From positions 1 to 64,000 of the forward strand of contig NZ_JASHIU010000004.1 of assembly GCF_030733545.1 (NCBI RefSeq): a stretch of 64,000 nucleotides of DNA. Reading direction: 5' to 3'. The DNA comes from Oceanicaulis sp. MMSF_3324. GTDB lineage: Bacteria > Pseudomonadota > Alphaproteobacteria > Caulobacterales > Maricaulaceae. This document shows, one piece after another, positions 1 to 64,000 of the stretch. Both the position numbers and the translations under genes were made by a program. The notes under the pieces were generated by a model. The model saw only the letters and a program-made list of their open reading frames with translations. It searched no databases and had not been told where the DNA came from. The first letter of the stretch is position 1. The number at the start of each line of letters is the position of its first letter.

Positions 1-504
1 CCCCCCCGCCTCGCCCACGCCTTAAAACCCTGAGAAAGAACCGCGCGGAGTCTAGGCGCGGTTGCGGGGAGGGGGATTAGGGGCGGGTTGAGGCGCTCGC
101 CGCTTCCAGTTTGTGCCTCTTTCCCCGCGAAGGCGGGGACCCAGAGATCATCCAGCGCCGCGCACCCGGCTCTGGACCCCGGACGGAGTTTACCCTCAAC
201 TCGATTGGGGGCCGGGGAAGAGAAGAATACCTCGGTCCTCGGACTTGCCTGCCCCGGACTCGATCAGGGGATCCGGGGACCCATGCCCAGCCGAGCCGCC
301 GCATGGGCCTCCGGGTCTAGCCCGAAGGCCGAGAGGCTGGGTGCACTCTTACCAACGTTATACCCGGCATCCCGGCATTGAGCAGGGATGATGTTTGAGG
401 TCTCACGGTTCCTGCGGCAGATCCCGTGGTATAAAAAATCTCTAGGTTGTAGTGATGCTGTCGTCGTAGCTTAATTGCTAAAACCCCAAATGTAAAAGCG
501 TGCG
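1..504. other. Intergenic region with extragenic-repeat debris
   Basis: I see no convincing gene here. Positions 120-310 hold GC-rich inverted segments (CCCCGCGAAGGCGGGG near 125-140; a GGACCCCGGA segment near 173-183 and a related GGGATCCGGGGACCC near 267-281) of the kind seen in dispersed extragenic repeats. From about 360 the sequence becomes AT-richer and leads into the nuclease gene, so this is the left edge of the low-GC island. I found no tRNA end, integrase or direct repeat that would mark an attachment site. Confidence 0.5.
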
Positions 505-2232
505 ATGGAAATGGCGAAAATTCGATATTTAAAAATCCAAAATTTTCGATCAATTCAGAGATTTGAGTGGTGGCCAAACCCAGGGATCAATTGCCTAATT
601 GGACCGGGCGATAGCGGCAAATCCACGGTAATAGATGCTATCGATCTATGTCTTGGTCCTCGTCGCACAAAAGAATTTTCAGATAGCGATTTTTTCAAAC
701 TGAATACTCAGGATCCCATTGTAATTGAAATAACAATTAGTGAATTAGAAGACACTCTAAAAAACTTTGACAAGTATGATCATTTTCTTCGTGGCGTGAG
801 TCCTGAAGATAAAATAATAGAAGATGAAGTTGGATCAGGGCTGGAATCTGCGCTTACAGTTGTATTGAGGGTGGATTCCGACTTGGATCCTCAGTGGTCC
901 CTCTATTCTGATCGCGCCTCTGCTGCTGGAGTTGAGAAGTCTTTGGCTTGGGGTGATCGGATCTTGCTAGCAGGCACTAGAATTGATGCCGCTAATCAAT
1001 TTCATCTGTCTTGGAGGAAGGGCTCGGTTTTGGAGCGTCTATCAGACAAAAAGCCGGACACTGCAGCCAAAATAGCTGACGCCAAGCGGGCCGCTCGAGA
1101 AGCATTTAGCGATATAGCCGATGACCAATTAGACGAAACATTAGAACAAGTTGAGATTATAGCTGAAACACTAGGTGTGGATCTTGAAGTTGAGTTGCAG
1201 GCTCTCCTGAACGCACAGTCAATCTCTCTCAGTGGTGGAACGATTGCAGTGCATGATGCAGATGGCATTCCATTAGCGCGTTTAGGCCTTGGCTCCACTC
1301 GATTGCTGGTCGCAGGCTTGCTCAATGCGGCACAAAATGGCTCTGATTTGGTTCTAGTTGATGAGTTGGAGCACGGACTTGAGCCTCACCGAATTATACG
1401 TTTTCTAGGTGCTCTGGGCGCAAAGGACGGAAATAGTCCTAAGCAAGCGTTTTTTACATCGCATTCACCTGTCGTGTTGCGCGAATTGAATGCTGACCAA
1501 CTATTCGTTTTAAGGAGAAGCGAAGATAGGCACCGAGCTTTATGCGCATCGATAGACGATCACTCGCAAGGCTCCGTTCGCTCTCAGCCTGAAGCCTTCC
1601 TCGCCAAACGGGTTTTGATTTGTGAGGGTGCTTCGGAAGTGGGCATGATCCGTGGCATCGAGCTTTATCGATCAGAACAAGGCGAAAAGTCACTCTTCGG
1701 TGCAGGGCTCAATCTTATTAATGCAGGCGGTTGTTCGCGATTGTACGAGCGGTCTCCTACTCTTCAATCGCTTGGCTATGCGTGCGCTAGTTTTCGCGAT
1801 GATGATGTTGAGCCGGACTTAGTCCAGGAAACAATGTTCGAGGCAAATGGTGGCGCTGTTTTCAAGTGGCAGGCTGGACAAAAAATAGAGGCTGCGATCG
1901 TTCATGGGCTTCCAGCTTCTCAGCTTCTCCAATTTATAGATTGCGCAGTCGAGCTCCATGGCGAGGACCTTATCGACCAACATCTGAACGGAGCGTCAGG
2001 CGGCGATCTGTCTGTCGCTTTTTTCCGCTCTGCTATAGACGGTTCAGCAATTACCTTTGACCAGCGCGACCAGCTAATAAATGCTTGTAGCGGAAAGAAA
2101 AACCCTTGGTTTAAAAACGTTGGGGCAATGCAAGAACTGACAAAGAGGGTTATCGCTCCCCACTTTGATGAGTGTGAGGTTGCCTTCAGAAGTGTGATCA
2201 ACAATATCCAAATTTGGGCGCTCGATGGCTGA
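505..2232 (+). CDS. OLD-family ATP-dependent endonuclease (GajA-like, class 2 OLD)
   Basis: The protein has 575 residues, with an ABC-type ATPase followed by a TOPRIM nuclease domain. Visible motifs are Walker A (GPGDSGKST, residues 33-41), a signature-like GLGSTR near 261-266, Walker B (LVLVDELEHGL, D286/E287), the H-loop His320 (FFTSHSP), and TOPRIM acids at E374 (LICEGASE) and D432-D434 (FRDDDVE). Length and order match class 2 OLD nucleases, which are encoded beside a UvrD-like helicase and form the GajA part of Gabija anti-phage systems. The next gene, overlapping by 8 bp, is that helicase. GC content is clearly below the surroundings, which suggests transfer. ATG 511 (residue 3) is a possible alternative start. 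Function in phage defence is inferred from family and pairing. Confidence 0.85.
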   Translation: MEMAKIRYLKIQNFRSIQRFEWWPNPGINCLIGPGDSGKSTVIDAIDLCLGPRRTKEFSDSDFFKLNTQDPIVIEITISELEDTLKNFDKYDHFLRGVSPEDKIIEDEVGSGLESALTVVLRVDSDLDPQWSLYSDRASAAGVEKSLAWGDRILLAGTRIDAANQFHLSWRKGSVLERLSDKKPDTAAKIADAKRAAREAFSDIADDQLDETLEQVEIIAETLGVDLEVELQALLNAQSISLSGGTIAVHDADGIPLARLGLGSTRLLVAGLLNAAQNGSDLVLVDELEHGLEPHRIIRFLGALGAKDGNSPKQAFFTSHSPVVLRELNADQLFVLRRSEDRHRALCASIDDHSQGSVRSQPEAFLAKRVLICEGASEVGMIRGIELYRSEQGEKSLFGAGLNLINAGGCSRLYERSPTLQSLGYACASFRDDDVEPDLVQETMFEANGGAVFKWQAGQKIEAAIVHGLPASQLLQFIDCAVELHGEDLIDQHLNGASGGDLSVAFFRSAIDGSAITFDQRDQLINACSGKKNPWFKNVGAMQELTKRVIAPHFDECEVAFRSVINNIQIWALDG

Positions 2233-3640
2233 CGTTGCCACGATACTTTCCGCAACAAGGGGCTCAATTACTGCTCCGGCTGGGTGTGGAAAAACTCACC
2301 TATTAGTCGAGACGGTTGCTGCATATGACGGCCTATTACCTGTATTGATTTTGACCCATACTAATGCTGGTGTGGCTGCACTTAGAAATCGATTTGCAAA
2401 ATTGGGCGTGGCTCCATCGAAATTCCGACTCTCAACATTGGATGGCTGGGGGCTTCGTATGCTTCACGCCTTTCCAATGCGCTCAGGAATAGACTCAAGA
2501 CATCTTCTTTTGAAGTCTCCCAAGTATGATTATCCAGCAATGCGTGAGGGGGTATTGAATATTCTCCGAGGGCAGCACTTGAATGATTTGCTTAATTCAA
2601 ACTATTCAATGCTAATAGTAGATGAATACCAAGATTGTTCGCCCGCGCAGCATGAAACGGTCGTTCTTCTTGCTGAACAATTAAAAACCGTTGTCCTAGG
2701 GGATCCACTTCAAGCAATTTTCGATTTCACGCCCGAAGGTGTGGTCGATTGGGAGCATGATGTATCCGAGGCATTTCCAGAGATCGGGACGTTAGATCGG
2801 CCTTGGAGGTGGGTCTTGGCAGGCAATGAGGAACTAGGTGCTTGGCTGCTTGAAGTCAGACGAGAGTTGCTCAAAGGTAATAAGATTGATCTGAGAAACT
2901 CTCCTGATTGCGTCGAGTGGGTACAGCTATGTGGTGACTCTGAAGATAGAGAGAGACGACTCAGAGCTGCCAATACTCGCCCACAAACCAAAGGAGGCGG
3001 GAGTCTGATCATGGCAAAGTGGCCGCAAGACCAATCTCGGTTTGCTAGGGAAATTCCTGGTGCAACAAAAGTCGAAAATACTGACTTAAGTGATCTCGCC
3101 AATTTCGCTGAAAGCTTCAACCCGGCGGCCAAAGGTGCCGCAGGATCTCTTTTGGAATTAGCAACAACAATGATGACTGGTGTCGATCGAAGCGCGCTTG
3201 CGGCACGCATAAAATCAATAAGTGACAAGACCAATAGGAATCCGCCATCGGACCTTGAGCTTGCTATTATCGATTTTCTCAAAAGCCCTTCATACGGAAA
3301 AGGCGCGGGCATTCTTTCAGAATGCTCGCGACAAGGCGGAACACGTGTTTTTAGGCAGGAAATGCTAAGAGCTGCTATTGAAGTTCTAAACCGCGCTGAA
3401 ATGTCAGGCGGGAAGGCCTTAAATGAATTATTCGTAGAGCTGCGTGATAAGGCACGAATACGTGGTCGAGCTATTCCTACCAAGGCCGTAGGAAGCACAC
3501 TGTTATTCAAGGGGCTTGAGGCTGAGGTATCGATTATCTTGGAACCGGAGGCTATGGAGCATGAGCGCGACCTTTACGTCGCACTCACCCGAGGGTCAAA
3601 AAAGCTTGTCGTTTGTTCCAAAACACCATTACTTCCTTAA
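2225..3640 (+). CDS. UvrD/Rep-type superfamily 1 helicase (GajB-like)
   Basis: This is a 471-residue compact SF1A helicase. Motif I (APAGCGKT) is at residues 17-24, motif II (IVDEYQD) near 131-137, motif III (GDPLQAIFDF) near 159-168, and the C-terminal motifs V (FKGLE) and VI (YVALTRG) lie just before the end. It is much shorter than UvrD (about 720 residues), consistent with the GajB partner of an OLD nuclease. Its start lies inside the end of the nuclease gene (8-bp overlap), so the two are probably translationally coupled. Low GC matches the upstream gene. In Gabija, GajB is thought to sense DNA ends and trigger GajA; whether that applies here is inference. Confidence 0.85.
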   Translation: MADVATILSATRGSITAPAGCGKTHLLVETVAAYDGLLPVLILTHTNAGVAALRNRFAKLGVAPSKFRLSTLDGWGLRMLHAFPMRSGIDSRHLLLKSPKYDYPAMREGVLNILRGQHLNDLLNSNYSMLIVDEYQDCSPAQHETVVLLAEQLKTVVLGDPLQAIFDFTPEGVVDWEHDVSEAFPEIGTLDRPWRWVLAGNEELGAWLLEVRRELLKGNKIDLRNSPDCVEWVQLCGDSEDRERRLRAANTRPQTKGGGSLIMAKWPQDQSRFAREIPGATKVENTDLSDLANFAESFNPAAKGAAGSLLELATTMMTGVDRSALAARIKSISDKTNRNPPSDLELAIIDFLKSPSYGKGAGILSECSRQGGTRVFRQEMLRAAIEVLNRAEMSGGKALNELFVELRDKARIRGRAIPTKAVGSTLLFKGLEAEVSIILEPEAMEHERDLYVALTRGSKKLVVCSKTPLLP

Positions 3641-3907
3641 TAGGGAAAAATTCTCAGCCCCCCCCCAGTTTGAGATTACATGCGCCCTGCCACACCCCTG
3701 AGCAGACCCTCAATACACTTCCTTCGCCCCCTCAAGGCTGGGCTTGAGCCAGTCTTGCAGTTCGGGGGATAGCAAGGGACAAACACCCCCTACCCAAACG
3801 TCCCCTTAAGCCCCATATGACAAATATGTCAGTGCGAGATGGGTGTTTTTTCTCTCGCGATAGAGTATACCGCACTGCAACAGACCCATTTTCATGTCGA
3901 GGGCGGA
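3641..3907. other. Intergenic gap right of the low-GC island
   Basis: The gap contains a long C run (about 3659-3667) shortly after the helicase stop, then mixed-GC DNA. No gene or attachment-site repeat was found. Composition returns to the high-GC background at panD. Confidence 0.4.
3818..3831. promoter_or_regulatory. TGACA-N4-TGTCA palindrome upstream of panD
   Basis: A perfect 5-bp inverted repeat (TGACA AATA TGTCA) lies about 77 bp upstream of the panD start. It could be an operator or part of a promoter. No neighbouring regulator gene identifies it. Confidence 0.3.
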
Positions 3908-4294
3908 ATGCAACTCACCATGATGAAGACCAAGCTTCACCGCGCCGCGGTGACGCAGGCGGACCTTCACTATGAAGGCTCCATCTCCATCGACCAGGAC
4001 CTGCTGGATGCAGCCGGCATCCTGATCAATGAGCAGGTGGATGTCCTGAACATCAACAATGGCGAACGGTTCACCACCTACGCCATCTCGGCGCCGCGCG
4101 GCTCGAAAATGTTCGGCATCAACGGCGCCGCAGCACGCCTGGCCCAGCCCGGCGATCGCATCATCGTGGTGGCCTATGCGGGCATGGCGGCGGAAGAAGC
4201 GCGCCAGTTCACCCCGACGGTGGTCCTTCTGGACGAGAACAATGACGTGGTGAGCGTCGAGGAAGGCTCCGGCCGCAAGCTGGATGCAGCTTAG
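3908..4294 (+). CDS. panD: Aspartate 1-decarboxylase (pantothenate pathway)
   Basis: PanD makes beta-alanine from L-aspartate for pantothenate and coenzyme A synthesis, using a pyruvoyl group formed by self-cleavage. The ATG at 3908 aligns exactly with the E. coli start (residue pattern MxxTMxxxKLHR), giving 128 residues against 126; the upstream in-frame ATG at 3839 would add an unsupported extension. The processing site Gly24-Ser25 in LHYEGS is intact, as is the conserved TYAIxAxRGS segment and NGAAA. The gene stands alone between the low-GC island and the convergent cheZ, with a strong terminator between them. Confidence 0.96.
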
Positions 4295-4329
4295 ACGCTA
4301 ACGCGCCTAAGCTTTTTGCTGGGCGCTTT

Positions 4330-4437
4330 TTCGAACCGTAAAACCGGTCCCCACTTTTACTGAAAAAGCGCCTGTGGGTTTTTCTGGTCGCGGTCTCGAA
4401 CCGCAAAACCGGTTCCCACTTTTGCTGAGAACGCTCC
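4330..4437. repeat. Tandem family D repeats (two about 41-bp copies)
   Basis: Two imperfect copies of one sequence start with TCGAACCG at 4331 and 4396 and run through AAAACCGGT and CCCACTTTT to about 4371 and 4436. Very similar short repeats are common between genes in alphaproteobacteria. They lie between panD and its terminator. Confidence 0.75.
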
Positions 4438-4452
4438 GGCGTCAGATCAAAC

Positions 4453-4488
4453 GTAAAACGCCCCGCCGGGATCCGGCGGGGCGTTTTG
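4453..4488. terminator. Bidirectional intrinsic terminator between panD and cheZ
   Basis: A GC-rich stem (ACGCCCCGCCGG / CCGGCGGGGCGT with a short loop) is flanked by AAAA on the left and TTTT on the right, so it can end both panD and the convergent cheZ transcript. Confidence 0.85.
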
Positions 4489-4527
4489 CATGCGCTCAGG
4501 GCGAACGCATGTATTCCTGAAAGTGGA

Positions 4528-5196
4528 TTAGTCGAACAGGGCGTCGATGGCGTCCTGGTCCATCGCCAGCAGGTCGTCCACATTGGTCTGGTCCGTCTCC
4601 GGGCCGCCAATGGCGGGACCGTTGAGGTGGAGCTTGGCCTTGCGTTCTTCCTCGGCTTTCTCGTTGGCCGTGGCTTCGGCATCGTTCACGCCCATGGTCT
4701 GGGCGAAGCGGGCCACGCGCTCCTCGATATGCTTGAGGGAGCTGACCACCTTGGAGACGCGCTGACCGGTGAGGTCCTGGAAGGAGCACGCTTCGATGAT
4801 CTTGGTCATCGCGTCGCTGACTTCCATTTTATAGGCGTCCAGATCGTCGGTTTCGCTGATCATGAGCGTTTCAGCCTCGCTCATGATGGTTTCTGTCGCC
4901 CGTTCGGTGTCCGCGATCAGCGCTTCCAGTTCGGCGCCCGCGCCCGGAAGCCGGGATTCGCGGATGTCGTTGGGGCGCAGATGCGCGATTTCATCACGGG
5001 TTTTCGCGATGTACTCGGCGATGGAGTTGAATTCCTGGTGGATCGACTTGTCCAGCGACCCGAAGAACATCTGCATCGTATCGGTGAGCTGCTGCGCCAT
5101 GCGCAACACCTCGATCAGCTGCACGTTTTCGAGATCGGAAACTTTCACCGACTCCAGAGACTGGCGTACCCGTGCGGCGACTTCTGCTGCAGGCAT
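4528..5196 (-). CDS. cheZ: CheZ-family protein phosphatase (CheY-P phosphatase)
   Basis: The protein has 222 residues and is mostly helical. The CheZ active-site motif QDLTGQR gives D141 and Q145, equivalent to E. coli D143 and Q147, which position water for CheY-P hydrolysis. The C-terminus ends in an acidic peptide (DQDAIDALFD) after a low-complexity linker; this resembles the CheY-binding tail of E. coli CheZ. A cheY gene lies immediately upstream on the same strand, 94 bp away. Together they point to phosphate removal from that CheY in motility control. Confidence 0.88.
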   Translation of the reverse strand: MPAAEVAARVRQSLESVKVSDLENVQLIEVLRMAQQLTDTMQMFFGSLDKSIHQEFNSIAEYIAKTRDEIAHLRPNDIRESRLPGAGAELEALIADTERATETIMSEAETLMISETDDLDAYKMEVSDAMTKIIEACSFQDLTGQRVSKVVSSLKHIEERVARFAQTMGVNDAEATANEKAEEERKAKLHLNGPAIGGPETDQTNVDDLLAMDQDAIDALFD

Positions 5197-5290
5197 GTCG
5201 GTTGTCCTTTCAATCCAGCCCTTTCGGGAGTTTCATCGGTCCGTCCCTAATGACGTGTTAGTCATAGGGGCGGGCGCGGCGTCCCGAGCC

Positions 5291-5677
5291 TTAGAAATCG
5301 CCGATAACGGCGGTCATTTTCGCTTTCAGCGTGCCGGCGTTGAACGGCTTCACGATGTAATTGTTCACACCGGCCTTTTTCGCCGCGATCACGTTCTCGG
5401 TCTTGGACTCGGCCGTGACCATGATGAAGGGGGTCGCCTTGGTCGATTCGTCTGCGCGGACTTTCTGCAACAGCTCGTAACCGGTCATCGGCTCCATGTT
5501 CCAGTCAGAGATGACCAGCCCATATTTCTTCTTCTTCATCTTCTCGAACGCTTCGGTCCCGTCCGAAGCCTCGTCCACATTCTCGAACCCGATCTGCTTG
5601 AGCAGGTTCTTGATAATGCGAACCATGGTTTTGTAATCGTCCACCACCAGGATCGGCATCGTCATTTCGACCGCCAT
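5291..5677 (-). CDS. CheY-type single-domain response regulator
   Basis: The protein has 128 residues from the ATG at 5677, chosen because a strong Shine-Dalgarno (GGAGGAAGG) precedes it; the upstream start at 5695 lacks one. All receiver residues are present: D13/D14, phosphoacceptor D58 (ISDWNMEPM, very close to the CheY signature SDWNMP), T88 and K110. It probably carries the chemotaxis signal to the flagellar motor and is dephosphorylated by the CheZ encoded next to it. No CheA or receptor is in the window, so the upstream kinase is unknown. Confidence 0.92.
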   Translation of the reverse strand: MAVEMTMPILVVDDYKTMVRIIKNLLKQIGFENVDEASDGTEAFEKMKKKKYGLVISDWNMEPMTGYELLQKVRADESTKATPFIMVTAESKTENVIAAKKAGVNNYIVKPFNAGTLKAKMTAVIGDF

Positions 5678-5814
5678 GACCCTTCCTCCATCCAATTAAC
5701 GACCCAAAAGACCCCTAAAAGCTCCACTTTAAGGGCCCCGTACGAACGAGACTGTAGACAAGCGCGGTCAAAATTCGGTTAAACACGCGCCGCAAGAGGA
5801 AAGGCGATTACACC

Positions 5815-6255
5815 ATGAGTGAATTTGAAGGCTTCGCCATCAACGAACTGGAAGTGGGCCAGAGCGCCGAGATCACCCGGCTGGTGGACGACAATACCGT
5901 GCGCCAGTTCGCGGAAGTCTCCGGCGACTTCAACCCGCTGCATATGGACGAAGCCTATGCGGCGCGCTCGCCCTTCCGGGGCCGGATCGCCCATGGCGCG
6001 CTGGTGGCGAGCTTCATTTCCTGCGTTCTGGGCAATCATCTGCCCGGGCCGGGGGCGGTGTTCGCGGGCATGACTATGCGCTTTGAACGCCCTGTCCGGA
6101 TCGGCGACACGGTCATTGCGCGCGCCACTGTCACAGACGTTGACGTGAAGGCGCGCCGGGTGAAACTCGCCTGCGTGTGTGAGGTGGAGGGTCAGACCTG
6201 CATGGAAGCGGACGCGGAAGTCATCGTGCGCAAGCGCCGCAAGAGCACGGCGTAA
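5815..6255 (+). CDS. MaoC-like (R)-specific enoyl-CoA hydratase
   Basis: This is a 146-residue single hotdog-fold protein. The hydratase-2 motif is clear: SGDFNPLHMDEAYA followed by FRGRIAHGAL, with the catalytic Asp and His of the PhaJ/MaoC family. It probably hydrates trans-2-enoyl-CoA to the (R)-3-hydroxyacyl-CoA. The start has a good ribosome binding site (AAGAGGAAAGG). ribF follows after 3 bp, so the two are probably cotranscribed, without an obvious functional link. Confidence 0.85.
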   Translation: MSEFEGFAINELEVGQSAEITRLVDDNTVRQFAEVSGDFNPLHMDEAYAARSPFRGRIAHGALVASFISCVLGNHLPGPGAVFAGMTMRFERPVRIGDTVIARATVTDVDVKARRVKLACVCEVEGQTCMEADAEVIVRKRRKSTA

Positions 6256-6258
6256 GGC

Positions 6259-7191
6259 GTGGCGGTTTATCACGGCTATTCCGACCTGCCCGAGCTGTCG
6301 CGCGGCTGTGTGGCGGCTCTGGGCAATTTTGACGGCGTGCATCGCGGCCACCGGGCCGTGATCGAGACCGCCTGCGCCTTCGCCCGGACGCTGGACGCGC
6401 CGTGCGCCGGAGCCGTGTTCAGCCCGCATCCGCGCCAGGTGTTCGCGCCCGATGCGCCGCCCTTCCTGTTGATGAGCGACACTCAGCGTGTGCGCGCCCT
6501 GAAGGCGGCGGGCGCACAAGCGGTGTTTCACATCCCGTTCTCCAAGGCCATGGCGGCGATGACGCCGGAGGTCTTTGTCCGCGACGTGCTGGCGAACGGG
6601 CTGGGGCTGAAGGGCGTGGTGACGGGCGCGGATTTCTGTTTCGGCAAGGACCGGGCGGGGGATGCGGCCGCGCTCAAGACGCTGGGCGAGACCCATGGCG
6701 TGGCGGTGAAGATCGCCGAGGCGGTCAATCTCGATGACGCGTCGGGCAAGATCTCCTCGACCAATGTCCGCAATGCGCTGCGCGAGGGTGATGCGAAGAC
6801 CGCAGCAGCGCTGCTCGACCGTCCCTTCGCCATTGAGGGCGAGGTGTCCAAGGGCGATCAGCGCGGGCGCCTCCTCGGCTTTCCGACGGCGAATATCGCG
6901 CTTGGCGATTATCTGCGGCCGAAGTTCGGCGTCTACGCCGTGCGCGCGCACCTGCCCTTTGGGCAGATCGTGCCCGGCGTCGCCAATCTGGGCTCGCGGC
7001 CCACGGTGGAGGGGACCGAAGCGCGGCTGGAAGCGCACCTGTTTGACTTTAGCGGTGATCTTTACGGCCAGGTGCTGGAAGTCGAGCTGATCGACTTCAT
7101 CCGTCCCGAGCAGAAGTTTGACGGCCTCGACGCGCTGAAAGCGCAGATCGCCGCCGACAGCGCCACGGCGCGGGAGATGCTGGGGGTTTAG
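6259..7191 (+). CDS. ribF: Bifunctional riboflavin kinase / FAD synthetase
   Basis: RibF converts riboflavin to FMN and FMN to FAD. The 310 residues match the family length. The N-terminal nucleotidyltransferase domain has ALGNFDGVHRGH and the KISSTNVR segment; the C-terminal kinase domain has GFPTANI and the conserved GVANLGSRPT region. It uses a GTG start at 6259, 3 bp after the MaoC stop, so translation is probably coupled. Confidence 0.95.
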   Translation: MAVYHGYSDLPELSRGCVAALGNFDGVHRGHRAVIETACAFARTLDAPCAGAVFSPHPRQVFAPDAPPFLLMSDTQRVRALKAAGAQAVFHIPFSKAMAAMTPEVFVRDVLANGLGLKGVVTGADFCFGKDRAGDAAALKTLGETHGVAVKIAEAVNLDDASGKISSTNVRNALREGDAKTAAALLDRPFAIEGEVSKGDQRGRLLGFPTANIALGDYLRPKFGVYAVRAHLPFGQIVPGVANLGSRPTVEGTEARLEAHLFDFSGDLYGQVLEVELIDFIRPEQKFDGLDALKAQIAADSATAREMLGV

Positions 7192-7205
7192 GGAAAGAGC
7201 CAAGC

Positions 7206-7334
7206 CCATCCCTCTCCCCTCTCGGAGGGGAGAGGTTAGGTGAGGGGTGAGCGGCGCTTCGTCCTGCGTAGGCTTGGTAGGCTGAAACGCACCCCCTCAC
7301 CCTGCCTCTCCCCCTTGTTCAAGGGGGAGAGGGG
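7206..7334. repeat. Family C 129-bp palindromic repeat, copy 1
   Basis: The element is built of hairpins: CTCTCCCCTCTCGGAGGGGAGAG at the left end, CTCTCCCCCTTG/CAAGGGGGAGAG at the right end, and an inner GTGAGGGG/CCCCTCAC pair. A second copy of the same length lies at 53587-53715. Here it sits between the convergent ribF and rsmD and may help end both transcripts. Confidence 0.85.
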
Positions 7335-7345
7335 AAGCGCAGCTG

Positions 7346-7909
7346 TTACTCAGCCCGCTTGAAAAACCGCACCACCGTGTCGCCCGCTTCCAGCGTGTCC
7401 AGAAGCTCCCAGCCTGTCGCACTCACCTCCACGCCCTTGCGCTCTTCCAGCACGGCGATTGCGTCATCCTTCACCCAGGCGCCCTCCACAAGGCGGGCGA
7501 GGGCGGTGTCGCCCAGACCCTGCGCATAGGGCGGGTCGAGGAACACCAGATCAAAGGGCGTGCCCATATTGGCGGGCTTGGGGCCCAGATCGGTGGCGCT
7601 GCGACGGTGCAGCTTGGTGCAGCCGAACAGTTGAAGCGCGTCTACATTGGTGCGGATGGCGCCGCGGGCGGCGGGGTCGGTCTCCACAAACAGCGCAAAG
7701 CTGGCCCCACGACTGATCGCTTCCAGGCCGAGCGCGCCCGAGCCGGCGAACAGATCCATCACGCGCAGGCCGTCGAGCTCGATGCCCCAGGGGGCGTGGG
7801 TGAGCTTGTTGAAGACGCTTTCGCGCACGCGGTCGGTGGTGGGCCGGGTCTTGTCGCCCTTGGGGGCGGTGATGGCGCGGCCCTTATGAGCGCCGGCGAC
7901 GATCCGCAT
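7346..7909 (-). CDS. rsmD: 16S rRNA (guanine966-N2)-methyltransferase
   Basis: The 187 residues start at the ATG at 7907-7909 (MRIVAGxxKGR, the usual RsmD beginning). The S-adenosylmethionine motif VMDLFAGSGALGLEA and the catalytic FLDPPY are present. The segment TRPTTDRVRESVFN is typical of the family. The start lies within the last codons of the pseudouridine synthase gene (26-bp overlap), a tight rRNA-modification pair. An open frame continues upstream to 8281, but it runs over the low-complexity end of that gene and is not real. Confidence 0.93.
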   Translation of the reverse strand: MRIVAGAHKGRAITAPKGDKTRPTTDRVRESVFNKLTHAPWGIELDGLRVMDLFAGSGALGLEAISRGASFALFVETDPAARGAIRTNVDALQLFGCTKLHRRSATDLGPKPANMGTPFDLVFLDPPYAQGLGDTALARLVEGAWVKDDAIAVLEERKGVEVSATGWELLDTLEAGDTVVRFFKRAE

Positions 7910-8945
7910 CTTTTCTGCCTTCAGCCTTCTTGCCGCCTGACGGCTTGCCGTCAGCGCGCTTGTTGGATTTGGGTTTCTCGTTGGCCTTGGGTTTGGCCTT
8001 CGCCCAGCCCTTGCCCGATTTCGATTTGCCGCCGGCGGGCATGATGGAGTCTGCGTCCGGGCCGGACTTGGCCTTGCCGCCGGATTTCTGATGCGGGCGG
8101 TTCGCCTTGGGCTTGGCTTTCGCCGTGCCGGTGCGGGTGTCGGGCTTGGCGGTCTCGCCGGGTTTGAGCGGCTGGCCGTCGGTGTCGAGCGGGTAGAGCT
8201 TGCCCAGCTGGTCACGCAGCACGCTGAGCTTGCTTTCAGAGATGTCCCCGCGCTTGAGCGAGCCGAGCTGGAAGGGGCCATAGGCGACCCGCATCAGCCG
8301 GTTCACGGTCAGCCCGACGCTTTGCAGCACCTTCCTGACCTCGCGGTTCTTGCCTTCCTTGATGCCCACGGTCAGCCAGACATTGGCGCCCGTGCGGCGA
8401 TCCACGGTCACTTCCACCGGGCCATAGACCACGCCATCCACCACCGTGCCGTTCTCGAGCTCGGCCAGCGCCTTGTCGGACGCATTGCCATAGGCGCGCA
8501 CGCGATAGCGCCGCGTCCAGCCGGTGGAGGGCAGTTCGAGCACCCGCGCCAGCTCGCCATCATTGGTCAGCAACAGCAGCCCCTCGGAATTGAGATCGAG
8601 CCGCCCGACCGAGATCACCCGGCCCATATCCTGGGGCAGGGTCTGGAATACGGTTTCGCGGCCCTGAGGATCGCTGTGCGTAGTCAGAAGGCCGACGGGC
8701 TTGTGGTAACGCCAGACGCGCGTGGGCGGGCGCTGGCCGATGCTCTCGCCGTCCACACGCACATCGTCATCGGGCATGACCTTGAAAGCGGGGGTGCGCA
8801 GGATCTCGCCATTGACGCTGACCCGGCCCTTTTCGATCAGCCGTTCGGCCTCGCGCCGCGAGGCGATCCCGGCATGGGCCAGAACCTTGGCGATGCGTTC
8901 GCCGCTGTCGTCAGGCGTATCGGGGGTAGACGGGGTGTCGGTCAA
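7884..8945 (-). CDS. 23S rRNA pseudouridine synthase, RluB/RsuA family, with long basic tail
   Basis: The 353 residues comprise an N-terminal S4 RNA-binding domain (ERIAKVLAHAGIASRREAERLI), a RsuA/RluB catalytic domain with GRLDLNSEGLLLLTNDG holding the catalytic Asp, and the conserved KEGKNREVRKVL segment. About 100 C-terminal residues are Lys/Pro/Gly-rich low complexity, probably disordered and RNA-binding. The start appears to be TTG at 8945; no in-frame ATG precedes the S4 domain. It overlaps rsmD and is divergent from tadA. RluB is the likeliest subtype, but RluE/RluF-type specificity cannot be excluded. Confidence 0.88.
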   Translation of the reverse strand: MTDTPSTPDTPDDSGERIAKVLAHAGIASRREAERLIEKGRVSVNGEILRTPAFKVMPDDDVRVDGESIGQRPPTRVWRYHKPVGLLTTHSDPQGRETVFQTLPQDMGRVISVGRLDLNSEGLLLLTNDGELARVLELPSTGWTRRYRVRAYGNASDKALAELENGTVVDGVVYGPVEVTVDRRTGANVWLTVGIKEGKNREVRKVLQSVGLTVNRLMRVAYGPFQLGSLKRGDISESKLSVLRDQLGKLYPLDTDGQPLKPGETAKPDTRTGTAKAKPKANRPHQKSGGKAKSGPDADSIMPAGGKSKSGKGWAKAKPKANEKPKSNKRADGKPSGGKKAEGRKDADRRRRS

Positions 8946-8983
8946 AACTTGCCAGCGCTCCAGGCCAGAGGTAAGGCCCGCTC

Positions 8984-9499
8984 ATGACGACGATTGAACC
9001 ATCGCCCGAGCAGGATCGTGAAACAGGCTTTATGCGGCGAGCATTGGGTCTTGCGCAAGCCGCGGCTGCGGCGGGCGAGACGCCTGTGGGCGCTCTGATT
9101 GTTGATCCGCAGACGGATGAGGTGATCGCCGAGGCGGGCAACGCCCCCATTTCAGACTGTGATCCCACCGGCCATGCCGAGATCCGCGCCCTGCGTCTCG
9201 CCGCGCAAAAGCTGGGCAATTACCGCCTGACCGGGCTGGAGCTCTACGTCACGCTGGAGCCCTGCGCCATGTGCGCGGGCGCAATCAGCCATGCGCGCAT
9301 CGGGCGGGTGGTCTATGGCGCGTCCGACCCCAAGGGCGGCGCGGTTGATCATGGCCCGCGCTTTTTTACCCAACCCACCTGCCATTGGCGGCCTGAGGTG
9401 TTGGGCGGCGTGCTGGCGGAGGAGGCGAGCGCAATGCTGAAAGCTTTCTTCCGGGCGCGGCGCAAGGCAAAGGTTAGGCCCAGCCGAACCACATCATGA
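8984..9499 (+). CDS. tadA: tRNA-specific adenosine deaminase
   Basis: TadA deaminates A34 to inosine in the tRNA-Arg(ACG) anticodon. The 171 residues contain the zinc site H64-A-E66 (PTGHAEIRA) and P93-C94-x-x-C97 (EPCAMC), with E66 as the proton shuttle. The gene is divergent from the pseudouridine synthase with only 38 bp between starts. Its 3' end overlaps a small convergent frame by 26 bp. Confidence 0.95.
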   Translation: MTTIEPSPEQDRETGFMRRALGLAQAAAAAGETPVGALIVDPQTDEVIAEAGNAPISDCDPTGHAEIRALRLAAQKLGNYRLTGLELYVTLEPCAMCAGAISHARIGRVVYGASDPKGGAVDHGPRFFTQPTCHWRPEVLGGVLAEEASAMLKAFFRARRKAKVRPSRTTS

Positions 9500-9668
9500 T
9501 GCCGCGGATCGCGCCCAGCGGGGCGAGGACCAGGTCGAAGATCAGCCACAGCCATTTGACCATCATGGCGTCGCGCACCACGGCGGTGATCCAGCCCGCC
9601 AGGGCGACCACGCCGAAACACCCGCTGCCGAAACAGCCGCCGCGTTCGCGGACCTGAATAATCATCAT
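9474..9668 (-). CDS. Small hydrophobic protein, function unknown
   Basis: This predicted protein of 64 residues has a glycine/cysteine-rich start (GGCFGSGCFG) and two hydrophobic stretches (about 18-30 and 40-62). A good ribosome binding site (GGGGGAGAGGAG) lies 9-10 bases before the ATG at 9668. I do not recognise the family. The 3' end overlaps tadA on the other strand. It could be spurious; the ribosome binding site and membrane-like composition argue for a real gene. Confidence 0.5.
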   Translation of the reverse strand: MMIIQVRERGGCFGSGCFGVVALAGWITAVVRDAMMVKWLWLIFDLVLAPLGAIRGIMMWFGWA

Positions 9669-9729
9669 GGCGTCATGCTCCTCTCCCCCGACCGGCCTTC
9701 ACGCCATGTCGGGGCGCCGGGCGAGCGGT

Positions 9730-10407
9730 TCAAGACTTGGACTTGGGCGGCTGGGGTTGAGCGGGCGTTTGTTCCGCTTCGTCTTGCTCCATGTCGAACG
9801 CTTCCACCGTGGCGTAGACCTCCGAGATGTCGGTGAAGACATAGGGGTCGCGATTGTCGCATTCGTATCCGGGCGCGAATGTGTCCGCGAGGATGCGGGC
9901 GGCGTCATTGGCGTCCGTGATCTGGCTGGCGTCCACCACATAGAGCGGGCAGGCGACCGTCTCGTAATCGTCCGGGGTGAGCGCGGTGATGACCAGCAGG
10001 TCCTGGCGCTGCATGGGCGGTTCTTCATCGGGCGCGTTGGGATCCACATCCATGGCCGGGCCTTCGCTGATATAGCGATGGATGATGGCGAAGGCGCCCT
10101 CAGAAGTGACGCGCCATTCCATGGTGTTGTGGAAATTGCCGAACAGAAGCTGGGCCGGCGGGCGATAGAATTCGGTCCGCTCGCTGCCATTGAAGGCGTA
10201 GGCAATGCCGCTGCCATGTTCGCTGGCGCGGAAGAACACGCTCCAGTTCTCATGGCCGGGACAGGCGCTTTCCCAGACTGGCTCGCCCTCCAGCTGATAG
10301 CTGGGGCAGCTGTCGATCTGCACATAGGCGCTGGACGGCTCGCTCTGGGCGAGGGCGGCGGTCGAGAAAGCGCTGGCCGCGCCAATCGCCAGAAATGTGC
10401 GAAGCAT
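9730..10407 (-). CDS. Secreted protein of unknown function
   Basis: The 225 residues start at the ATG at 10407, chosen because AGGGGACG precedes it and a clean signal peptide follows (MLRTFLAIGAASAFSTAALAQ). The mature part has four cysteines in two spaced pairs (DSCPS, SACPG, ACPLY, YECDN) that could form disulphides, and an acidic/proline-rich C-terminus (Gln/Pro repeats, KSKS end). I recognise no domain. It is probably periplasmic. Confidence 0.75.
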   Translation of the reverse strand: MLRTFLAIGAASAFSTAALAQSEPSSAYVQIDSCPSYQLEGEPVWESACPGHENWSVFFRASEHGSGIAYAFNGSERTEFYRPPAQLLFGNFHNTMEWRVTSEGAFAIIHRYISEGPAMDVDPNAPDEEPPMQRQDLLVITALTPDDYETVACPLYVVDASQITDANDAARILADTFAPGYECDNRDPYVFTDISEVYATVEAFDMEQDEAEQTPAQPQPPKSKS

Positions 10408-10459
10408 GATGTCGTCCCCTGAAAACTGCGCTCTCATAGTCATGGCTTGGGCGGGAAAC

Positions 10460-11041
10460 TCAAGCGTTTGTCAGGCGCAACTCCAGCCCGGCCTGAACGC
10501 CGGGCCATTCTTCGGGCAGGATCGAGAAGAAGACGGTGTCGCGCCGATCCCCCCGCCAGGTGCGCGTATGACTGCGCAGCGTGCCTTCGCGGATGGCGCC
10601 CAGCTTGAGCATGGCGGCCTGGCTGCGCTCATTGAGATGGTGGGTTTTCAGCTCCACCCGTTCTGCGCCGCAGCCAAAGGCGTGTTCCAGCAAGAGCGCC
10701 TTGCAGGCCGGATTGGTCACGCCCCCGCGATAGGCCGCGCCATACCAGGTCCAGCCGATCTCCACGCGCTGATTGTCCCGATCAATCTGCAAGAACGCCG
10801 TATGGCCGGCATAGGCGCCCGTGGCCTTGGACCAGACGGCATGACTGATCTGGGTTCCGCCAGCCTGGCCTTGCAGCATCCCATCGAACCAGGGATCGAA
10901 ATAGACGCCATCGCCGCGTTTGGTGGTCAGCGACCACAGCTCTTCTTCCTGGGCGAGCGGGCGCAGGGCTTCGCGGTGCGTGTCGCTGAGCGGTTCAAGG
11001 CGCACATGCGCGTTTTCAAGGGTTTGTGGATCAAGCTGCAT
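10460..11041 (-). CDS. GNAT N-acetyltransferase, RimJ-like
   Basis: The 193 residues start with LENAHVRLEPLSDTHRE, typical of the RimJ/RimL acetyltransferase_3 family. The core WSKATGAYAGHTAFLQID and RVEIGWTWYGAAYRGGVTN correspond to beta-4 and the acetyl-CoA region, followed by AFGCGAERVELKTHHLNERSQAAMLKLG with the conserved Asn/Arg. The substrate is unknown; ribosomal-protein or small-molecule amines are both possible. Its start overlaps the end of the next GNAT gene by 11 bp, so both are likely one operon. Confidence 0.82.
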   Translation of the reverse strand: MQLDPQTLENAHVRLEPLSDTHREALRPLAQEEELWSLTTKRGDGVYFDPWFDGMLQGQAGGTQISHAVWSKATGAYAGHTAFLQIDRDNQRVEIGWTWYGAAYRGGVTNPACKALLLEHAFGCGAERVELKTHHLNERSQAAMLKLGAIREGTLRSHTRTWRGDRRDTVFFSILPEEWPGVQAGLELRLTNA

Positions 11042-11513
11042 GAGACGCGGTCAGGTCCAGGGTCATGAAGACATTGAAATCGGTCTCCTGATAACAGCCA
11101 AAGGCGGGGCAGCGTTGAAAGCCGAGCCTTTCATAAAGGGCGAGCGCCGCGTGGAAGCCGGGGGTGTTGCCCGTTTCGAGCCAGAGCGAGGCATAGCCGC
11201 GCCCGCGCGCCTCATCCAGCAAATGCTCCATCAGCGCGCGTCCGGCGCCCTTGCCGCGGGCGGCCTGGGCCACATGCATGGATTTGACCTCACCGGAGCG
11301 CGCATCCAGCGCCTTGAGGGCGACCACGCCAAGCAGGACCTCGTTCTCCCGCGCGCTCCAGAACGTGATGTCGGGCGCCTTGAGCGCGGTCACGTCGAGA
11401 AAATGGCAGGTGTCAGGCGGGGATTCCTTCAACGCGAAGTCAGCATGGGTTTGCAACAGGGCGGTCACATCGGCGCTGGCGGGATCATCCGGAGCAATCA
11501 GAAGCGAGGACAT
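11031..11513 (-). CDS. GNAT N-acetyltransferase
   Basis: The 160 residues start at the ATG at 11513, which has GAAAGG upstream; a longer frame to 11555 lacks support. The acetyl-CoA motif is clear: VKSMHVAQAARGKGAGRALMEHLLDEARGRGY, followed by LWLETGNTPGFHAALALYERLGF. The pattern resembles YpeA/YhhY-type acetyltransferases. It overlaps the following GNAT gene by 11 bp. The substrate is unknown. Confidence 0.85.
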   Translation of the reverse strand: MSSLLIAPDDPASADVTALLQTHADFALKESPPDTCHFLDVTALKAPDITFWSARENEVLLGVVALKALDARSGEVKSMHVAQAARGKGAGRALMEHLLDEARGRGYASLWLETGNTPGFHAALALYERLGFQRCPAFGCYQETDFNVFMTLDLTASHAA

Positions 11514-11690
11514 GGCGTGGCCTTTCACCCTTGAAATTGCTGCGCATGCTAGCACGCCCTGTGACGGGCGCCATTGTGACGCAGGGTTTTAAGGCTGGAT
11601 TTCTGCGCGCACATGTCCATAATTAGATAAGCTCTTAAGAACTGATCGTCGGTCCCGTTCCGGATCGCCGCCAAGGGGAGGCCTGTCGCC

Positions 11691-12905
<1,215 letters not shown>

Positions 12906-12922
12906 CCCCCTCTGAGACGCTT

Positions 12923-12953
12923 AAAGCCCCGGCCCTTGCGCCGGGGCTTTTTT
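12923..12953 (+). terminator. Intrinsic terminator after the acyl-CoA dehydrogenase
   Basis: The stem AAAGCCCCGG / CCGGGGCTTT with an 8-base loop is followed by a T run, 17 bp after the stop codon. Confidence 0.9.
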
Positions 12954-13021
12954 GTTCAGCCGGCAAGGCGCCCTGTGCGCCCGTGCCGCACATGTCGGGC
13001 TGGCGCTTATGTCTCTTTTGG

Positions 13022-13042
13022 CATACCATAAGTTATGTTATG
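13022..13042. promoter_or_regulatory. Probable TetR operator (near-perfect palindrome)
   Basis: The arms CATACCATAA (13022-13031) and TTATGTTATG (13033-13042) are inverted repeats around a central G with one mismatched pair. The site lies directly in front of the ribosome binding site of the gene at 13057, whose operon partner is a TetR-type regulator. Binding there would block transcription of both, a typical autoregulatory layout. Confidence 0.6.
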
Positions 13043-13056
13043 TTTTGGAGGGTGAC

Positions 13057-13425
13057 ATGAATACATGGCTGTTGGTCGCTGCGGTCTTGTCGGCGGGTAT
13101 TTGCTGGCTTCATACATTCGTTGGGGGACGGCGCATTGCGCGCCCCCTGCTGACCGCGCCCCTGCCGAGCAAGCCCAAGCACACCAGTTATTTCTGCTGG
13201 CATATCGTGACCCTGGTGCTGGCGGCGCTGGGGATCATGTTCCTGTATGCCGCTGTGCAGCCTGAGGGCGTGGATGTGGCCTGGGTCGCGGTTGGACTGA
13301 CCGCATCAATCGCAGTCTACGGAATCGTCATGCCGCCCAGCCTCCGGCTAAAATACACAGACCACCCGCAAGGCTGGCTCTTCGTGCCGGTGGCGATTGT
13401 GGGGGCCTGGGGGTGTCTGAGTTGA
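13057..13425 (+). CDS. Multi-pass membrane protein of unknown function
   Basis: The 122 residues start at the ATG at 13057 because GGAGGGTGAC precedes it and the start leads straight into a membrane segment. Four hydrophobic stretches are visible (about 3-20, 45-64, 72-90, 103-120), separated by a basic loop. I do not recognise the family. The TetR gene begins inside its last codons (13-bp overlap), so the two are coupled and the membrane protein is probably the regulator's main target. Confidence 0.75.
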   Translation: MNTWLLVAAVLSAGICWLHTFVGGRRIARPLLTAPLPSKPKHTSYFCWHIVTLVLAALGIMFLYAAVQPEGVDVAWVAVGLTASIAVYGIVMPPSLRLKYTDHPQGWLFVPVAIVGAWGCLS

Positions 13426-14000
13426 AACACGGCAAACGCTTTGGTCGAACCGACTGGCTTGACCTGGGACTGCGCCAGCTGACGCGACACGGGGCGGCGG
13501 GGCTGACGGTTGAGGCATTGTGTCAGGCGGCGGATCGCACGCGTGGCTCGCTGTATCATCACTTTACGGATCACAGCGCCTTCATCGACGCCATGATGCG
13601 GCACTGGCGCAAGCGCTATACCGAAGACATCGCTGCGCAGTCTGCGGCTCAGCCCCCGGCCGAGCAGCGCCAGGCCCTGACCGATCTGGCCGTCGCAATT
13701 GATCCGGAACTGGAAATCGCAATCCGGCGCTTCGCCCCGTCCCATCCCAACGCGTCCGACATCGTCGCGTCGGTGGACCGGATGCGTTTGGACTTCGTGA
13801 TCGAGCTTTACCGGTCTTCGGGGCTCGAGGACGCGATAGCCAGGCAGATCGGCAAGATTGAATACGCCGCCTATATCGGAGCGATGACGCTCTGGCCTGA
13901 GATGACGGCGGCAGAGCGCAAGGCGCTCGATCAACGGTTCAATGAGGTGCTGGAACAGGCAGGTCTGATCCGGACCGAAACGCACGAGGATCCTTTATGA
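13413..14000 (+). CDS. TetR/AcrR-family transcriptional regulator
   Basis: The 195 residues use a GTG start at 13413. The N-terminal helix-turn-helix is clear (GLTVEALCQAADRTRGSLYHHFTDHSAFIDAMM). The C-terminal ligand domain is not assignable to a known effector. It is cotranscribed with the upstream membrane protein, and the palindrome at 13022-13042 is the likely binding site, so it probably represses its own operon. Confidence 0.88.
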   Translation: MSELKHGKRFGRTDWLDLGLRQLTRHGAAGLTVEALCQAADRTRGSLYHHFTDHSAFIDAMMRHWRKRYTEDIAAQSAAQPPAEQRQALTDLAVAIDPELEIAIRRFAPSHPNASDIVASVDRMRLDFVIELYRSSGLEDAIARQIGKIEYAAYIGAMTLWPEMTAAERKALDQRFNEVLEQAGLIRTETHEDPL

Positions 14001-14061
14001 CTGCACATAAAGTGATCTGTATTGCGTCGCCGCGCGTAAAGGCGAACAAGCAATCACAGAG

Positions 14062-14490
14062 ATGAGCATGCCTGATTATCCCGCGCCCTGGATTTTCGCC
14101 GGTCTCGCCGCTCTAGTCGGTTTTGGCATGGGCCTGGCCGCCCTGATCATGCCGCGCTGGGGGCAAAGCGTGGTGCGCCTCATGCCCGATCCGCGCTGGA
14201 AAGGCGGCTGGGCGGAGTTCCGCGCCAGCTATGGCGGCGCGCTCTGCCTGCTGCATGGCGCGGTGCTGTTGACCCTCATCATGAGTTTCCAGGCCGGCGC
14301 CGGCGCGGTGATGGGCGCCAGCTTCGCCGCCAGCCTGTATTGGCTGGGCATGGTCATCGGACGCATCTGGTCCATGCTGGCGGACGCCCGGCAGGAGACG
14401 CGCACCTCCTACAACCTCATGGGCGTGGGCTTCGAGCTCGTCATGGCGGTTGCGCTGGGCGCGCCCTTCCTCAGCCATCTGGGCGGCTAG
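14062..14490 (+). CDS. Membrane protein, DUF4345-like
   Basis: The 142 residues have about four membrane segments (12-32, 62-76, 85-105, 118-137) with the loop WGQSVVRLMPDPRWKGGWAEFRASYGGALCLLHG typical of small DUF4345-like proteins. The start has only a weak ribosome binding site; ATG 14068 is an alternative. It follows the TetR gene by 61 bp and converges on another TetR gene with a 2-bp gap. Function is unknown. Confidence 0.65.
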   Translation: MSMPDYPAPWIFAGLAALVGFGMGLAALIMPRWGQSVVRLMPDPRWKGGWAEFRASYGGALCLLHGAVLLTLIMSFQAGAGAVMGASFAASLYWLGMVIGRIWSMLADARQETRTSYNLMGVGFELVMAVALGAPFLSHLGG

Positions 14491-14492
14491 GC

Positions 14493-15065
14493 TCAGACCC
14501 GCGACAGGCCTTCGGCCAGCGCGCGCATGGACCAGTGCGCCGTATCGGCGCGGCTGACGGCGTCGGTGGGGCGCCTCAACGGTAATTGCGCCAGACCATG
14601 GACCAGGGACCAAGCGGCGAGGGCGGCTTTCTGACCGGTCTCGCTCTGGGGCTCCGCGTGCGCACAGCGACTGGCGGCGAGGCTCAGGCGTTCGAAACAG
14701 GCGGCGCTGGCGTCCTGATAACGTGGCAGCGTCCGGTCCAGATCGGCGTCATCACTGAACATCAGGGCGTAGAGCGCCGGTTCGGCCTCGGCGAAATCGA
14801 GATAGGCCCGGCCCATGGCGCACAGGGTGTCGATGGCGTCGGGCTCATTCGCGCTGGCGGCCAGGCGGATGTTGAGCGTTTCGAATCCCAGCGTGGCCAC
14901 ATGCGCCATCAGCTCGGACTTTCCCTTGAACCAGGTATAGGGGGCCGCTTCGCTGACACCGGCCTTGCGGGCGACGGCCCGCAGGCTGAGAGAGCCGCGC
15001 TCACCACTGCGGATCATGGCGTGGGCGGCGGCGATCAGCCGTGATTTCAGATCTGGTGCGCTCAT
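14493..15065 (-). CDS. TetR-family regulator with WHG-type C-terminal domain
   Basis: The 190 residues start at the ATG at 15065 (GGGAG upstream). The helix-turn-helix is SLSLRAVARKAGVSEAAPYTWFKGKSELMAHVA, and the C-terminal half (AMGRAYLDFAEAEPALYALMFSDD, then AALAAWSLVHGLAQL) matches the TetR_C_33/WHG effector domain. The divergent gene at 15167 encodes a DoxX-like membrane protein, and two copies of a 13-bp palindrome lie between the two starts, so the regulator very probably controls that gene and itself. Confidence 0.9.
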   Translation of the reverse strand: MSAPDLKSRLIAAAHAMIRSGERGSLSLRAVARKAGVSEAAPYTWFKGKSELMAHVATLGFETLNIRLAASANEPDAIDTLCAMGRAYLDFAEAEPALYALMFSDDADLDRTLPRYQDASAACFERLSLAASRCAHAEPQSETGQKAALAAWSLVHGLAQLPLRRPTDAVSRADTAHWSMRALAEGLSRV

Positions 15066-15114
15066 CATCACTCCCTTCAGTCCCGCCCTCTTAGCACAGG
15101 CTTGCACCGGCTGG

Positions 15115-15127
15115 CTAACAGTGTTAG
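15115..15127. promoter_or_regulatory. TetR operator 1 (CTAACAGTGTTAG)
   Basis: A perfect palindrome, CTAACA-G-TGTTAG, lies in the divergent promoter region between the TetR gene and the DoxX-like gene. TAACA...TGTTA half-sites are common for TetR regulators of this branch. Its centre is 21 bp, two helical turns, from the second copy. Confidence 0.75.
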
Positions 15128-15136
15128 CTTGCGCCT

Positions 15137-15147
15137 TAACAGTGTTA
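15137..15147. promoter_or_regulatory. TetR operator 2 (TAACAGTGTTA)
   Basis: This is a second copy of the same palindrome core (TAACA-G-TGTTA), 21 bp centre to centre from operator 1 and 20 bp before the DoxX-like start. Two in-phase sites suggest cooperative binding of two dimers on one DNA face. Confidence 0.72.
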
Positions 15148-15166
15148 GGTCGCTCGGGAGTGCGTC

Positions 15167-15667
15167 ATGAAATTCCTGTTCCTGATGAGCCTGATTGCGG
15201 CCATCGCCTATATCCCGCAATGGATCTGGGAGGATCGCCGGAACTGGCGGCTGGCCCTGCGCCGGGGCATGGGCGCGGCCTTTGTCTATACCGGGATTGA
15301 TCATTTCGTGAACGGCGCGGAGCGCTATCAGCCGATGATCCCGGACTATCTCGCGCCTTATGACTTCCACCTTGTGGAGATCACGGGCGGGCTCGAATTG
15401 ATGGCGGGGATCGCGCTGCTTCTGCCGGCGCTTGCTTACCGGCGCCTGGGCCTTCCTGACCTGCGTCCGCTGGCGGGCGTCGGGCTGGCGATGATGCTAA
15501 GCGTGATGGTGATCGCGAACGCCCATGTGGCCGAAACCGGCGGAGCGGTCGCGGGGCTGGGCGGGGATGCGGCCTATTACGCGCTCAGACCGCTCTTCCA
15601 GCCCTTGATCGTGCTCTGGGCGCTGGTGGCGTCCGAAGCGGTCTGGCCGCGTGCGCAAGCGAGGTGA
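15167..15667 (+). CDS. DoxX-like membrane protein
   Basis: The 166 residues have about four membrane segments. RRGMGAAFVYTGIDHFVNGAERYQPMIPDYL followed by ITGGLELMAGIALLLPAL is the DoxX pattern (GxxHF and LE-AGxxLL). DoxX proteins are associated with quinone or thiol stress responses, but no activity can be assigned here. The gene is divergent from the TetR gene and carries both operators upstream. Confidence 0.82.
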   Translation: MKFLFLMSLIAAIAYIPQWIWEDRRNWRLALRRGMGAAFVYTGIDHFVNGAERYQPMIPDYLAPYDFHLVEITGGLELMAGIALLLPALAYRRLGLPDLRPLAGVGLAMMLSVMVIANAHVAETGGAVAGLGGDAAYYALRPLFQPLIVLWALVASEAVWPRAQAR

Positions 15668-15681
15668 GGCTCTCCTATTGC

Positions 15682-15771
15682 TGTCATCCCCCGCGTCATG
15701 CGGGGGATCCATGCCGGTCGGCCCGATCACAGGTCACGGCATGGATTCACCAGATAAACCGGTGAATGACA
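15682..15771 (+). repeat. Family A 90-bp repeat, copy 1 (without B)
   Basis: It starts TGTCAT and ends ATGACA, with inner hairpins (CCCCCGC/GCGGGGG, CATGCCG/CGGCATG, TTCACC/GGTGAA). Three more copies of exactly 90 bp occur at 20061, 23368 and 29992. This copy lies between the DoxX gene and a convergent kinase gene and lacks the B segment. Confidence 0.9.
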
Positions 15772-15796
15772 GTATGAGAGGGCGGGGGGAAGGAAG

Positions 15797-16855
15797 TTAA
15801 GCCCCTTCGGCGATACTCCAGGCATACTCCGCCATGGGCTTGACGAGCGCGCCCATCTCCTTGGCCTTTTCGTTGGAGGCATTGCCCTGCAGCGACCGGG
15901 CGTAGACGCCCTGCACGATGCTGGTCAGGCGGAAGATATTGTAGGCGAAATAGAAGTCGAGCTTGGGGATGCCGTCCCGGCCCGTACGCTCGCAATAGGC
16001 TTTGACGTATTCCTCTTCGGTGGGAATGCCCATCGCCTTGAGATCCTGGCCCAGAAAGCCGTTGCGGATATCCTTGGGCGTGCGCCACTGCATGAGCTGG
16101 TAGGTGAAGTCCGCCAGCGGATCGCCCAGCGTGGACAGCTCCCAGTCGAGCACCGCGATGACCTTGGGCTCGGTGGGATGGAAGATCATGTTGTCCAGGC
16201 GATAATCGCCATGCACCACGCTCGTGCGCTCCTGGGCGGGGGCGTGTTCGGGCAGCCATTCGATCAGCTTGTCCATGGCAGCCACGGTTTCGGTCTCCGC
16301 CGCCTTGTACTGCTTGGACCAGCGGCCGATGGAGCGCTCGAAATAATTGCCCGGCTTGCCGTAATCGCCGAGGCCCGCAGCCTCATGGTCGATGGAGTGC
16401 AATTGGGCGAGGGTGGCGTTGGACGCGTCATAGATCGCGCCGCGCTCATCGGGGCTGAGATCGGGCAGATACGGATCCCAGAAGATCCGGCCCTCGACGA
16501 AATCCATGATGTAGAAGGCGGTGCCGATGACGCTGTCATCCTCGCACAGGCCGAACATGTGCGGGGCGGGGAAGCCCTGCTCGCCCAAGGCCTTCATCAC
16601 CCGGTATTCGCGATCGACCGCGTGGGCGGAGGGAAGCAGCTTGCCCGGCGGCTTGCGGCGCAGCACATATTGCGCGCCCGGGGTGGAGAGCTTGTAGGTG
16701 GGGTTCGATTGCCCGCCCTTGAACTGCTCGATGGTCAGCGGCCCCTTAAAGCCCTCCACATGCTCGGCCATCCAGCGCTCGAGCGCAGACTGGTCAAACT
16801 TCAGCGCGTCCGCGACCGGCTTGGTGCCGGAGAAGGTATCGTCAAGTTGGGACAT
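15797..16855 (-). CDS. APH-family kinase, ACAD10/11 N-terminal (LvaA-like) type
   Basis: The 352 residues start at the ATG at 16855 (GGAG upstream). The phosphotransferase fold shows the nucleotide loop GGQSNPTYKL, the catalytic VHGDYRLDNMIF (Asp and Asn of the Brenner motif) and VIAVLDWELSTLGDPLADF with the metal-binding Asp. This pattern matches the kinase domain of ACAD10/11 and LvaA, which phosphorylates 4-hydroxyacyl-CoA. The matching acyl-CoA dehydrogenase is about 3 kb away. It overlaps the upstream membrane gene by 14 bp. Confidence 0.87.
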   Translation of the reverse strand: MSQLDDTFSGTKPVADALKFDQSALERWMAEHVEGFKGPLTIEQFKGGQSNPTYKLSTPGAQYVLRRKPPGKLLPSAHAVDREYRVMKALGEQGFPAPHMFGLCEDDSVIGTAFYIMDFVEGRIFWDPYLPDLSPDERGAIYDASNATLAQLHSIDHEAAGLGDYGKPGNYFERSIGRWSKQYKAAETETVAAMDKLIEWLPEHAPAQERTSVVHGDYRLDNMIFHPTEPKVIAVLDWELSTLGDPLADFTYQLMQWRTPKDIRNGFLGQDLKAMGIPTEEEYVKAYCERTGRDGIPKLDFYFAYNIFRLTSIVQGVYARSLQGNASNEKAKEMGALVKPMAEYAWSIAEGA

Positions 16856-17258
16856 GGGTACTCCAGAGGGTGAATAGCGCTTCAATGCCAATGAGCGCAG
16901 CTATCACAATTATCAGAAGGACAATGGGGCCGAGGGCGAAGCCCGCAACCGAACGCCAATTCGTGCGGCTGCCTGGCTGAGCCGCGTAGGGTGAATAGAT
17001 GGCGCCGCCTTGGACCTTGCCGAAGGGCGAAGGCTTCGTGGCTATGTAGAGCCCTATGCTTGAGCCAACCGCAAACAAGGCCAGGAGTCCTACAAAGAGA
17101 ATGGTGTAGGCAATTGAATCGTCACCAATTTTGAACATGGTCATGATCGCGACTGCGATTAACAATAAAACGCCTAGCCCCACATGAACAGCGAAGGCGA
17201 GACCTAAGCCAAAGAGGAATGGCCGTCTCGCCGCGAATGCGTTTGCACGCTCAAACAT
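16842..17258 (-). CDS. Small membrane protein of unknown function
   Basis: The 138 residues have about three membrane segments (15-40, 49-71, 106-127) and a polar loop with NWRSVAGFALGPIV. The start ATG overlaps the stop of the amidohydrolase (TAATG), so it is translationally coupled to it. Its base composition is somewhat lower in GC than its neighbours. I do not recognise the family. Confidence 0.7.
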   Translation of the reverse strand: MFERANAFAARRPFLFGLGLAFAVHVGLGVLLLIAVAIMTMFKIGDDSIAYTILFVGLLALFAVGSSIGLYIATKPSPFGKVQGGAIYSPYAAQPGSRTNWRSVAGFALGPIVLLIIVIAALIGIEALFTLWSTHVPT

Positions 17259-18553
17259 TACTCTTCGTTCTTGCGCACCACGCCGCGGGCCATGACGAAG
17301 TCGATATCCATCAGTTCTTCGATGTTCTCGAGCGGATCGCCATTGGTCGCCACGATGTCGGCGGCGAAGCCCGGCGCGATGCGGCCGATCGTGTCCTCCA
17401 GCTGCACATGGCGTGCGCCGATGGTGGTGGCGGTGGCGAGCGCCTCCATCTCGGTCATGCCGGCTTGCGTGTAGAGCAGGAATTCGCGCGCATTGTCGCC
17501 ATGGGCGGAGACGCCCGAATCGGTGCCAAAGGCGATGGTGACGCCGCCCTCATGGGCGCGGCGGACCATGTCGATCATTTGCGGGCCGACCACGCGGGCC
17601 TTGGCGGCCTGGAAGGGCGTCATCCAGCCGGCATCGGCCTGGTTGGCCACCCATTCGCCCGCCATCACGGTGGGCACCAGAACTGCGCCATTGTCGCGGA
17701 ACAGGCGGATCGATTCGCGATCGAGATAGGTGCCGTGCTCGATGGAGTCGCCCCCGGCGCGCAGGAAGGCGTTGATGCCGGTCACGCCATGGGCGTGGGC
17801 GGTCACACGGCGGCCCATCATGTGCGCGGCCTCGACAATGGCTTCGAGCTCTTCCTGGAAGAATTGCTGTTCGACGCCGGCGCCGGTGGAGGACAGAACC
17901 CCGCCCGTGGCGGTGATCTTGATCACGTCCGCGCCTTCCTGGACCAGCTGGCGGGTGGCGCGCGCACAATCGGCCGCGCCGTTACAGGCATAGGGGCTGC
18001 CGCTTTCGCGGAGCACCTGAACGCTCCAGCCATTGGCGTCGCCATGTCCGCCTGTGGGCGTCACCGCGCCGCCGGCGATGCGCAGGCGCGGCCCGACAAT
18101 GTCGCCCGCTTCCACGCCATCACGCAGGGCGCGGACCGCTTCGATATCGCCGCCCACATCCTGAACCGTGGTGAACCCCGCCATCAGGGTGCGCTGGCCA
18201 TACATCACGCCATCAATGGTGCGGTCCGCCGTGCCTTCGGTGAAGGCGGAGATGCGGCGGCCGGCGCCTTGCTGGTTGGTGATGTGCACATGGGCGTCGA
18301 TGAAGCCGGGCATCACCCAGGCGTTCGACAGGTCGACAAGCTCTGCGCCCTCGGGGCTGACAAAGCCGTCTTCAATGGCTTCGATCTCATCCCCGCGGAC
18401 CAGAATCGACACCTCTTCGCGAACCCGTTCTTCTCCCGGTGCGGCAATCAGATGGCCGGCATGGATGACGGTCAGCGGCTCGGCGTCCTGCGCCAGAGCG
18501 CTGGCGGGCGCGAGCGCGGCGACCGCGCCGAGCGCAGCAATCGTGCGGATCAT
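17258..18553 (-). CDS. Secreted amidohydrolase (imidazolonepropionase/prolidase-like)
   Basis: The 431 residues start at the ATG at 18553, preceded by GGGGAG and followed by a signal peptide (ending ASALAQ). The metal-dependent hydrolase motifs are present: MPGFIDAHVHI (HxH), the Lys-bearing DVIKITATGG, HAHG and SIEHGT histidines, and the catalytic Asp in IAFGTDSG. This pattern fits the periplasmic Xaa-Pro dipeptidase or imidazolonepropionase-like branch. It is first in a three-gene operon with a membrane protein and the APH kinase. Confidence 0.87.
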   Translation of the reverse strand: MIRTIAALGAVAALAPASALAQDAEPLTVIHAGHLIAAPGEERVREEVSILVRGDEIEAIEDGFVSPEGAELVDLSNAWVMPGFIDAHVHITNQQGAGRRISAFTEGTADRTIDGVMYGQRTLMAGFTTVQDVGGDIEAVRALRDGVEAGDIVGPRLRIAGGAVTPTGGHGDANGWSVQVLRESGSPYACNGAADCARATRQLVQEGADVIKITATGGVLSSTGAGVEQQFFQEELEAIVEAAHMMGRRVTAHAHGVTGINAFLRAGGDSIEHGTYLDRESIRLFRDNGAVLVPTVMAGEWVANQADAGWMTPFQAAKARVVGPQMIDMVRRAHEGGVTIAFGTDSGVSAHGDNAREFLLYTQAGMTEMEALATATTIGARHVQLEDTIGRIAPGFAADIVATNGDPLENIEELMDIDFVMARGVVRKNEE

Positions 18554-18656
18554 AAGTCTTCTCCCCTTTTGCTCTTCAGAGCTTAACCGCAAAAGTGTCC
18601 GGCAAAGGGGCGAGTGTCAAACCTCAAACGTCATCAAGGACGGTGTGCGCCATGCA

Positions 18657-18686
18657 AAACGCCCGGCGCGAGGGCCGGGCGTTTCA
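18657..18686 (-). terminator. Intrinsic terminator after the DUF3035 lipoprotein
   Basis: Reading on the minus strand, the stem AACGCCCGGC / GCCGGGCGTT with a short loop is followed by a T-rich stretch (GTTTTGC), 21 bp past the stop. Confidence 0.75.
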
Positions 18687-18706
18687 GTCTTGAATGTCCG
18701 CGTGGA

Positions 18707-19243
18707 TCAAAGGCCGGGCAGCTTGCGGCGCGTATTACGCCGACGCTCGATCTCGACATCGCCGCCGCCGGTGACGGTTTCAATGGCGGCGGTTTCCTCT
18801 TCCGGGTCGATGGGCTGGCCGCCCTGGCGGATGATGCGCTCATTGTCGCGCCAGAACAGGATGCGGTTGGCGAAGCTCTCATCCTTGCGGATCAGCGCCG
18901 CGCTCTCGCCATCGATGATGGCGCGCACATTGGGGTTGGCGTCAGCCGCGCCAGCGCGTGAGGCGAACAGGATTTCCGCATCGGTGGCGTTCGACGAGCT
19001 CAGATCGCCGAACAGGGCGCGGCGCGCCTGCTGGTCCTGGAACATGTCTTCGGCGCGCAGCTCACCCGGACGCGGCGGGGTGAGGTTGTATTCGGGCGGC
19101 ACCGACAGCGGCGCAATCGTTACGACGCGGAACTCGTCCGGCGTGGTCTTGTCCACGCCAAGCGCCTGACGGACGCCGGAATTGCAGCCGGTCAACGCAA
19201 TCAGGGCGGTGGCGGAAAGGATCAGGGCGGTGCGCATACGCAT
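18707..19243 (-). CDS. DUF3035-family lipoprotein
   Basis: The 178 residues start with a lipoprotein signal (MRMRTALILSATALIALTGC), with the lipobox Cys following LTG. The mature part TTPDEFRVVTIAPLSVPPEYNLTPPRPGE is the hallmark of DUF3035, an alphaproteobacterial family proposed to assist outer-membrane assembly. The C-terminus is basic. It lies 90 bp downstream of lspA, whose product would process its signal, and the two are probably cotranscribed. Confidence 0.85.
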   Translation of the reverse strand: MRMRTALILSATALIALTGCNSGVRQALGVDKTTPDEFRVVTIAPLSVPPEYNLTPPRPGELRAEDMFQDQQARRALFGDLSSSNATDAEILFASRAGAADANPNVRAIIDGESAALIRKDESFANRILFWRDNERIIRQGGQPIDPEEETAAIETVTGGGDVEIERRRNTRRKLPGL

Positions 19244-19333
19244 GGTCGAAAGCTCGCTTTCAGAGGCGGTTCTCACCGCTTGTATCAGACTGGCGCACGC
19301 TCTGGCCAGAGGCCGGGCGCCGCGCGAAACGGT

Positions 19334-19849
19334 TTAGCGGTCCCCGTTTAGAACCAGATCGAGGACCATGGCCGCGACGCCCACGCAGATGCCGGCGTCC
19401 GCCACGTTGAACACATAGGGAAAATACAGCCCCGAGAAGTCGAAAAAGTCCACGACCGCGCCGTAGATGAAGCGGTCGATGACATTGCCGATGGCGCCCC
19501 CGATGATCAGGCCGAAGGCCAGCGCCTGCAGACGCCGGGTGGTCTGGAACATCCACACCACCAAGAGCCCGGCGATGGCCAGCGACACGGCGGCCAGGAT
19601 ATAGCGCTGGATGTCGCTATTGGCCTGGAAAAGCCCGAAGCTGACCCCGTAATTCCATACCATGGTCAGGTTGAACCAGGGATCGAGAACCTGGACCTGT
19701 TGCGGCGTGCGGCCATCGAGATCAAGCCCGTACAGGATCCAGTATTTGCTGGCCTGATCGGCGATCAGCACGAACACGGCGATGATAAAGCCGAAAATCG
19801 TGAACGATCCGGCGGGGCGCCGTCGCGCGAACATTCGCTGCATGATCAA
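19334..19849 (-). CDS. lspA: Lipoprotein signal peptidase (signal peptidase II)
   Basis: LspA cleaves prolipoproteins after diacylglyceryl modification. The 171 residues contain four membrane segments and both catalytic aspartates: GGAIGNVIDRF and FNVADAGI. The N-terminal SKYWI segment after DQA and NYGVSFG are also characteristic. The DUF3035 lipoprotein gene follows on the same strand. Confidence 0.95.
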   Translation of the reverse strand: MIMQRMFARRRPAGSFTIFGFIIAVFVLIADQASKYWILYGLDLDGRTPQQVQVLDPWFNLTMVWNYGVSFGLFQANSDIQRYILAAVSLAIAGLLVVWMFQTTRRLQALAFGLIIGGAIGNVIDRFIYGAVVDFFDFSGLYFPYVFNVADAGICVGVAAMVLDLVLNGDR

Positions 19850-19950
19850 GTCCCTGCATTCCCTCTTCGAAAAGGCTTAGCAGGGCCCGCCCCGCCCGGT
19901 CCAGTGAAAGCGCCGCAATCTGGCTGCGACAGAGTGTGGGGCAATTGTAT

Positions 19951-20047
19951 TCCCGGGCGAGCATCGCGAAGACCCGGGACCTCTTTGCGCTATAAGCGCC
20001 TTATTCTGATGGAGGCCCAGGCTCTGCGCTCCGCTTGGCCGGGGGTT
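19951..20047 (-). repeat. Family B repeat, copy 1 (with A copy 2)
   Basis: About 97 bp made of two hairpin modules, TCCCGGGCGAGC...ACCCGGGA and GGCCC...TTGGCCGGGG, in reverse orientation. It joins family A 13 bp away, in the same relative order as at 23471 and 30101. Confidence 0.8.
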
Positions 20048-20060
20048 CGGCTTCTAGAAC

Positions 20061-20150
20061 TGTCATTCACCGGTTTATCCGGTGAGACCATGCCGTGACC
20101 TGTGATCAGAGCAACCGGAATGGATCTCCCGCATGAAGCAGGAGATGACA
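20061..20150 (-). repeat. Family A 90-bp repeat, copy 2 (with B)
   Basis: This copy is in reverse orientation, with TGTCATTCACCGGTTTATCC at its left end and ATGACA at its right end. It is exactly 90 bp, like the other three copies, and lies just after the mutL stop. Confidence 0.88.
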
Positions 20151-20165
20151 GGGTAGAGGGCCCTC

Positions 20166-22082
20166 CTATCGCCGCCCGAACAACCGTTCTATGTCCGCCA
20201 GTTTCAACTCCACATAGGTGGGGCGGCCGTGATTGCATTGCCCCGAATGGGGGGTGGCTTCCATCTCGCGCAACAGGGCGTTCATTTCATCGCCGGTCAG
20301 GCGTCGGCCCGCGCGCACCGAGCCGTGGCACGCCATGGTGCCGACTACCTCCTCGAGCTTTTCCTTCAGCGACAGCGCTTCGTCATATTCGGCGATCTCG
20401 TCGGCGAGATCCCGGATCAGGCCCTGCACATCGAGACGTTTGAGAAGGGCGGGCGTTTCTCTGACCGCCAGCGCGCCGGGCCCGAAGGGTTCGATCACAA
20501 GGCCCAGCTCGGCCAGCTGGTCGGCGCGGTCGAGCACGCGGCGCGCCTCGGCTTCATCGAGCTCGACAATTTCGGGCACGAGCAGCGCCTGCTTGGCGAC
20601 GCCGCTGGCGGCGAGCTGTTTCTTCATGCGCTCGTAAACGAGGCGCTCATGGGCGGCGTGCTGGTCCACGATGATGAGCCCGTCCTCGGTCTGGGCGATC
20701 ACATAGGTGGCGTGCACCTGCGCCCGCGCCACACCCAGCGGGTAGTCAGGCGTCGGGGCCTCCGCCTCTGGCGCGCCCTGGGTGGGTTCGCCGCCATAGG
20801 AGGGCTCGGTGCGCGCGGACATGCCCGGCGCCAGATCGCTGCGCTCATATTGGGACGGCTCGGATTGGGACTCCCCATAGCCATAGCCGGACATGTCGTG
20901 ATGTTCGCTGAGCTGGTTTTCCCAGGCGGGGGAGGGGCGGTTCGCCCAACCGCTGGAGATCGAGCTGCCGCGGGTCAGGGGCAGGGCCTGGCTGGGCGCG
21001 CCTTCGGGGCGGGCGCGGCCGAGCGCATATCCGGCGACAGTGGTGGAGGCGCGATGGCCGGCCCCCGCCAGCGCATGGCGCAAGGCGCCGACGATCAGGC
21101 CGCGCACCAGAGCGGAATCGCGAAAGCGCACCTCGGCCTTGGCCGGGTGGACGTTCACATCCACATGGTCGGACGGCAGGTCCACATAGAGCGCCACCAC
21201 CGGGTGCCGATCGCGCGCGAGAAAGTCCTGATAGGCGCCGCGCACCGCGCCGACGATCAACTTGTCCTTGACCGGGCGGCCATTGACGAACAGGAACTGG
21301 TGCTGGTTCGAACCGCGATTATAGGTGGGCAGGCTGGCGAGCCCGGTCAGGTGCACGCCCTCGCGCTCCTGATCGATGACCAGCGCGTTCTCGCCAAAGT
21401 CGGCCCCCAGGATCGAGGACAGGCGCCCGCGCCGCGCCTCATCGCGATCATCGGTCGTCTCGGCGGGGGCGGAGACGCGCGAGCGGCCATCCACGGACAG
21501 GAAGAATCCCACATCGGGACGCGCCAGGGCGAGACGCTTGATCACATCGGCCACGGCGGTGCTTTCCGCGCGCTCGGATTTTAGAAATTTCAGGCGCGCC
21601 GGCGTGGCGTAAAACAGATCGCACACCTCCACCCGCGTGCCGCGCCGGCCCAACGAGGGCGCCGGACGGGGCCCGGCCTTCACGCCGCCCTCGACCGAAA
21701 GCTCCCAGGCTTCGCCCAGCTCCTGGTTCTGGGTGCAGATCGTCAGCCGCGCGACCGAGCCGATGGAGGGCAGGGCCTCGCCGCGAAAGCCCATGGAATG
21801 GATGTTCAGAAGATCGTCCTGACCATCCTCGCCCACGGGCAGTTTGGAGGTGGCGTGCCGTTCGATCGCGGTTTCCAGCCCTTCGGCATCCATGCCCGAG
21901 CCGTCATCCTCGATGACGATGCGGGTCAGCCCGCCGCCCTCAATGCGGATGTCGATCCGGCGCGCGCCGGCGTCCAGTGCGTTCTCCACCAGCTCCTTGA
22001 CGGCGCTGGCGGGGCGCTCGACCACTTCGCCGGCGGCGATGCGGTTGACGGTTTCGGGGGACAGGCGACGAATGAGGGTCAT
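20166..22082 (-). CDS. mutL: DNA mismatch repair protein MutL
   Basis: The 638 residues start at the ATG at 22082 ([24 protein letters not shown], the standard MutL beginning). The GHKL ATPase motifs are [17 protein letters not shown] and [10 protein letters not shown]. The C-terminal domain carries [12 protein letters not shown], the DQHA(X)2E(X)4E endonuclease motif, so this MutL should nick DNA itself; together with the apparent MutH-less alphaproteobacterial background this is expected. The linker is acidic and variable. Confidence 0.96.
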
Positions 22083-22174
22083 GAAACCAAACTCGCGAGC
22101 GGGTGTGAGTCGGTCAAGCCGCACCGCTGTTTGCCGGGTTCCGCTGGGCGCTGGAGACGTGGTAGGAAAGCGTC

Positions 22175-22435
22175 ATGACCGATACAGATCTTTCCTCCTT
22201 TGACCGTGATTTCAGCGGGGAAGCCGAACTTGAGTACGGCGATGCTGACTTCATGATCCTCAAGCCCGGCGCGTTCGTGAAATGCGCGGTGACGGGCGAG
22301 AGCATTGCGCTCAACAATCTGCGTTACTGGTCCGCCGAGCTTCAGGAAGCGTATCTGGACGCCAACGCCGCCACCCAACGCTGGCGCGAGGTCTATCAGG
22401 GCCCCGGCGCCGCCAAGCAGCAAAAACCTCGTTAG
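22175..22435 (+). CDS. DUF2093-family protein
   Basis: The 86 residues contain AELEYGDADFMILKPGAFVKCAVTGESIALNNLRYWS, the DUF2093 signature, with RYWS and a single Cys. The family is alphaproteobacterial, has no known function, and is found beside mutL and lpxK in this order. It is divergent from mutL and followed after 10 bp by the peptidase gene. Confidence 0.85.
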   Translation: MTDTDLSSFDRDFSGEAELEYGDADFMILKPGAFVKCAVTGESIALNNLRYWSAELQEAYLDANAATQRWREVYQGPGAAKQQKPR

Positions 22436-22445
22436 GACAGCTCCC

Positions 22446-23312
22446 ATGGTTCTGATCGCCGCGCTCGCCCTTGTCCAAGCCGTCGCTGCTGCGCCGGAGG
22501 GCGCGGCTGATCCCATGGCGGCCCTGATCGCAGAGACGGCGCCCGCCGCCGCCCCGATCAACTGCGCCGGAACCCATCGCCAGGGCGCGATGATCGTTTG
22601 CCGCACGCGGCCGGGCGCTGAGGTGACGCTGGGCGATATCAGTGTCGAGGCGGATGACGAGGGCTGGGTCGTGCTGGGCCATGACCGGGATGCCGAGGCG
22701 CAGACCATGCTCGCCGTGGCGCTGCCCGATGGCCGCTATGAAGAGACGGTCAGCGTCCAGCAGCGCGAATACGACATCCAGCGCATCGAGGGCGTGCCCC
22801 AGGAATATGTCACCCCGCCGGAAGAGGTGCTCGAGCGCATCCGCGCCGAAGGCCGGGTCAAGCGCAACGCCTATACCTCCCGCTGGACGGGGGATGGCTT
22901 CGCCAGCGCCTTCATCATGCCGGTCGAAGGTCGCCTGACCGGCGTTTACGGCAGCCAGCGCTATTACAATGGCGAACCGCGCCGGCCTCACTATGGCATC
23001 GATATCGCAGCGCCCGGCGGCACGCGGGTGATCGCGCCCGCCGCCGGCGTGGTCACGCTGGCCGATCCCGACATGTATTATGAAGGCGGGCTGGTCTTCA
23101 TCGATCACGGCCAGGGCCTGACCAGCGCTTTTCTGCATCTGGGCGCTGTGAACGTGGAAGTCGGTCAGGAAGTCGCGCAAGGCGAGGTGATCGGTGAGGT
23201 CGGCTCAGGCGGTCGCTCCACCGGCGCACACCTTGATTGGCGCATCAAATGGCACAATCGCTATATCGACCCCGCCGAAGCGCTCGCGGTGGATCCGAGC
23301 GGCTTGCGGTAG
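22446..23312 (+). CDS. M23-family (LytM-type) peptidase
   Basis: The 288 residues start at the ATG at 22446 with a signal peptide (cleavage near AVAAA). The C-terminal LytM domain shows RPHYGIDIAAP (H182, D186) and HLGAV (H231). The usual HxH motif reads HLD (H262, D264), so the second zinc His is replaced by Asp; I recall the same HLDW variant from other proteobacterial members, so it may still be active. It probably cuts or regulates peptidoglycan remodelling in the periplasm. Confidence 0.87.
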   Translation: MVLIAALALVQAVAAAPEGAADPMAALIAETAPAAAPINCAGTHRQGAMIVCRTRPGAEVTLGDISVEADDEGWVVLGHDRDAEAQTMLAVALPDGRYEETVSVQQREYDIQRIEGVPQEYVTPPEEVLERIRAEGRVKRNAYTSRWTGDGFASAFIMPVEGRLTGVYGSQRYYNGEPRRPHYGIDIAAPGGTRVIAPAAGVVTLADPDMYYEGGLVFIDHGQGLTSAFLHLGAVNVEVGQEVAQGEVIGEVGSGGRSTGAHLDWRIKWHNRYIDPAEALAVDPSGLR

Positions 23313-23367
23313 GGTTTTATCTCTTTCCCGGCGTTCGCCGGGATGACGATCTCTAATCTCTCACATT

Positions 23368-23457
23368 TGTCATCCCCCGCGTAATGCGAGGGATCCATGA
23401 CGGTCGCTTGGATCGTAAATCACGGCATGGATTCACCGGATAAACCGGTGAATGACA
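23368..23457 (+). repeat. Family A 90-bp repeat, copy 3 (with B)
   Basis: It runs from TGTCATCCCCCGC to GGTGAATGACA, is exactly 90 bp, and is followed after 13 bp by B. A further short REP-like hairpin (CCCGGCG...CGCCGGG) lies just before it near 23327-23342. Confidence 0.9.
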
Positions 23458-23470
23458 TTTTGAGAGAGTG

Positions 23471-23568
23471 AAACCCCGGCCAAGCGCAGCGCTGAGCCGG
23501 GGCCTCCATCAGGATTAAGCGCTATTTGCGGAGACAGGTCCCGGGTCTTGGCGTTGCTCGCCCGGGAC
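23471..23568 (+). repeat. Family B repeat, copy 2
   Basis: About 98 bp. It starts AAACCCCGGCCAAGCGCAGC and ends with the TCCCGGG/CCCGGGA hairpin, 1 bp before the stop codon of the acyltransferase gene, so it may act as that gene's transcription end. Confidence 0.85.
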
Positions 23569-23569
23569 T

Positions 23570-24499
23570 TCAGCTTCTTGGGGCTTTCGCCTCCGGCTTC
23601 GCCTTTTTGTAGAGCGGCTTTTCAAAGCGGCGGTGCACCCAGAACCATTGGCTGGGGGCTTCCTTGATACGGTCTTCCATGAAGCGATTGATCGTCGTGA
23701 CGACCTCAAGGATCGCGTCCGCATCCTTGCCCTCGGGACGCGGCAGCGGTTCGTGGATGGTCACCTTGAAGCGCGCGCCATCCTTGCGCCGGATCGACAT
23801 GGGCACGAGCGGGCAGTCATAGCGCAGGGCCATGCGCGCGGGGCCGGGGGCGGTCATCGCCATGCGGCCAAAGAAGGGCGCGGCGATGCCGTCATTCATC
23901 TTCTGATCGTTCATCAGCGCCACGGACGCGCCCGATTTGAGCGCCTGCATCAATTCCTTGGCGCCATGCCCGCCCTTGGGGGCGAGGATGTTGATGCCAT
24001 AGGCCTTGCGCTGGTCGATGATGCGCTGGTCGATCAGCGGATTGTTGGCGTGACGATAGGTGATCCGGCAATCTTTCATCTGCCGCACGATCACCGCCGC
24101 CATCAATTCCCAGTTCGCAAAATGCCCGCCGATCAGCACCGCGGGCCGTCCCTGACGATCAAGCTCGGCCAGGATGTCCGCGCCTTCGACCTCGATCTGA
24201 TCGCTATCGGGGCTGAAATCAAAACGGTGGGTGTTGGGGAACTCGCCAACGAGCCGCCCGAAATTGTCCCACATGGCGTCCAGCAGCCCATCCAGCTCGC
24301 GCTCGGACGCTTCGGGGAAGGCGATCTGCATGTTCACGCGCGCCACGTGATGCACCGAGACTTTCGGACCCAGCGTGCGCAGGAGCTTGGCGCCGTAATC
24401 GGAGGCGCGCTCGAGCCCCATGGAGCGGAACAGGCCCTGATAGGCGTCCCAGCCAAGCGCTTCGGCCCGGAAGCCGATGGATTTCATGAGATCGGACAT
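23570..24499 (-). CDS. Lipid A acyltransferase, LpxL/LpxM family
   Basis: The 309 residues contain the HX4(D/E) catalytic motif in IGGHFANWELM and the conserved GPARMALRYDCPLVPMSIRR region of the Kdo2-lipid IVA lauroyl/myristoyl acyltransferases. The C-terminal QWFWVHRRF is also typical. It is the last gene of the DUF374-waaA-lpxK operon (9-bp gap after lpxK), so it acts in late lipid A acylation at the inner membrane. Whether it transfers the LpxL or LpxM chain cannot be told. Confidence 0.9.
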   Translation of the reverse strand: MSDLMKSIGFRAEALGWDAYQGLFRSMGLERASDYGAKLLRTLGPKVSVHHVARVNMQIAFPEASERELDGLLDAMWDNFGRLVGEFPNTHRFDFSPDSDQIEVEGADILAELDRQGRPAVLIGGHFANWELMAAVIVRQMKDCRITYRHANNPLIDQRIIDQRKAYGINILAPKGGHGAKELMQALKSGASVALMNDQKMNDGIAAPFFGRMAMTAPGPARMALRYDCPLVPMSIRRKDGARFKVTIHEPLPRPEGKDADAILEVVTTINRFMEDRIKEAPSQWFWVHRRFEKPLYKKAKPEAKAPRS

Positions 24500-24508
24500 G
24501 GGTCTGGC

Positions 24509-25519
24509 TTAATGGCTGGCGGCGAAGGAATCCATGGCCCTGTCCAGAAGCGCGTCGAGCCGGGCTTCCTCGCGGAAGACGGCGCGCACCGGCCAGGCAG
24601 TGACCGAGCCCTTCACCCCGCCGGGCAGGCGCACATGGTCCTTCTCGGTGGTGATCAGGGTGGCGTCATGGCTTTCCGCGAGATCGGCCAGCGTCTCGAT
24701 TTCGGCGCGGGTGAAGGCATGGTGATCGGGAAAGCTCGCCGTATCGGCCAGGGCGCCGCCCGCCGCTTCCAGCGCGTCATAGAATTTCTGAGGGCGGCCA
24801 ATACCGGCGAAGGCCAGAAGCGGCCCCGACGGCGGCGCGGCTTCCGGCGCCAGCCAGGCGGTGAGCACCGGGATTTCTAGATCGGCGAGCTGGAGCTTTT
24901 GAAAATCGGGCGTGAACTCGGCGTCCGGGCACATGACGATCACGGCGTCGGCGCGGGCGAGCCCGTCCTTGACCGGTTCGCGCAAGGGGCCCGCGGGGAA
25001 GATCGTGCCGGGCCCCCAGCCTGTCACGGCGTCCACCACGACGATGGAGAGCGTCTTTTCAAGACTGGGATTCTGGTGTCCGTCATCCATGATGATGACG
25101 TCCGCGCCTTCATCGGCGGCCAGTTGTGCGCCGTCGGGGCGATGGCGGGCGACATAGACCGGCGCAAGGCGCGACAGCAGCAAGGGTTCATCGCCCACAT
25201 CGGCGACGGAATGAAGCTTGGCGTCGACCTTTACCGGGCCACAGAGCTTGCCGCCCCAGCCCCGGCTGAGCCCGGCGGCCTTGAGCCCCTTCTGGTGTGC
25301 GGCGCGCATCAGGGCGGCGGTGACGGGTGTCTTGCCCACCCCGCCCACGGTGAGATTGCCCACGCAAATGACGGGCGCGGGCGCGGGCGCGGGCGTTGTC
25401 GTGCGGATGCGGCGCGCTCCGGCCCAGGCGTAAAGCGCGCCCAGCGGTGATAGCAGGGCGCGGGTCAGGGCGGCCGAGCTGCGCGGCGCTGTATCATCCC
25501 AGAAAGGCGGGGCTCGCAT
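24509..25519 (-). CDS. lpxK: Tetraacyldisaccharide 4'-kinase
   Basis: LpxK phosphorylates the 4' position of the lipid A disaccharide to give lipid IVA. The 336 residues contain the P-loop CVGNLTVGGVGKTPV and the conserved VIIMDDGHQNPSLEK (DDGxQ). The start overlaps the waaA stop by one base (TGATG), a strong sign of coupling. Confidence 0.95.
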   Translation of the reverse strand: MRAPPFWDDTAPRSSAALTRALLSPLGALYAWAGARRIRTTTPAPAPAPVICVGNLTVGGVGKTPVTAALMRAAHQKGLKAAGLSRGWGGKLCGPVKVDAKLHSVADVGDEPLLLSRLAPVYVARHRPDGAQLAADEGADVIIMDDGHQNPSLEKTLSIVVVDAVTGWGPGTIFPAGPLREPVKDGLARADAVIVMCPDAEFTPDFQKLQLADLEIPVLTAWLAPEAAPPSGPLLAFAGIGRPQKFYDALEAAGGALADTASFPDHHAFTRAEIETLADLAESHDATLITTEKDHVRLPGGVKGSVTAWPVRAVFREEARLDALLDRAMDSFAASH

Positions 25520-26793
25520 CAGGGCCGTCCTTGGTCGAGAAGCCGGTTGAGGTGAGACAGGGTGAGCGGCAAGGCCCCGTTCGGCAAGGCGTTTAACGCG
25601 TCGAGCGCGGCGTCCGGCTTCAGACGGCCTTCCTGCCAGCAGCCCAGCACATGGTCTGCGATCTCGGTGGCGGTCTGTGCGATCAGGCGCGCCTCATGGG
25701 CGTCATAAACGCCATAGACATCGGAAAAGCTGTCCACATGGGGGCCGGTGACGACCAGCGCGCCTGCGCGGCTCGCCTCGATCGGATTGTGCCCGCCAAT
25801 GCCGGGCTTGAAGCTGCCCGCGATCACCGCCACCGGGCACAGCGCATACCAGAGCGCCATCTCGCCCAGCGTATCGGCCAGCCAGACCGGTTGGCCCTCC
25901 GGCGTCTCGCCTTTGGAGCGTTGCGCAAAACCGAGCGCATGATCGGTCAGCACCTTCGACACATCCTCGGCCCGTTCGGGATGGCGCGGCGCCAGGATCA
26001 TCAGGGCGTCAGGCCGGGGTTTCAGGATTTCGGCATGGGCCGCTGCGATCAGGGCTTCCTCGCCCTCATGGGTGCTGGCGGCCACAAACACCGGACGGTC
26101 GCCGATGACAGACCGCGCAGCCTCAAGAGCCACCGGATCGGGTGCAGGCAGGCCGCATTCGAGCTTGAGATTGCCGATGGTCTCCACCGGATGACCGGTC
26201 AGCGTGGACAAGCCCTCCGCCGTGCGCTGGTCCGCCGCGCCGATCCAGTCAAACGCGCCCAGAAGGGTCCTCGCACTGGAGGGCCAGCGCGCCCAGCCGT
26301 TGAGCGATTTGCGGTTCATCCGCGCATTCATCAGCGCCAGCGGCACGCCCCGCTCCTTCGCGGCGAGGATCAGGTTCGGCCACAGCTCGCTTTCGGTGAA
26401 CACCGCCAGATCGGGGGTCCAGTGATCGAGAAAGGCGCTCACCCAGTCCGGCGCATCCACGGGGGGAAACTGATGGATCAGGCGCGCCAGCCCGCGCCGG
26501 GCAATCAGGCGGGCCGAGGTGAGGGTGCCAGAGGTGATCAGCACATGGGCGTCGTCATGCTGGTTCAGGATCGCCTCGGCGACGGTCAGCGCCATCTGGC
26601 TCTCCCCGACGCTAGCGGCATGGATCCAGATCAGACGGCCCTCGGGGCGCGGGGTCTGCGCCTCGCCCTGACGTTCGTGCAGGCGGGCCGGGTCTTCCTT
26701 GCCGTCCCGCGCGCGCTTGTCGAGCAGCCAGCGCGCCGCCGGTTTCAGCGCCTTCGCGGCGAAACGGTAGAGCGAGAGGCCCGGCGCACTCAT
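25519..26793 (-). CDS. waaA: 3-deoxy-D-manno-octulosonic acid (Kdo) transferase
   Basis: WaaA adds Kdo to lipid IVA. The 424 residues follow the family layout: WIHAASVGESQMA near the N-terminus, TSGTLTSARL, the VFTESELWPNLI motif with the catalytic Glu, and APRHPERAEDV and GGHNPIEASRAGALVVTGPH in the C-terminal nucleotide-binding domain. It overlaps DUF374 by 4 bp upstream (ATGA) and lpxK by 1 bp downstream. Confidence 0.95.
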   Translation of the reverse strand: MSAPGLSLYRFAAKALKPAARWLLDKRARDGKEDPARLHERQGEAQTPRPEGRLIWIHAASVGESQMALTVAEAILNQHDDAHVLITSGTLTSARLIARRGLARLIHQFPPVDAPDWVSAFLDHWTPDLAVFTESELWPNLILAAKERGVPLALMNARMNRKSLNGWARWPSSARTLLGAFDWIGAADQRTAEGLSTLTGHPVETIGNLKLECGLPAPDPVALEAARSVIGDRPVFVAASTHEGEEALIAAAHAEILKPRPDALMILAPRHPERAEDVSKVLTDHALGFAQRSKGETPEGQPVWLADTLGEMALWYALCPVAVIAGSFKPGIGGHNPIEASRAGALVVTGPHVDSFSDVYGVYDAHEARLIAQTATEIADHVLGCWQEGRLKPDAALDALNALPNGALPLTLSHLNRLLDQGRP

Positions 26794-27530
26794 GCGGCAT
26801 CCTTGTCGCGGCCGGGTTTGGGGGCGGCGGTGACCGCTTCGCCCCGGCAGGCGAGGTCGGCTTCCATGTTCGCGGCGATCAGGCGTGCTTCCAGGGTGGC
26901 GCGGGCCGTTTCCAGCGCATCTTTGTCCGCATCCGCGCCGATCTCGACGGGCTCGGCCCAGACAATCACGCCTTTTCCAAAGGGAAGCGGCAGCACGAAC
27001 CGATCCCAGCTCTTGAAGATGATGGCGTTCGAGGTGGACCAGCCCAGACCCAGAAGCGGGGCGCCCGTGGCGCGCGCCAGCTTGACCGCGCCCAGGCCTG
27101 CGCGCATGCGCGGGCCACGCGGCCCATCCGGGGTCAGCGCCATGGCGCCGCCGCCCTCGACCCAGCGGACCATTTCACGAAAGGCGCTCAGCCCGCCCTT
27201 TTCCTTGGTCTTCTTCTTGTTGCGCGATGAGCCGCGAATGACTTCCACCTTGTGATGGGAGGCGACCTTGGTGACCACATCGCCCTCGCGCGAGCGTGAA
27301 ATCAGGATGGCCGGCGGCTGGACGTTTTTCGGCCAGGCCGCAATCGTCATCAGGATGCGGCCATGCCAGACGCCGCAGATCACCCCGTCGCCGGATGTCC
27401 AGGCCGATTGCGCATGCTCCAGCCCGCGCACCTCCCAGCGGGTGGTGGCTTTGACAAGGCTCATATAACCCGCCAGCAGCGCGGCGATAAGCGCCTGAAC
27501 CGGAGGCGAGGAGACGATGGACTTCAACAT
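26790..27530 (-). CDS. DUF374-family lysophospholipid acyltransferase-like protein
   Basis: The 246 residues contain the DUF374 pattern: ICGVWHGRILM with the acyltransferase His, ISRSREGDVVTK, and ALTPDGPRGPRMRAGLGAVKLARATGAP. Members sit next to waaA across alphaproteobacteria and are thought to act on lipid A or phospholipids. The start is uncertain; ATG 27530 is chosen because the preceding 30 codons look unrelated to the family and no ATG has a good ribosome binding site. It overlaps waaA by 4 bp. Confidence 0.85.
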   Translation of the reverse strand: MLKSIVSSPPVQALIAALLAGYMSLVKATTRWEVRGLEHAQSAWTSGDGVICGVWHGRILMTIAAWPKNVQPPAILISRSREGDVVTKVASHHKVEVIRGSSRNKKKTKEKGGLSAFREMVRWVEGGGAMALTPDGPRGPRMRAGLGAVKLARATGAPLLGLGWSTSNAIIFKSWDRFVLPLPFGKGVIVWAEPVEIGADADKDALETARATLEARLIAANMEADLACRGEAVTAAPKPGRDKDAA

Positions 27531-27640
27531 GGTATGCGCTGGATCGCCGCCCCGGGGCCATCCGTCAAGCATTCCGTGCGCGTCAATCGCACGCGCTGGG
27601 TTGTTGCAAGCCGCGTTCAAGCGCCTTACTTCAGCGCGCC

Positions 27641-28303
27641 ATGAGTTATGATCTGAACGACCCGGTCGATTACAAGCGCGCGATGAAAGGCCTCATGTGG
27701 GGCGATCATGGCGTGCTGCGCCAGCGCTTTCACAACATGCATCGCGTGGGCGGAGAGATGTGGCGGGGCAATCAGCCCAGCCCCAAGCGCCTGCAAGAAC
27801 TCAAGGATATGGGGTTCAAGACGATCCTCAATCTGCGCGGCACACAGCCGGGGCGTCATTACTATGATCTCGAGCATTACACCTGCGAGCAGATCGGCCT
27901 TGATATTGTCGACCTGCCCTGGGGCTCGCGCGAGGCGCCCTATGTGGAGCGCATCGAGCATCTGATCAAAGTGTTCGACGAGATCGCCTATCCCGCCTTC
28001 ATGCACTGCAAGTCCGGCGCGGACCGGGCGGGCATCGTGGCGGTGATGTACAAGCTGTTGCACGAAAAGGCCCCGTTCGAGGAGTCCGTCCAGCAACTCT
28101 CGTTCAAATACGGTCATATCAAGCAGGGCAAGACCGGCATGCTCGATCATTTCTTTGACCTGTATCGTCAGAGAAATGCGGCTGAGCCGATCGATTTTCT
28201 GGACTGGGTGCGCACTGAATATGACCGCCAAGCGTGCCATGACGGCTTCATGGCCAGCTGGTGGGGCTCGGCCCTGACCGAGAAAATCCTGCGCCGCGAA
28301 TAG
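27641..28303 (+). CDS. CX5R protein/lipid phosphatase, dual-specificity type
   Basis: The 220 residues carry the Cys-phosphatase loop HCKSGADRAG (C123, R129). The upstream ILNLRG and VDLPWGSREAP region supplies the likely general acid. It lies head to head with the DUF374-waaA-lpxK operon (110 bp between starts). Caulobacter CtpA, a phosphatase of this superfamily, is needed for lipid A phosphate processing, so a lipid A role is plausible here; protein tyrosine phosphatase is the alternative. It is probably cotranscribed with the FkbM gene. Confidence 0.82.
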   Translation: MSYDLNDPVDYKRAMKGLMWGDHGVLRQRFHNMHRVGGEMWRGNQPSPKRLQELKDMGFKTILNLRGTQPGRHYYDLEHYTCEQIGLDIVDLPWGSREAPYVERIEHLIKVFDEIAYPAFMHCKSGADRAGIVAVMYKLLHEKAPFEESVQQLSFKYGHIKQGKTGMLDHFFDLYRQRNAAEPIDFLDWVRTEYDRQACHDGFMASWWGSALTEKILRRE

Positions 28304-28355
28304 CTTGGGGTTGCTGGCTTGGCGCTTGCATCCTTGGGGTGCAGGAGAGAGCCCC

Positions 28356-29135
28356 ATGCTGATCGAGACCCATATCCGCGCCTGGCAAAGCCGGTTCCCT
28401 GCGTTTGTGGACGCCAAGGCCGGCTTGCAACGTTTCATGCGCCGGACTTTGCGGCGCCCGTTCGAGCCTGAATTCTGCCTGTTGTCACGTTGGCGACCCG
28501 ATCCGGGCGAGGTCTTTATCGATGTGGGCGCCCATCGCGGCCAGAGTGTGGACGCGATCCGGCTCTACCAGCCCGATGCGCCGATCTACGCCTTTGAACC
28601 CAATGTGCATCTGGCGACCGGGCTCGCGACCCTGTTTGACGATGACCCGGCGCTGGCGGTCTATGCCTGCGGTTTGGGCGACAAGGATGAGGCGCGGCGG
28701 CTTTATGTGCCGGTCTATCGCGGTTTCGTCTATGACGGGCTCGCCTCGTTTGATTTCGATCAATCGCGGACCTGGCTCAGCGATGAGACCGTGGCCGGGT
28801 TCGATCCGGACCGGTTCGAGATGATGGCGGGCGAGGCGCGCACGTTCACCCTCGACATGCTCGATCTTGATCCCGGCTTCATCAAGATCGACGCGCCGGG
28901 CTGGTTCGAGGCCGTGGTGCGCGGCGCGAAGGATACGCTCAAACGCTGCCGCCCGCTGATCCTGATGCAATCCAATCCCGACGCCGATCAGGTGCTGACC
29001 TCAGAGCTGGGCTATACCCGCGCCGCCTATGACGGCGTCCGCCTGCGCCCGGGGCGGCAGGGCCGCGAGAACACCGTCTACGCGCCAGCCGAACGCATGG
29101 ACGACCTCAGACGCTGCGGATTGTGGGCGGGTTAG
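28356..29135 (+). CDS. FkbM-family methyltransferase
   Basis: The 259 residues start at the ATG at 28356 (GGAG upstream). The S-adenosylmethionine motif is VFIDVGAHRGQSVDAIRLY, followed by IYAFEPN, and the late IKIDAPGWFEAVVRGA segment corresponds to the family's IKIDxEGxE...G motif with an unusual Pro. FkbM enzymes methylate sugars or lipids of surface glycans. It follows the phosphatase by 52 bp in the same direction, inside the lipid A cluster. Confidence 0.83.
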   Translation: MLIETHIRAWQSRFPAFVDAKAGLQRFMRRTLRRPFEPEFCLLSRWRPDPGEVFIDVGAHRGQSVDAIRLYQPDAPIYAFEPNVHLATGLATLFDDDPALAVYACGLGDKDEARRLYVPVYRGFVYDGLASFDFDQSRTWLSDETVAGFDPDRFEMMAGEARTFTLDMLDLDPGFIKIDAPGWFEAVVRGAKDTLKRCRPLILMQSNPDADQVLTSELGYTRAAYDGVRLRPGRQGRENTVYAPAERMDDLRRCGLWAG

Positions 29136-29833
29136 AGAGTCTGAAACAACGTGTTTGCACCGGTGACCAGAACGAGCACGCCAAACAGGATCAATATGAA
29201 TTTGATCATGAATTGACGCAGGCCGCGTCGGGAGTAGGCGCTGAGCGCGTCAAGGTTGAGCACTTGTTGTGGTTTGATGTCTCCGCGTCCGATGGCCCTG
29301 AGAAGTTCATGCTTGTTCGCGGTTTCGAGCTTTTTCCAGTCCTTGACGTAAGCGCCTCGGAACAAATGCTCTCTGAATGACTTGGGCCAAGGCAGGCCAA
29401 GAATGACGCAATAAGCGAGTAGGGAAACTCCGAGCCCCAATAATAGGCTGGTGAGCTGGGGCGGTGGATCTATAGGGGTGGTATTGGAAACTTGAGACGC
29501 TATTTCCGGAAACAGGAATATTGAAATTCCAACTAAAACAATCGCTGGTGCGATTCCAAACGAGAGAAAAATAATCTGTGAAAGCGTGTCGTTTCGACCA
29601 GACCCAATGTAAATTCTTGCAAACTCTTTGGCCTTTAGCCTGATCCAGCGCCTGTCCTCCGAAGAGAGGGCTATGAAGGTCTCGAAGCGTTTATTGATGC
29701 TACGATCGAGAAGCGCCAGGTAAGCTACCGATAAGGCCAGGCCTGTCAGGACGATGACCATTGCTGCGCCAAGCATCACGACAATACGCATCGGCGTCTC
29801 TAGTGATGCAAACCAGTTCTGAATATCGGTCAT
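29132..29833 (-). CDS. Membrane protein of unknown function
   Basis: The 233 residues have about four membrane segments (16-41, 84-107, 126-148, 208-229). Between the first two is a charged cytoplasmic stretch (RSINKRFETFIALSSEDRRWIRLKAKEFARIY). GC content is visibly lower than its neighbours, which suggests recent acquisition or fast drift. It converges on the FkbM gene with a 4-bp overlap. I do not recognise the family. Confidence 0.75.
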   Translation of the reverse strand: MTDIQNWFASLETPMRIVVMLGAAMVIVLTGLALSVAYLALLDRSINKRFETFIALSSEDRRWIRLKAKEFARIYIGSGRNDTLSQIIFLSFGIAPAIVLVGISIFLFPEIASQVSNTTPIDPPPQLTSLLLGLGVSLLAYCVILGLPWPKSFREHLFRGAYVKDWKKLETANKHELLRAIGRGDIKPQQVLNLDALSAYSRRGLRQFMIKFILILFGVLVLVTGANTLFQTL

Positions 29834-29991
29834 GGCGCGGCTCCTCTAAGTCACGGACTTAAAGGTGCTTTGCGCGACAGTTCAACGTTCAGGGGTATGG
29901 GGCCTGAACGCTGGGGGATATGGGCGGGGTAACCGTTCTTCCTCTCTTTCCCGCATGCCCTGGGAAGAGGGATTTACAGAACACTCCACAG

Positions 29992-30081
29992 TGTCATCCC
30001 CCGCTTCATGCGGGGGACCCATGCCGGTGGGTTGGATCACAGGTCACGGCATGGGTTCGCCAGATAAACCGGCGAATGACA
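29992..30081 (+). repeat. Family A 90-bp repeat, copy 4 (with B)
   Basis: It runs from TGTCATCCCCCGC to GGCGAATGACA, is exactly 90 bp, and is followed by B after 19 bp. It fills most of the 374-bp gap between the membrane-protein gene and the ABC transporter end; I see no gene there. Confidence 0.9.
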
Positions 30082-30100
30082 TGGAAAAAGGCTGAAGCTG

Positions 30101-30198
30101 AAACCCCGGCCAAGCGCAGCGCAGAGCCGGGGCCTCCATCAGAATTTTGCGCTAGAGGTGGCAAGGGGTCCCGGGGCTTCGCGATGCTCGCCCGGGAA
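30101..30198 (+). repeat. Family B repeat, copy 3
   Basis: About 98 bp, from AAACCCCGGCCAAGCGCAGC to CGCCCGGGA. It ends 10 bp before the ABC transporter stop, as copy 2 ends 1 bp before the acyltransferase stop. Confidence 0.85.
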
Positions 30199-30207
30199 TT
30201 CACCACA

Positions 30208-31998
30208 CTACCCGTCCGCAAACTGCAGCGCGCTTAATTGCGCGTAGAGGCCGTTTTGCCCGATCAGGCTGTCATGGTCGCCGCTTTCCACGATCTCGCC
30301 CGCTTTCATGACATAGATGCGGTCGGCCTTGCGCACGGTGGCGAGACGGTGGGCGATGACGATGGTGGTGCGGCCCTTGCTCAGCTCGTCGAGCGCTTCT
30401 TGCACCCGCGCTTCGGAATTGGCGTCGAGCGCGCTCGTGGCTTCGTCGAGCAAGAGGACCGGTGCGTCCTTGAGGATGGCGCGGGCGATGGCGACGCGCT
30501 GGCGCTGACCACCCGACAGGTTTGAGCCTTTGGGGCCAGCCTGCGTGTCATATCCGCTTGAGAGACCCAGAATGAAGTCGTGGGCGTCGGCGGCTTTGGC
30601 GGCCGCGATGATCTCGTCTTCAGAGGCGCCGAGTTTTCCAAGCGCGATATTGTTGCGGATCGTGTCGTCAAAGAGGGTCACCTCCTGGCTGACGAGCGCG
30701 AGCTTTGTGCGCAGCGAGGCGAGGGTGACCGATCTGATGTCCTGCCCGTCAATCAGGACCTCGCCTTCAACCGGGTCATAGAGTCGGGCGATGAGGTTCA
30801 GCAGCGTGGTCTTGCCCGAGCCTGACGGGCCGACGAGCGCGATGGTTTCGCCCGGTCTGGCGTCGAGGGTGATCTGATGCAGGGCGTCCACGCCCGCCTC
30901 GTACTGAAAGCGCACATCGCGCACCTGAACATGACCGTTTTCAAAGGCCAGCGGTCGGGCGTCGGGCGCTTCGGTGAGGTTGGGTTCTTCGTCCAGCAGG
31001 GCGAAGACGCGATCAAGCACCGCGAAGCCTTCCTGCAGCACGCCCGAGAGCGAGGCGAGGGCGCGGATGGGCGAGCTCATCACCCCGAAGGCGACGATGA
31101 AGCCCAGAAGGTCTGACAATTCGGTCGCGCCATTGAGCGCGCGCCAGCCGGCAAAGCCGAAGATCACCGCCAGCGCCACGCCCGCGGCGACCTCCATGAT
31201 GGGTTCGATCCGGGCGCGCTGGGCGACCATGGCGAGCAAGAGCTCGAACCGGCTCTGGAAACGTCCTCGAGCGCGGTCCCGGGACCAGTCTTCGAGTGAG
31301 AAGGTCTTGATCATCCGCGCGCCGGAAAAGCCTTCCTCGAGAAAACTCGACACATCGCCCATCTGGTCCTGGATATCGCCTGCGCGCTTGCGGATCGCCT
31401 TGCCGATGACGGTGATCGGATGCCCCGCGATCAGCAGCACCACCAGCACGACGAGGGTCAGCGCCCAGTCGAGCCAGAACAGCACCACGAGACACCCCAC
31501 CACGGTGAGAAAGTCGCGCGTGAGATTGTTCGCCGCGCGGATCAGGCCCTCGCGCAGCATGGTGATGTCATTGGTGAAGCGCGAGATGATCGCGCCGACG
31601 GGTTCGCGTTCGAGGCGCTGGAAGTCGGCGGTGATCAAGCGGTCGAACATGGCGATCTGCAAATCGCGCATGATCGCCAGCGCCAGCCGATTGGTGGCGA
31701 GGTTCTGCAGAAAGAGGCTGACCGAGCGCACGATGACCGCGCCCAGAATGAGCACGGGCGCCAGCCAGAGCACGCTGGGCTCGCGGTTTTCCAACAAGCC
31801 GGAGGCCTGCTGCACCACGACGCCATAGCCCGACGCCGCGCCCGCCGTGATGGCGGCGAGCAAGGTCGCCCAGGCCAGAAGGCCCTTGTGCTTTGTGATC
31901 TGCTCGCGCCAGAGCCGTTTCGCCAGCGCAAAGGAGCGCGCGCTCTGGGGCTTGGGCGCGCCGGGAGGCGCGCCATGCGGGTCAGGCGTCTCAGACAG
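30208..31998 (-). CDS. MsbA-type ABC transporter (permease-ATPase fusion)
   Basis: This is a half-transporter with six membrane helices then an ATPase: Walker A LVGPSGSGKTTLL, signature NLSGGQRQRVAIARA, Walker B VLLLDEATSALD, H-loop IAHRL. By position in the lipid A cluster it is probably the lipid A/LPS flippase. The frame has no ATG at its beginning. A TTG start at 31863 would cut into the first helix; CTG at 31998 keeps it (596 residues) and has AAGGA nine to ten bases upstream, so I place the start there. The start remains tentative. Confidence 0.85.
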   Translation of the reverse strand: MSETPDPHGAPPGAPKPQSARSFALAKRLWREQITKHKGLLAWATLLAAITAGAASGYGVVVQQASGLLENREPSVLWLAPVLILGAVIVRSVSLFLQNLATNRLALAIMRDLQIAMFDRLITADFQRLEREPVGAIISRFTNDITMLREGLIRAANNLTRDFLTVVGCLVVLFWLDWALTLVVLVVLLIAGHPITVIGKAIRKRAGDIQDQMGDVSSFLEEGFSGARMIKTFSLEDWSRDRARGRFQSRFELLLAMVAQRARIEPIMEVAAGVALAVIFGFAGWRALNGATELSDLLGFIVAFGVMSSPIRALASLSGVLQEGFAVLDRVFALLDEEPNLTEAPDARPLAFENGHVQVRDVRFQYEAGVDALHQITLDARPGETIALVGPSGSGKTTLLNLIARLYDPVEGEVLIDGQDIRSVTLASLRTKLALVSQEVTLFDDTIRNNIALGKLGASEDEIIAAAKAADAHDFILGLSSGYDTQAGPKGSNLSGGQRQRVAIARAILKDAPVLLLDEATSALDANSEARVQEALDELSKGRTTIVIAHRLATVRKADRIYVMKAGEIVESGDHDSLIGQNGLYAQLSALQFADG

Positions 31999-32003
31999 GG
32001 CGC

Positions 32004-32246
32004 TTAGTCCTTTTTGGACGGATCCAGGAGCTTGTGCGCGTGGATCACGAAATAGCGCATATGCGCATTGTCCACGGTGCGCTGAGCCGCTGATTTCCAG
32101 GCGTCGCGCGCGGCTTCATAGCTGGGGAAGGCGCCGACGAAATCGACCTGGCTGAGGTCTTTGAACTCGGGCGCGCCCGGGCCGATATCCTTCAGCTCGC
32201 CGCCGATCACCAGGTGGAGCAGTTGCTGTGAAGACGTGTCGCTCAT
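32004..32246 (-). CDS. DUF4170-family protein
   Basis: The 80 residues contain LLHLVIGGEL, VDFVGAFPSYEAARDAWKSAAQRTVDNAHMRYFVIHAHKLLDP, the DUF4170 pattern. The family has no known function and is conserved in the alphaproteobacterial lipid A cluster between cysQ and the DUF374/waaA genes. The stop lies 5 bp before the proposed transporter start. Confidence 0.87.
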   Translation of the reverse strand: MSDTSSQQLLHLVIGGELKDIGPGAPEFKDLSQVDFVGAFPSYEAARDAWKSAAQRTVDNAHMRYFVIHAHKLLDPSKKD

Positions 32247-32268
32247 GGGGAGTCTCCCTGAAAGGGCG

Positions 32269-33042
32269 TTATCTGGTCTGTTTAAGGCGGTCTAATAGCA
32301 AGGCATGCAGCACCGGACCAGCCGCCAGAGGCGGATCCTGAACAGCACTTGTCCGGTTATAATACACCGGCTCGCCTTTCGACGAGGTGAAGACCCCGCC
32401 CGCCTCTTCCACCAATAGATGACCGGCGGCGAGATCCCAGTCCCACTTAGGTCGCACGGCGACCACGGCGTCGGCTTCTCCGGCGGCCAGAAGGCACAGG
32501 CGCAGGGCGGCGGAATTGACCGTATGCGCATCCGCGCCCAGAGCGCGCAGATCGGCCAGGCGTCCCGGATCGCCGATCAGGCGCGCGCCGGGAAGGGCGT
32601 CATGGCGGCTGATCGACAGGGAGACCCCATCCTTGCGCGCGCCCTGATTGAGCGCGGCGTCATACATGACGTCGGCGCTGGGATCATAGATGGCGGCGGC
32701 GACCGGCAGACCCGCTTCCACCACCGCGCAGGAAATGACGAATTCGGGCTTGTTCTTGAGAAAGGCGCGGGTGCCGTCGATGGGATCGATGACGAAGCTG
32801 CGCTTGCGTTCCAGCCGGGACTGGTCGTCGGCGGTTTCTTCGGACAGCCAGCCATAATCGGGGCGGACGGCCTGTAGCCGTTCCTTCAGCAGCGCGTCCG
32901 AGGCGAGATCGGCTTCGCTGACCGGGTCGCCCGGATTCTTCTCCCAGTCGCGCATGCCGCGGGCGCGAAAGGCGAGGACGAGTTGGCCGGCGGCGCGCGC
33001 AGCGTCGGCGAGAAGGTCCCGGTCTGCGCGCGCGTCGGTCAT
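32269..33042 (-). CDS. cysQ: 3'(2'),5'-bisphosphate nucleotidase / inositol monophosphatase family (CysQ-like)
   Basis: The 257 residues show the lithium-sensitive phosphatase motifs: WLSEE, VIDPIDGTRAFLKN (DPIDGT metal site) and PKWDWDLAAGHLLVEEAGG (WDxAA). It most likely dephosphorylates 3'-phosphoadenosine 5'-phosphate, though a general inositol-phosphatase activity is possible. The start abuts the pmbA stop with no gap, so translation is probably coupled. Confidence 0.88.
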   Translation of the reverse strand: MTDARADRDLLADAARAAGQLVLAFRARGMRDWEKNPGDPVSEADLASDALLKERLQAVRPDYGWLSEETADDQSRLERKRSFVIDPIDGTRAFLKNKPEFVISCAVVEAGLPVAAAIYDPSADVMYDAALNQGARKDGVSLSISRHDALPGARLIGDPGRLADLRALGADAHTVNSAALRLCLLAAGEADAVVAVRPKWDWDLAAGHLLVEEAGGVFTSSKGEPVYYNRTSAVQDPPLAAGPVLHALLLDRLKQTR

Positions 33043-34422
33043 CTAGCGACCGCCAATCGACAAATTGTCCACCAGAACGCTGGGCGCGTTGATGGCGCTG
33101 TCGAACTCGAGGTCGGAGCCGGGGATCATGCGGGCGAAGATATCCAGCAGATTGCCCGCCACGGTGATCTCGCTGACCGGGCCGGCGAGTTGGCCGCCCT
33201 TGATGGCGTAACCGGCGACGCCCACGGACCAGTCGCCCGTATTGGCGTTCAGGGAGGGGCCGAACATCTCGCTGACGAGCACGCCCTCTCCGGCGTCCTT
33301 GATCAGGCCGTCCCGATCCAGTTCGCCCGCCGCCAGATGGACATTGGAGGCGCCCACGCCCGGCGCGCCGCCCAGATTGCGGGCGGCGTGGCCGGTGAGC
33401 TCCAGGCCCAGCTGGCGCGCGCTCGACGCGTTCAGCAGCCAGGTGGTCAGAACGCCGTCCTCGATCAGCGCGCGCGGTTTGCAGGCGACGCCTTCAGCGT
33501 CCACCGCCCGGGCGCCGAAGCTCCAGTCGCGCAGCGGGTCTTCAATGATGTCCACGCCCTCGCTGAACAGGCGTTCGCCCATCTTGTCGCGCAGGAAGGA
33601 GGTGCCGCGCGCAATGGCGGGACCGGAGATCGCGCCCAGCAGGGAAGAGAGGAAGGTGGTGGAGACGCGCTTGTCGAAGACGACCGGCATCTTGCCGGTG
33701 GCGAGTTTCTCGGCGCCCACCCGGCTGACGGCGCGTTCGCCTGCGCTCAGACCGATTTCCTGCGCGGTTTTCAGATCTGACCGGCGCCGTGCGGCGTGGG
33801 TGTCGTAATCGCGTTCCATCGCGCCGGCTTCATCCTTGGCGATGGCGGCGACGCCCAGCCCGCAGCGTGACCCCAGGCGGGCGCGCTCAAAGCCGGTGGA
33901 GGTGACAAAGGCCGATCCGGCCACGCCCGCGCTGGCGCCGCAGCCGGAGGTCATGGCGACGCCTTTGACCGACAGGGCGGCGGCTTCCATTTCGAGCGCG
34001 GCGGCTTCGAGCTGTTCGGGCGTGAAGTCCGACGCTTCATAGGTGGCGATGTCGGGCAGGTTGCGCGCGAGCTGTTCCGGCTCGAGCAGGCCGCAATAGG
34101 GATCCTCGGGCGCGGCCATGGCCATGGCGACGGCGCGCTCCACCGCCAGGCTGATGCCGTCCTCAGACAGGTCGGAGAACGCCACGCCAGCCTGTTTCTT
34201 GCCGATCAGGACGCGCAGGCCCGCATCGCGGGTTTCGCTGCGCTCGACGGTTTCCAGCTTGCCTTCGCGCGCGCCGGCTTCGATGGCGCGCGATTCAGAC
34301 AGGACGGCTTCGGCTTCCTGTGCGCCGGCCCGCTTGGCGCGGTTGACCAGCTCGTGAGCCAGAGCGAGGAGGGATTTGGTGTCGGGCGCGCCCAGGCCGG
34401 CGCTGGCGTTTTGATCGGTCAT
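33043..34422 (-). CDS. pmbA: TldE/PmbA, non-catalytic partner of the TldD/E metalloprotease
   Basis: The 459 residues match PmbA (TldE): GLRVLIGKKQAGVAFSDLSEDG near the N-terminus, the central VVFDKRVSTTFLSSLLGAISGPAIARGTSFL and C-terminal FGPSLNANTGDWSVGVAGYAIKGGQLAGPVSEITVAGNL. There is no HExxxH motif, as expected, because zinc is held by TldD. TldD is encoded about 27 kb away at 61697-63109. The complex degrades peptides and matures some peptide antibiotics. Confidence 0.93.
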   Translation of the reverse strand: MTDQNASAGLGAPDTKSLLALAHELVNRAKRAGAQEAEAVLSESRAIEAGAREGKLETVERSETRDAGLRVLIGKKQAGVAFSDLSEDGISLAVERAVAMAMAAPEDPYCGLLEPEQLARNLPDIATYEASDFTPEQLEAAALEMEAAALSVKGVAMTSGCGASAGVAGSAFVTSTGFERARLGSRCGLGVAAIAKDEAGAMERDYDTHAARRRSDLKTAQEIGLSAGERAVSRVGAEKLATGKMPVVFDKRVSTTFLSSLLGAISGPAIARGTSFLRDKMGERLFSEGVDIIEDPLRDWSFGARAVDAEGVACKPRALIEDGVLTTWLLNASSARQLGLELTGHAARNLGGAPGVGASNVHLAAGELDRDGLIKDAGEGVLVSEMFGPSLNANTGDWSVGVAGYAIKGGQLAGPVSEITVAGNLLDIFARMIPGSDLEFDSAINAPSVLVDNLSIGGR

Positions 34423-34479
34423 ACCGATCCCATAACGTCAACACGGCCTTGAGCGCAACGCGTCACATCGGCTGAAGAC

Positions 34480-34875
34480 TCAGCCCGTCACCGCGTGAAG
34501 CACCAGTCCGACGCCCAGAACCGCATAAATGATGAGGGTGAACAGGGCGCCCAGAAAGCGTCCGATATTGGGGCCGTCCTGGGTGGCGACGCCATAACCA
34601 TGAATGCCCCGCGCCACGGTCAGGCTGACGCCCAGGGCGTGCAGGGCCATCACCGGCGCGCCCAGCATGGCCATCAACACCAGCGCGATCAGCGCGCCCG
34701 GCGTCCATTCCGCGCCATTGGCGTGGGCGCGGCAGGCGCGTTCCAGCGCCGGATCCGTACCCATGCCCAGGCTCGTCTTGGTGCGGAGCCGGAAACGGAT
34801 GACATTGGCGCCCAGGATCAGAAGGATCACCAGGTTAAGGCCCACATAAAGGCTGGCTACTTGAAGCGCTGTCAT
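34480..34875 (-). CDS. MAPEG-family membrane protein
   Basis: The 131 residues have four membrane helices. NVIRFRLRTKTSLGMG and ERACRAHANGAEWTPGALIALVLMAMLG match the bacterial MAPEG family (relatives of microsomal glutathione transferase), including the RxxxNxxE-like region. Glutathione-dependent activity is a family-level expectation only; gshA is in the window but not adjacent. Confidence 0.85.
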   Translation of the reverse strand: MTALQVASLYVGLNLVILLILGANVIRFRLRTKTSLGMGTDPALERACRAHANGAEWTPGALIALVLMAMLGAPVMALHALGVSLTVARGIHGYGVATQDGPNIGRFLGALFTLIIYAVLGVGLVLHAVTG

Positions 34876-34901
34876 GAAAATCCCCCTGTCAGGCGCGCCG
34901 T

Positions 34902-35567
34902 TTACCCGGCGTCGTCATCGTCCTGGGGCAGGCTTGCGGCCTGCCGGATGGCGTCAGCCAGCACCTCGGGCGCTTCCGCGCCGGAGACGGCGAACTGACC
35001 GTTGAAGATGAAGCATGGCACGCCCTGAACGCCCAGGCGACGGAAGAATTGCTCTTCCTCCAGAACTTCCTGGCGGTCCCGGTCCGTCGCAAGGAGATTG
35101 CTGACAATCTCGGCGTCCAGACCGACCTCGCCGGCGAGCCGGGCCAGAACCGCGGCGTCGCCGATATCGAGATGTTCGTCAAAGAAGGCCTTGTGCAGGC
35201 GTTCGGACGCGGCTTCGCCCAGCTCCTGGCCTTGCGCCCATCGGATGACGCGGTGGGCGTCCAGCGTATTGGGGCGCACCGGAATGCCGGAAAAGCGGAA
35301 CTGGATCCCGGCTTCGGGGCCGGCGGCTTCAAGATGCTCGCGCATCATCTTGAACCGGTCGTCGGGACCGTCGCCGAATTTCTTTTTCATATAGTCCGAA
35401 TAGGGCACGCCCTCGCGCGGCACGGCGCCGTCGAGCTGGAAGGGGCGATACACGGTTTCGGTCTGGATTTCGGGAACCAGCGCGCGGGCCTGATCCCAGT
35501 AGCGCAGGCCCAGCCAGCACCACGGGCACACAATGTCAGAGACGATATCAACGGAAACTTGGGTCAT
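34902..35567 (-). CDS. DsbA-family oxidoreductase (FrnE-like)
   Basis: The 221 residues start with a thioredoxin-fold CxxC: IVSDIVCPWCWLG. The helical insertion and late cis-Pro segment GVQGVPCFIFNG match the FrnE/2-hydroxychromene-2-carboxylate isomerase-like branch of DsbA proteins. No signal peptide is visible, so it is probably cytoplasmic. The extra Cys in GVPCF is typical of this branch. Confidence 0.87.
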   Translation of the reverse strand: MTQVSVDIVSDIVCPWCWLGLRYWDQARALVPEIQTETVYRPFQLDGAVPREGVPYSDYMKKKFGDGPDDRFKMMREHLEAAGPEAGIQFRFSGIPVRPNTLDAHRVIRWAQGQELGEAASERLHKAFFDEHLDIGDAAVLARLAGEVGLDAEIVSNLLATDRDRQEVLEEEQFFRRLGVQGVPCFIFNGQFAVSGAEAPEVLADAIRQAASLPQDDDDAG

Positions 35568-35604
35568 GGGCGGACCCTAGAGCGATCGGCGCAGCAGGAA
35601 AAGC

Positions 35605-36573
35605 TCAGGCCATGCACACTTGATTGCGTCCGCCTTCCTTGGCCTTGTACAGCCCGGCATCGGCCTGGCTGAGCATGGTCTCGCCATTGGACTCCAGATC
35701 ACCGGCATGCAGCGTGGCCAGGCCCATGGAGGCGGTGACCGGGATCGGCTCGCCCTCATCATTGTCCACGCGCATGGCCTGAATGGCGAGGCGCAGCTTG
35801 TCGGCGGTCTGCCGCGCATCGGTCTCGTCCTGACCGGGCAACAGCACGGCGAATTCCTCCCCGCCCAGGCGGCCGAACATGGCGGGCGGGCGCAGCAGGG
35901 TCTTGGCGGTGCGAACGGTCTCGATCAGCACGCGGTCGCCACTGGCATGGCCGTGGGTGTCGTTGATCTTCTTGAAGAAATCCAGATCGACCATGAGCAC
36001 GCTGAAAGCCCGCGCCTGATCAAGCGCCTTCTTGTGTTCGCGGTCGAGCGTGCGCATGAAGACCCGGCGGTTGAACGCGCCGGTCAGCGCATCGGTTTCC
36101 GCTTCCGCCCGCATGCGCTGGCTCAGGCGCACAATGCGCGAGGCGGCGCGCATCCGCGCCTTGAGCTCGTTCTTGTCGACCGGCTTGACCAGAAAGTCGT
36201 CTGCGCCCGAATCCAGCGACTCCGCGAGCTTGTCCTCCTGCCCGGAGGCGGAGAGCACCATGGTGTGGATATGCTCGGTCTCGGGATTGGCCTTGACCCG
36301 CCAACAGGTTTCCAGACCGGAGAAATCGGGCAGTTCGATTGCGGTCAGAAAGATGTCGGGCGGATCCTGCCGAAGATGGTCCAGGCTGTCCTGGGCATGG
36401 CCCGAAGCGCTGCAGATGAAGCCCGCCTCGGTCAGCATGCGCACCAGAATGGCGCGCTGCACCCGGCTGGTCTCGCAGATGTGGATGTGCAGACGCTCTT
36501 CCTCGGCCCCGTCTGCGACCTCAGACAGGTTGGGAAAACTTTCCGCGAGCGAGAGCGATTCAGACACGGCCAT
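35605..36573 (-). CDS. Receiver-GGDEF diguanylate cyclase with degenerate receiver
   Basis: The 322 residues contain a receiver-like domain (about 28-140) and a GGDEF domain (about 158-320) with an intact GGEEF (237-241). The receiver looks non-phosphorylatable: the Asp of the (L/I)LD-xx-LP signature is Ala78 (LTAIELP), and the usual acidic pair is Cys33-Glu34; Lys130 remains. The inhibitory RxxD site before GGEEF reads R228-P-P-A231, so product inhibition through it may be lost. The layout is PleD-like but with one receiver. It probably makes cyclic-di-GMP. Confidence 0.88.
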   Translation of the reverse strand: MAVSESLSLAESFPNLSEVADGAEEERLHIHICETSRVQRAILVRMLTEAGFICSASGHAQDSLDHLRQDPPDIFLTAIELPDFSGLETCWRVKANPETEHIHTMVLSASGQEDKLAESLDSGADDFLVKPVDKNELKARMRAASRIVRLSQRMRAEAETDALTGAFNRRVFMRTLDREHKKALDQARAFSVLMVDLDFFKKINDTHGHASGDRVLIETVRTAKTLLRPPAMFGRLGGEEFAVLLPGQDETDARQTADKLRLAIQAMRVDNDEGEPIPVTASMGLATLHAGDLESNGETMLSQADAGLYKAKEGGRNQVCMA

Positions 36574-36646
36574 GCGCGCACGCTAGGCCAGAAGACTTAA
36601 CGCTGTCCTGATGACGCGCATGATTTTTAGAAGGGGAGATGCGGGT

Positions 36647-36973
36647 TTAGGCCTTGGTGTCCAGCAAGTTGCCCAGCATCTCATCGGCGGAGCGAATGAT
36701 GGATGTGGCGGCGGACGCCTGGGCCTCGGCCTTGATCATGTCGACCATGGCCGTGACGTAATCCTCATCGAAAGAAGAAACGCGCCCGCCGGGACCGGCG
36801 GGTGGTGGGGGGGCGTCGGATCGCCCGGCAGGCGCGTCAGGAGCTGAAGCGCTTTGGGTAAGCGCGGCAGGGATGGTCGATGGGCGAACGCGGTTGACCG
36901 CTCCTGCCGCAGCGTCCAGCCGCGCTGTGGCGGCTTGGAAGGCTTGTACGCCGGATGCGAAAACCGAGTTCAT
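36647..36973 (-). CDS. Minimal flagellar-rod-like protein
   Basis: The 108 residues start at the ATG at 36973. The N-terminal SGVQAFQAATARLDAAAGAVNRV resembles the rod-protein start (xSGMxAxxxRLDxxAxNxAN), and the C-terminal DYVTAMVDMIKAEAQASAATSIIRSADEMLGNLL resembles the flagellar basal-body C-terminal helix. Only about 50 proline-rich residues separate them, far less than in FlgB, FlgC or FlgG. It may be a small basal-body component or relict. It follows the diguanylate cyclase gene upstream position by 73 bp but is separately started. Confidence 0.6.
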   Translation of the reverse strand: MNSVFASGVQAFQAATARLDAAAGAVNRVRPSTIPAALTQSASAPDAPAGRSDAPPPPAGPGGRVSSFDEDYVTAMVDMIKAEAQASAATSIIRSADEMLGNLLDTKA

Positions 36974-37055
36974 GACGCTAGCTATGCGCCTAAATACCCG
37001 AGATTGCACGCGGAACTGGTAATGTGAGTTACCGGGGCGTTAAAGCCGTGTGGCG

Positions 37056-38558
37056 CTAGTCCAGCCCCAGCTCGTCCCACATCGCGTCGACCCGGTCGAT
37101 CACGTCCTGCTCCATATAGAGCTTCTCGCCCCATTCGCGGTTGGTTTCGCCGGGCCACTTATTCGTGGCGTCCATGCCGATCTTTGACCCCAGGCCCGAG
37201 ACGGGGGAGGCGAAGTCGAGATAATCGATGGGCGTGTTCTCGATGGGCGTGATGTCGCGGGCCGGGTCCATGCGGGTGGAAATCGCCCACATCACATCCT
37301 TCCAGTCGCGCGCATTGATGTCGTCATCCACGACGATCACCCATTTGGTGTACATGAACTGGCGCAGATAGGACCACGCGCCCATCATCACGCGCTTGGC
37401 GTGACCGGCATAGGCCTTCTTCATCGAGATCACGGCGATGCGATAGCTGCAGCCTTCGGGCGGCAGCCAGAAATCGACGATCTCGGGAAACTGCTGACGC
37501 ACCAGCGGGATGAACACCTCGTTCAGCGCTTCGCCCAGCACTGACGGCTCATCCGGCGGACGGCCGGTGAAGGTGGTCAGATAGATCGGGTCCTTGCGCA
37601 TGGTGATGGCGCTGATCTTGAAGACCGGGAAGGTCTCGACCGAATTGTAATAGCCGGTGTGATCGCCATACGGACCTTCCTCGGCGTACTCGTCGAGCAT
37701 GACATGGCCTTCAAGCACGATCTCGGCTTCAGCGGGGACCTTCAGCGGCACGGTCTTGCAGTCCACGAGCTCCGCTTTCTGACCACGCAAGAGGCCCGCG
37801 AACTGGTATTCGCTCAGCGTGTCGGGCACCGGGGTGACGGCGGCCAGAATGGTGCCCGGGTCCGCGCCCAGCACGCAGGCGACGGGCAGGGGTTCGGGCT
37901 TTTCATTCTTCCAGCGCTGATAATGCTGGGCGCCGCCGCGATGCTTGAGCCAGCGCATGATGGCCTTGTCCTTGCCCAGCTTCTGCATCCGGTAAATGCC
38001 CAGATTGAAGTCGTCCTGCTTGTCCTCGGACGGGCCTTTGGTCACCACAAGCGGCCAGGTGATCAGCGGGGCCGGCTCGCCCGGCCAGCAGCCCTGGATC
38101 GGTAACCGGTCGAGATCGATGTCATCGCCTTTCAGAACCACTTCCTGGCAGGGCGCCTTGCGCACATTGGTCGGCCGCATGCTCATCACGGTCTTGGCCA
38201 GCGGCAGCATGCCGAGCGCATCCTTGAAGCCGCGCGGCGGTTCGGGCTGACGCAGGAAGGCCAGAAGTTCGCCGACTTCGCGCAGGTCCGACGCGTTCTT
38301 GCGTGGTTCGCCGCCCAGGGTCACGGCGCGGGCGACACGGTCCACCGTGCCGAACAGGTTCGCCAGAGCGGGCATTTCCGCCGGGCGGCCATCTTCATGC
38401 ACCGGATTTTCAAACAGCACCGCAGGCCCGCCGGTCTTGAGCAGGCGGGTCTGGATCTCGGTCATTTCCAGATGGGTGGAGACCGGACGGGAGACGCGCT
38501 TGAGCTCGCCTTCGGATTCCAGCAAAGCGATGAAGTCGCGCAGAGATTTATACGCCAT
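37056..38558 (-). CDS. ubiD: 4-hydroxy-3-polyprenylbenzoate decarboxylase
   Basis: UbiD uses prenylated FMN to decarboxylate the ubiquinone precursor. The 500 residues match the family length and hold KDIxxLP-like [25 protein letters not shown], the catalytic-region [24 protein letters not shown] with the conserved Arg-Glu/Asp partners, and WxxxTRxDPxRD-like [10 protein letters not shown]. The ubiA gene is elsewhere in the window (47869). Confidence 0.94.
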
Positions 38559-38657
38559 CCGGCCCTCCTGTCAGATGAGACGCAAACTAGGCCCGCCCGG
38601 CAGGCGGGCCAAGCGCGAAGCTGCGTTGGGCGCGCAGGCATGAGAGATAACTTGCGC

Positions 38658-38678
38658 AACTGCAATTCATTCTTATAA
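38658..38678. promoter_or_regulatory. Possible iron-responsive (Fur-type) site
   Basis: The AT-rich stretch CTGCAATTCATTCTTATAAG, about 100 bp upstream of a PepSY-type gene, resembles the alphaproteobacterial Fur pattern (TGCxAATxATTCT). PepSY membrane proteins are often iron-regulated. The match is by eye. Confidence 0.3.
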
Positions 38679-38777
38679 GCACCTCCGGTCAGGGCTTCGC
38701 ACGCGGCGGACTGACGCAGCCCGACGGGCCGGGCTCGCCCTCGGCGTAACAGGCTCAGCGACACACGGGGGACGAGC

Positions 38778-39920
38778 ATGAAAATCCGGGACCTTATCTT
38801 CTGGCTCCATCTGATCATCGGGATGACGCTGGGCGTTTTCATTCTGCTGATGTCGGTCACCGGCGTGCTTCTGACCTATGAGCGCCAGATGATCCGCATG
38901 GCCCAGAACAGCGCGATCAGCGCCCCGTCGGATGCGGCTCCCCTGAGCTATCAGGGGCTTGCGGATGCGGCGATTGAGGCGGGCGGGGTGCCGGGCCATG
39001 TGATGACGGTTCCGACCGGGCGCGAGGGGGCTGTGAGCGTGTCTGCGGGCCGCCGCAACAGCTTTCTGATGAACCCCTATACCGGTGAGCGGCTGGAGGC
39101 GGCGGGCGAAGGAACCCGCGCCTTCTTCCGCCGGGTGATGTTCATTCACCGCTGGCTGGCCTTTACCGGCGGGCGCAATGAGGTCGGCGCCCAGATCAAC
39201 GGCGTCTCCAATCTGCTGTTCACTCTCTTGTGCCTGACCGGGATCTATCTGTGGCTGCCCAGGGTCTGGCGCTGGGCGTTCGTGAAACCGCGCGTGACGC
39301 TGCTCGCCAACCATCCCAACGCCAAGGCGCGCCACTTCAACTGGCACCACGCGCTGGGCCTGTGGTTCGCCGTGCCGCTGGTCTTCATCACCCTGACGGG
39401 GGCGGTGTTTTCCTATCGCTGGGCGGGTGAGTTCGTCAGCTGGGTCTTTGGCGGGTCGCAAGGCGTGGCCGTCGAGCAGACAGAGGTCGTCGCTGAACCG
39501 CCGCGCCTCGAGGGTGAGATCGTCAGTCTGGACCTGCTGGTCGAGCAGGCGCGGGCCCAGTCCCGCCGCGATGGTCGCCGGGTGCAGATCACCTTGCCCG
39601 AAGCGGACGCTGCGACCACGCGCGTGGCGCTTGATTTTGGCAATGGCGTCGAGCCGGGCGCGATCCACACCTATGACATCAGGCGCGACGGACAGGCCAT
39701 TCAGCGCCTGGATCCGCGGGCGGACATGCCGCTGGCGCGCAAGGCGCGCATCTTCATTCGCTTCCTGCATACGGGCGAGGTGTTCGGCCTGATCGGCCAG
39801 ACCCTTGCGGGGATCGCCTCCGCCGTTGCGGTGCTGCTGGTCTATACCGGTCTGTGCCTGGGCAGCGCGCGGCTCTGGATGCTGTATCAGAAACGGCGGC
39901 GCAGGCGCGCCCTGGGCTGA
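38778..39920 (+). CDS. PepSY-associated membrane protein (siderophore-reductase type)
   Basis: The 380 residues have four membrane helices: FWLHLIIGMTLGVFILLMSVTG at the start, and others near 145-160, 190-215 and 340-365. Periplasmic PepSY-like segments lie between (FLMNPYTGERL). The histidine-rich HRWLAF and HFNWHHALGLW could bind heme or metal. Such proteins often reduce ferric siderophores beside TonB receptors; no receptor is adjacent here. A possible Fur site lies upstream. Confidence 0.83.
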   Translation: MKIRDLIFWLHLIIGMTLGVFILLMSVTGVLLTYERQMIRMAQNSAISAPSDAAPLSYQGLADAAIEAGGVPGHVMTVPTGREGAVSVSAGRRNSFLMNPYTGERLEAAGEGTRAFFRRVMFIHRWLAFTGGRNEVGAQINGVSNLLFTLLCLTGIYLWLPRVWRWAFVKPRVTLLANHPNAKARHFNWHHALGLWFAVPLVFITLTGAVFSYRWAGEFVSWVFGGSQGVAVEQTEVVAEPPRLEGEIVSLDLLVEQARAQSRRDGRRVQITLPEADAATTRVALDFGNGVEPGAIHTYDIRRDGQAIQRLDPRADMPLARKARIFIRFLHTGEVFGLIGQTLAGIASAVAVLLVYTGLCLGSARLWMLYQKRRRRRALG

Positions 39921-39972
39921 TCATGGGGTTAAGACCCGTGCAACCAATCGCCGCCATGCGCATTGGGATGGC

Positions 39973-40227
39973 ATGAGGTTCGTATATCAAACACTGGGTT
40001 TCCTGCTGATCGCGGTCGGCCTGCCGCTGTTCTGGACGCCATTGCCGTTCGGGCTGGTCCTGATCGCGATCGGGACGGCGCTGGTCCTGTCCAATTCCGA
40101 CAGTGCGCGCGAATGGGTGCGCGGCAAGCGCCAGCATCATCCCAAGTTCAATGACATCATGATCAAGGCCGAACGGGTGACCCCGCACCCGTTCGACCGG
40201 ATCCTCCAACGCACCGATATCAATTAG
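39973..40227 (+). CDS. Small membrane protein (PGPGW-like)
   Basis: The 84 residues start at the ATG at 39973; the longer frame upstream runs over the PepSY gene. The sequence GFLLIAVGLPLFWTPLPFGLVLIAIGTALVLSNSD has two closely spaced helices joined by the proline-glycine turn of the putative PGPGW membrane family. The C-terminal half is basic and soluble. It overlaps the convergent serine hydrolase gene by 8 bp. Confidence 0.68.
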   Translation: MRFVYQTLGFLLIAVGLPLFWTPLPFGLVLIAIGTALVLSNSDSAREWVRGKRQHHPKFNDIMIKAERVTPHPFDRILQRTDIN

Positions 40228-41569
40228 CGGGCGTGGTCTCTTGCTTCGCCGCGATGACGGCCCGGGCGAAGTCCGGCGCCCCGCCATCCCCGTTCAGCGT
40301 CGCGCCCATGCGCAGGACGATCAGATCCTCGGACGGAATCACGAACGTCCATTGCTGCTGGAAGCCGCGCATGACCACCGTATCTGACGGCAGTCCGGGA
40401 ATGTTCAGCCAGAACCCGGCGCCATACTGGCCGTCGGAGGTGGCGGTGGGCGTGCCCACATAGGTCAGCCAGTTGGGCGGGATGATCTGCGCATCCCCGA
40501 CCCGGCCGTCATTGAGATAGAGCTCGCCCATGCGCGCCCAGTCGCGGGCGCTGGCGTACATGTAGCTCGACCATTGCAAAGTGCCGGACTGGTCGGGCTC
40601 GAACACGGAATGGTTCATCCCCAGAGGGGTGAACAGCCAGTCGCGCAGCGTGCTGACTTCATCGACAATGGTGTCGCCCATCACCGTTTCCATGGCGGAA
40701 CCGGCCAGAATGGTGTTGCCGCTCTGATAGCTCCATTGCTCGCCGGGCTCATGGATCACATTCCGGTTGGCGGCATAGGTCGCCATGTCCGACTGGGTGA
40801 AGAGCATCTCAGAGTTGGGATCAGTGCCGTCATTGATCTCGAACCCGTCCAGCCCGCCGCTCATGCGCAGCATGTCATCAATGGTGATCCCGGGCCGGCC
40901 TGCCTCGACGAGCGCGGGGATCTGTCCTTCGGCGCTGATGTCGATCAGCCCGCGCTGGACAAGAACCCCGGCGAAGGTGGCGGCGGTGGATTTGGTCATG
41001 GACCAGCCATGCAGCGGCGTCGTTTCGGTCACGCCCTCGGCATAGCGCTCGGCGACCAGATGGCCGTCATGGATCACGAGGGCGGCGAGGGTGTTGCGGC
41101 CATCCTCGGTGAACACCTCATCCAGCGCGGCGTTCAGGGCCTCGACGTCGAAATGCGCATCACGCCAGCCCGTATCCAGCGTCATCGGGTCCGGCCCGTT
41201 CACGATGGGCAGGCTTGCGCTGGCGTCGAAGGCGTCGCTGTCATGCACGAGCGTGCAGCCCAGGCCCTCGCGGTAAACGGCGGTTTGCTTGAAGAGGAAG
41301 CCAAGCACGGCGCTGCTGACGCGCTGATTGTCAGGATCAATATCGACGGAGATCAACGCATTCGCGCCGCCCAGCAAGGGCGTGATGTAGAGCGCCTGGG
41401 CGCGGTCGGGCTCAAGGCCGGACACAAAGGTCAAAGAGCAGGTCTGTTTGGCGGTCAGCCCGGTGCCGGATGGCAGATAGATGCGTCCGGTCGTGGACTG
41501 CATGAGATAGATCCAGCCGCCCAGCATGAGCGCGGCGATCACGGCGATCACCCAGAACAAACGGCGCAT
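40220..41569 (-). CDS. Serine hydrolase, class C beta-lactamase / penicillin-binding fold
   Basis: The 449 residues start with an uncleaved-type membrane anchor (WVIAVIAALMLGGWIYLM). Two cysteines (C44, C105) frame an N-terminal extension before the catalytic domain. The nucleophile motif SMTK gives S190 and K193, and WSYQSGN gives Y281, as in EstB/class C enzymes. It is probably an esterase or D-amino-acid peptidase facing the periplasm rather than an antibiotic-resistance enzyme. Confidence 0.86.
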   Translation of the reverse strand: MRRLFWVIAVIAALMLGGWIYLMQSTTGRIYLPSGTGLTAKQTCSLTFVSGLEPDRAQALYITPLLGGANALISVDIDPDNQRVSSAVLGFLFKQTAVYREGLGCTLVHDSDAFDASASLPIVNGPDPMTLDTGWRDAHFDVEALNAALDEVFTEDGRNTLAALVIHDGHLVAERYAEGVTETTPLHGWSMTKSTAATFAGVLVQRGLIDISAEGQIPALVEAGRPGITIDDMLRMSGGLDGFEINDGTDPNSEMLFTQSDMATYAANRNVIHEPGEQWSYQSGNTILAGSAMETVMGDTIVDEVSTLRDWLFTPLGMNHSVFEPDQSGTLQWSSYMYASARDWARMGELYLNDGRVGDAQIIPPNWLTYVGTPTATSDGQYGAGFWLNIPGLPSDTVVMRGFQQQWTFVIPSEDLIVLRMGATLNGDGGAPDFARAVIAAKQETTPAN

Positions 41570-41770
41570 GATTTTCCTCCCCGAATTTTCAGACGAGGGT
41601 TCGCCCGTGCGCAGGCGAGGTCAAGCGCGATGTGAGAAAATGTATTCGCTGAAGCAGTTCACTTACTAAATTTAAATAGATGGCCTGCATAGTGTGATCA
41701 TTATCTCCCCTGTGAGCGCAAAACTGGAGAAGGGCGGACAGTCTTGTCCGCCCGTTTTTCTGTGCGCGCC
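41570..41770. other. Intergenic region with possible plus-strand small RNA
   Basis: Between two minus-strand genes lies AT-rich DNA (ACTAAATTTAAATAG near 41667-41681) followed by a strong terminator that points to the plus strand, where no gene is present. I see no convincing coding frame. Confidence 0.35.
41732..41760 (+). terminator. Intrinsic terminator, plus-strand orientation
   Basis: The stem GGGCGGACA / TGTCCGCCC with loop GTCT is followed by GTTTTT. The T run is only on the plus strand. It could still weakly end the minus-strand GNAT gene at 41771. Confidence 0.75.
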
Positions 41771-42070
41771 TCACTGAGCGGGGTTGAGCACGTCCTGCCA
41801 GTCAGGCGTCTTCTCGATCTGCGCCTTGGCGAAGGGGCAGAGCGGCACGATCTGGATCTTGCGCGCCCGCGCATCCTCGACCGCCCGCTGGACCAGCGCC
41901 TTGCCCACGCCCTGGCCCCGCCAATCATCGGGCACGCCGGTATGATCAATGATGATCAGATGCGCACTGGCGATGGAATAGGTCAGTTCCGCATCCGGCT
42001 TCCCCGGCGCGCTGGCGATATAGCGGCCTTTGCTGTCGGTGCGCTCTTCAGTGATCGTGAACTCGGCCAT
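41771..42070 (-). CDS. Small GNAT-type acetyltransferase (YjdJ-like)
   Basis: The 99 residues start at the ATG at 42070 (GGAGG upstream). Its pattern, GRYIASAPGKPDAELTYSIASAHLIIIDHTGVPDDWRGQGVGKALVQRAVEDAR, matches the short acetyltransferase_14-like family (GCN5-related, YjdJ), with the acetyl-CoA loop RGQGVG. The C-terminal LCPFAKAQIEKTPDWQDVL is also characteristic. The substrate is unknown. Confidence 0.87.
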   Translation of the reverse strand: MAEFTITEERTDSKGRYIASAPGKPDAELTYSIASAHLIIIDHTGVPDDWRGQGVGKALVQRAVEDARARKIQIVPLCPFAKAQIEKTPDWQDVLNPAQ

Positions 42071-42168
42071 GAAAGCCTCCATGCTGGACTTCAGGCAGAC
42101 TAGACGCGCGCCGCGCTCACGTCTTGGCCCTGGCCTGGAAACATGGCGTTTGGGCGCTGGATACAATT

Positions 42169-42194
42169 CGGGCTCCGGAATGATCCGGAGCCCG
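42169..42194 (-). terminator. Hairpin downstream of the enoyl-CoA hydratase
   Basis: A perfect 11-bp stem (CGGGCTCCGGA / TCCGGAGCCCG, loop ATGA) lies just after the hydratase stop, without a strong T run. It is a probable terminator or mRNA-stabilising hairpin. Confidence 0.55.
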
Positions 42195-42203
42195 ATCTAT
42201 GAC

Positions 42204-42980
42204 CTAGTCAAATTTGGAGAAGTCGGGCGCGCGTCGCTCCATGAAGGCGCTCGCCGCCTCCTTGAACTCATCGGTGCGCAATTGTTCGGCAAACAGCCCG
42301 CCTTCGCGCACGATCCGCTCCTTGATGTCTTCGGGCGGCAGGTTGATCAGCATTTTCGCCGTTTTCACCGCGCCCGGGGCGAGCTGGGCGATTTGCTGGG
42401 CGATCTCCTGAACGGCGGCTTCAAACCCGTCCGGCGGCAGCACCGCATTGATCAGGTTTTTCGCTTCCGCCCGTTTCGCATCCCATTTGGCGCCCAGGAG
42501 CAGCATCTCGCTGGCGACAGCCCGGCCGACAATGCCGGGCAGGATCTGGGACGAGCCGAATTCGGGCGCCAGCGCCAGATTGACGAAGGGCGTGGTGAAC
42601 ATGGCGCGGTTGGTGGCGTAGACGAGGTCGCAATGGAGCAACAGCGTGGTGCCGATGCCGACCGCCAGCCCGTCCACGGCCGCGATCACGGGTTTCTCAC
42701 ACCCCATCAGGGCGACCATGAAGCGTTCCACCGCAGGGGTTTCGCCCCCGCCGATATGAGGCGGCGCTTCCATGAAATCCATCATGTCATTGCCAGCCGA
42801 GAAGCAGCCTTCGCCGCCTGCGATGACGACGACGCGGATGTCGGACCGTGTATTGGCCTCTTCCAGTCCGTCGGCCATGGCGGCGTACATGGCGCGCGTG
42901 ATGGCGTTCTTCTTGTCCAGTCGGTTGAAACGCAGGGTGCGCACGCCGTCTGCGTCATTCACCGTAATCAGATCTGTCAT
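42204..42980 (-). CDS. Enoyl-CoA hydratase/isomerase family protein
   Basis: The 258 residues start at the ATG at 42980 (GAGGAC upstream). The crotonase fold is clear: RFNRLDKKNAITRAMYAAM, AGGEGCFSAGNDMMDFME (oxyanion hole), and AVDGLAVGIGTTLLLHCDLVYAT. The catalytic Glu positions read as Ala/Pro in LAPEFGSSQILPGIVG (one Glu kept), so it could be an isomerase or hydratase of the PaaG/EchA type. It probably serves fatty-acid oxidation. Confidence 0.88.
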   Translation of the reverse strand: MTDLITVNDADGVRTLRFNRLDKKNAITRAMYAAMADGLEEANTRSDIRVVVIAGGEGCFSAGNDMMDFMEAPPHIGGGETPAVERFMVALMGCEKPVIAAVDGLAVGIGTTLLLHCDLVYATNRAMFTTPFVNLALAPEFGSSQILPGIVGRAVASEMLLLGAKWDAKRAEAKNLINAVLPPDGFEAAVQEIAQQIAQLAPGAVKTAKMLINLPPEDIKERIVREGGLFAEQLRTDEFKEAASAFMERRAPDFSKFD

Positions 42981-43003
42981 CACACTGTCCTCAGGCCTTC
43001 AAA

Positions 43004-44065
43004 TCATGGATCGGCGGTATAGGGGCAGACCAGCACATGGGAATCAAACACCGCACCCAGCAGAAGCTGATCGCCGATCCGAGTCGCAACGGACGGGGAA
43101 TCTATCGCTTCGCCGGAATCTGCAAAGACGGTGTTCCAGTCGCCGGTTTCCGGATCGATGCGGATGGCGTGGGACGGCGCCCGGGCCTCGGGGTCGCCTT
43201 GATGGGCCAGGAAGTCGAAGACATTCACATTGCCGGCGATGTAGAGCGCGCCATCCGTACCGACCTCGATATTATCAAGACCCAGCGGCGCATCATGCCG
43301 GGCGGTGCGGGTCAGCTCACCGGTTGCCGGCACGCGGTCAAAGACATGAAGCGTGCGCCCGATAAAGCCCGTGGCGTAAAGCTCGGTCCCGTCCGGGCTG
43401 AGATTGACGCCATTGGCGTAGGCGAAGCCGCCAGCGACGATGCGGCCGTCCTCGCCGTCATAATAGCTGATCGATCCCAGCGGCAGGCCCAGAAAGGCTT
43501 CCAGATACCCCATGGTCGTATCGCCGAAATAGACGTCATTAGTGGCGTAGAACTGGTCCGGTCCCACGCCGACAATGTCATTGGGCGAGCGCAATGCGTC
43601 ATAGCTGACGGTTTCAAGGTGCGAGAGCGCGCCATCTCCGGCCACGTCGTAGACCAGCACCTGATGGCCCGAATAGGGGTGGCTGATGACAAACAGGCGG
43701 GCAAGGGATTCGCCGGTCTCGGTGTCGCCGCGCCACAGGCTTATGCCATGCGGGCGGAAATCAGCCGGCGCATCAATGGAGACCAGGCGCACGCTGTCCG
43801 GCGCGGCGGGGTCGAAAACATAGATGCCGTTTCGGGGGTGCATGTCACCGGACCGGCGCTCGGCGGCGGAGACGAAGACCAGACCGCTGAGCGGGTCATA
43901 GGCGAGGTCTTCCGTGCCGGGTGCGATCTCGATCGGCGTGCATGCGCTATTGTCGGTGTATTCGGGCTGGCTGAAGGTTCCGCTCGCGCGGCTGACAACA
44001 TACCCCACTCGTATGATTACCAGCGCCAGTGCGATTGCCAGCACCAGCAGTATTAATCTGATCAT
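43004..44065 (-). CDS. Paraoxonase (PON)-family calcium-dependent lactonase
   Basis: The 353 residues begin with an N-terminal membrane anchor and fold as a six-bladed propeller. Serum paraoxonase landmarks are kept: TEDLAYDP (E52, D53), RPHGISLW (H106), VISHP (H129), SPNDIVGVGPDQFYATNDVYF (N162, D163), FAYANGVNLSPDG (N218), LDNIEV (D264, N265), with the pattern of calcium ligands and histidines of PON1. Bacterial homologues hydrolyse acyl-homoserine lactones, so quorum quenching or lactone detoxification is likely. It stands alone, 23 bp upstream of the enoyl-CoA hydratase. Confidence 0.88.
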   Translation of the reverse strand: MIRLILLVLAIALALVIIRVGYVVSRASGTFSQPEYTDNSACTPIEIAPGTEDLAYDPLSGLVFVSAAERRSGDMHPRNGIYVFDPAAPDSVRLVSIDAPADFRPHGISLWRGDTETGESLARLFVISHPYSGHQVLVYDVAGDGALSHLETVSYDALRSPNDIVGVGPDQFYATNDVYFGDTTMGYLEAFLGLPLGSISYYDGEDGRIVAGGFAYANGVNLSPDGTELYATGFIGRTLHVFDRVPATGELTRTARHDAPLGLDNIEVGTDGALYIAGNVNVFDFLAHQGDPEARAPSHAIRIDPETGDWNTVFADSGEAIDSPSVATRIGDQLLLGAVFDSHVLVCPYTADP

Positions 44066-44230
44066 GATCCCGCGCCCTCCCAGCCGCTTTTAACAAGAGC
44101 GTAAGAACAGTTCCCACCGTCGTCCAGAAATCGATTAAAGGCGGGCGCTGTTTTGACAGGCCAATGTTTCATACAATTTTAGCCCTATTGCCTAAAATGA
44201 CATTAGCTGTCGCCACTTTGGATATCGGTC

Positions 44231-45178
44231 ATGACGCTCCCCTCCCTCAGACGTCGCTACGTCATCAGCTATGTCTTAGCGATTGGCCTGATCGTGGTCG
44301 TTTCTGTGCTGGCGCATCTGGCCACGCTGAGCGTCATCAACAATGAGCGGGGCTCGGCTGAAATCGTCAATATCAGCGGCAAGCAGCGCATGCTGAGTCA
44401 ACGTCTTCTGGCGCTTGTGGAAATCCAGACCGGAGACCGGGCTGATGCTGAGAATCTCGCGTTGATCGAGTCCACGGCGGATGAACTGCAAAGCGCCAAT
44501 CGCCGACTTCAGGCCCATGCGCGCGGGCTGCCGGAGGGTGAGATCAAGGCCGAACTCCTGCCCCTCTTCAACGCGCCGGAAAACGGCATCACGGCGCTGA
44601 TCGCGGAATATACGCGGCTGGCGAGCAGCGCCGGTCTGGCTACGATGGCGCAGCGTGAGCGCATGGAAACACTGGCGCTGGGCGAGTTGTTCAACAAGCT
44701 CAACCGCTCCGTCGCCCTGTTCGAAGCGCAGGCGGAGCAGGGGCTGAGTCGCATCAGCCGGATTCACACCTTTCAGGTCGGTCTGATCCTGCTCATCCTG
44801 GCGGGGGAAGCGCTGTTTTTGTTCCGCCCCTTGCTCAAACAGACCCTGGCCGCGCTTGAGACCGAGCAGCAAGCGCGTCAGGTCGCCGAAGATGCGCTGA
44901 TCTTCCAGACCGAAACGCTGGCCTCGAAAAGCCGGTTCATGACGCAGATGAAGACAATGTTCTTCAAGCCACTGGCCGAGGCGCAGGAGAAACTGGACGA
45001 CGCTGCGGAAGCGGATCCGGAGATGACCCAGGCGCTGATCCGCGAGTCCCGGGACTCGTTGAATGTCGCCGCCAAGCGCGCCATCGCACTGACGCGTGAC
45101 TATGAAAACACGTCTCACACCATGGACTTGGGATCATACTGGTCGCGCTTTTCCGTAGATGACCAGGCCAGCGCCTAG
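44231..45178 (+). CDS. PilJ-type sensor protein with degenerate histidine-kinase remnant
   Basis: The 315 residues have membrane helices at 12-33 and 181-200 that bracket a periplasmic domain with the PilJ/NarX-like NISGKQRMLSQRLL motif. The cytoplasmic part (205-315) is a coiled coil followed by SKSRFMTQMKTMFFKPL, which resembles the kinase dimerisation motif (KSxFLxxMSHELRTPL) but has no phosphoacceptor His. No ATPase domain follows. It may be a dead or regulatory kinase relative. The 4-bp overlap with the convergent MarR gene is at its end. Confidence 0.72.
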   Translation: MTLPSLRRRYVISYVLAIGLIVVVSVLAHLATLSVINNERGSAEIVNISGKQRMLSQRLLALVEIQTGDRADAENLALIESTADELQSANRRLQAHARGLPEGEIKAELLPLFNAPENGITALIAEYTRLASSAGLATMAQRERMETLALGELFNKLNRSVALFEAQAEQGLSRISRIHTFQVGLILLILAGEALFLFRPLLKQTLAALETEQQARQVAEDALIFQTETLASKSRFMTQMKTMFFKPLAEAQEKLDDAAEADPEMTQALIRESRDSLNVAAKRAIALTRDYENTSHTMDLGSYWSRFSVDDQASA

Positions 45179-45618
45179 GTTACGGGGTCGGCATCCGTCG
45201 CCAGGCGGGTGAGGGCCTCGTACACGATCGCGGCGTCGGTCTCGCCCAGCTTGTCATCCAGCTCTGCGTTAAAGCCCCGCAGAACCTGATCGGCGCGTTC
45301 GGCCGCGCGGCGTCCCGCCTCGGTCAGGTCTACCAGCGCGCCGCGCTTGTCGCTGGAATCCTTGCGCTTGATCACAAGGCCTGCCGTCTCCATCCGGTTC
45401 ACCAGCCCGGTCACGGCCGGCGCGCCGAGCGCCAGGACCTCGCCGATGGAGCCCAGACGGCGTTCGCCACGCCTGAGAAGCAGGAACAACACCGCCGACT
45501 GGCTGGCGGTGACATTGGCTTCGGCGCGCAGTCGGGAATCCGCTTCCCGGCTCAAACGCCGGGCCGCAATTTCGATCAGAAGGAAGAGTCGCCGGTCTAC
45601 GGCGCGAACGCGTGCCAT
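45175..45618 (-). CDS. MarR-family transcriptional regulator
   Basis: The 147 residues start at the ATG at 45618; the longer frame to 45702 is less likely. The winged helix is clear: ANVTASQSAVLFLLLRRGERRLGSIGEVLALGAPAVTGLVNRMETAGLVIKRKDSSDKRGALVDLTEAGRR with the DxR wing. It is divergent from an SDR oxidoreductase gene, and a 20-bp palindrome with TTG/CAA ends lies between them. It probably represses both. The effector is unknown. Confidence 0.9.
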   Translation of the reverse strand: MARVRAVDRRLFLLIEIAARRLSREADSRLRAEANVTASQSAVLFLLLRRGERRLGSIGEVLALGAPAVTGLVNRMETAGLVIKRKDSSDKRGALVDLTEAGRRAAERADQVLRGFNAELDDKLGETDAAIVYEALTRLATDADPVT

Positions 45619-45731
45619 AAGGTGAAAGTGGCGCGATTCATTCGGGTGTGAAAGAGATCGGCGGTCTTGGAGCCTGTGCGACGCTGTGAAGTTTTTCTCC
45701 ACCGCCTCTTTTCAGACAGCCGGTTTGCTGG

Positions 45732-45751
45732 TTGCTTAAGCGCTTACTCAA
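45732..45751. promoter_or_regulatory. Probable MarR operator (interrupted palindrome)
   Basis: TTGCTTAAGCGCTTACTCAA has a perfect core TAAGCGCTTA (45737-45746) and outer TTG/CAA arms. It lies 15 bp before the SDR start in the divergent region with a MarR gene, and MarR sites commonly have TTG...CAA ends. Confidence 0.65.
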
Positions 45752-45766
45752 TAGCGAGGCGAACAC

Positions 45767-46552
45767 ATGTCTGTTTCCGAACTCTTTGATCTGTCCGGCA
45801 AGACGGCTGTCGTGACAGGCGGCACACGCGGCATTGGCGAAATGATCGCCACCGGACTTCTCAAACAGGGCGCACGGGTTTTCATCACCTCGCGCAAGCC
45901 TGACGCGGTGAAAGCCGCGCAGGAGCGCCTGTCCGAGTTTGGCGAAGTGCACGCCGTCCCGTCCGACCTGTCCACCAATGAGGGCGCCCAGGCGTTCGCG
46001 GACTGGCTGGCCGATCAGACCGACGCCATCGACATTCTCGTGAACAACGCCGGCGCGACCTGGGGCGCGGCGCTGGAAGAGTTTCCCGAAGACGGCTGGG
46101 ACCGGGTGATGGATCTGAACGTCAAATCCATCTTCTTCCTCACTCAGAAGCTGCTGCCGCAATTGCAGGCGGCGTCCAAGGCGTCTGGTCGGGGCCGCGT
46201 CATCAATATCGGTTCGATCGAGGGGCTCGCCGTGCCGATGATGGAGGACAGCTATGCCTATCCGGCCAGCAAGGCGGCGGTGCATCACCTGACGCGGGTC
46301 ATGGCGCGGCGACTGGCGCGGGACAAGATCACGGTGAACGCCATTGCTCCGGGCCCGTTCGAAAGCAAGATGACTGCGTTCGTGCTGAGCCAGCAGGAGG
46401 GCCGGGACGCCGTCGCGGCCAATATTCCGCTGGGACGGATCGGGGCGCCGGACGACATGATCGGCCTGTCCGCCTTTCTCGCATCACCCGCGTCCGATTA
46501 TGTGACGGGACAGATCATCGCGCTGGATGGCGGTTACGCCAATCTGCGCTAA
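45767..46552 (+). CDS. SDR-family oxidoreductase
   Basis: The 261 residues form a classical short-chain dehydrogenase: TGGTRGIG (17-24) for NAD(P), NNAG, the catalytic Ser in INIGSIEG, and YPASK with Tyr and Lys. C-terminal PGPFESKMT and DYVTGQIIALDGG are typical of the FabG-like branch. The MarR regulator is divergent, with a palindrome in front of this gene, so it is probably induced by a small molecule. The substrate is unknown. Confidence 0.9.
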   Translation: MSVSELFDLSGKTAVVTGGTRGIGEMIATGLLKQGARVFITSRKPDAVKAAQERLSEFGEVHAVPSDLSTNEGAQAFADWLADQTDAIDILVNNAGATWGAALEEFPEDGWDRVMDLNVKSIFFLTQKLLPQLQAASKASGRGRVINIGSIEGLAVPMMEDSYAYPASKAAVHHLTRVMARRLARDKITVNAIAPGPFESKMTAFVLSQQEGRDAVAANIPLGRIGAPDDMIGLSAFLASPASDYVTGQIIALDGGYANLR

Positions 46553-47229
46553 TCCTTCAGTTCGGGCAGGCCGCGGGGCGGCGCGCTGAAGCGCCAGACC
46601 CGGGCCGCGCCCACATCCTGGTCTTCAAGATCGCCCGCCCGGGGCGCGTCGAACCGGGCGGCGACGCTGAGTTTGTCCTTGGGCAGGTAGGCGCGTCCGG
46701 GATCGCCGATCAGCACCATTGCGCCGCGATCATGCAGGCTTTCCAGCCAGGCGGTGATCGCGTCCCCGGCCTCGGTCTCATAAAAAACATCGCCAGCCAG
46801 AACCACGTCCCAGCCATCATCCGCGCCCACCAGATCCGCCTCCATCACCTGCAGCGCGACATCATTGAGGCGGGCATTGGCGCGGGCGGCATGAACGGCG
46901 AAGGCGTCGATCTCCGTGCCCAGCACCAGATCGGCCCCGGCCTTGGCTGCGGCGATGCCGGCAATACCGCAACCGCAGGCGAAGTCGAGCACGCGCTTGT
47001 CCCTGACATAGTCAGGCTGGTCGAGCACAAGACGCGCCAGCGCCTGCCCGCCGCCCCAGGCGAACGCCCAGAACGGAGACGGCAGGCCCTGAGCCATCAG
47101 CGCCTCTTCCTCCTGTCGCCACAGATCACTCTGTGGGTCCGCCAGATGAAAGCGCAATTCCGGCGTCAGGGGCGCCGGGGCGATCCGGGTATGGTGGCGG
47201 AGGATGGTGTCCGGGGTCAGAGCGGTCAT
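46549..47229 (-). CDS. Protein lysine methyltransferase, METTL20/ETFBKMT-like
   Basis: The 226 residues contain the family segment LPSPFWAFAWGGGQALARLVLDQP and VLDFACGCGIAGIAAAKAGA for S-adenosylmethionine, plus LAGDVFYE (DxFYE) for the catalytic end. This matches the bacterial METTL20 homologues that methylate lysines in the electron-transfer flavoprotein beta subunit. The target protein is not in the window. It overlaps the convergent SDR gene by 4 bp. Confidence 0.85.
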   Translation of the reverse strand: MTALTPDTILRHHTRIAPAPLTPELRFHLADPQSDLWRQEEEALMAQGLPSPFWAFAWGGGQALARLVLDQPDYVRDKRVLDFACGCGIAGIAAAKAGADLVLGTEIDAFAVHAARANARLNDVALQVMEADLVGADDGWDVVLAGDVFYETEAGDAITAWLESLHDRGAMVLIGDPGRAYLPKDKLSVAARFDAPRAGDLEDQDVGAARVWRFSAPPRGLPELKD

Positions 47230-47241
47230 GCCGCTCCGATA

Positions 47242-47781
47242 CTATGCTTCTGATCGCGGAATAAAGCTCAGAGCCACGCCGTTATTGCACCAGCGCTGAC
47301 GCGTGGGGCGCGGACCATCGTCAAAGACATGGCCCTGATGGCCGCCGCAGCGCGCGCAATGATATTCGGTGCGAGGCGTCCAGATGCGGTAATCGGTCTT
47401 GGTGCCGAGCGCGCCGCGAATGGGCGTCCAGAAGCTGGGCCAGCCGGTCCCGCTCTCGTATTTGGCTTCCGACGAGAAGAGCGGCAGGGCGCAGCCGGCG
47501 CAGACGAACAGCCCGTCGCGGTGTTCGTCATTGAGCGGGCTGGTTCCGGGACGCTCGGTGCCTTCCTCGCGCAGGACACGGAATTGCTCGGCGTTCAGAC
47601 GCTCACGCCATTGCGCGCGCGTCAGGCTGGCAAAGTCGATTTGGGCTTCGCCCCAGGGCGTGATGCCGGGATGGTCAAAGAGCTCGACCTCCATGCCGTC
47701 CACATCGCTTTGCCCGAAAGCCGGGCTCGCAAGGGCGGCCATGCCGGTGGCGAGAAACAGGCGGCGGCTGAGCGCAGTCAT
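47242..47781 (-). CDS. msrB: Exported peptide-methionine (R)-S-oxide reductase
   Basis: The 179 residues start with a twin-arginine-type signal (SRRLFLATGMAALASPAFG). The MsrB fold holds four zinc cysteines (C94/C97 in FVCAGC, C142/C145 in HCARC) and the catalytic C165 (RWCNNGVAL). Export suggests it repairs oxidised methionine in periplasmic proteins. WPSFW and HCARCGGHQGHVFDDGP are standard MsrB segments. Confidence 0.93.
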   Translation of the reverse strand: MTALSRRLFLATGMAALASPAFGQSDVDGMEVELFDHPGITPWGEAQIDFASLTRAQWRERLNAEQFRVLREEGTERPGTSPLNDEHRDGLFVCAGCALPLFSSEAKYESGTGWPSFWTPIRGALGTKTDYRIWTPRTEYHCARCGGHQGHVFDDGPRPTRQRWCNNGVALSFIPRSEA

Positions 47782-47868
47782 GATGAGGCCTCCTCTTGGC
47801 GTTGGAACAAGAGTTATGGCGAATGCGCGTCTTGGCCAGTCACATGCCAGTGAGGGCAGGGTGAGCGG

Positions 47869-48795
47869 CTATAGCGCGCCCAGCAGGAACGCGCCTGTGA
47901 GCAGGAGGCCGGTGATCTTGTTGGCCTTGAACCGGCGCAGGCATTCAGGCCCGTCCGCCGGATCGAGCTTGCGCGCCTGCAGCAGCAGATGCGCGGCGAA
48001 AATCGCAAAGGCCGGCGCGAACATCAGGCCGGCGCCCGAGACCAGCCCGGCCAGCGCGGCCAATGCCGCAGACACCATGTAGAAGGTCAGAACGCCGAGC
48101 GGGATAGTCCCGCCCAGGGCGCGGGCGGAGGATTTCACGCCGACCAGTGCATCATCCTCCATGTCCTGACAGGCGTAGATCGTGTCATAGCCTAGCGTCC
48201 AGAACAGGTTCGCCACATATAACGCCACGATTTCCGGCGCGAACGGCGTACCAAGCGCGGCGGCGCCCGCCACCGGAACGCCCCAGTTGAATGTCAGGCC
48301 CAGCCAGGCCTGGGGCCACCAGGTGATGCGCTTCATGAAGGGATAGCCCGCCACCAGCGCCAGCGCGCCCAGCCCGGTGAGAATCGCCGGCCAGGGGAGC
48401 TGGATCAGCACCAGAAGGCCCACAAGGCATTGCGCGACCAGGAAGGCCCAGGCCTGTTTCAGGCTGACCGTGCCAGCGGCCAGAGGCCGGTCGGCGGTGC
48501 GGGCGACCTTGGCGTCGATATCGCGGTCGACAATGTCGTTATAGGTGCAGCCCGCACCGCGCATGGCGATTGCGCCGATACCGAAGAGGATCGCCCAGTA
48601 CAGGTCCAGCCAGTCGAGCCCGGAGCTGACGCTGGCGAGCGCCAAACCCTGCCAGCACGGGATTGCCAGCAGCCAGAACCCGACGGGCCGGTCATAGCGC
48701 GCCAGTCGCAGATAGGGCCGAATGGCGGGCGGCGCCCGGTCCACCCAGCTGGTGGGCACGGAGTCAGCGACGCGGCGATCAGGGGCGATGGTCAT
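47869..48795 (-). CDS. ubiA: 4-hydroxybenzoate polyprenyltransferase
   Basis: UbiA attaches the polyprenyl chain to 4-hydroxybenzoate in ubiquinone synthesis. The 308 residues have about eight helices and both Mg-binding motifs: NDIVDRDIDAKVARTADRPL (NDxxDxxxD) and DMEDDALVGVKSSA (the second DxxxD). The second-pathway enzyme ubiD is about 10 kb away. Confidence 0.94.
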   Translation of the reverse strand: MTIAPDRRVADSVPTSWVDRAPPAIRPYLRLARYDRPVGFWLLAIPCWQGLALASVSSGLDWLDLYWAILFGIGAIAMRGAGCTYNDIVDRDIDAKVARTADRPLAAGTVSLKQAWAFLVAQCLVGLLVLIQLPWPAILTGLGALALVAGYPFMKRITWWPQAWLGLTFNWGVPVAGAAALGTPFAPEIVALYVANLFWTLGYDTIYACQDMEDDALVGVKSSARALGGTIPLGVLTFYMVSAALAALAGLVSGAGLMFAPAFAIFAAHLLLQARKLDPADGPECLRRFKANKITGLLLTGAFLLGAL

Positions 48796-48881
48796 GAAGC
48801 GTTTGGCCTGCGAACCGAGCGAGGAAGAAACTGTTACACGCGCAGTCTATGCCATGAGGGGGAGTGTTACGGGAGTCCGCG

Positions 48882-49370
48882 ATGAAGCCGCTGCATCTGA
48901 TCCTGGGGATAGGCTTGGCTCTGCTGGCCACCGCCGCTCAAGCGCAAAGCGTGTCCGGCGCCCTGAATGCGGACCTGGCTGTCGAGCAGTCCATCGCCAA
49001 TCCGGACGCCGTACTGGAGATGGGCTGGATCTGGATGGATGTGTGCGGCAGCGGTTCGGATGACGGTCGCGGCTTTCTCAACTCCTATGCTGATTACCGC
49101 GACCGGCGCTCCTTGAATGTGCGTCTGGATCCCACGGTGCGCATCGTGCTGGCGGGTCGGTTGGGCGAGGACCCGGTCGAGGCCCTGCGGGGCCAGCGCA
49201 TCCGGGTGCGCGGCCCCCTCATGCAGGCCAGGATCAATCTTTATCGCGATGGCGTTCAGACGGGGCATTATTTCCAGACCCATCTGGTGCTACAGACCGC
49301 CTCCGACCTTGAAGTCCTGGAGCGCGCAGAGGGCGATCCGCCCTCGCGCTGCAGCGTCGTCATTTCCTAG
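48882..49370 (+). CDS. Secreted protein of unknown function
   Basis: The 162 residues start at the ATG at 48882 (GGGAG upstream) with a signal peptide ending AAQAQ. Two Cys (in DVCGSGSDDG and PSRCSVV) may form a disulphide. The RRSLNVRLDPTVRIVLAGRLGEDPVEALRGQRIRVRGPL stretch looks like an OB-type beta barrel, by eye only. I do not recognise the family. Confidence 0.7.
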   Translation: MKPLHLILGIGLALLATAAQAQSVSGALNADLAVEQSIANPDAVLEMGWIWMDVCGSGSDDGRGFLNSYADYRDRRSLNVRLDPTVRIVLAGRLGEDPVEALRGQRIRVRGPLMQARINLYRDGVQTGHYFQTHLVLQTASDLEVLERAEGDPPSRCSVVIS

Positions 49371-49375
49371 ACCGG

Positions 49376-50740
49376 TCAATCGAGCCCAGTGACCGCGATG
49401 GTCTTGGGATTGGTGAAGGCCAGCAGGCCTTCGCGCGCCAGCTCCCGCCCGAAGCCGGACTTCTTCACCCCGCCGAAGGGCAGACGCGGGTCGGACGCCA
49501 CCATCTGGTTCACATAGGTGGAGCCGGCGTCCAGATCCGTGCAGGCGGTTTCGATCTCGGCCTTGTCCCTGGACCAGAATGACGAGCCGAGGCCATAGGG
49601 ATGGTTGTTCGCAATCGCGATGGCGTGATCCACGTCCTCGGCTTTGAACATCAGGGCGACGGGCGCGAAGATCTCGGAATCATGGCCTGGCGTGCCGCGA
49701 GGAATGTCGGCCAGCACGCCCGGCGTCAGGAAGGCGTGGTCCTTGCGTTCGGGCTCGAACAGCACCGTCGCGCCGCCCTTGATGGTGTCCTCGACCAGCT
49801 GATGGACCTCGTCGGCCGCGCCCTTGCTGGAAAGCGGGCCGATATCGGTGTTCTCATCCATCGGGTCGCCCACACGCAGCTCTTTCATCGAGTGGACGAA
49901 TTTGGCGGTGAAGGCGTCATAGACATCCTTGTGGATGATGAAGCGCTTGGCGGCGATGCAGGACTGGCCATTGTTCTGGGTGCGCGCGGTGACGGCGGTT
50001 TCCACCGCCTTGTCGATATCCGCGCTGGGCATGACGATGAAGGCGTCAGAGCCTCCCAGCTCCATGACCGAAGGCTTGATCGCCTTGCCCGCCAAGGACG
50101 CGACGGCGGAGCCCGCACCTTCTGAGCCGGTCAGGGTGACGCCGCGAATGCGGTCATCGGTGATGATGGTCTCGGTCTTGTCCGACCCGATCAGCAAGGT
50201 CTGGAACGCGCCTTCGGGGAAGCCGGCCTTTTCCAGCACTTCAGCGATCTTGAGCGCGCTGCCCGGCACGGCGGAGGCGTGCTTGAGCAGGCCCGGATTG
50301 CCCACGGCGAGATTGGGCGCGGCGAAACGGAAGACCTGCCAGAAGGGGAAATTCCAGGGCATGACCGCAAACACCGGCCCGATGGGCAGGTGATAGAGGC
50401 TGCACTCACCCTTCTCCGGCGCGTCAATGGGCGTGGGCTTGAGCATGTCCGGCGCCTCGTCCGCATAATAGCGGCACACCCAGGCGCATTTCTCGACCTC
50501 GGCTTTGGCCTGCTTGATCGGCTTGCCCATTTCGCGGGTCATCAGCTCGGCGATCGCGTCGCGCTCGTCATCGAGAACGTCCGCCGCCTTGCGCAAGCCG
50601 TCGAGCCGGGCCTGCATCCCCATCGCCTTGAGCTTCTGCACCGCGCTGACCGCGCGGGTCAGGGCCGCTTCAATGGCGGCCTGTCCATGCGTCTCCGCTT
50701 CAAAAACGGTGTCACCGGTGTAGGGATTGACGGACTTCAT
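49376..50740 (-). CDS. Aldehyde dehydrogenase, succinate-semialdehyde type
   Basis: This is a 454-residue NAD(P)-dependent aldehyde dehydrogenase. VMPWNFPFWQVFR and TGSEGAG bind the cofactor; the catalytic Glu is in MELGGSDAF and the nucleophilic Cys in NNGQSCIAAKR. The pattern most closely fits the short GabD/Sad branch that oxidises succinate semialdehyde to succinate, but other aldehydes are possible. No partner transaminase is in the window. Confidence 0.87.
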   Translation of the reverse strand: MKSVNPYTGDTVFEAETHGQAAIEAALTRAVSAVQKLKAMGMQARLDGLRKAADVLDDERDAIAELMTREMGKPIKQAKAEVEKCAWVCRYYADEAPDMLKPTPIDAPEKGECSLYHLPIGPVFAVMPWNFPFWQVFRFAAPNLAVGNPGLLKHASAVPGSALKIAEVLEKAGFPEGAFQTLLIGSDKTETIITDDRIRGVTLTGSEGAGSAVASLAGKAIKPSVMELGGSDAFIVMPSADIDKAVETAVTARTQNNGQSCIAAKRFIIHKDVYDAFTAKFVHSMKELRVGDPMDENTDIGPLSSKGAADEVHQLVEDTIKGGATVLFEPERKDHAFLTPGVLADIPRGTPGHDSEIFAPVALMFKAEDVDHAIAIANNHPYGLGSSFWSRDKAEIETACTDLDAGSTYVNQMVASDPRLPFGGVKKSGFGRELAREGLLAFTNPKTIAVTGLD

Positions 50741-50843
50741 GGCGGGCTCCTTTGGCCGTTGCGGTTACAGGTGCGGTCATCGGCTGACTGTGCGGCGACA
50801 GTGAAGGCTTGAACGTGGGCGCCGTCCAGCTAGAACGCAATTC

Positions 50844-51608
50844 ATGAGTGTCGAACCGCGTCTTTATGTCGAGGCGCCGCTAGAGGCGGACGCCGTGCTG
50901 GATCTGGATCGGGACCAGGCCCACTATCTCGTCAATGTCATGCGCCGCAAGGCAGGCGACGGCGTCCGGCTGTTCAATGGCCGGGACGGCGAATGGCGCG
51001 CCGAAGTGGCGAGCGCGGACAGAAAACGCGCCAGCCTTCAAATTGTTCAGCAGCGCCGCAGCCAGAGCGCGGCGCCGGACATGGCGCTCTATTTCGCGCC
51101 GGTGAAGAAGGCGCGCACCGATTTCATCGTCGAGAAGGCGACCGAGCTGGGCGTCGCCTCGATCACGCCGGTGATCACCCAACGCACCCAGTCTGATCGC
51201 GTGCGCACCGATCGCATGCAGGCGCTGACCCGCGAAGCGTCCGAACAGACCGAGCGTCTGGACCTGCCGGTGATCCATGAACCGGTGAGCCTGACCCAGA
51301 TGATCAAGGCCTGGGATGCTGCGCGCACGCTGATGTTCGCCGATGAAAGCGGGGACAGCCAGACCGAGCCCTGGGGCGGGGAGCATGGCCGCGCCCGCCC
51401 GATCGCTGAAGCGCTGGCGGGGCGTGAGCGGGACGGCAAATGGGCGATGCTGGTCGGGCCCGAAGGCGGGTTCTCGGTCGAGGAGCGCACGCTGTTGCAC
51501 GCTCAGACTTTCGTTCTGCCCGTCAGCCTGGGGCCGCGCATCCTGCGCGCCGACACAGCCGCCGCCGCGGCCTTGTCTGTCTGGCAATCCATGCTCGGCG
51601 ACTGGTGA
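50844..51608 (+). CDS. rsmE: 16S rRNA (uracil1498-N3)-methyltransferase
   Basis: RsmE methylates U1498 of 16S rRNA. The 254 residues contain the N-terminal PUA-like part (YLVNVMRRKAGDGVRLFNG) and the SPOUT knot motifs LVGPEGGFSVEER and LGPRILRADTAAAAAL. It is followed after 119 bp by gshA on the same strand, an order often seen in alphaproteobacteria. Confidence 0.95.
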   Translation: MSVEPRLYVEAPLEADAVLDLDRDQAHYLVNVMRRKAGDGVRLFNGRDGEWRAEVASADRKRASLQIVQQRRSQSAAPDMALYFAPVKKARTDFIVEKATELGVASITPVITQRTQSDRVRTDRMQALTREASEQTERLDLPVIHEPVSLTQMIKAWDAARTLMFADESGDSQTEPWGGEHGRARPIAEALAGRERDGKWAMLVGPEGGFSVEERTLLHAQTFVLPVSLGPRILRADTAAAAALSVWQSMLGDW

Positions 51609-51727
51609 GCCGTCACGCTTTGTCTCACACCCTTGTGACCGAAAACCTGTTTCCCTGCTTGCCGTAGGGGATATGGGCGCCTAACTGTGCGGCCACACTG
51701 ATTTGCCTGGCGGGGAGACCATCACCC

Positions 51728-53101
51728 ATGAGCGGCACCTATAATGCAGGGGGCGAAGGCGCCCCGATCGAAAGCAAGGCCCAGCTCATCGGCCATATCG
51801 CCGCGGGCGAGAAACCCTCAGATCAATGGCGCATCGGCACCGAGCACGAGAAGTTCGGCTTTGCGCTGAAAGATCATTCCCCGCTGCCCTACGAGGCGGA
51901 CGGCCCCAGCGTGCGCAAGCTGCTCGAAGGCCTGACGCGCTTTGGCTGGCAGGCGATCGAGGAGAACGGCAAGCCGGTGGCTCTCAAGCGAGAGGGCGGG
52001 TCGATCACCCTCGAGCCCGGCGGTCAGTTCGAATTGTCCGGCGCGCCGCTGGAAAACCTGCATGAGACCTGCCGCGAGGTGAACTCTCACCTGCGCGAAG
52101 TGCGTGAGGTCGCCGACGAGGTGGGCGCGGGCTTCCTGGGGCTCGGCTTCTCGCCGAAATGGTCTCTGCAAGAGACCCCGATGATGCCCAAGGACCGCTA
52201 CAACATCATGAAGGCCTATATGCCCAAGGTGGGCACGCTGGGCCATCAGATGATGTTCCGCTCCTGCACCGTGCAGACCAATCTCGATTTCGCGTCCGAA
52301 GCGGACATGGTCAAGAAGATGCGCGTCTCGCTGGCGCTGCAGCCGATCGCCACGGCGCTGTTCGCCAACTCGCCCTTCGCGGACGGAAAACCCAACGGCT
52401 ATCTCAGCTATCGCGCCCATGTGTGGACCGACACCGACAATAACCGCACCGGCATGCTCCACTTCGCCTTCGATGAAGGCTTTGGCTATGAGCAGTATGT
52501 GGACTGGGCGCTCGATGCGCCGATGTATTTCGTCAAGCGCAATGCGATCTTCCAGGATGCGACGGGGCTGAGCTTCCGCGACTTCCTGAAGGGCGAGCTG
52601 CCGCTGCTGCCCGGTGAGTTGCCGGTGCTGTCAGACTGGGAAGACCATCTGTCGACGCTCTTCCCCGAAGTGCGGCTGAAGACCTTCCTTGAACAGCGCG
52701 GCGCCGATGGCGGCCCATGGAACCGGCTGTGTGCGCTGCCGGCTTTCTGGGTGGGGCTTCTGTACGATCAGACCGCGCTCGACGCGGCCTGGGATCTCGT
52801 GAAGGACTGGACCGCCGAAGAACGCGACGCCATGCGCGCGGGTGCTGCGAAGACCGCGCTCAAGACCCCGTTCCGCAACACGACCTTGCAGGATATCGCC
52901 CAGCAGGCGCTCGCCATTGCTCGCTCCGGCCTGAAAGCGCGCCAGCGCCTGAACGCCCATGGCGAGAACGAAGCGCTGTTCCTCGATGATCTCGACGAGA
53001 TCGCCAAGACGGGCGTCAGCCCCGCCGAACGCCTTCTCGAGCGCTATCACGGCGCCTGGAACGAAAGCGTCGAACCGATCTTTGAAGAGGCGGCGTATTA
53101 G
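51728..53101 (+). CDS. gshA: Glutamate-cysteine ligase (plant/alphaproteobacterial type)
   Basis: GshA makes gamma-glutamylcysteine, the first step of glutathione synthesis. The 457 residues include RIGTEHEKFGF, GGSITLEPGGQFELSG (metal and glutamate site), and MFRSCTVQTNLDFASE with the conserved Cys. The length is that of the proteobacterial/plant-type enzyme. gshB is not in the window. Confidence 0.94.
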   Translation: MSGTYNAGGEGAPIESKAQLIGHIAAGEKPSDQWRIGTEHEKFGFALKDHSPLPYEADGPSVRKLLEGLTRFGWQAIEENGKPVALKREGGSITLEPGGQFELSGAPLENLHETCREVNSHLREVREVADEVGAGFLGLGFSPKWSLQETPMMPKDRYNIMKAYMPKVGTLGHQMMFRSCTVQTNLDFASEADMVKKMRVSLALQPIATALFANSPFADGKPNGYLSYRAHVWTDTDNNRTGMLHFAFDEGFGYEQYVDWALDAPMYFVKRNAIFQDATGLSFRDFLKGELPLLPGELPVLSDWEDHLSTLFPEVRLKTFLEQRGADGGPWNRLCALPAFWVGLLYDQTALDAAWDLVKDWTAEERDAMRAGAAKTALKTPFRNTTLQDIAQQALAIARSGLKARQRLNAHGENEALFLDDLDEIAKTGVSPAERLLERYHGAWNESVEPIFEEAAY

Positions 53102-53562
53102 GGGCGAATGTGTTGGTTGCCTAACACCGGTCCGACTTCGATCACGTCGCCCAGTTCATAGCTCACTGACAGCTGCGTGCCTGACAGGCTGATCCGCAGG
53201 CCATCAAGTTCGACATTCAATCTGTCTTTGTCAGTCCAGAGGTTCGGAGAGCCAAGGATGAGTTCGCCATCCTTGTCGCAAAAGGGGTTCGCGTGACCCG
53301 TCAATTCGACCTGCTCTATGCCTGAGATAATGATCTGGCCAGAAAGCCATATACGCCGACCTTCTGTTTCAAGGCGGTTATGGTCCACCCATTCGCCGTT
53401 CAAAGACAGCTGTTTGGCGTCAAGGCTCAGCCCGGTCACGAAGCTATCCTCAAGCCATAGATCGTGGTTCAGGTGTGCAAGTTGAGCGTCAATCATGAAC
53501 TCAGCATAGGCAATTCTGCGCGCAGTCAAATATGTCTCTGATTGTCTTTTCCGCTTCTTCAT
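53098..53562 (-). CDS. Protein of unknown function, low GC
   Basis: The 154 residues are rich in short beta strands and hydrophobic-polar alternation (LSLDAKQLSLNGEWVDHNRLE, RIWLSGQIIISGIEQVELTG). The base composition is lower in GC than its neighbours. The start is uncertain: ATG 53562 or GTG 53568, neither with a good ribosome binding site. Its 3' end overlaps gshA by 4 bp. I do not recognise the family. Confidence 0.6.
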   Translation of the reverse strand: MKKRKRQSETYLTARRIAYAEFMIDAQLAHLNHDLWLEDSFVTGLSLDAKQLSLNGEWVDHNRLETEGRRIWLSGQIIISGIEQVELTGHANPFCDKDGELILGSPNLWTDKDRLNVELDGLRISLSGTQLSVSYELGDVIEVGPVLGNQHIRP

Positions 53563-53586
53563 CCTCACTTAAGCGAGCCGCCAGCC

Positions 53587-53715
53587 CCATCCCTCTCCCC
53601 TCTCTGAGGGGAGAGGTTAGGTGAGGGGTGAGCGGCGCTTCATCCTTCTTATGCCTTACATGTTGAAGCGCACCCCCTCACCCTGCCTCTCCCCCTTGGT
53701 CAAGGGGGAGAGGGG
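53587..53715. repeat. Family C 129-bp palindromic repeat, copy 2
   Basis: It has the same 129-bp length and hairpins as 7206-7334, differing mainly in the middle. Its right end supplies the last codons and stop (53700-53702) of the DUF559 gene. Confidence 0.88.
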
Positions 53716-54077
53716 TTGTGTCGGCGGTGTTTCAGGCTGCGCGCAGAGTTCAGGATCTGATCGCCCAGAATGTCGGGCGCTTCAAAGACCTGCGTGTTCC
53801 AGAATCTGAGGACGTGCCAGCCCTGGCGCTCTAGCTGTTCCGTGCGGCTTTGATCGCGGCGCTGATGGGCGGGAAGGTTATGCTGGCCGCCATCCAGTTC
53901 GATGATCAGACCGATTTCCGGGCAGGCGAAGTCAGCCACATAGGGCCCGATTGGATGCTGACGCCGAAACTTCAGCCCGTCAGGCCTTTGTCGAAGCAGG
54001 GACCAGAGCTTGCGTTCGGCATCTGTCATGTCCCGGCGCAAGCGGCGTGCTCTAGAGATGGGTTTTCTCGATGCCAT
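53700..54077 (-). CDS. DUF559 endonuclease-like protein
   Basis: The 125 residues match the DUF559 family (relatives of very-short-patch repair nuclease Vsr): MTDAERKLWSLLRQR, KFRRQHPIGPYVADFACPEIGLIIELDGGQH and the RTEQLERQGWHVLRFWNTQV core, with Asp, Glu and Gln at the nuclease positions. Its true target is unknown. The C-terminal codons come from a family C repeat, so the tail may have been altered by repeat insertion. Confidence 0.85.
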   Translation of the reverse strand: MASRKPISRARRLRRDMTDAERKLWSLLRQRPDGLKFRRQHPIGPYVADFACPEIGLIIELDGGQHNLPAHQRRDQSRTEQLERQGWHVLRFWNTQVFEAPDILGDQILNSARSLKHRRHNPSPP

Positions 54078-54199
54078 GTGAGCACAGTATCGGGAAAGCT
54101 ACTCAACCAGAAGGGCATCCCTCCCTTACCCTCCCAATACCCCCACTGCCGCAAGGCTCTTGCGACTCCTCGCCACGCATGGTGTTTTGCGCGGTAGTC

Positions 54200-54214
54200 A
54201 TTTCGTAACGAAAT
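54200..54214. promoter_or_regulatory. 15-bp palindrome upstream of the POT transporter
   Basis: ATTTCGT-A-ACGAAAT is a perfect 7-bp inverted repeat around a central A, 65 bp before the transporter start. It looks like an operator; no regulator gene is beside it. Confidence 0.4.
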
Positions 54215-54279
54215 TGTCCACGGTCCTTCTTCTTGACGCATGAGGGGCGTCGGGCCGTGACGGGGAGGGACCTCAGCTC

Positions 54280-56160
54280 ATGAATATCGTCGTCCTGGCG
54301 GGTCTGGTGATCACGTTCGCCACCGCCATTCCGGTCTTTCTGGAGATGCGCAAGCACCCCAGAGGCCTTCACATCCTGTTCTTCGCCGAGATGTGGGAGC
54401 GCTTTTCCTATTACGGGATGCGCGGCCTGCTGATCTTCTATCTCACCCAGCATTTCCTGTTCTCTGACAGCGAAGCGAGCTCGCAATACGGCGCCTATAC
54501 CGCGCTGGTGTACCTGCTGCCGCTGTTGGGCGGGTTCCTGGCGGACCGGTATCTGGGCAACCGCAAGGCGATCGCCTTCGGCGCCTTGTTGCTGGTGGCT
54601 GGTCACATCACCATGGGGGTTGAGGGCGAGCCGGCGCGCGAGGCCCTGATCCATGAGGGCCAGCAATACGAGCTGGTCGCCGAAGGCCGCGGCTCGAACC
54701 GCTCGGTCATGATCGAGGTGGACGGCGCAGAGTACGCCTTCTCGGCCAATGCCGAGGGCGCCTTCGAGATCGCCGAACTGCCCGCCTCGGCGAGCCTGCC
54801 GGCGGTTCTGCCGCAAGGCACGTTCGAGATTGAGCGCGTGGAACGTGACCGGATGTTCCTGAACATCTTCTATCTCGCCCTGGCGCTGATCATCATGGGC
54901 GTGGGCTTTCTGAAGGCGAACATCTCCTCGATCGTGGGCCAGCTCTATGAAGAGAATGACCCGCGGCGCGATGGCGGCTTCACGCTGTACTATTACGGCA
55001 TCAATCTGGGCTCGTTCTGGGCGGCCATCCTGTGCGGCCTTCTGGGCGAGACCGTGGGCTGGTGGGCCGGCTTCGGCCTCGCCGGTCTCGGCATGGCGCT
55101 GGGCTGGATCGTGTTCGTGCGCGGTCGCGCCCTGTTCTTCCTGCCGGGCAAGAACCTCATCGACCATGTGGGCAACCCGCCCAGCGAGGAGAAGCTCAAG
55201 GCCAAGGCGCTGGGTCCGCTCAACACCGAATGGCTGATCTACGGCATCGGCCTGGTCGGCGTCGTGGTGGTCTGGTTCATGGTCCAGGCGCACACCATCC
55301 GCTTCTCCGTGCCGGGCATGGGCGAGCAGGATCTTCTGGCGCTCTTCCTCCTGATCGGCGGGCTGGGCTTCCTGGGCTATGTGGTCTTCTACATGGTCAA
55401 CAACTGCACCCGGGTCGAAGCCGAACGCCTGATCCTGGCGCTGATCCTGATCATCGTCTCGGTGGTGTTCTGGGCGCTCTTTGAGCAGGCCGGTTCGTCG
55501 ATGAACCTGTTTGCGGCGCGCAATACCGACCTGTCGGTGGGGCCGTTCGAGATCACGGCGTCACAGACCCAGTCCTTCAATGCGGGCTTCATCTTGTTGT
55601 TCGCGCCGGTCTTCGCGGCGATCTGGGCGTTCCTCGCCAAGCTGCGCAAGAATCCCAACACCCCGCTGAAATTCGGCCTCGCGCTGGTTCAGGTGGGTCT
55701 GGGCTTCATGCTGCTGGTCTGGGGCACCCAGTTTGCGGGCGATGACTATCGCGTGCCGCTGATCTTCCTGGCGGGCGCCTATCTGCTGCACACCACCGGC
55801 GAGTTGTGCCTGAGCCCGGTGGGCCTGTCGGCGATCACCAAGCTCAGCCCGGGCGCGGTGGTCTCCACCATGATGGCGGGCTGGTTCCTGTCCTCGGCCT
55901 TCGCGCAGTATGTGGCGGGCATCATCGCCACCTTCACCGCGACCGATACGGTGGCGGGCCAGGTGCTGGACCCCGCAGCCGCGCTCAACGGCTATGCCGC
56001 CGTGTTCGGCTCGATCGGCCTGTTCGCCATCGTGCTGGGCGTGATCTTCGGCGTGCTGAGCTTCTGGCTCAAGGGCCTCGGCCATGGCCGGGCCGAAGAC
56101 CAGATCGACGCCAAGGCGGAAGCCGCCGGCCCCGACCAGGATGCGCGCGACCTGCTCTAG
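54280..56160 (+). CDS. Proton-dependent oligopeptide transporter (POT/PTR) with periplasmic insertion
   Basis: The 626 residues carry the POT signature near the first helix (FFAEMWERFSYYGMRGLLIFYLTQH, the ExxER motif) and typical later segments (GFLKANISSIVGQLYEENDPRRDGGFTLYYYGINLGSFWA). Unusually, about 80 residues (about 115-192) with alternating strands (YELVAEGRGSNRSVMIEVDGAEYAF) are inserted between helices 3 and 4, which should face the periplasm. It probably imports di- and tripeptides. Confidence 0.88.
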   Translation: MNIVVLAGLVITFATAIPVFLEMRKHPRGLHILFFAEMWERFSYYGMRGLLIFYLTQHFLFSDSEASSQYGAYTALVYLLPLLGGFLADRYLGNRKAIAFGALLLVAGHITMGVEGEPAREALIHEGQQYELVAEGRGSNRSVMIEVDGAEYAFSANAEGAFEIAELPASASLPAVLPQGTFEIERVERDRMFLNIFYLALALIIMGVGFLKANISSIVGQLYEENDPRRDGGFTLYYYGINLGSFWAAILCGLLGETVGWWAGFGLAGLGMALGWIVFVRGRALFFLPGKNLIDHVGNPPSEEKLKAKALGPLNTEWLIYGIGLVGVVVVWFMVQAHTIRFSVPGMGEQDLLALFLLIGGLGFLGYVVFYMVNNCTRVEAERLILALILIIVSVVFWALFEQAGSSMNLFAARNTDLSVGPFEITASQTQSFNAGFILLFAPVFAAIWAFLAKLRKNPNTPLKFGLALVQVGLGFMLLVWGTQFAGDDYRVPLIFLAGAYLLHTTGELCLSPVGLSAITKLSPGAVVSTMMAGWFLSSAFAQYVAGIIATFTATDTVAGQVLDPAAALNGYAAVFGSIGLFAIVLGVIFGVLSFWLKGLGHGRAEDQIDAKAEAAGPDQDARDLL

Positions 56161-56182
56161 GTTCAATGCGGATCTGACAAGG

Positions 56183-56214
56183 AAAGCCCCGGAGCCTGGC
56201 TCCGGGGCTTTTTT
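56183..56214. terminator. Bidirectional intrinsic terminator
   Basis: The stem AAAGCCCCGGAGCC / GGCTCCGGGGCTTT with a T run follows the transporter; its other side reaches the last base of the convergent protease gene. Confidence 0.88.
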
Positions 56215-57140
56215 CAGGGCTGGATCTGGGACCGCGCGGCGCGGCAGCGCCAGCGCTCCGGGCCGGGATCGATCTGCGCCCGCCCTGTCGCGTAGTCGAC
56301 AATCAGGCGCGTATCCTGCAACAGGTCGAGCCCGACAATCATGGCCGGTCGCTCGGACCAGCCCATGGCGTCAAAGACGTCCAGCTCGGCTTCATCAACG
56401 CTCATGCCCCGAATGCAGACGCCCCCCAGCCGGAAGCGGGTCAGAGTCACGCGGCCGTCGACCTCGACCGTATCGGGAATGCGCGAGACGCTGCCCACAT
56501 TCATCACCCGCATGGGCGTGCGTTGGGACAGCCGCCGCGCCAATACGGGATTGACCAAGGTGACCGGCGAGCCGGTATCCACGAGCACGGCGATAGGCTC
56601 ATCTATCCAGCGCGCTCGGGCTTGTCCCACAAGCACCTGGCGCACGGGGTCCAGTCGCGCATCCGCATGCCGGGGCGAGGGCGCGTCCAGGGTCAGCGCA
56701 CTATTGGGATAGTCGATCTCGACGGTCTGACCCGCGAAAGCCTCGCTGCCCAGAAGGCCGAACAGCTCCAGTTCGATATCCGTTGCAATCGGGGTCACTA
56801 CGGCGTCGACCTGCCCCTGCGGAGCATCGCCCAGCCGCAGGTCCACCAGGATATGGCGTTCGGCTGTCACCTCGGCAGTCAGGGTCTGTACCGGATCCAG
56901 GCGGTCTCCCGAACGCACGAAGCCATGACGTTGCGCCAGCGTTTCGGCGATCGCCACATGGCTGGCGCCGGTATCGGGCGCGAACGGGTAGGGGCCATCA
57001 GCGCCGAGGAAGACCGGGGCGACGAAATATCCTGACGATGTGCGTTCAAGCGTGAAGGTCTGCGGCTGTGCGACCGCCGTGGCGGTCGCGCAGGCAAGGC
57101 CGGCCAGGCTGGCGCACAGGCGCACAGCATGCTCGATCAT
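56214..57140 (-). CDS. Secreted retropepsin-like aspartic protease with two DTG motifs
   Basis: The 308 residues start at the ATG at 57140 (GGAGGAG upstream) with a signal peptide (ending TAVAQ). Two copies of the aspartic protease motif are visible: FAPDTGASHV (D56) and VLVDTGSPVT (D188), each followed by its own beta-rich domain with a later IxGxD/LL segment (ELFGLLGSEAF; MIVGLDLL). Two catalytic triads in one chain would allow an intramolecular pseudo-dimer as in pepsin. It is probably periplasmic or exported. Confidence 0.82.
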   Translation of the reverse strand: MIEHAVRLCASLAGLACATATAVAQPQTFTLERTSSGYFVAPVFLGADGPYPFAPDTGASHVAIAETLAQRHGFVRSGDRLDPVQTLTAEVTAERHILVDLRLGDAPQGQVDAVVTPIATDIELELFGLLGSEAFAGQTVEIDYPNSALTLDAPSPRHADARLDPVRQVLVGQARARWIDEPIAVLVDTGSPVTLVNPVLARRLSQRTPMRVMNVGSVSRIPDTVEVDGRVTLTRFRLGGVCIRGMSVDEAELDVFDAMGWSERPAMIVGLDLLQDTRLIVDYATGRAQIDPGPERWRCRAARSQIQP

Positions 57141-57327
57141 GTCGAACTCCTCCGCGCAGCGTCGCCGGATCGTCACATGTCCGGCGTTGGGCTGTCAGGC
57201 TAGAGCCTAACAGCTAGGTCGGTCATGGCCGTATTACAAATGACGCAGGTCAGAGAGCGCTGCACGGAGCGGACGCGGGGGCGCGCAAAAGCGCCCCGAC
57301 ATCGCAACGCCTAGCGAGAGGCTGGCT

Positions 57328-59394
57328 TCAGAATACGCCACGCAGCGCAAAGGTGACGTAACCGTCGGACTCCTGTTCGCGGCGTTCCAGCTGGGTGGGG
57401 ACGCCGATGGCGCGACTGACGGGCCAGCGATAGCGCTCTCGGCCATTGGTCCCGCCATTGAGTTCCACACCGAGCCGGGCCGTCATGCCGCCCCAGATCT
57501 GCTTTTCGGCAAAGACATCCAGATCGCCGCGGGCGTCGGAGGTGCGGCTGAATTCCCGGCGGCGATAGAAGTCCTCATCGCCCTGGACGGAATAGTCAAA
57601 GCCCCACGCCATGCCCCAGCCGGGCAAGTCCTGACGGAAGTCGAGGCTGAAGCGCCAGTCTTCATCGCCGCGGAAGCGTCTGTCCTCGCCGGTCACCGGA
57701 TCAGGCACATTGGTGTCGCGCAAGCGACCGCTGAGCACGAGCAGCCCGCCGTCCACCCCGAACCGGTCGGTGGGCAGATCGGCTTCAAACTCGATCCAGC
57801 TGCGTTGGCCATCATCAAGATTGCCCGGCGCATCGCCCGACAGGCCGACAGGGACACTATCGAGCACGCCTTCCACCCATTCATGACGGAGGATCACGGT
57901 GAGCGCGCCTTCCTGCCAGAAGCGGCGCGTCCACTCGACCTGGGCGGCGGTGGTGCGTTCAGGCTCCAGATTGGGATTACCCAGACTTTCCGTATCATCA
58001 ACCACATCCACAGAGGAGATGAAGTCGCCGAAGGAGAGCTGTCCCACACTGCGGCGCAGGCTGAACCGGATCTGGTCCGTTTCGCGTGGGGTCCAGGTCA
58101 GGGTCGCTTCAGGTTTGAAATAGGTGAAGGTGCGCTCTTTCTCGGCATCCCCGGTCTGGGCGATACGGCTGAACTCCACAGCCGCCGTGGCGTCCAGCGT
58201 CCATCGGGGCGACAAGCGCCACAGCTCGCTGACGCCCGCATTGACCCGGTGTTCCTCCACCCGTGTGTCGGACACCGGCAGGTCGACTTCGATTTCGCCT
58301 GTTCCGTCGTCTTCAAACAGGTCGAAATCACCTTCAAGGAAGTTGTAAGCGCCTTCCAGGATGAAGGTGCGCGAGCGGGAGGGAGAGCTGGCGCGCCGGG
58401 CTTCCAGACGCAGAACGGTTTCGCCTTCGTCTTCGGTTTCTGCAATGCGGGTGACATCGTCAAGCGCGCCTGTTGGCTCGAAATCGACGAACCGGTCATT
58501 GCTCTCTTCAATCGTCAGTCGTTGAAGCGCTGTCAGTTTCAGCGACCAGACATCGCTGAGACGATGATCATAATCGGCGGAGACCTCAGTCCCGTAAGCA
58601 TCCGTCTCGGACCGGCTGGCGGCAGAGCCGAGCAACACCGATTGCGCATCTTCAACAAAACCGGTCCGGTTTGCCGCAAAACCCCAGGCCCAAACGCGGG
58701 CATCCACGCGCAGGCTGTGTCCGGCATCAAACTGGCGCTGATAGCCCACAGACGGGGTCAAATCCCAGAAGCGCTCCTGAAAACGGTCTTCGATCCGACT
58801 CTCCAGTGCGGCGCCCCGGGTCAGGTCAAAAATGCGCCGGAGCTCATCGCGACCATTGGCGTGACCGGACAGATCCACCGCCAAAGTCAGTGTGGCGTTC
58901 GGGGATGTGCGCGTCATGGAGGCGTCTCCACGCGGAATCACCCGTCCGCTTTCGAACAAGCGCGCTTCGCCATTCCAGGCGCCGGTCCATCCGCCCGAGC
59001 GATCGGTGATCACATTGACCACCTGATCCTGACCGGCCATGTCGATGCCGGGAACGGGAGAGCGGATCAGCTCAACTCTCAGGACCGTGGCGGCGGGCAG
59101 GCGCTGCAACAAGGTCGTCACCCCGGCTTTGGAGCTGGGGCGGCGACCATCGATCAGAACATTGCCCAGAGCGGCGTCCAGACCGCGGCCGCCACCGCCG
59201 CCCTGCAGATCAAATCCGGGGACTCGCGTGACCAGATCCAGAGCCGATTGCGGGTTGTAATCCGCAAAGAAAACAGGCTCGTAAGTCAGTACGGCATCGG
59301 TCTGCTGCGCATCGGGCGCCGCTTGACCCAGGGCGAGGGCGGGCATTGCGCTGAGGGCGAGGCCCATCAGGCAGGGATAAAGCATCTGTTTCAT
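57328..59394 (-). CDS. TonB-dependent-receptor-like outer-membrane protein 1
   Basis: The 688 residues start at the ATG at 59394 with a signal peptide (ending PALALG). A plug-type domain (about 50-140) has LDLVTRVPGFDLQGG, GNVLIDGRRPSSKAGVTTLLQRLPAATVLRVELIRSP, followed by a long beta-barrel of alternating residues ending in aromatic Phe (FALRGVF). No clear TonB box is visible. It is a paralogue of the next gene (shared LPVSDTRVEE, QTGDAxxxRTFTYxKP). The substrate is unknown. Confidence 0.85.
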   Translation of the reverse strand: MKQMLYPCLMGLALSAMPALALGQAAPDAQQTDAVLTYEPVFFADYNPQSALDLVTRVPGFDLQGGGGGRGLDAALGNVLIDGRRPSSKAGVTTLLQRLPAATVLRVELIRSPVPGIDMAGQDQVVNVITDRSGGWTGAWNGEARLFESGRVIPRGDASMTRTSPNATLTLAVDLSGHANGRDELRRIFDLTRGAALESRIEDRFQERFWDLTPSVGYQRQFDAGHSLRVDARVWAWGFAANRTGFVEDAQSVLLGSAASRSETDAYGTEVSADYDHRLSDVWSLKLTALQRLTIEESNDRFVDFEPTGALDDVTRIAETEDEGETVLRLEARRASSPSRSRTFILEGAYNFLEGDFDLFEDDGTGEIEVDLPVSDTRVEEHRVNAGVSELWRLSPRWTLDATAAVEFSRIAQTGDAEKERTFTYFKPEATLTWTPRETDQIRFSLRRSVGQLSFGDFISSVDVVDDTESLGNPNLEPERTTAAQVEWTRRFWQEGALTVILRHEWVEGVLDSVPVGLSGDAPGNLDDGQRSWIEFEADLPTDRFGVDGGLLVLSGRLRDTNVPDPVTGEDRRFRGDEDWRFSLDFRQDLPGWGMAWGFDYSVQGDEDFYRRREFSRTSDARGDLDVFAEKQIWGGMTARLGVELNGGTNGRERYRWPVSRAIGVPTQLERREQESDGYVTFALRGVF

Positions 59395-59476
59395 GGCGCG
59401 GGACACTAGTACGCGCGACCAAAAATTCAGATAATGAAGCGGAAAGAAATCTCACATTGCTGTGAAGCTGTCCGGA

Positions 59477-61564
59477 TCAGAAGGCGCCTCGCACACTGAG
59501 GAAGACCTGCGGGCCATGGTCGAAATAACGTTGCTGATGCAGGCGTTCGATCCCGTCCGCCCGAGAGCCGTCATAGAAAATCAGATCCTGGCGTTCCGTC
59601 GTGTCGAGCGTGAAATTGGCGCCCAGTCGCGTGGTCAGCCCGAGCCAGCGGGTGGTCTCCACATAGACATCCAGATCTCCCGCAGGGCGCTGAATGTTCG
59701 TGAAGCGGCTTACCCGGTAAGAGGATGCGTCAGAGAGATAGAAATAATCCCAGCCCCAGGCCATCTGCCGTTCGGGGAAGGTCTGGCGGAAGTCAAATCG
59801 GACTTCCCATTCCGAAATCCAGGACCAGGACCGCTCCTCGCCCGTGACCGGGTCATCCACATTGCTGTCAAACCATTCCACAAACCCGTCCAGCGTGGCG
59901 TTGCGCAGGCCCAGCCAGCCCAGCGGGCTGGTCCAGTCCAGCGTGATGCGGTTCAGGCCCCCGTCGCCGATATTGCCGGGTGCGTCAAACACTTCGGTCG
60001 GGGTGATGATGGCGATGTAATCGTCCAGATCCTGGCGCCAGACCCGGCCCAGGGTCAGGGTGACTGAGGCGTCCTCGTTGAAGCGCTGTTCAAATTCCGC
60101 TTCCAGCGTCCAGTCAGTTTGCGGGCGATAATCGGGATTGCCCACATCGACCTGATCAGAGTTCAGGTCGACGGAGCTGGCGAAGTTTCCGAAATCAAGC
60201 TGATCCACATTGCGCTCAATCCCGACCCGAAAGCGGCGCTGCTCGCCCGGACGCCAGGTCGCGCTGGCGCGCGGCTTGAGATAGGTGAAAGTGCGCGCCT
60301 GTCCGGCAGGGCCGGTTTGGGATATTTCGCTGTATTCGTAACGCAGCCCCCCTTCCAGGCTGAAGGCGTCATTGATCACCCAGACGGTGTCGGCGAAGGC
60401 CTCGCCGCGCACTTCCTCGACCCGCGTATCGCTGACGGGAAGCGGGATGGGCACAAACCCGCCGCCCGTGTCCTCAAACAGCGCCAGGCTGGCGTCGAGC
60501 GCGTTGAAGGCGGCTTCCGCGCCGAAGGTCAGCGAGTGGGCGTCTGAGATCGTCCAGTCAAAGCTGTGGCGCAGGGCCGTTTCTTCCTCGGCGTTCTGAT
60601 AGAGCACCTGCACGCGCTCAATGCCGGCGCCCAGCGTGTGGACGCTTTCGGTTTCGGGCCCGTTATCGGTATCCGAGCGCGTCAGCAGGAAGGTGGTCGT
60701 GGAGGCCAGCCCCTCGCCCCAGTCGCGCTCCAGCGTGGTCGACAGGGCCGCTTCCCAGCTGCGCTCATCATTGACCTGGTCGAGATAGGCGGCGGGCTGG
60801 TTGGCGTCATCATAGATGAACCCTGAAATACTGCGCCGCCAGGCGACGAATTCGGCATTGGCGTTGACCCGCAACTGCATCGCGTCACCAATGGGGCCGG
60901 CAAAGCTGATCGAGGGCTCGATCTCGCGATAGCGGCGCTGGTCATTATAGCGTTCACGCGAAATCAGATCGCCGTCCGGAGTTTCGGTGATGAAGGTGCG
61001 GTCGTTGGCCGGGCCCCACGCTTCCCAGTTCAGCCCCAGCGTGATTTCGCCGGAACCGACCGGGCGCGTGATCGAGCTTTCCATGGCGGACGCCAGACGC
61101 GACGAGTTGTTCCGGGTCAGGGTGTGCTGAAAGCTGGCGCGCGTGCCCGACCCGTCGGCCAGGATGACATTGGCGAGCTGGCTGTAGCCGCGCATTTCAT
61201 ATTCGGGGAGGGGCTCGCGGATCAGTTCGATCCGGACGACCTGACTGGCCGGGATCCGTTGCAGCACCGTGCCCAGGCCCAGCGTCTTGTCGGAGGGGCG
61301 TTGACCATTGATCAGAAGGTTGCCGAACGCGTCCGCCAGACCACGGCGCCCGGTATCTCCATCAGACAGGGAGAACCCCGGCAGGCGGTTGATCATGTCG
61401 CGCGCGGTCACCGGGCTGAATTCGGTGAAGAAGCTGGCCGGATAGGCCAGGATGGCGCCGTCCGCTTCACCCTCGGCGACCACCGGCTCGGGCGCATCAT
61501 CAGCGAAAGCCGGTGCGGTCACAGTCAACAGAAGGGCAAGCGGGGTCGTCCGGGCAAACATCAT
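59477..61564 (-). CDS. TonB-dependent-receptor-like outer-membrane protein 2
   Basis: The 695 residues start at the ATG at 61564 with a signal peptide (ending APAFA). The plug has ARDMINRLPGFSLSDGD and GNLLINGQRPSDKTLGLGTVLQRIPASQVVRIELIREP; the barrel ends FLSVRGAF. It is a tandem paralogue of the receptor downstream (82 bp apart), so they come from a local duplication. An inverted repeat lies about 60 bp upstream, a possible control site. Confidence 0.86.
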   Translation of the reverse strand: MMFARTTPLALLLTVTAPAFADDAPEPVVAEGEADGAILAYPASFFTEFSPVTARDMINRLPGFSLSDGDTGRRGLADAFGNLLINGQRPSDKTLGLGTVLQRIPASQVVRIELIREPLPEYEMRGYSQLANVILADGSGTRASFQHTLTRNNSSRLASAMESSITRPVGSGEITLGLNWEAWGPANDRTFITETPDGDLISRERYNDQRRYREIEPSISFAGPIGDAMQLRVNANAEFVAWRRSISGFIYDDANQPAAYLDQVNDERSWEAALSTTLERDWGEGLASTTTFLLTRSDTDNGPETESVHTLGAGIERVQVLYQNAEEETALRHSFDWTISDAHSLTFGAEAAFNALDASLALFEDTGGGFVPIPLPVSDTRVEEVRGEAFADTVWVINDAFSLEGGLRYEYSEISQTGPAGQARTFTYLKPRASATWRPGEQRRFRVGIERNVDQLDFGNFASSVDLNSDQVDVGNPDYRPQTDWTLEAEFEQRFNEDASVTLTLGRVWRQDLDDYIAIITPTEVFDAPGNIGDGGLNRITLDWTSPLGWLGLRNATLDGFVEWFDSNVDDPVTGEERSWSWISEWEVRFDFRQTFPERQMAWGWDYFYLSDASSYRVSRFTNIQRPAGDLDVYVETTRWLGLTTRLGANFTLDTTERQDLIFYDGSRADGIERLHQQRYFDHGPQVFLSVRGAF

Positions 61565-61623
61565 CGTTCCAGCCTTGCAAATCAAAATCGAGTGCAAGCT
61601 AGGACGGCTGGTTTGGAATGACG

Positions 61624-61656
61624 TATTACAATGCGGTAAGTGGATACATTGTAATA
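61624..61656. promoter_or_regulatory. Inverted and direct repeats upstream of the receptor operon
   Basis: TATTACAATG (61624-61633) and CATTGTAATA (61647-61656) are perfect 10-bp inverted arms. On the minus strand the region also reads as two 18-bp direct repeats starting ATCCACTTA. A related GTATTACAAATG lies near 57231-57242, upstream of the protease gene. It is a likely regulator-binding site. Confidence 0.5.
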
Positions 61657-61696
61657 AGTGGATGAAATGTAAGCTGATCTATCGGCAACTAAACGC

Positions 61697-63109
61697 CTAG
61701 CCCGTGCCGCCGACCGTCAAACCGTCAATGCGCAAAGTGGGTTGGCCCACGCCGACCGGCACGCCCTGACCGGCCTTGCCGCAGGTGCCCACGCCCGGAT
61801 CGAGCTTCATGTCATTGCCGATCATGGAGATCTTCGTCAGCGCAGTCGGGCCGTCGCCAATCAGGGTCGCGCCCTTGATCGGCTCGCAGATCTTCCCGTC
61901 GCGCACGCGATAGGCCTCGGTGCAGCGGAACACGAACTTGCCCGAGGTGATATCCACCTGACCGCCGCCGAAATTCTTGGCGTAGATGCCGTCCTTCAGG
62001 CTCTCCAGGATTTCGCCCGGATCGCGATCGCCCGCTTCCATGATGGTGTTGGTCATGCGCGGCATGGGCGGGTGGGCATAGCTTTCCCGCCGGCCGTTGC
62101 CAGTGGGCTCCACCCCCATCAGACGGGCGTTCTGCCGATCCTGCATATAGCCTTTGAGCACGCCGTCCTCGATCAACACCGTTCGGCCGGTGGGCGTGCC
62201 CTCGTCATCAAAGCTCAAGGAGCCGCGCCGATCGGGAATGGTGCCATCGTCAACGACGGTCACGCCCTTGGCGGCGACCTGTTGACCGATCTTGCCGGAA
62301 AAGGCGGATGCGCCCTTGCGGTTGAAATCGCCTTCAAGGCCATGGCCCACCGCTTCGTGCAGCAGGATGGCGGGCCAGCCCGGGCCCAACACGACCTGCC
62401 ATTCGCCCGCAGGGGCATCCACGGCTTCCAGATTGACCTTGGCGACCCGCAGCGCTTCGTCGGCGAGGCCTTTCCAGGCGCCGGGTTCAATCCATTGATC
62501 AAAGGCGGCGCGACCGCCGGCCCCGGCCGATCCGGTTTCCCGGCGGCCCTGGCGTTCACAGGTCACGGCCACATTCACGCGCACCAGCGGACGCACCTCG
62601 GTGCGCACATCGCCGCCTGTGCGGACAATGCCGATGACCCGGCGCGAGGCGGAGACAGAGGCGGACACTTGGACCACTTCAGGATCCTTGGCGCGCAGAT
62701 AGGCGTCGATTTCAGCCAGCAGGGTGGATTTCGCTTCGAACCCCGGCTGGGCGATGACGTCCACATCCTTGTAGAGGGTCTGGTTGGCGCGGGCCGGGGA
62801 GGGCGCCATCACCGCGTCGCGCCCCTGACGGGCGGCGCTCGCGGTTTCACCCGCGCGTTTGAGCGCCGCCAGGGTGGGGTCAGAGGAATGGGCGAAGCCG
62901 GACGCCTCGCCGAACACGCCGCGCAAGCCAAAGCCGCGCTCGGCGTCGAAATTGGCCACTTTCAGCCGGCCATCATCGAAGGCGAGGCTTTCAGACGCCG
63001 ATGTTTCAAGGAACAGTTCGCCGTCATCCGCCCCGACCAGCGCCTCGTCGAGCACGCGGCCCGCATCATCAGCGTCAAATTCAAAAGCGGTGAACGGATC
63101 AGTGGTCAT
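61697..63109 (-). CDS. tldD: Metalloprotease TldD
   Basis: The 470 residues start at the ATG at 63109 (AGGAG upstream); the frame extends further but without support. The zinc motif is HEAVGHGLEGD (HExxxH), with the later glycine-rich C-terminal VGVGQPTLRIDGLTVGGTG. TldD is the catalytic half of the TldD/TldE complex; its partner pmbA is at 33043. The receptor genes follow on the same strand after 132 bp, but a functional link is not shown. Confidence 0.95.
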   Translation of the reverse strand: MTTDPFTAFEFDADDAGRVLDEALVGADDGELFLETSASESLAFDDGRLKVANFDAERGFGLRGVFGEASGFAHSSDPTLAALKRAGETASAARQGRDAVMAPSPARANQTLYKDVDVIAQPGFEAKSTLLAEIDAYLRAKDPEVVQVSASVSASRRVIGIVRTGGDVRTEVRPLVRVNVAVTCERQGRRETGSAGAGGRAAFDQWIEPGAWKGLADEALRVAKVNLEAVDAPAGEWQVVLGPGWPAILLHEAVGHGLEGDFNRKGASAFSGKIGQQVAAKGVTVVDDGTIPDRRGSLSFDDEGTPTGRTVLIEDGVLKGYMQDRQNARLMGVEPTGNGRRESYAHPPMPRMTNTIMEAGDRDPGEILESLKDGIYAKNFGGGQVDITSGKFVFRCTEAYRVRDGKICEPIKGATLIGDGPTALTKISMIGNDMKLDPGVGTCGKAGQGVPVGVGQPTLRIDGLTVGGTG

Positions 63110-63287
63110 AACGGCTCCTGCACGTGGCGGTACGCCCCATACATAGACCGTGCGGCAAGTGAGTGCGAGGGGCGCGGACAGACGCGTATGGTCAATCAGA
63201 AATAACAACCATCGAGCGCATTAAGCGTAGAGGTTTCCCCTTTGAGCGGATATGATTGAGACATCTGATGGCATCTGCGGGGGCGTG

Positions 63288-64000
63288 ATGTTTGTTTTGG
63301 TCAATCTTTTTCGCTGGTTGTCTAGTTGGGGGCGCGTCCTGCTATGCGTTATCGCATTCGCCATTCTGCTCGGCGCTTGCGTGGCCTGGGCCATTACCCA
63401 TTTCGATTGGAGCGATAGCCTGCCGGAGTTCGCCGCTTTCTGGGTCTACAGCTATTACAGCTTTGTAAAAGCCAACATCCTTCTGACGGTGACCTTGTTG
63501 ACGATTTTCGTGACCAATGCGGAGACCGTTTACCAGCTTTTACTGCGCCGTCGATTCAAACGCGTGTTCGGTCACCAGATCAGGACGCAGCGATACATTG
63601 TCTCTATTCCTGAGTTCAAAATCTCCGATGAAGCCAACACGGCCTTGAACGCAGCAGGCCTTTACACAACCCGAAAGCGCTTCACTCCACAAAATGTGCC
63701 TGACCGGTACAAGGCCGGCGATATTCGCCGGATCATCGCCTCCAGCGACCTTGAAGGCGCGTCCTTCCTGCTTGACGAGATCGGCAAGTACACCATCAGT
63801 GGCCCAGTGATCAAAGCGGGTGATGAATTGTTTAATGCGGGGGACAGCTTTCTCGCATTCGGTTTGCAGACCAATCCGAACACGCAATTCTTGATCAGTA
63901 GCTTGAACCAATTCCGCAAGGCACAGGTCGAGCTGTCCAACCTTCCTATCCGCAATCCCGAGACATCTGTCCGGGCGCTTGCGGCATTAACCGACTTTAA
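63288..64000 (+). CDS. Membrane protein of unknown function (3'-truncated by window end)
   Basis: The frame stays open to the window end: 237 residues from ATG 63288 (GCGGGGGCG upstream) or 12 more from ATG 63252. Two membrane helices are visible near residues 17-36 and 63-80, then a soluble part (TQRYIVSIPEFKISDEANTALNAAGLYTTRKR; AGDSFLAFGLQTNPNTQFLISSLNQFRKAQVEL). Base composition is lower in GC than its left neighbours. I recognise no family; the missing C-terminal part may hold the decisive domain. Confidence 0.65.
   Translation, partial: MFVLVNLFRWLSSWGRVLLCVIAFAILLGACVAWAITHFDWSDSLPEFAAFWVYSYYSFVKANILLTVTLLTIFVTNAETVYQLLLRRRFKRVFGHQIRTQRYIVSIPEFKISDEANTALNAAGLYTTRKRFTPQNVPDRYKAGDIRRIIASSDLEGASFLLDEIGKYTISGPVIKAGDELFNAGDSFLAFGLQTNPNTQFLISSLNQFRKAQVELSNLPIRNPETSVRALAALTDF

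Follow-up and report, generated by a model that had tools for sequence, protein, structure and literature searches.

The stretch of DNA analysed here, called the window throughout, is 64,000 nucleotides long and opens with two genes that follow one another on the forward strand:

505..2232, + strand: gajA-like gene, 575 aa (PADLOC PDLC04168, Pfam, AlphaFold2, Foldseek); the protein consists of an N-terminal ABC ATPase with a helical insert, a TOPRIM nuclease and a C-terminal helical domain
2225..3640, + strand: gajB-like gene, encoding a compact UvrD-like SF1 helicase, 471 aa (PADLOC PDLC04173, Pfam, AlphaFold2, Foldseek)

According to the list of open reading frames (ORFs), the two genes overlap by 8 bp (2225-2232), and the adjacent, overlapping ABC-ATPase/TOPRIM and SF1 helicase genes that an earlier note on this DNA had described are indeed found at these coordinates. 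For gajA, the ATG at 511, which would give a protein of 573 aa, appears to be a likelier start than 505, since 10 of 18 homologues have their first methionine opposite the third residue of window GajA. A scan for sigma-70 promoters returned a single site, below the count obtained with shuffled sequence, and is uninformative.

The two genes are also distinguished by their composition, and the lower GC content that had been claimed for them relative to the rest of the window is borne out. GC is 0.454-0.500 in 1-kb windows inside 501-3500 and 0.540-0.699 in 1-kb windows from 3501 onward. GC3 is 0.41 for gajA and gajB alike, compared with 0.58-0.89 for 49 other ORFs, a range whose lower bound is inflated because the choice of ORFs leaned to high GC3 and which may include some picks that are not genes. 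Two more stretches of lower GC (0.54-0.57) are present in the window, at 29001-30500 and 63001-64000.

A distant branch of the Gabija family

Profile searches support the proposed Gabija identity of the pair. GajA matches PADLOC profile PDLC04168 (E 1.4e-204, residues 3-572) and GajB matches PDLC04173 (E 1.5e-163, residues 5-470). These are full-length matches with no substantial difference seen, and GajA and GajB are the best PADLOC assignments by a wide margin over all others. Pfam families AAA_21 and AAA_15 (GajA) and UvrD-helicase (GajB) score above their cut-offs, OLD-like_TOPRIM in GajA barely so (23.8 vs 23.2), and Pfam together with the AlphaFold2 model places in GajA an ABC ATPase fused to a C-terminal TOPRIM. 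Nothing came near a cut-off in an NCBIfam search of both proteins, and no Pfam or NCBIfam family indicated a non-defence OLD/helicase pair. Two other assignments were ruled out: a class 1 stand-alone OLD, by the presence of the helicase partner, and a retron or Septu effector ATPase, by scores far under that of GajA.

The Gabija system of Bacillus cereus VD045 (PDB 8SM3 and others) has the same two genes, an ABC-ATPase/TOPRIM nuclease followed by a UvrD-like helicase, and its proteins are similar in size to those of the window pair. Judged by sequence, the branch to which the window pair belongs is nevertheless far from this solved complex. A phmmer search against solved structures recovered B. 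cereus GajB (BcGajB) at E 0.0095, and B. cereus GajA (BcGajA) was absent from the matches up to E 1. With profiles (53 and 51 sequences) as queries, GajB ranks first for the helicase (E 1e-13), and for the nuclease the class 1 OLD of Thermus scotoductus (TsOLD) comes first (1.2e-13) and GajA second (4e-13). AlphaFold2 models of GajA and GajB have a mean pLDDT of 87.5 and 93.3, respectively, with lower confidence at GajA residues 161-280, the region of the dimerisation insert (block pLDDT 54-86). In Foldseek, the GajA model is closest to class 1 TsOLD (6.5e-18) and then to BcGajA (8.1e-16), and the GajB model matches UvrD at 5.7e-16, BcGajB standing at rank 26 (2.3e-11). By query length, the TM-score is 0.35-0.49 against the listed Gabija GajA chains and 0.33-0.36 against the GajB chains, so that kinship with the solved Gabija chains is clear yet distant.

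TsOLD (6P74), the best Foldseek match, has the ABC ATPase and TOPRIM in common with window GajA, but class 1 OLD genes stand alone and their products, unlike window GajA, have no C-terminal helical domain. In the text available from PMC7049728, class 2 OLD is defined by length and a helicase partner, and the C-terminal helical domain is described as missing in class 1; in the AlphaFold2 model of GajA, C-terminal helices (461-574) follow the last TOPRIM strand. An HMM alignment further identifies a P-loop Asp that is common to window GajA and BcGajA and missing from the Walker A of TsOLD. This residue is no class mark, because the commoner PDLC00086 GajA proteins are also without it. Class 2 OLD and GajA are regarded as one group in the accessible part of PMC10568477.

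PADLOC already lists the branch under Gabija (PDLC04168/PDLC04173), and the window pair is an ordinary member of this known, little-studied branch. No published experiment attributable to it was found in the literature searched. A Gabija system of Providencia, shown to be protective, has a GajA of 736 aa (PMC12935923, as far as its text was available) and for this reason probably lies outside the compact branch.

Association of gajA with gajB

The pairing was followed in a set of 87 loci, comprising 80 kept from at least 458 candidate relatives and 7 from viral contigs. The scan behind the 80 loci covered one genome per species and was run with an alignment as query, since a single-protein scan gave no matches; the relatives kept are 41-50% identical in their best segment, among the matches listed. 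A gajB gene immediately 3' of gajA was located by script in 84 of the 87 loci (among the matches listed). Locus L104, in which an ORF at 7508-9121 outside the distance filter was recognised by eye, raises the count to 85, and in the remaining two, L138 and L167, the contig stops about 300 bp or less from gajA. Estimated from aligned starts, the commonest gajA/gajB overlap among the matches listed is 11 bp (59 loci), followed by 8 bp (9 loci). In two further genome samples, which have at least two genomes in common with the 87-locus set, all 15 other near-full-length homologues occur with GajB; none was seen with the fragments L017 and L085. None of 13 remoter GajA-like loci (L018-L029, L086) had a BLAST match to window GajB in their flanks, which extend for no more than 1.5 kb and are too short to judge. 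Four of these, L018, L019, L020 and L086, form a group matching PDLC04168 at E ~1e-64 to 1e-71, with three members from the same order as the window genome and one from the same class.

The identity matrices of GajA and GajB are correlated with r = 0.95 (n = 81, among the matches listed), a value that includes shared ancestry and compares with a permutation maximum of 0.28 in 2000. A third operon gene was sought and rejected, as none recurs: no Pfam family (E <= 1e-5) is present in more than 3 of the 112 neighbours scanned, these being what was left of 155 adjacent longest-ORF calls (among the matches listed) once 43 had been removed by length or overlap. PADLOC matches of neighbour ORFs (E <= 1e-10) include AbiEii, AriA, SduA, JetA, RmrA and LmuB, a list from which no enrichment is claimed.

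Homologues are also carried by 324 plasmid records, 200 of them typed conjugative, a count that is redundant given that 189 records are from Klebsiella. Phage records yielded two weak, partial matches.

Conservation of the catalytic residues

The motifs of both proteins, described as intact in the earlier note, proved to be so, the tested residues being invariant or nearly so in 87 GajA and 81 GajB sequences (among the matches listed). In GajA, E374, E378, D432, D434, E462 and K537 are found in all 87 sequences, window included, and the tested residues of Walker A, Walker B and the H-loop (H320) are identical in the 87 save for S40, which is S or T (both among the matches listed). The SF1 helicase motifs of GajB are present, and their tested residues are identical in the 81 sequences listed with two exceptions, R411 (kept in 80/81) and T425 (79/81). 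Conservation of Walker A, Walker B and E374/E378 has partly been selected for, because the scan patterns for the 80 loci were placed in the two Walker motifs, and one of the viral-contig patterns (7 loci) spanned E374/E378. D432, D434, E462, K537 and the helicase residues lie outside every search pattern.

According to the HMM alignment, E374, D432, D434 and H320 of the window protein correspond to E379, D432, D434 and H320 of BcGajA. Window GajA has the TOPRIM metal-A residues (Glu, DxD) and the metal-B Glu residues, E378 and E462 being paired by position, as is K537, kept in 87/87 among the matches listed, with the late Lys (K562 in Burkholderia pseudomallei OLD, K541 in BcGajA); equivalents of BcGajA E383 and K541 are, again by position, probably present in window GajA. 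The helicase DE motif of GajB is at D133, compared with D162 in BcGajB, the window protein having fewer preceding residues. Endonuclease activity of BcGajA is reported to require E379, D511 and K541 (PMC8136825, available text), and its conserved set is given as E379, E383, D432, D434, D511, D513 and K541 (PMC10822852, available text). For B. pseudomallei OLD, the residues used were E400, E404, D455, D457, T506, E508 and K562 (PMC6755086, available text). The class 2 OLD proteins of B. pseudomallei and Xanthomonas campestris have in common with window GajA the ExxxE, the DxD, the following Glu and the late Lys, together with C-terminal helices that are also seen in the window GajA model. In eight GajA-like proteins of another kind (L021, L022, L023, L025-L029), the place of the TOPRIM DxD is occupied by DxQ (7/8) or DxP (1/8); the four of these that were scanned match PDLC00086.

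Window GajA has Lys at position 460, which, paired by position and not by superposition, would be the place of B. pseudomallei T506 and BcGajA D511; this metal-B helper seems to be Lys460 here. The apparent place of T506 is not conserved in the branch: among the matches listed, residue 460 is Ala in 66 of the 87 sequences, Ser in 10, Lys, Cys and Thr in 3 each, and Asp and Phe in 1 each. The branch may also differ in a structural element. Insert 3 of class 2 OLD sits between TOPRIM alpha3 and beta4 (PMC7049728, text as available) and is present in the B. pseudomallei and X. campestris proteins, whereas the single predicted model of window GajA passes from a helix at 439-447 to a strand at 451-454 with no helix between. 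Finally, R96, kept in 73/87 GajA sequences among the matches listed, may correspond by position to BcGajA R97, an arginine that contacts GajB.

Probable acquisition of the pair at the panD locus

Comparison with related genomes delimits an insertion that contains the pair:

116..386, no strand: left flank, a palindromic repeat element with many copies in the genome, 72-73% similar in both relatives
387..3730, no strand: inserted low-GC segment, delimited by blastn searches of L060 and L061 and by alignment with them; left edge at about 387
3908..4294, + strand: panD, right flank of the insertion (translation)

The ORF at 3908-4294, which we take to be panD (aspartate 1-decarboxylase), has a counterpart in 46 of the 61 genomes searched, counting this one. 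The two nearest relatives by panD are G272 (98% identical) and G301 (97%). Both have the right flank in common with the window, from 3731 or 3784, and the right edge of the insert accordingly lies between 3731 and 3784, varying with the relative compared. The left flank is partly common to both, within window 6-389, at 72-87% identity and largely as repeat. Between the flanks the sequences differ. In G272, the gap (L060:3801-7530) is occupied by two C5-cytosine methyltransferases together with an Mrr_cat endonuclease-like ORF, a cargo that appears restriction-modification-like. In G301 (L061:6869-7630), it holds a single ORF of 253 aa that looks membrane-anchored by eye and has no Pfam or PADLOC match. 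Searches of plasmids and of 200 genomes of the order, a set that includes no known positive, gave no relative of this ORF, which is a candidate for a putative new defence gene. Both cargoes are low in GC.

The earlier note had inferred a horizontally acquired defence island next to panD. Foreign acquisition of the pair is supported: comparison of the panD region reveals that the pair is absent from the site in the two nearest relatives, with other low-GC cargo in its place, and the composition is not that of the background. The word 'island' goes too far, as only a single two-gene unit is present. The own genome contains one GajA match. GajA has a match at E <= 1e-20 in 21 of 398 genomes of the order and at E < 1e-170 in 8, own included; 12 of the 13 other genus members have no match at E <= 1e-20, and one has a distant match. 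In 74 relatives, the mean GC of the pair equals that of its flanks (0.593 vs 0.590, among the matches listed), so low GC is particular to this genome and not a family trait.

The window begins where a contig begins, and the left-flank gene is at the end of contig C8. On the G301 map, the C8 end and the window contig start are about 10 bp apart, so that gene order is unchanged on the left side; an unassembled repeat may lie at the break. The palindromic repeat (window 116-390), at the left edge of the insertion and close to this contig break, has many similar copies: the relative's flank has 63 matches in the genome, one of them the true flank.

No tRNA was found, the insert edges show no direct repeats of at least 11 bp, and the insert has no gene-sized ORFs beyond the pair and the opposite-strand ORFs that overlap it. 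From these three results we infer that the pair would have entered the chromosome by recombination between the conserved flanks. No donor was identified at the DNA level among plasmids, where two records cover 2-4% of the query. The idea of a general panD hotspot was considered and is unsupported beyond the subclade: in eight remoter relatives, which have the left-flank gene linked to panD on a single strand and whose intervening genes were seen as ORFs only, all eight intervals are within 0.06 GC of their surroundings, and cargo swapping is for this reason shown for the three sister genomes only. G257, where 8 kb separates the flank gene from panD and the two lie on opposite strands, was left out of this count.

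Proposed function and alternative explanations

We estimate at roughly 85% the probability that the pair is an anti-phage system of the Gabija type, made up of two genes and acquired horizontally. The genes form a complete, real Gabija-type unit, probably of recent acquisition and most likely a working one. Because the branch is distant from the B. cereus proteins and one catalytic position is apparently changed, function is assigned by family. In the available parts of the published work, GajB is docked on a GajA tetramer (PMC10781630), the GajA nuclease is restrained by nucleotides (PMC8136825, PMC10822852), Gabija of Pseudomonas aeruginosa targets phage DNA whose ends are shielded from RecBCD (PMC12407980), and B. 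cereus GajB displayed no helicase activity (PMC10681800). By analogy, GajA and GajB of the window would form a complex, which in B. cereus is a 4:4 assembly, and its nuclease would respond to nucleotide level or to DNA ends. Release on phage DNA might follow a fall in nucleotides, or phage proteins barring RecBCD from DNA ends, and the released GajA would then cut DNA, resulting in defence.

Other functions can be envisaged for a class 2 OLD nuclease and its helicase. A role in DNA repair or plasmid maintenance, and not in phage defence, would agree with the frequency of homologues on plasmids and with the nearness of the GajB model to UvrD. It is nonetheless very unlikely, since one would expect vertical inheritance to retain a conserved repair function and the gene is so sparse, both in the order (8/398 at E < 1e-170) and in the genus, and the same gap in one relative carries restriction-modification-like genes. 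That the pair is a decayed, inactive Gabija copy is suggested by Lys460, where the assayed enzymes seem to have Thr or Asp, and is hardly credible: neither reading frame is interrupted, the remaining motif residues that were tested are preserved, and position 460 is one of Ala, Ser, Lys, Cys and Thr in 85/87 sequences (among the matches listed), which makes the change a trait of the branch.

A reading that overlaps with the preferred one holds that the pair is a defence unit with a trigger and an output unlike those of B. cereus Gabija. Three features are consistent with this: how far the sequences lie from the solved complex, the apparent change at the metal-B position and the model's lack of a helix at the Insert-3 place. 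Against it, the two systems agree in their core catalytic residues, in the helicase partner, in gene order and in the general layout of domains, and we consider it unlikely. More doubtful still is a further reading in which GajA of this branch would be a one-metal nickase requiring GajB to make nicks into breaks, a proposal derived from the reduced metal-B site (mostly Ala, here Lys) and the missing Insert-3 helix. If true, the division of labour between nickase and GajB would differ from that of the tested enzymes.

Significance

As a probable horizontally acquired Gabija-type system, the pair offers a clean case in which Gabija, reduced to its two genes, has entered a fixed gap in the chromosome. 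Across three sister genomes the low-GC content of this gap differs, and at least one of the cargoes resembles another defence system. Furthermore, the locus points to a large branch of Gabija on many proteobacterial chromosomes and plasmids, often conjugative, in which one of the tested positions of the nuclease site appears to be changed.
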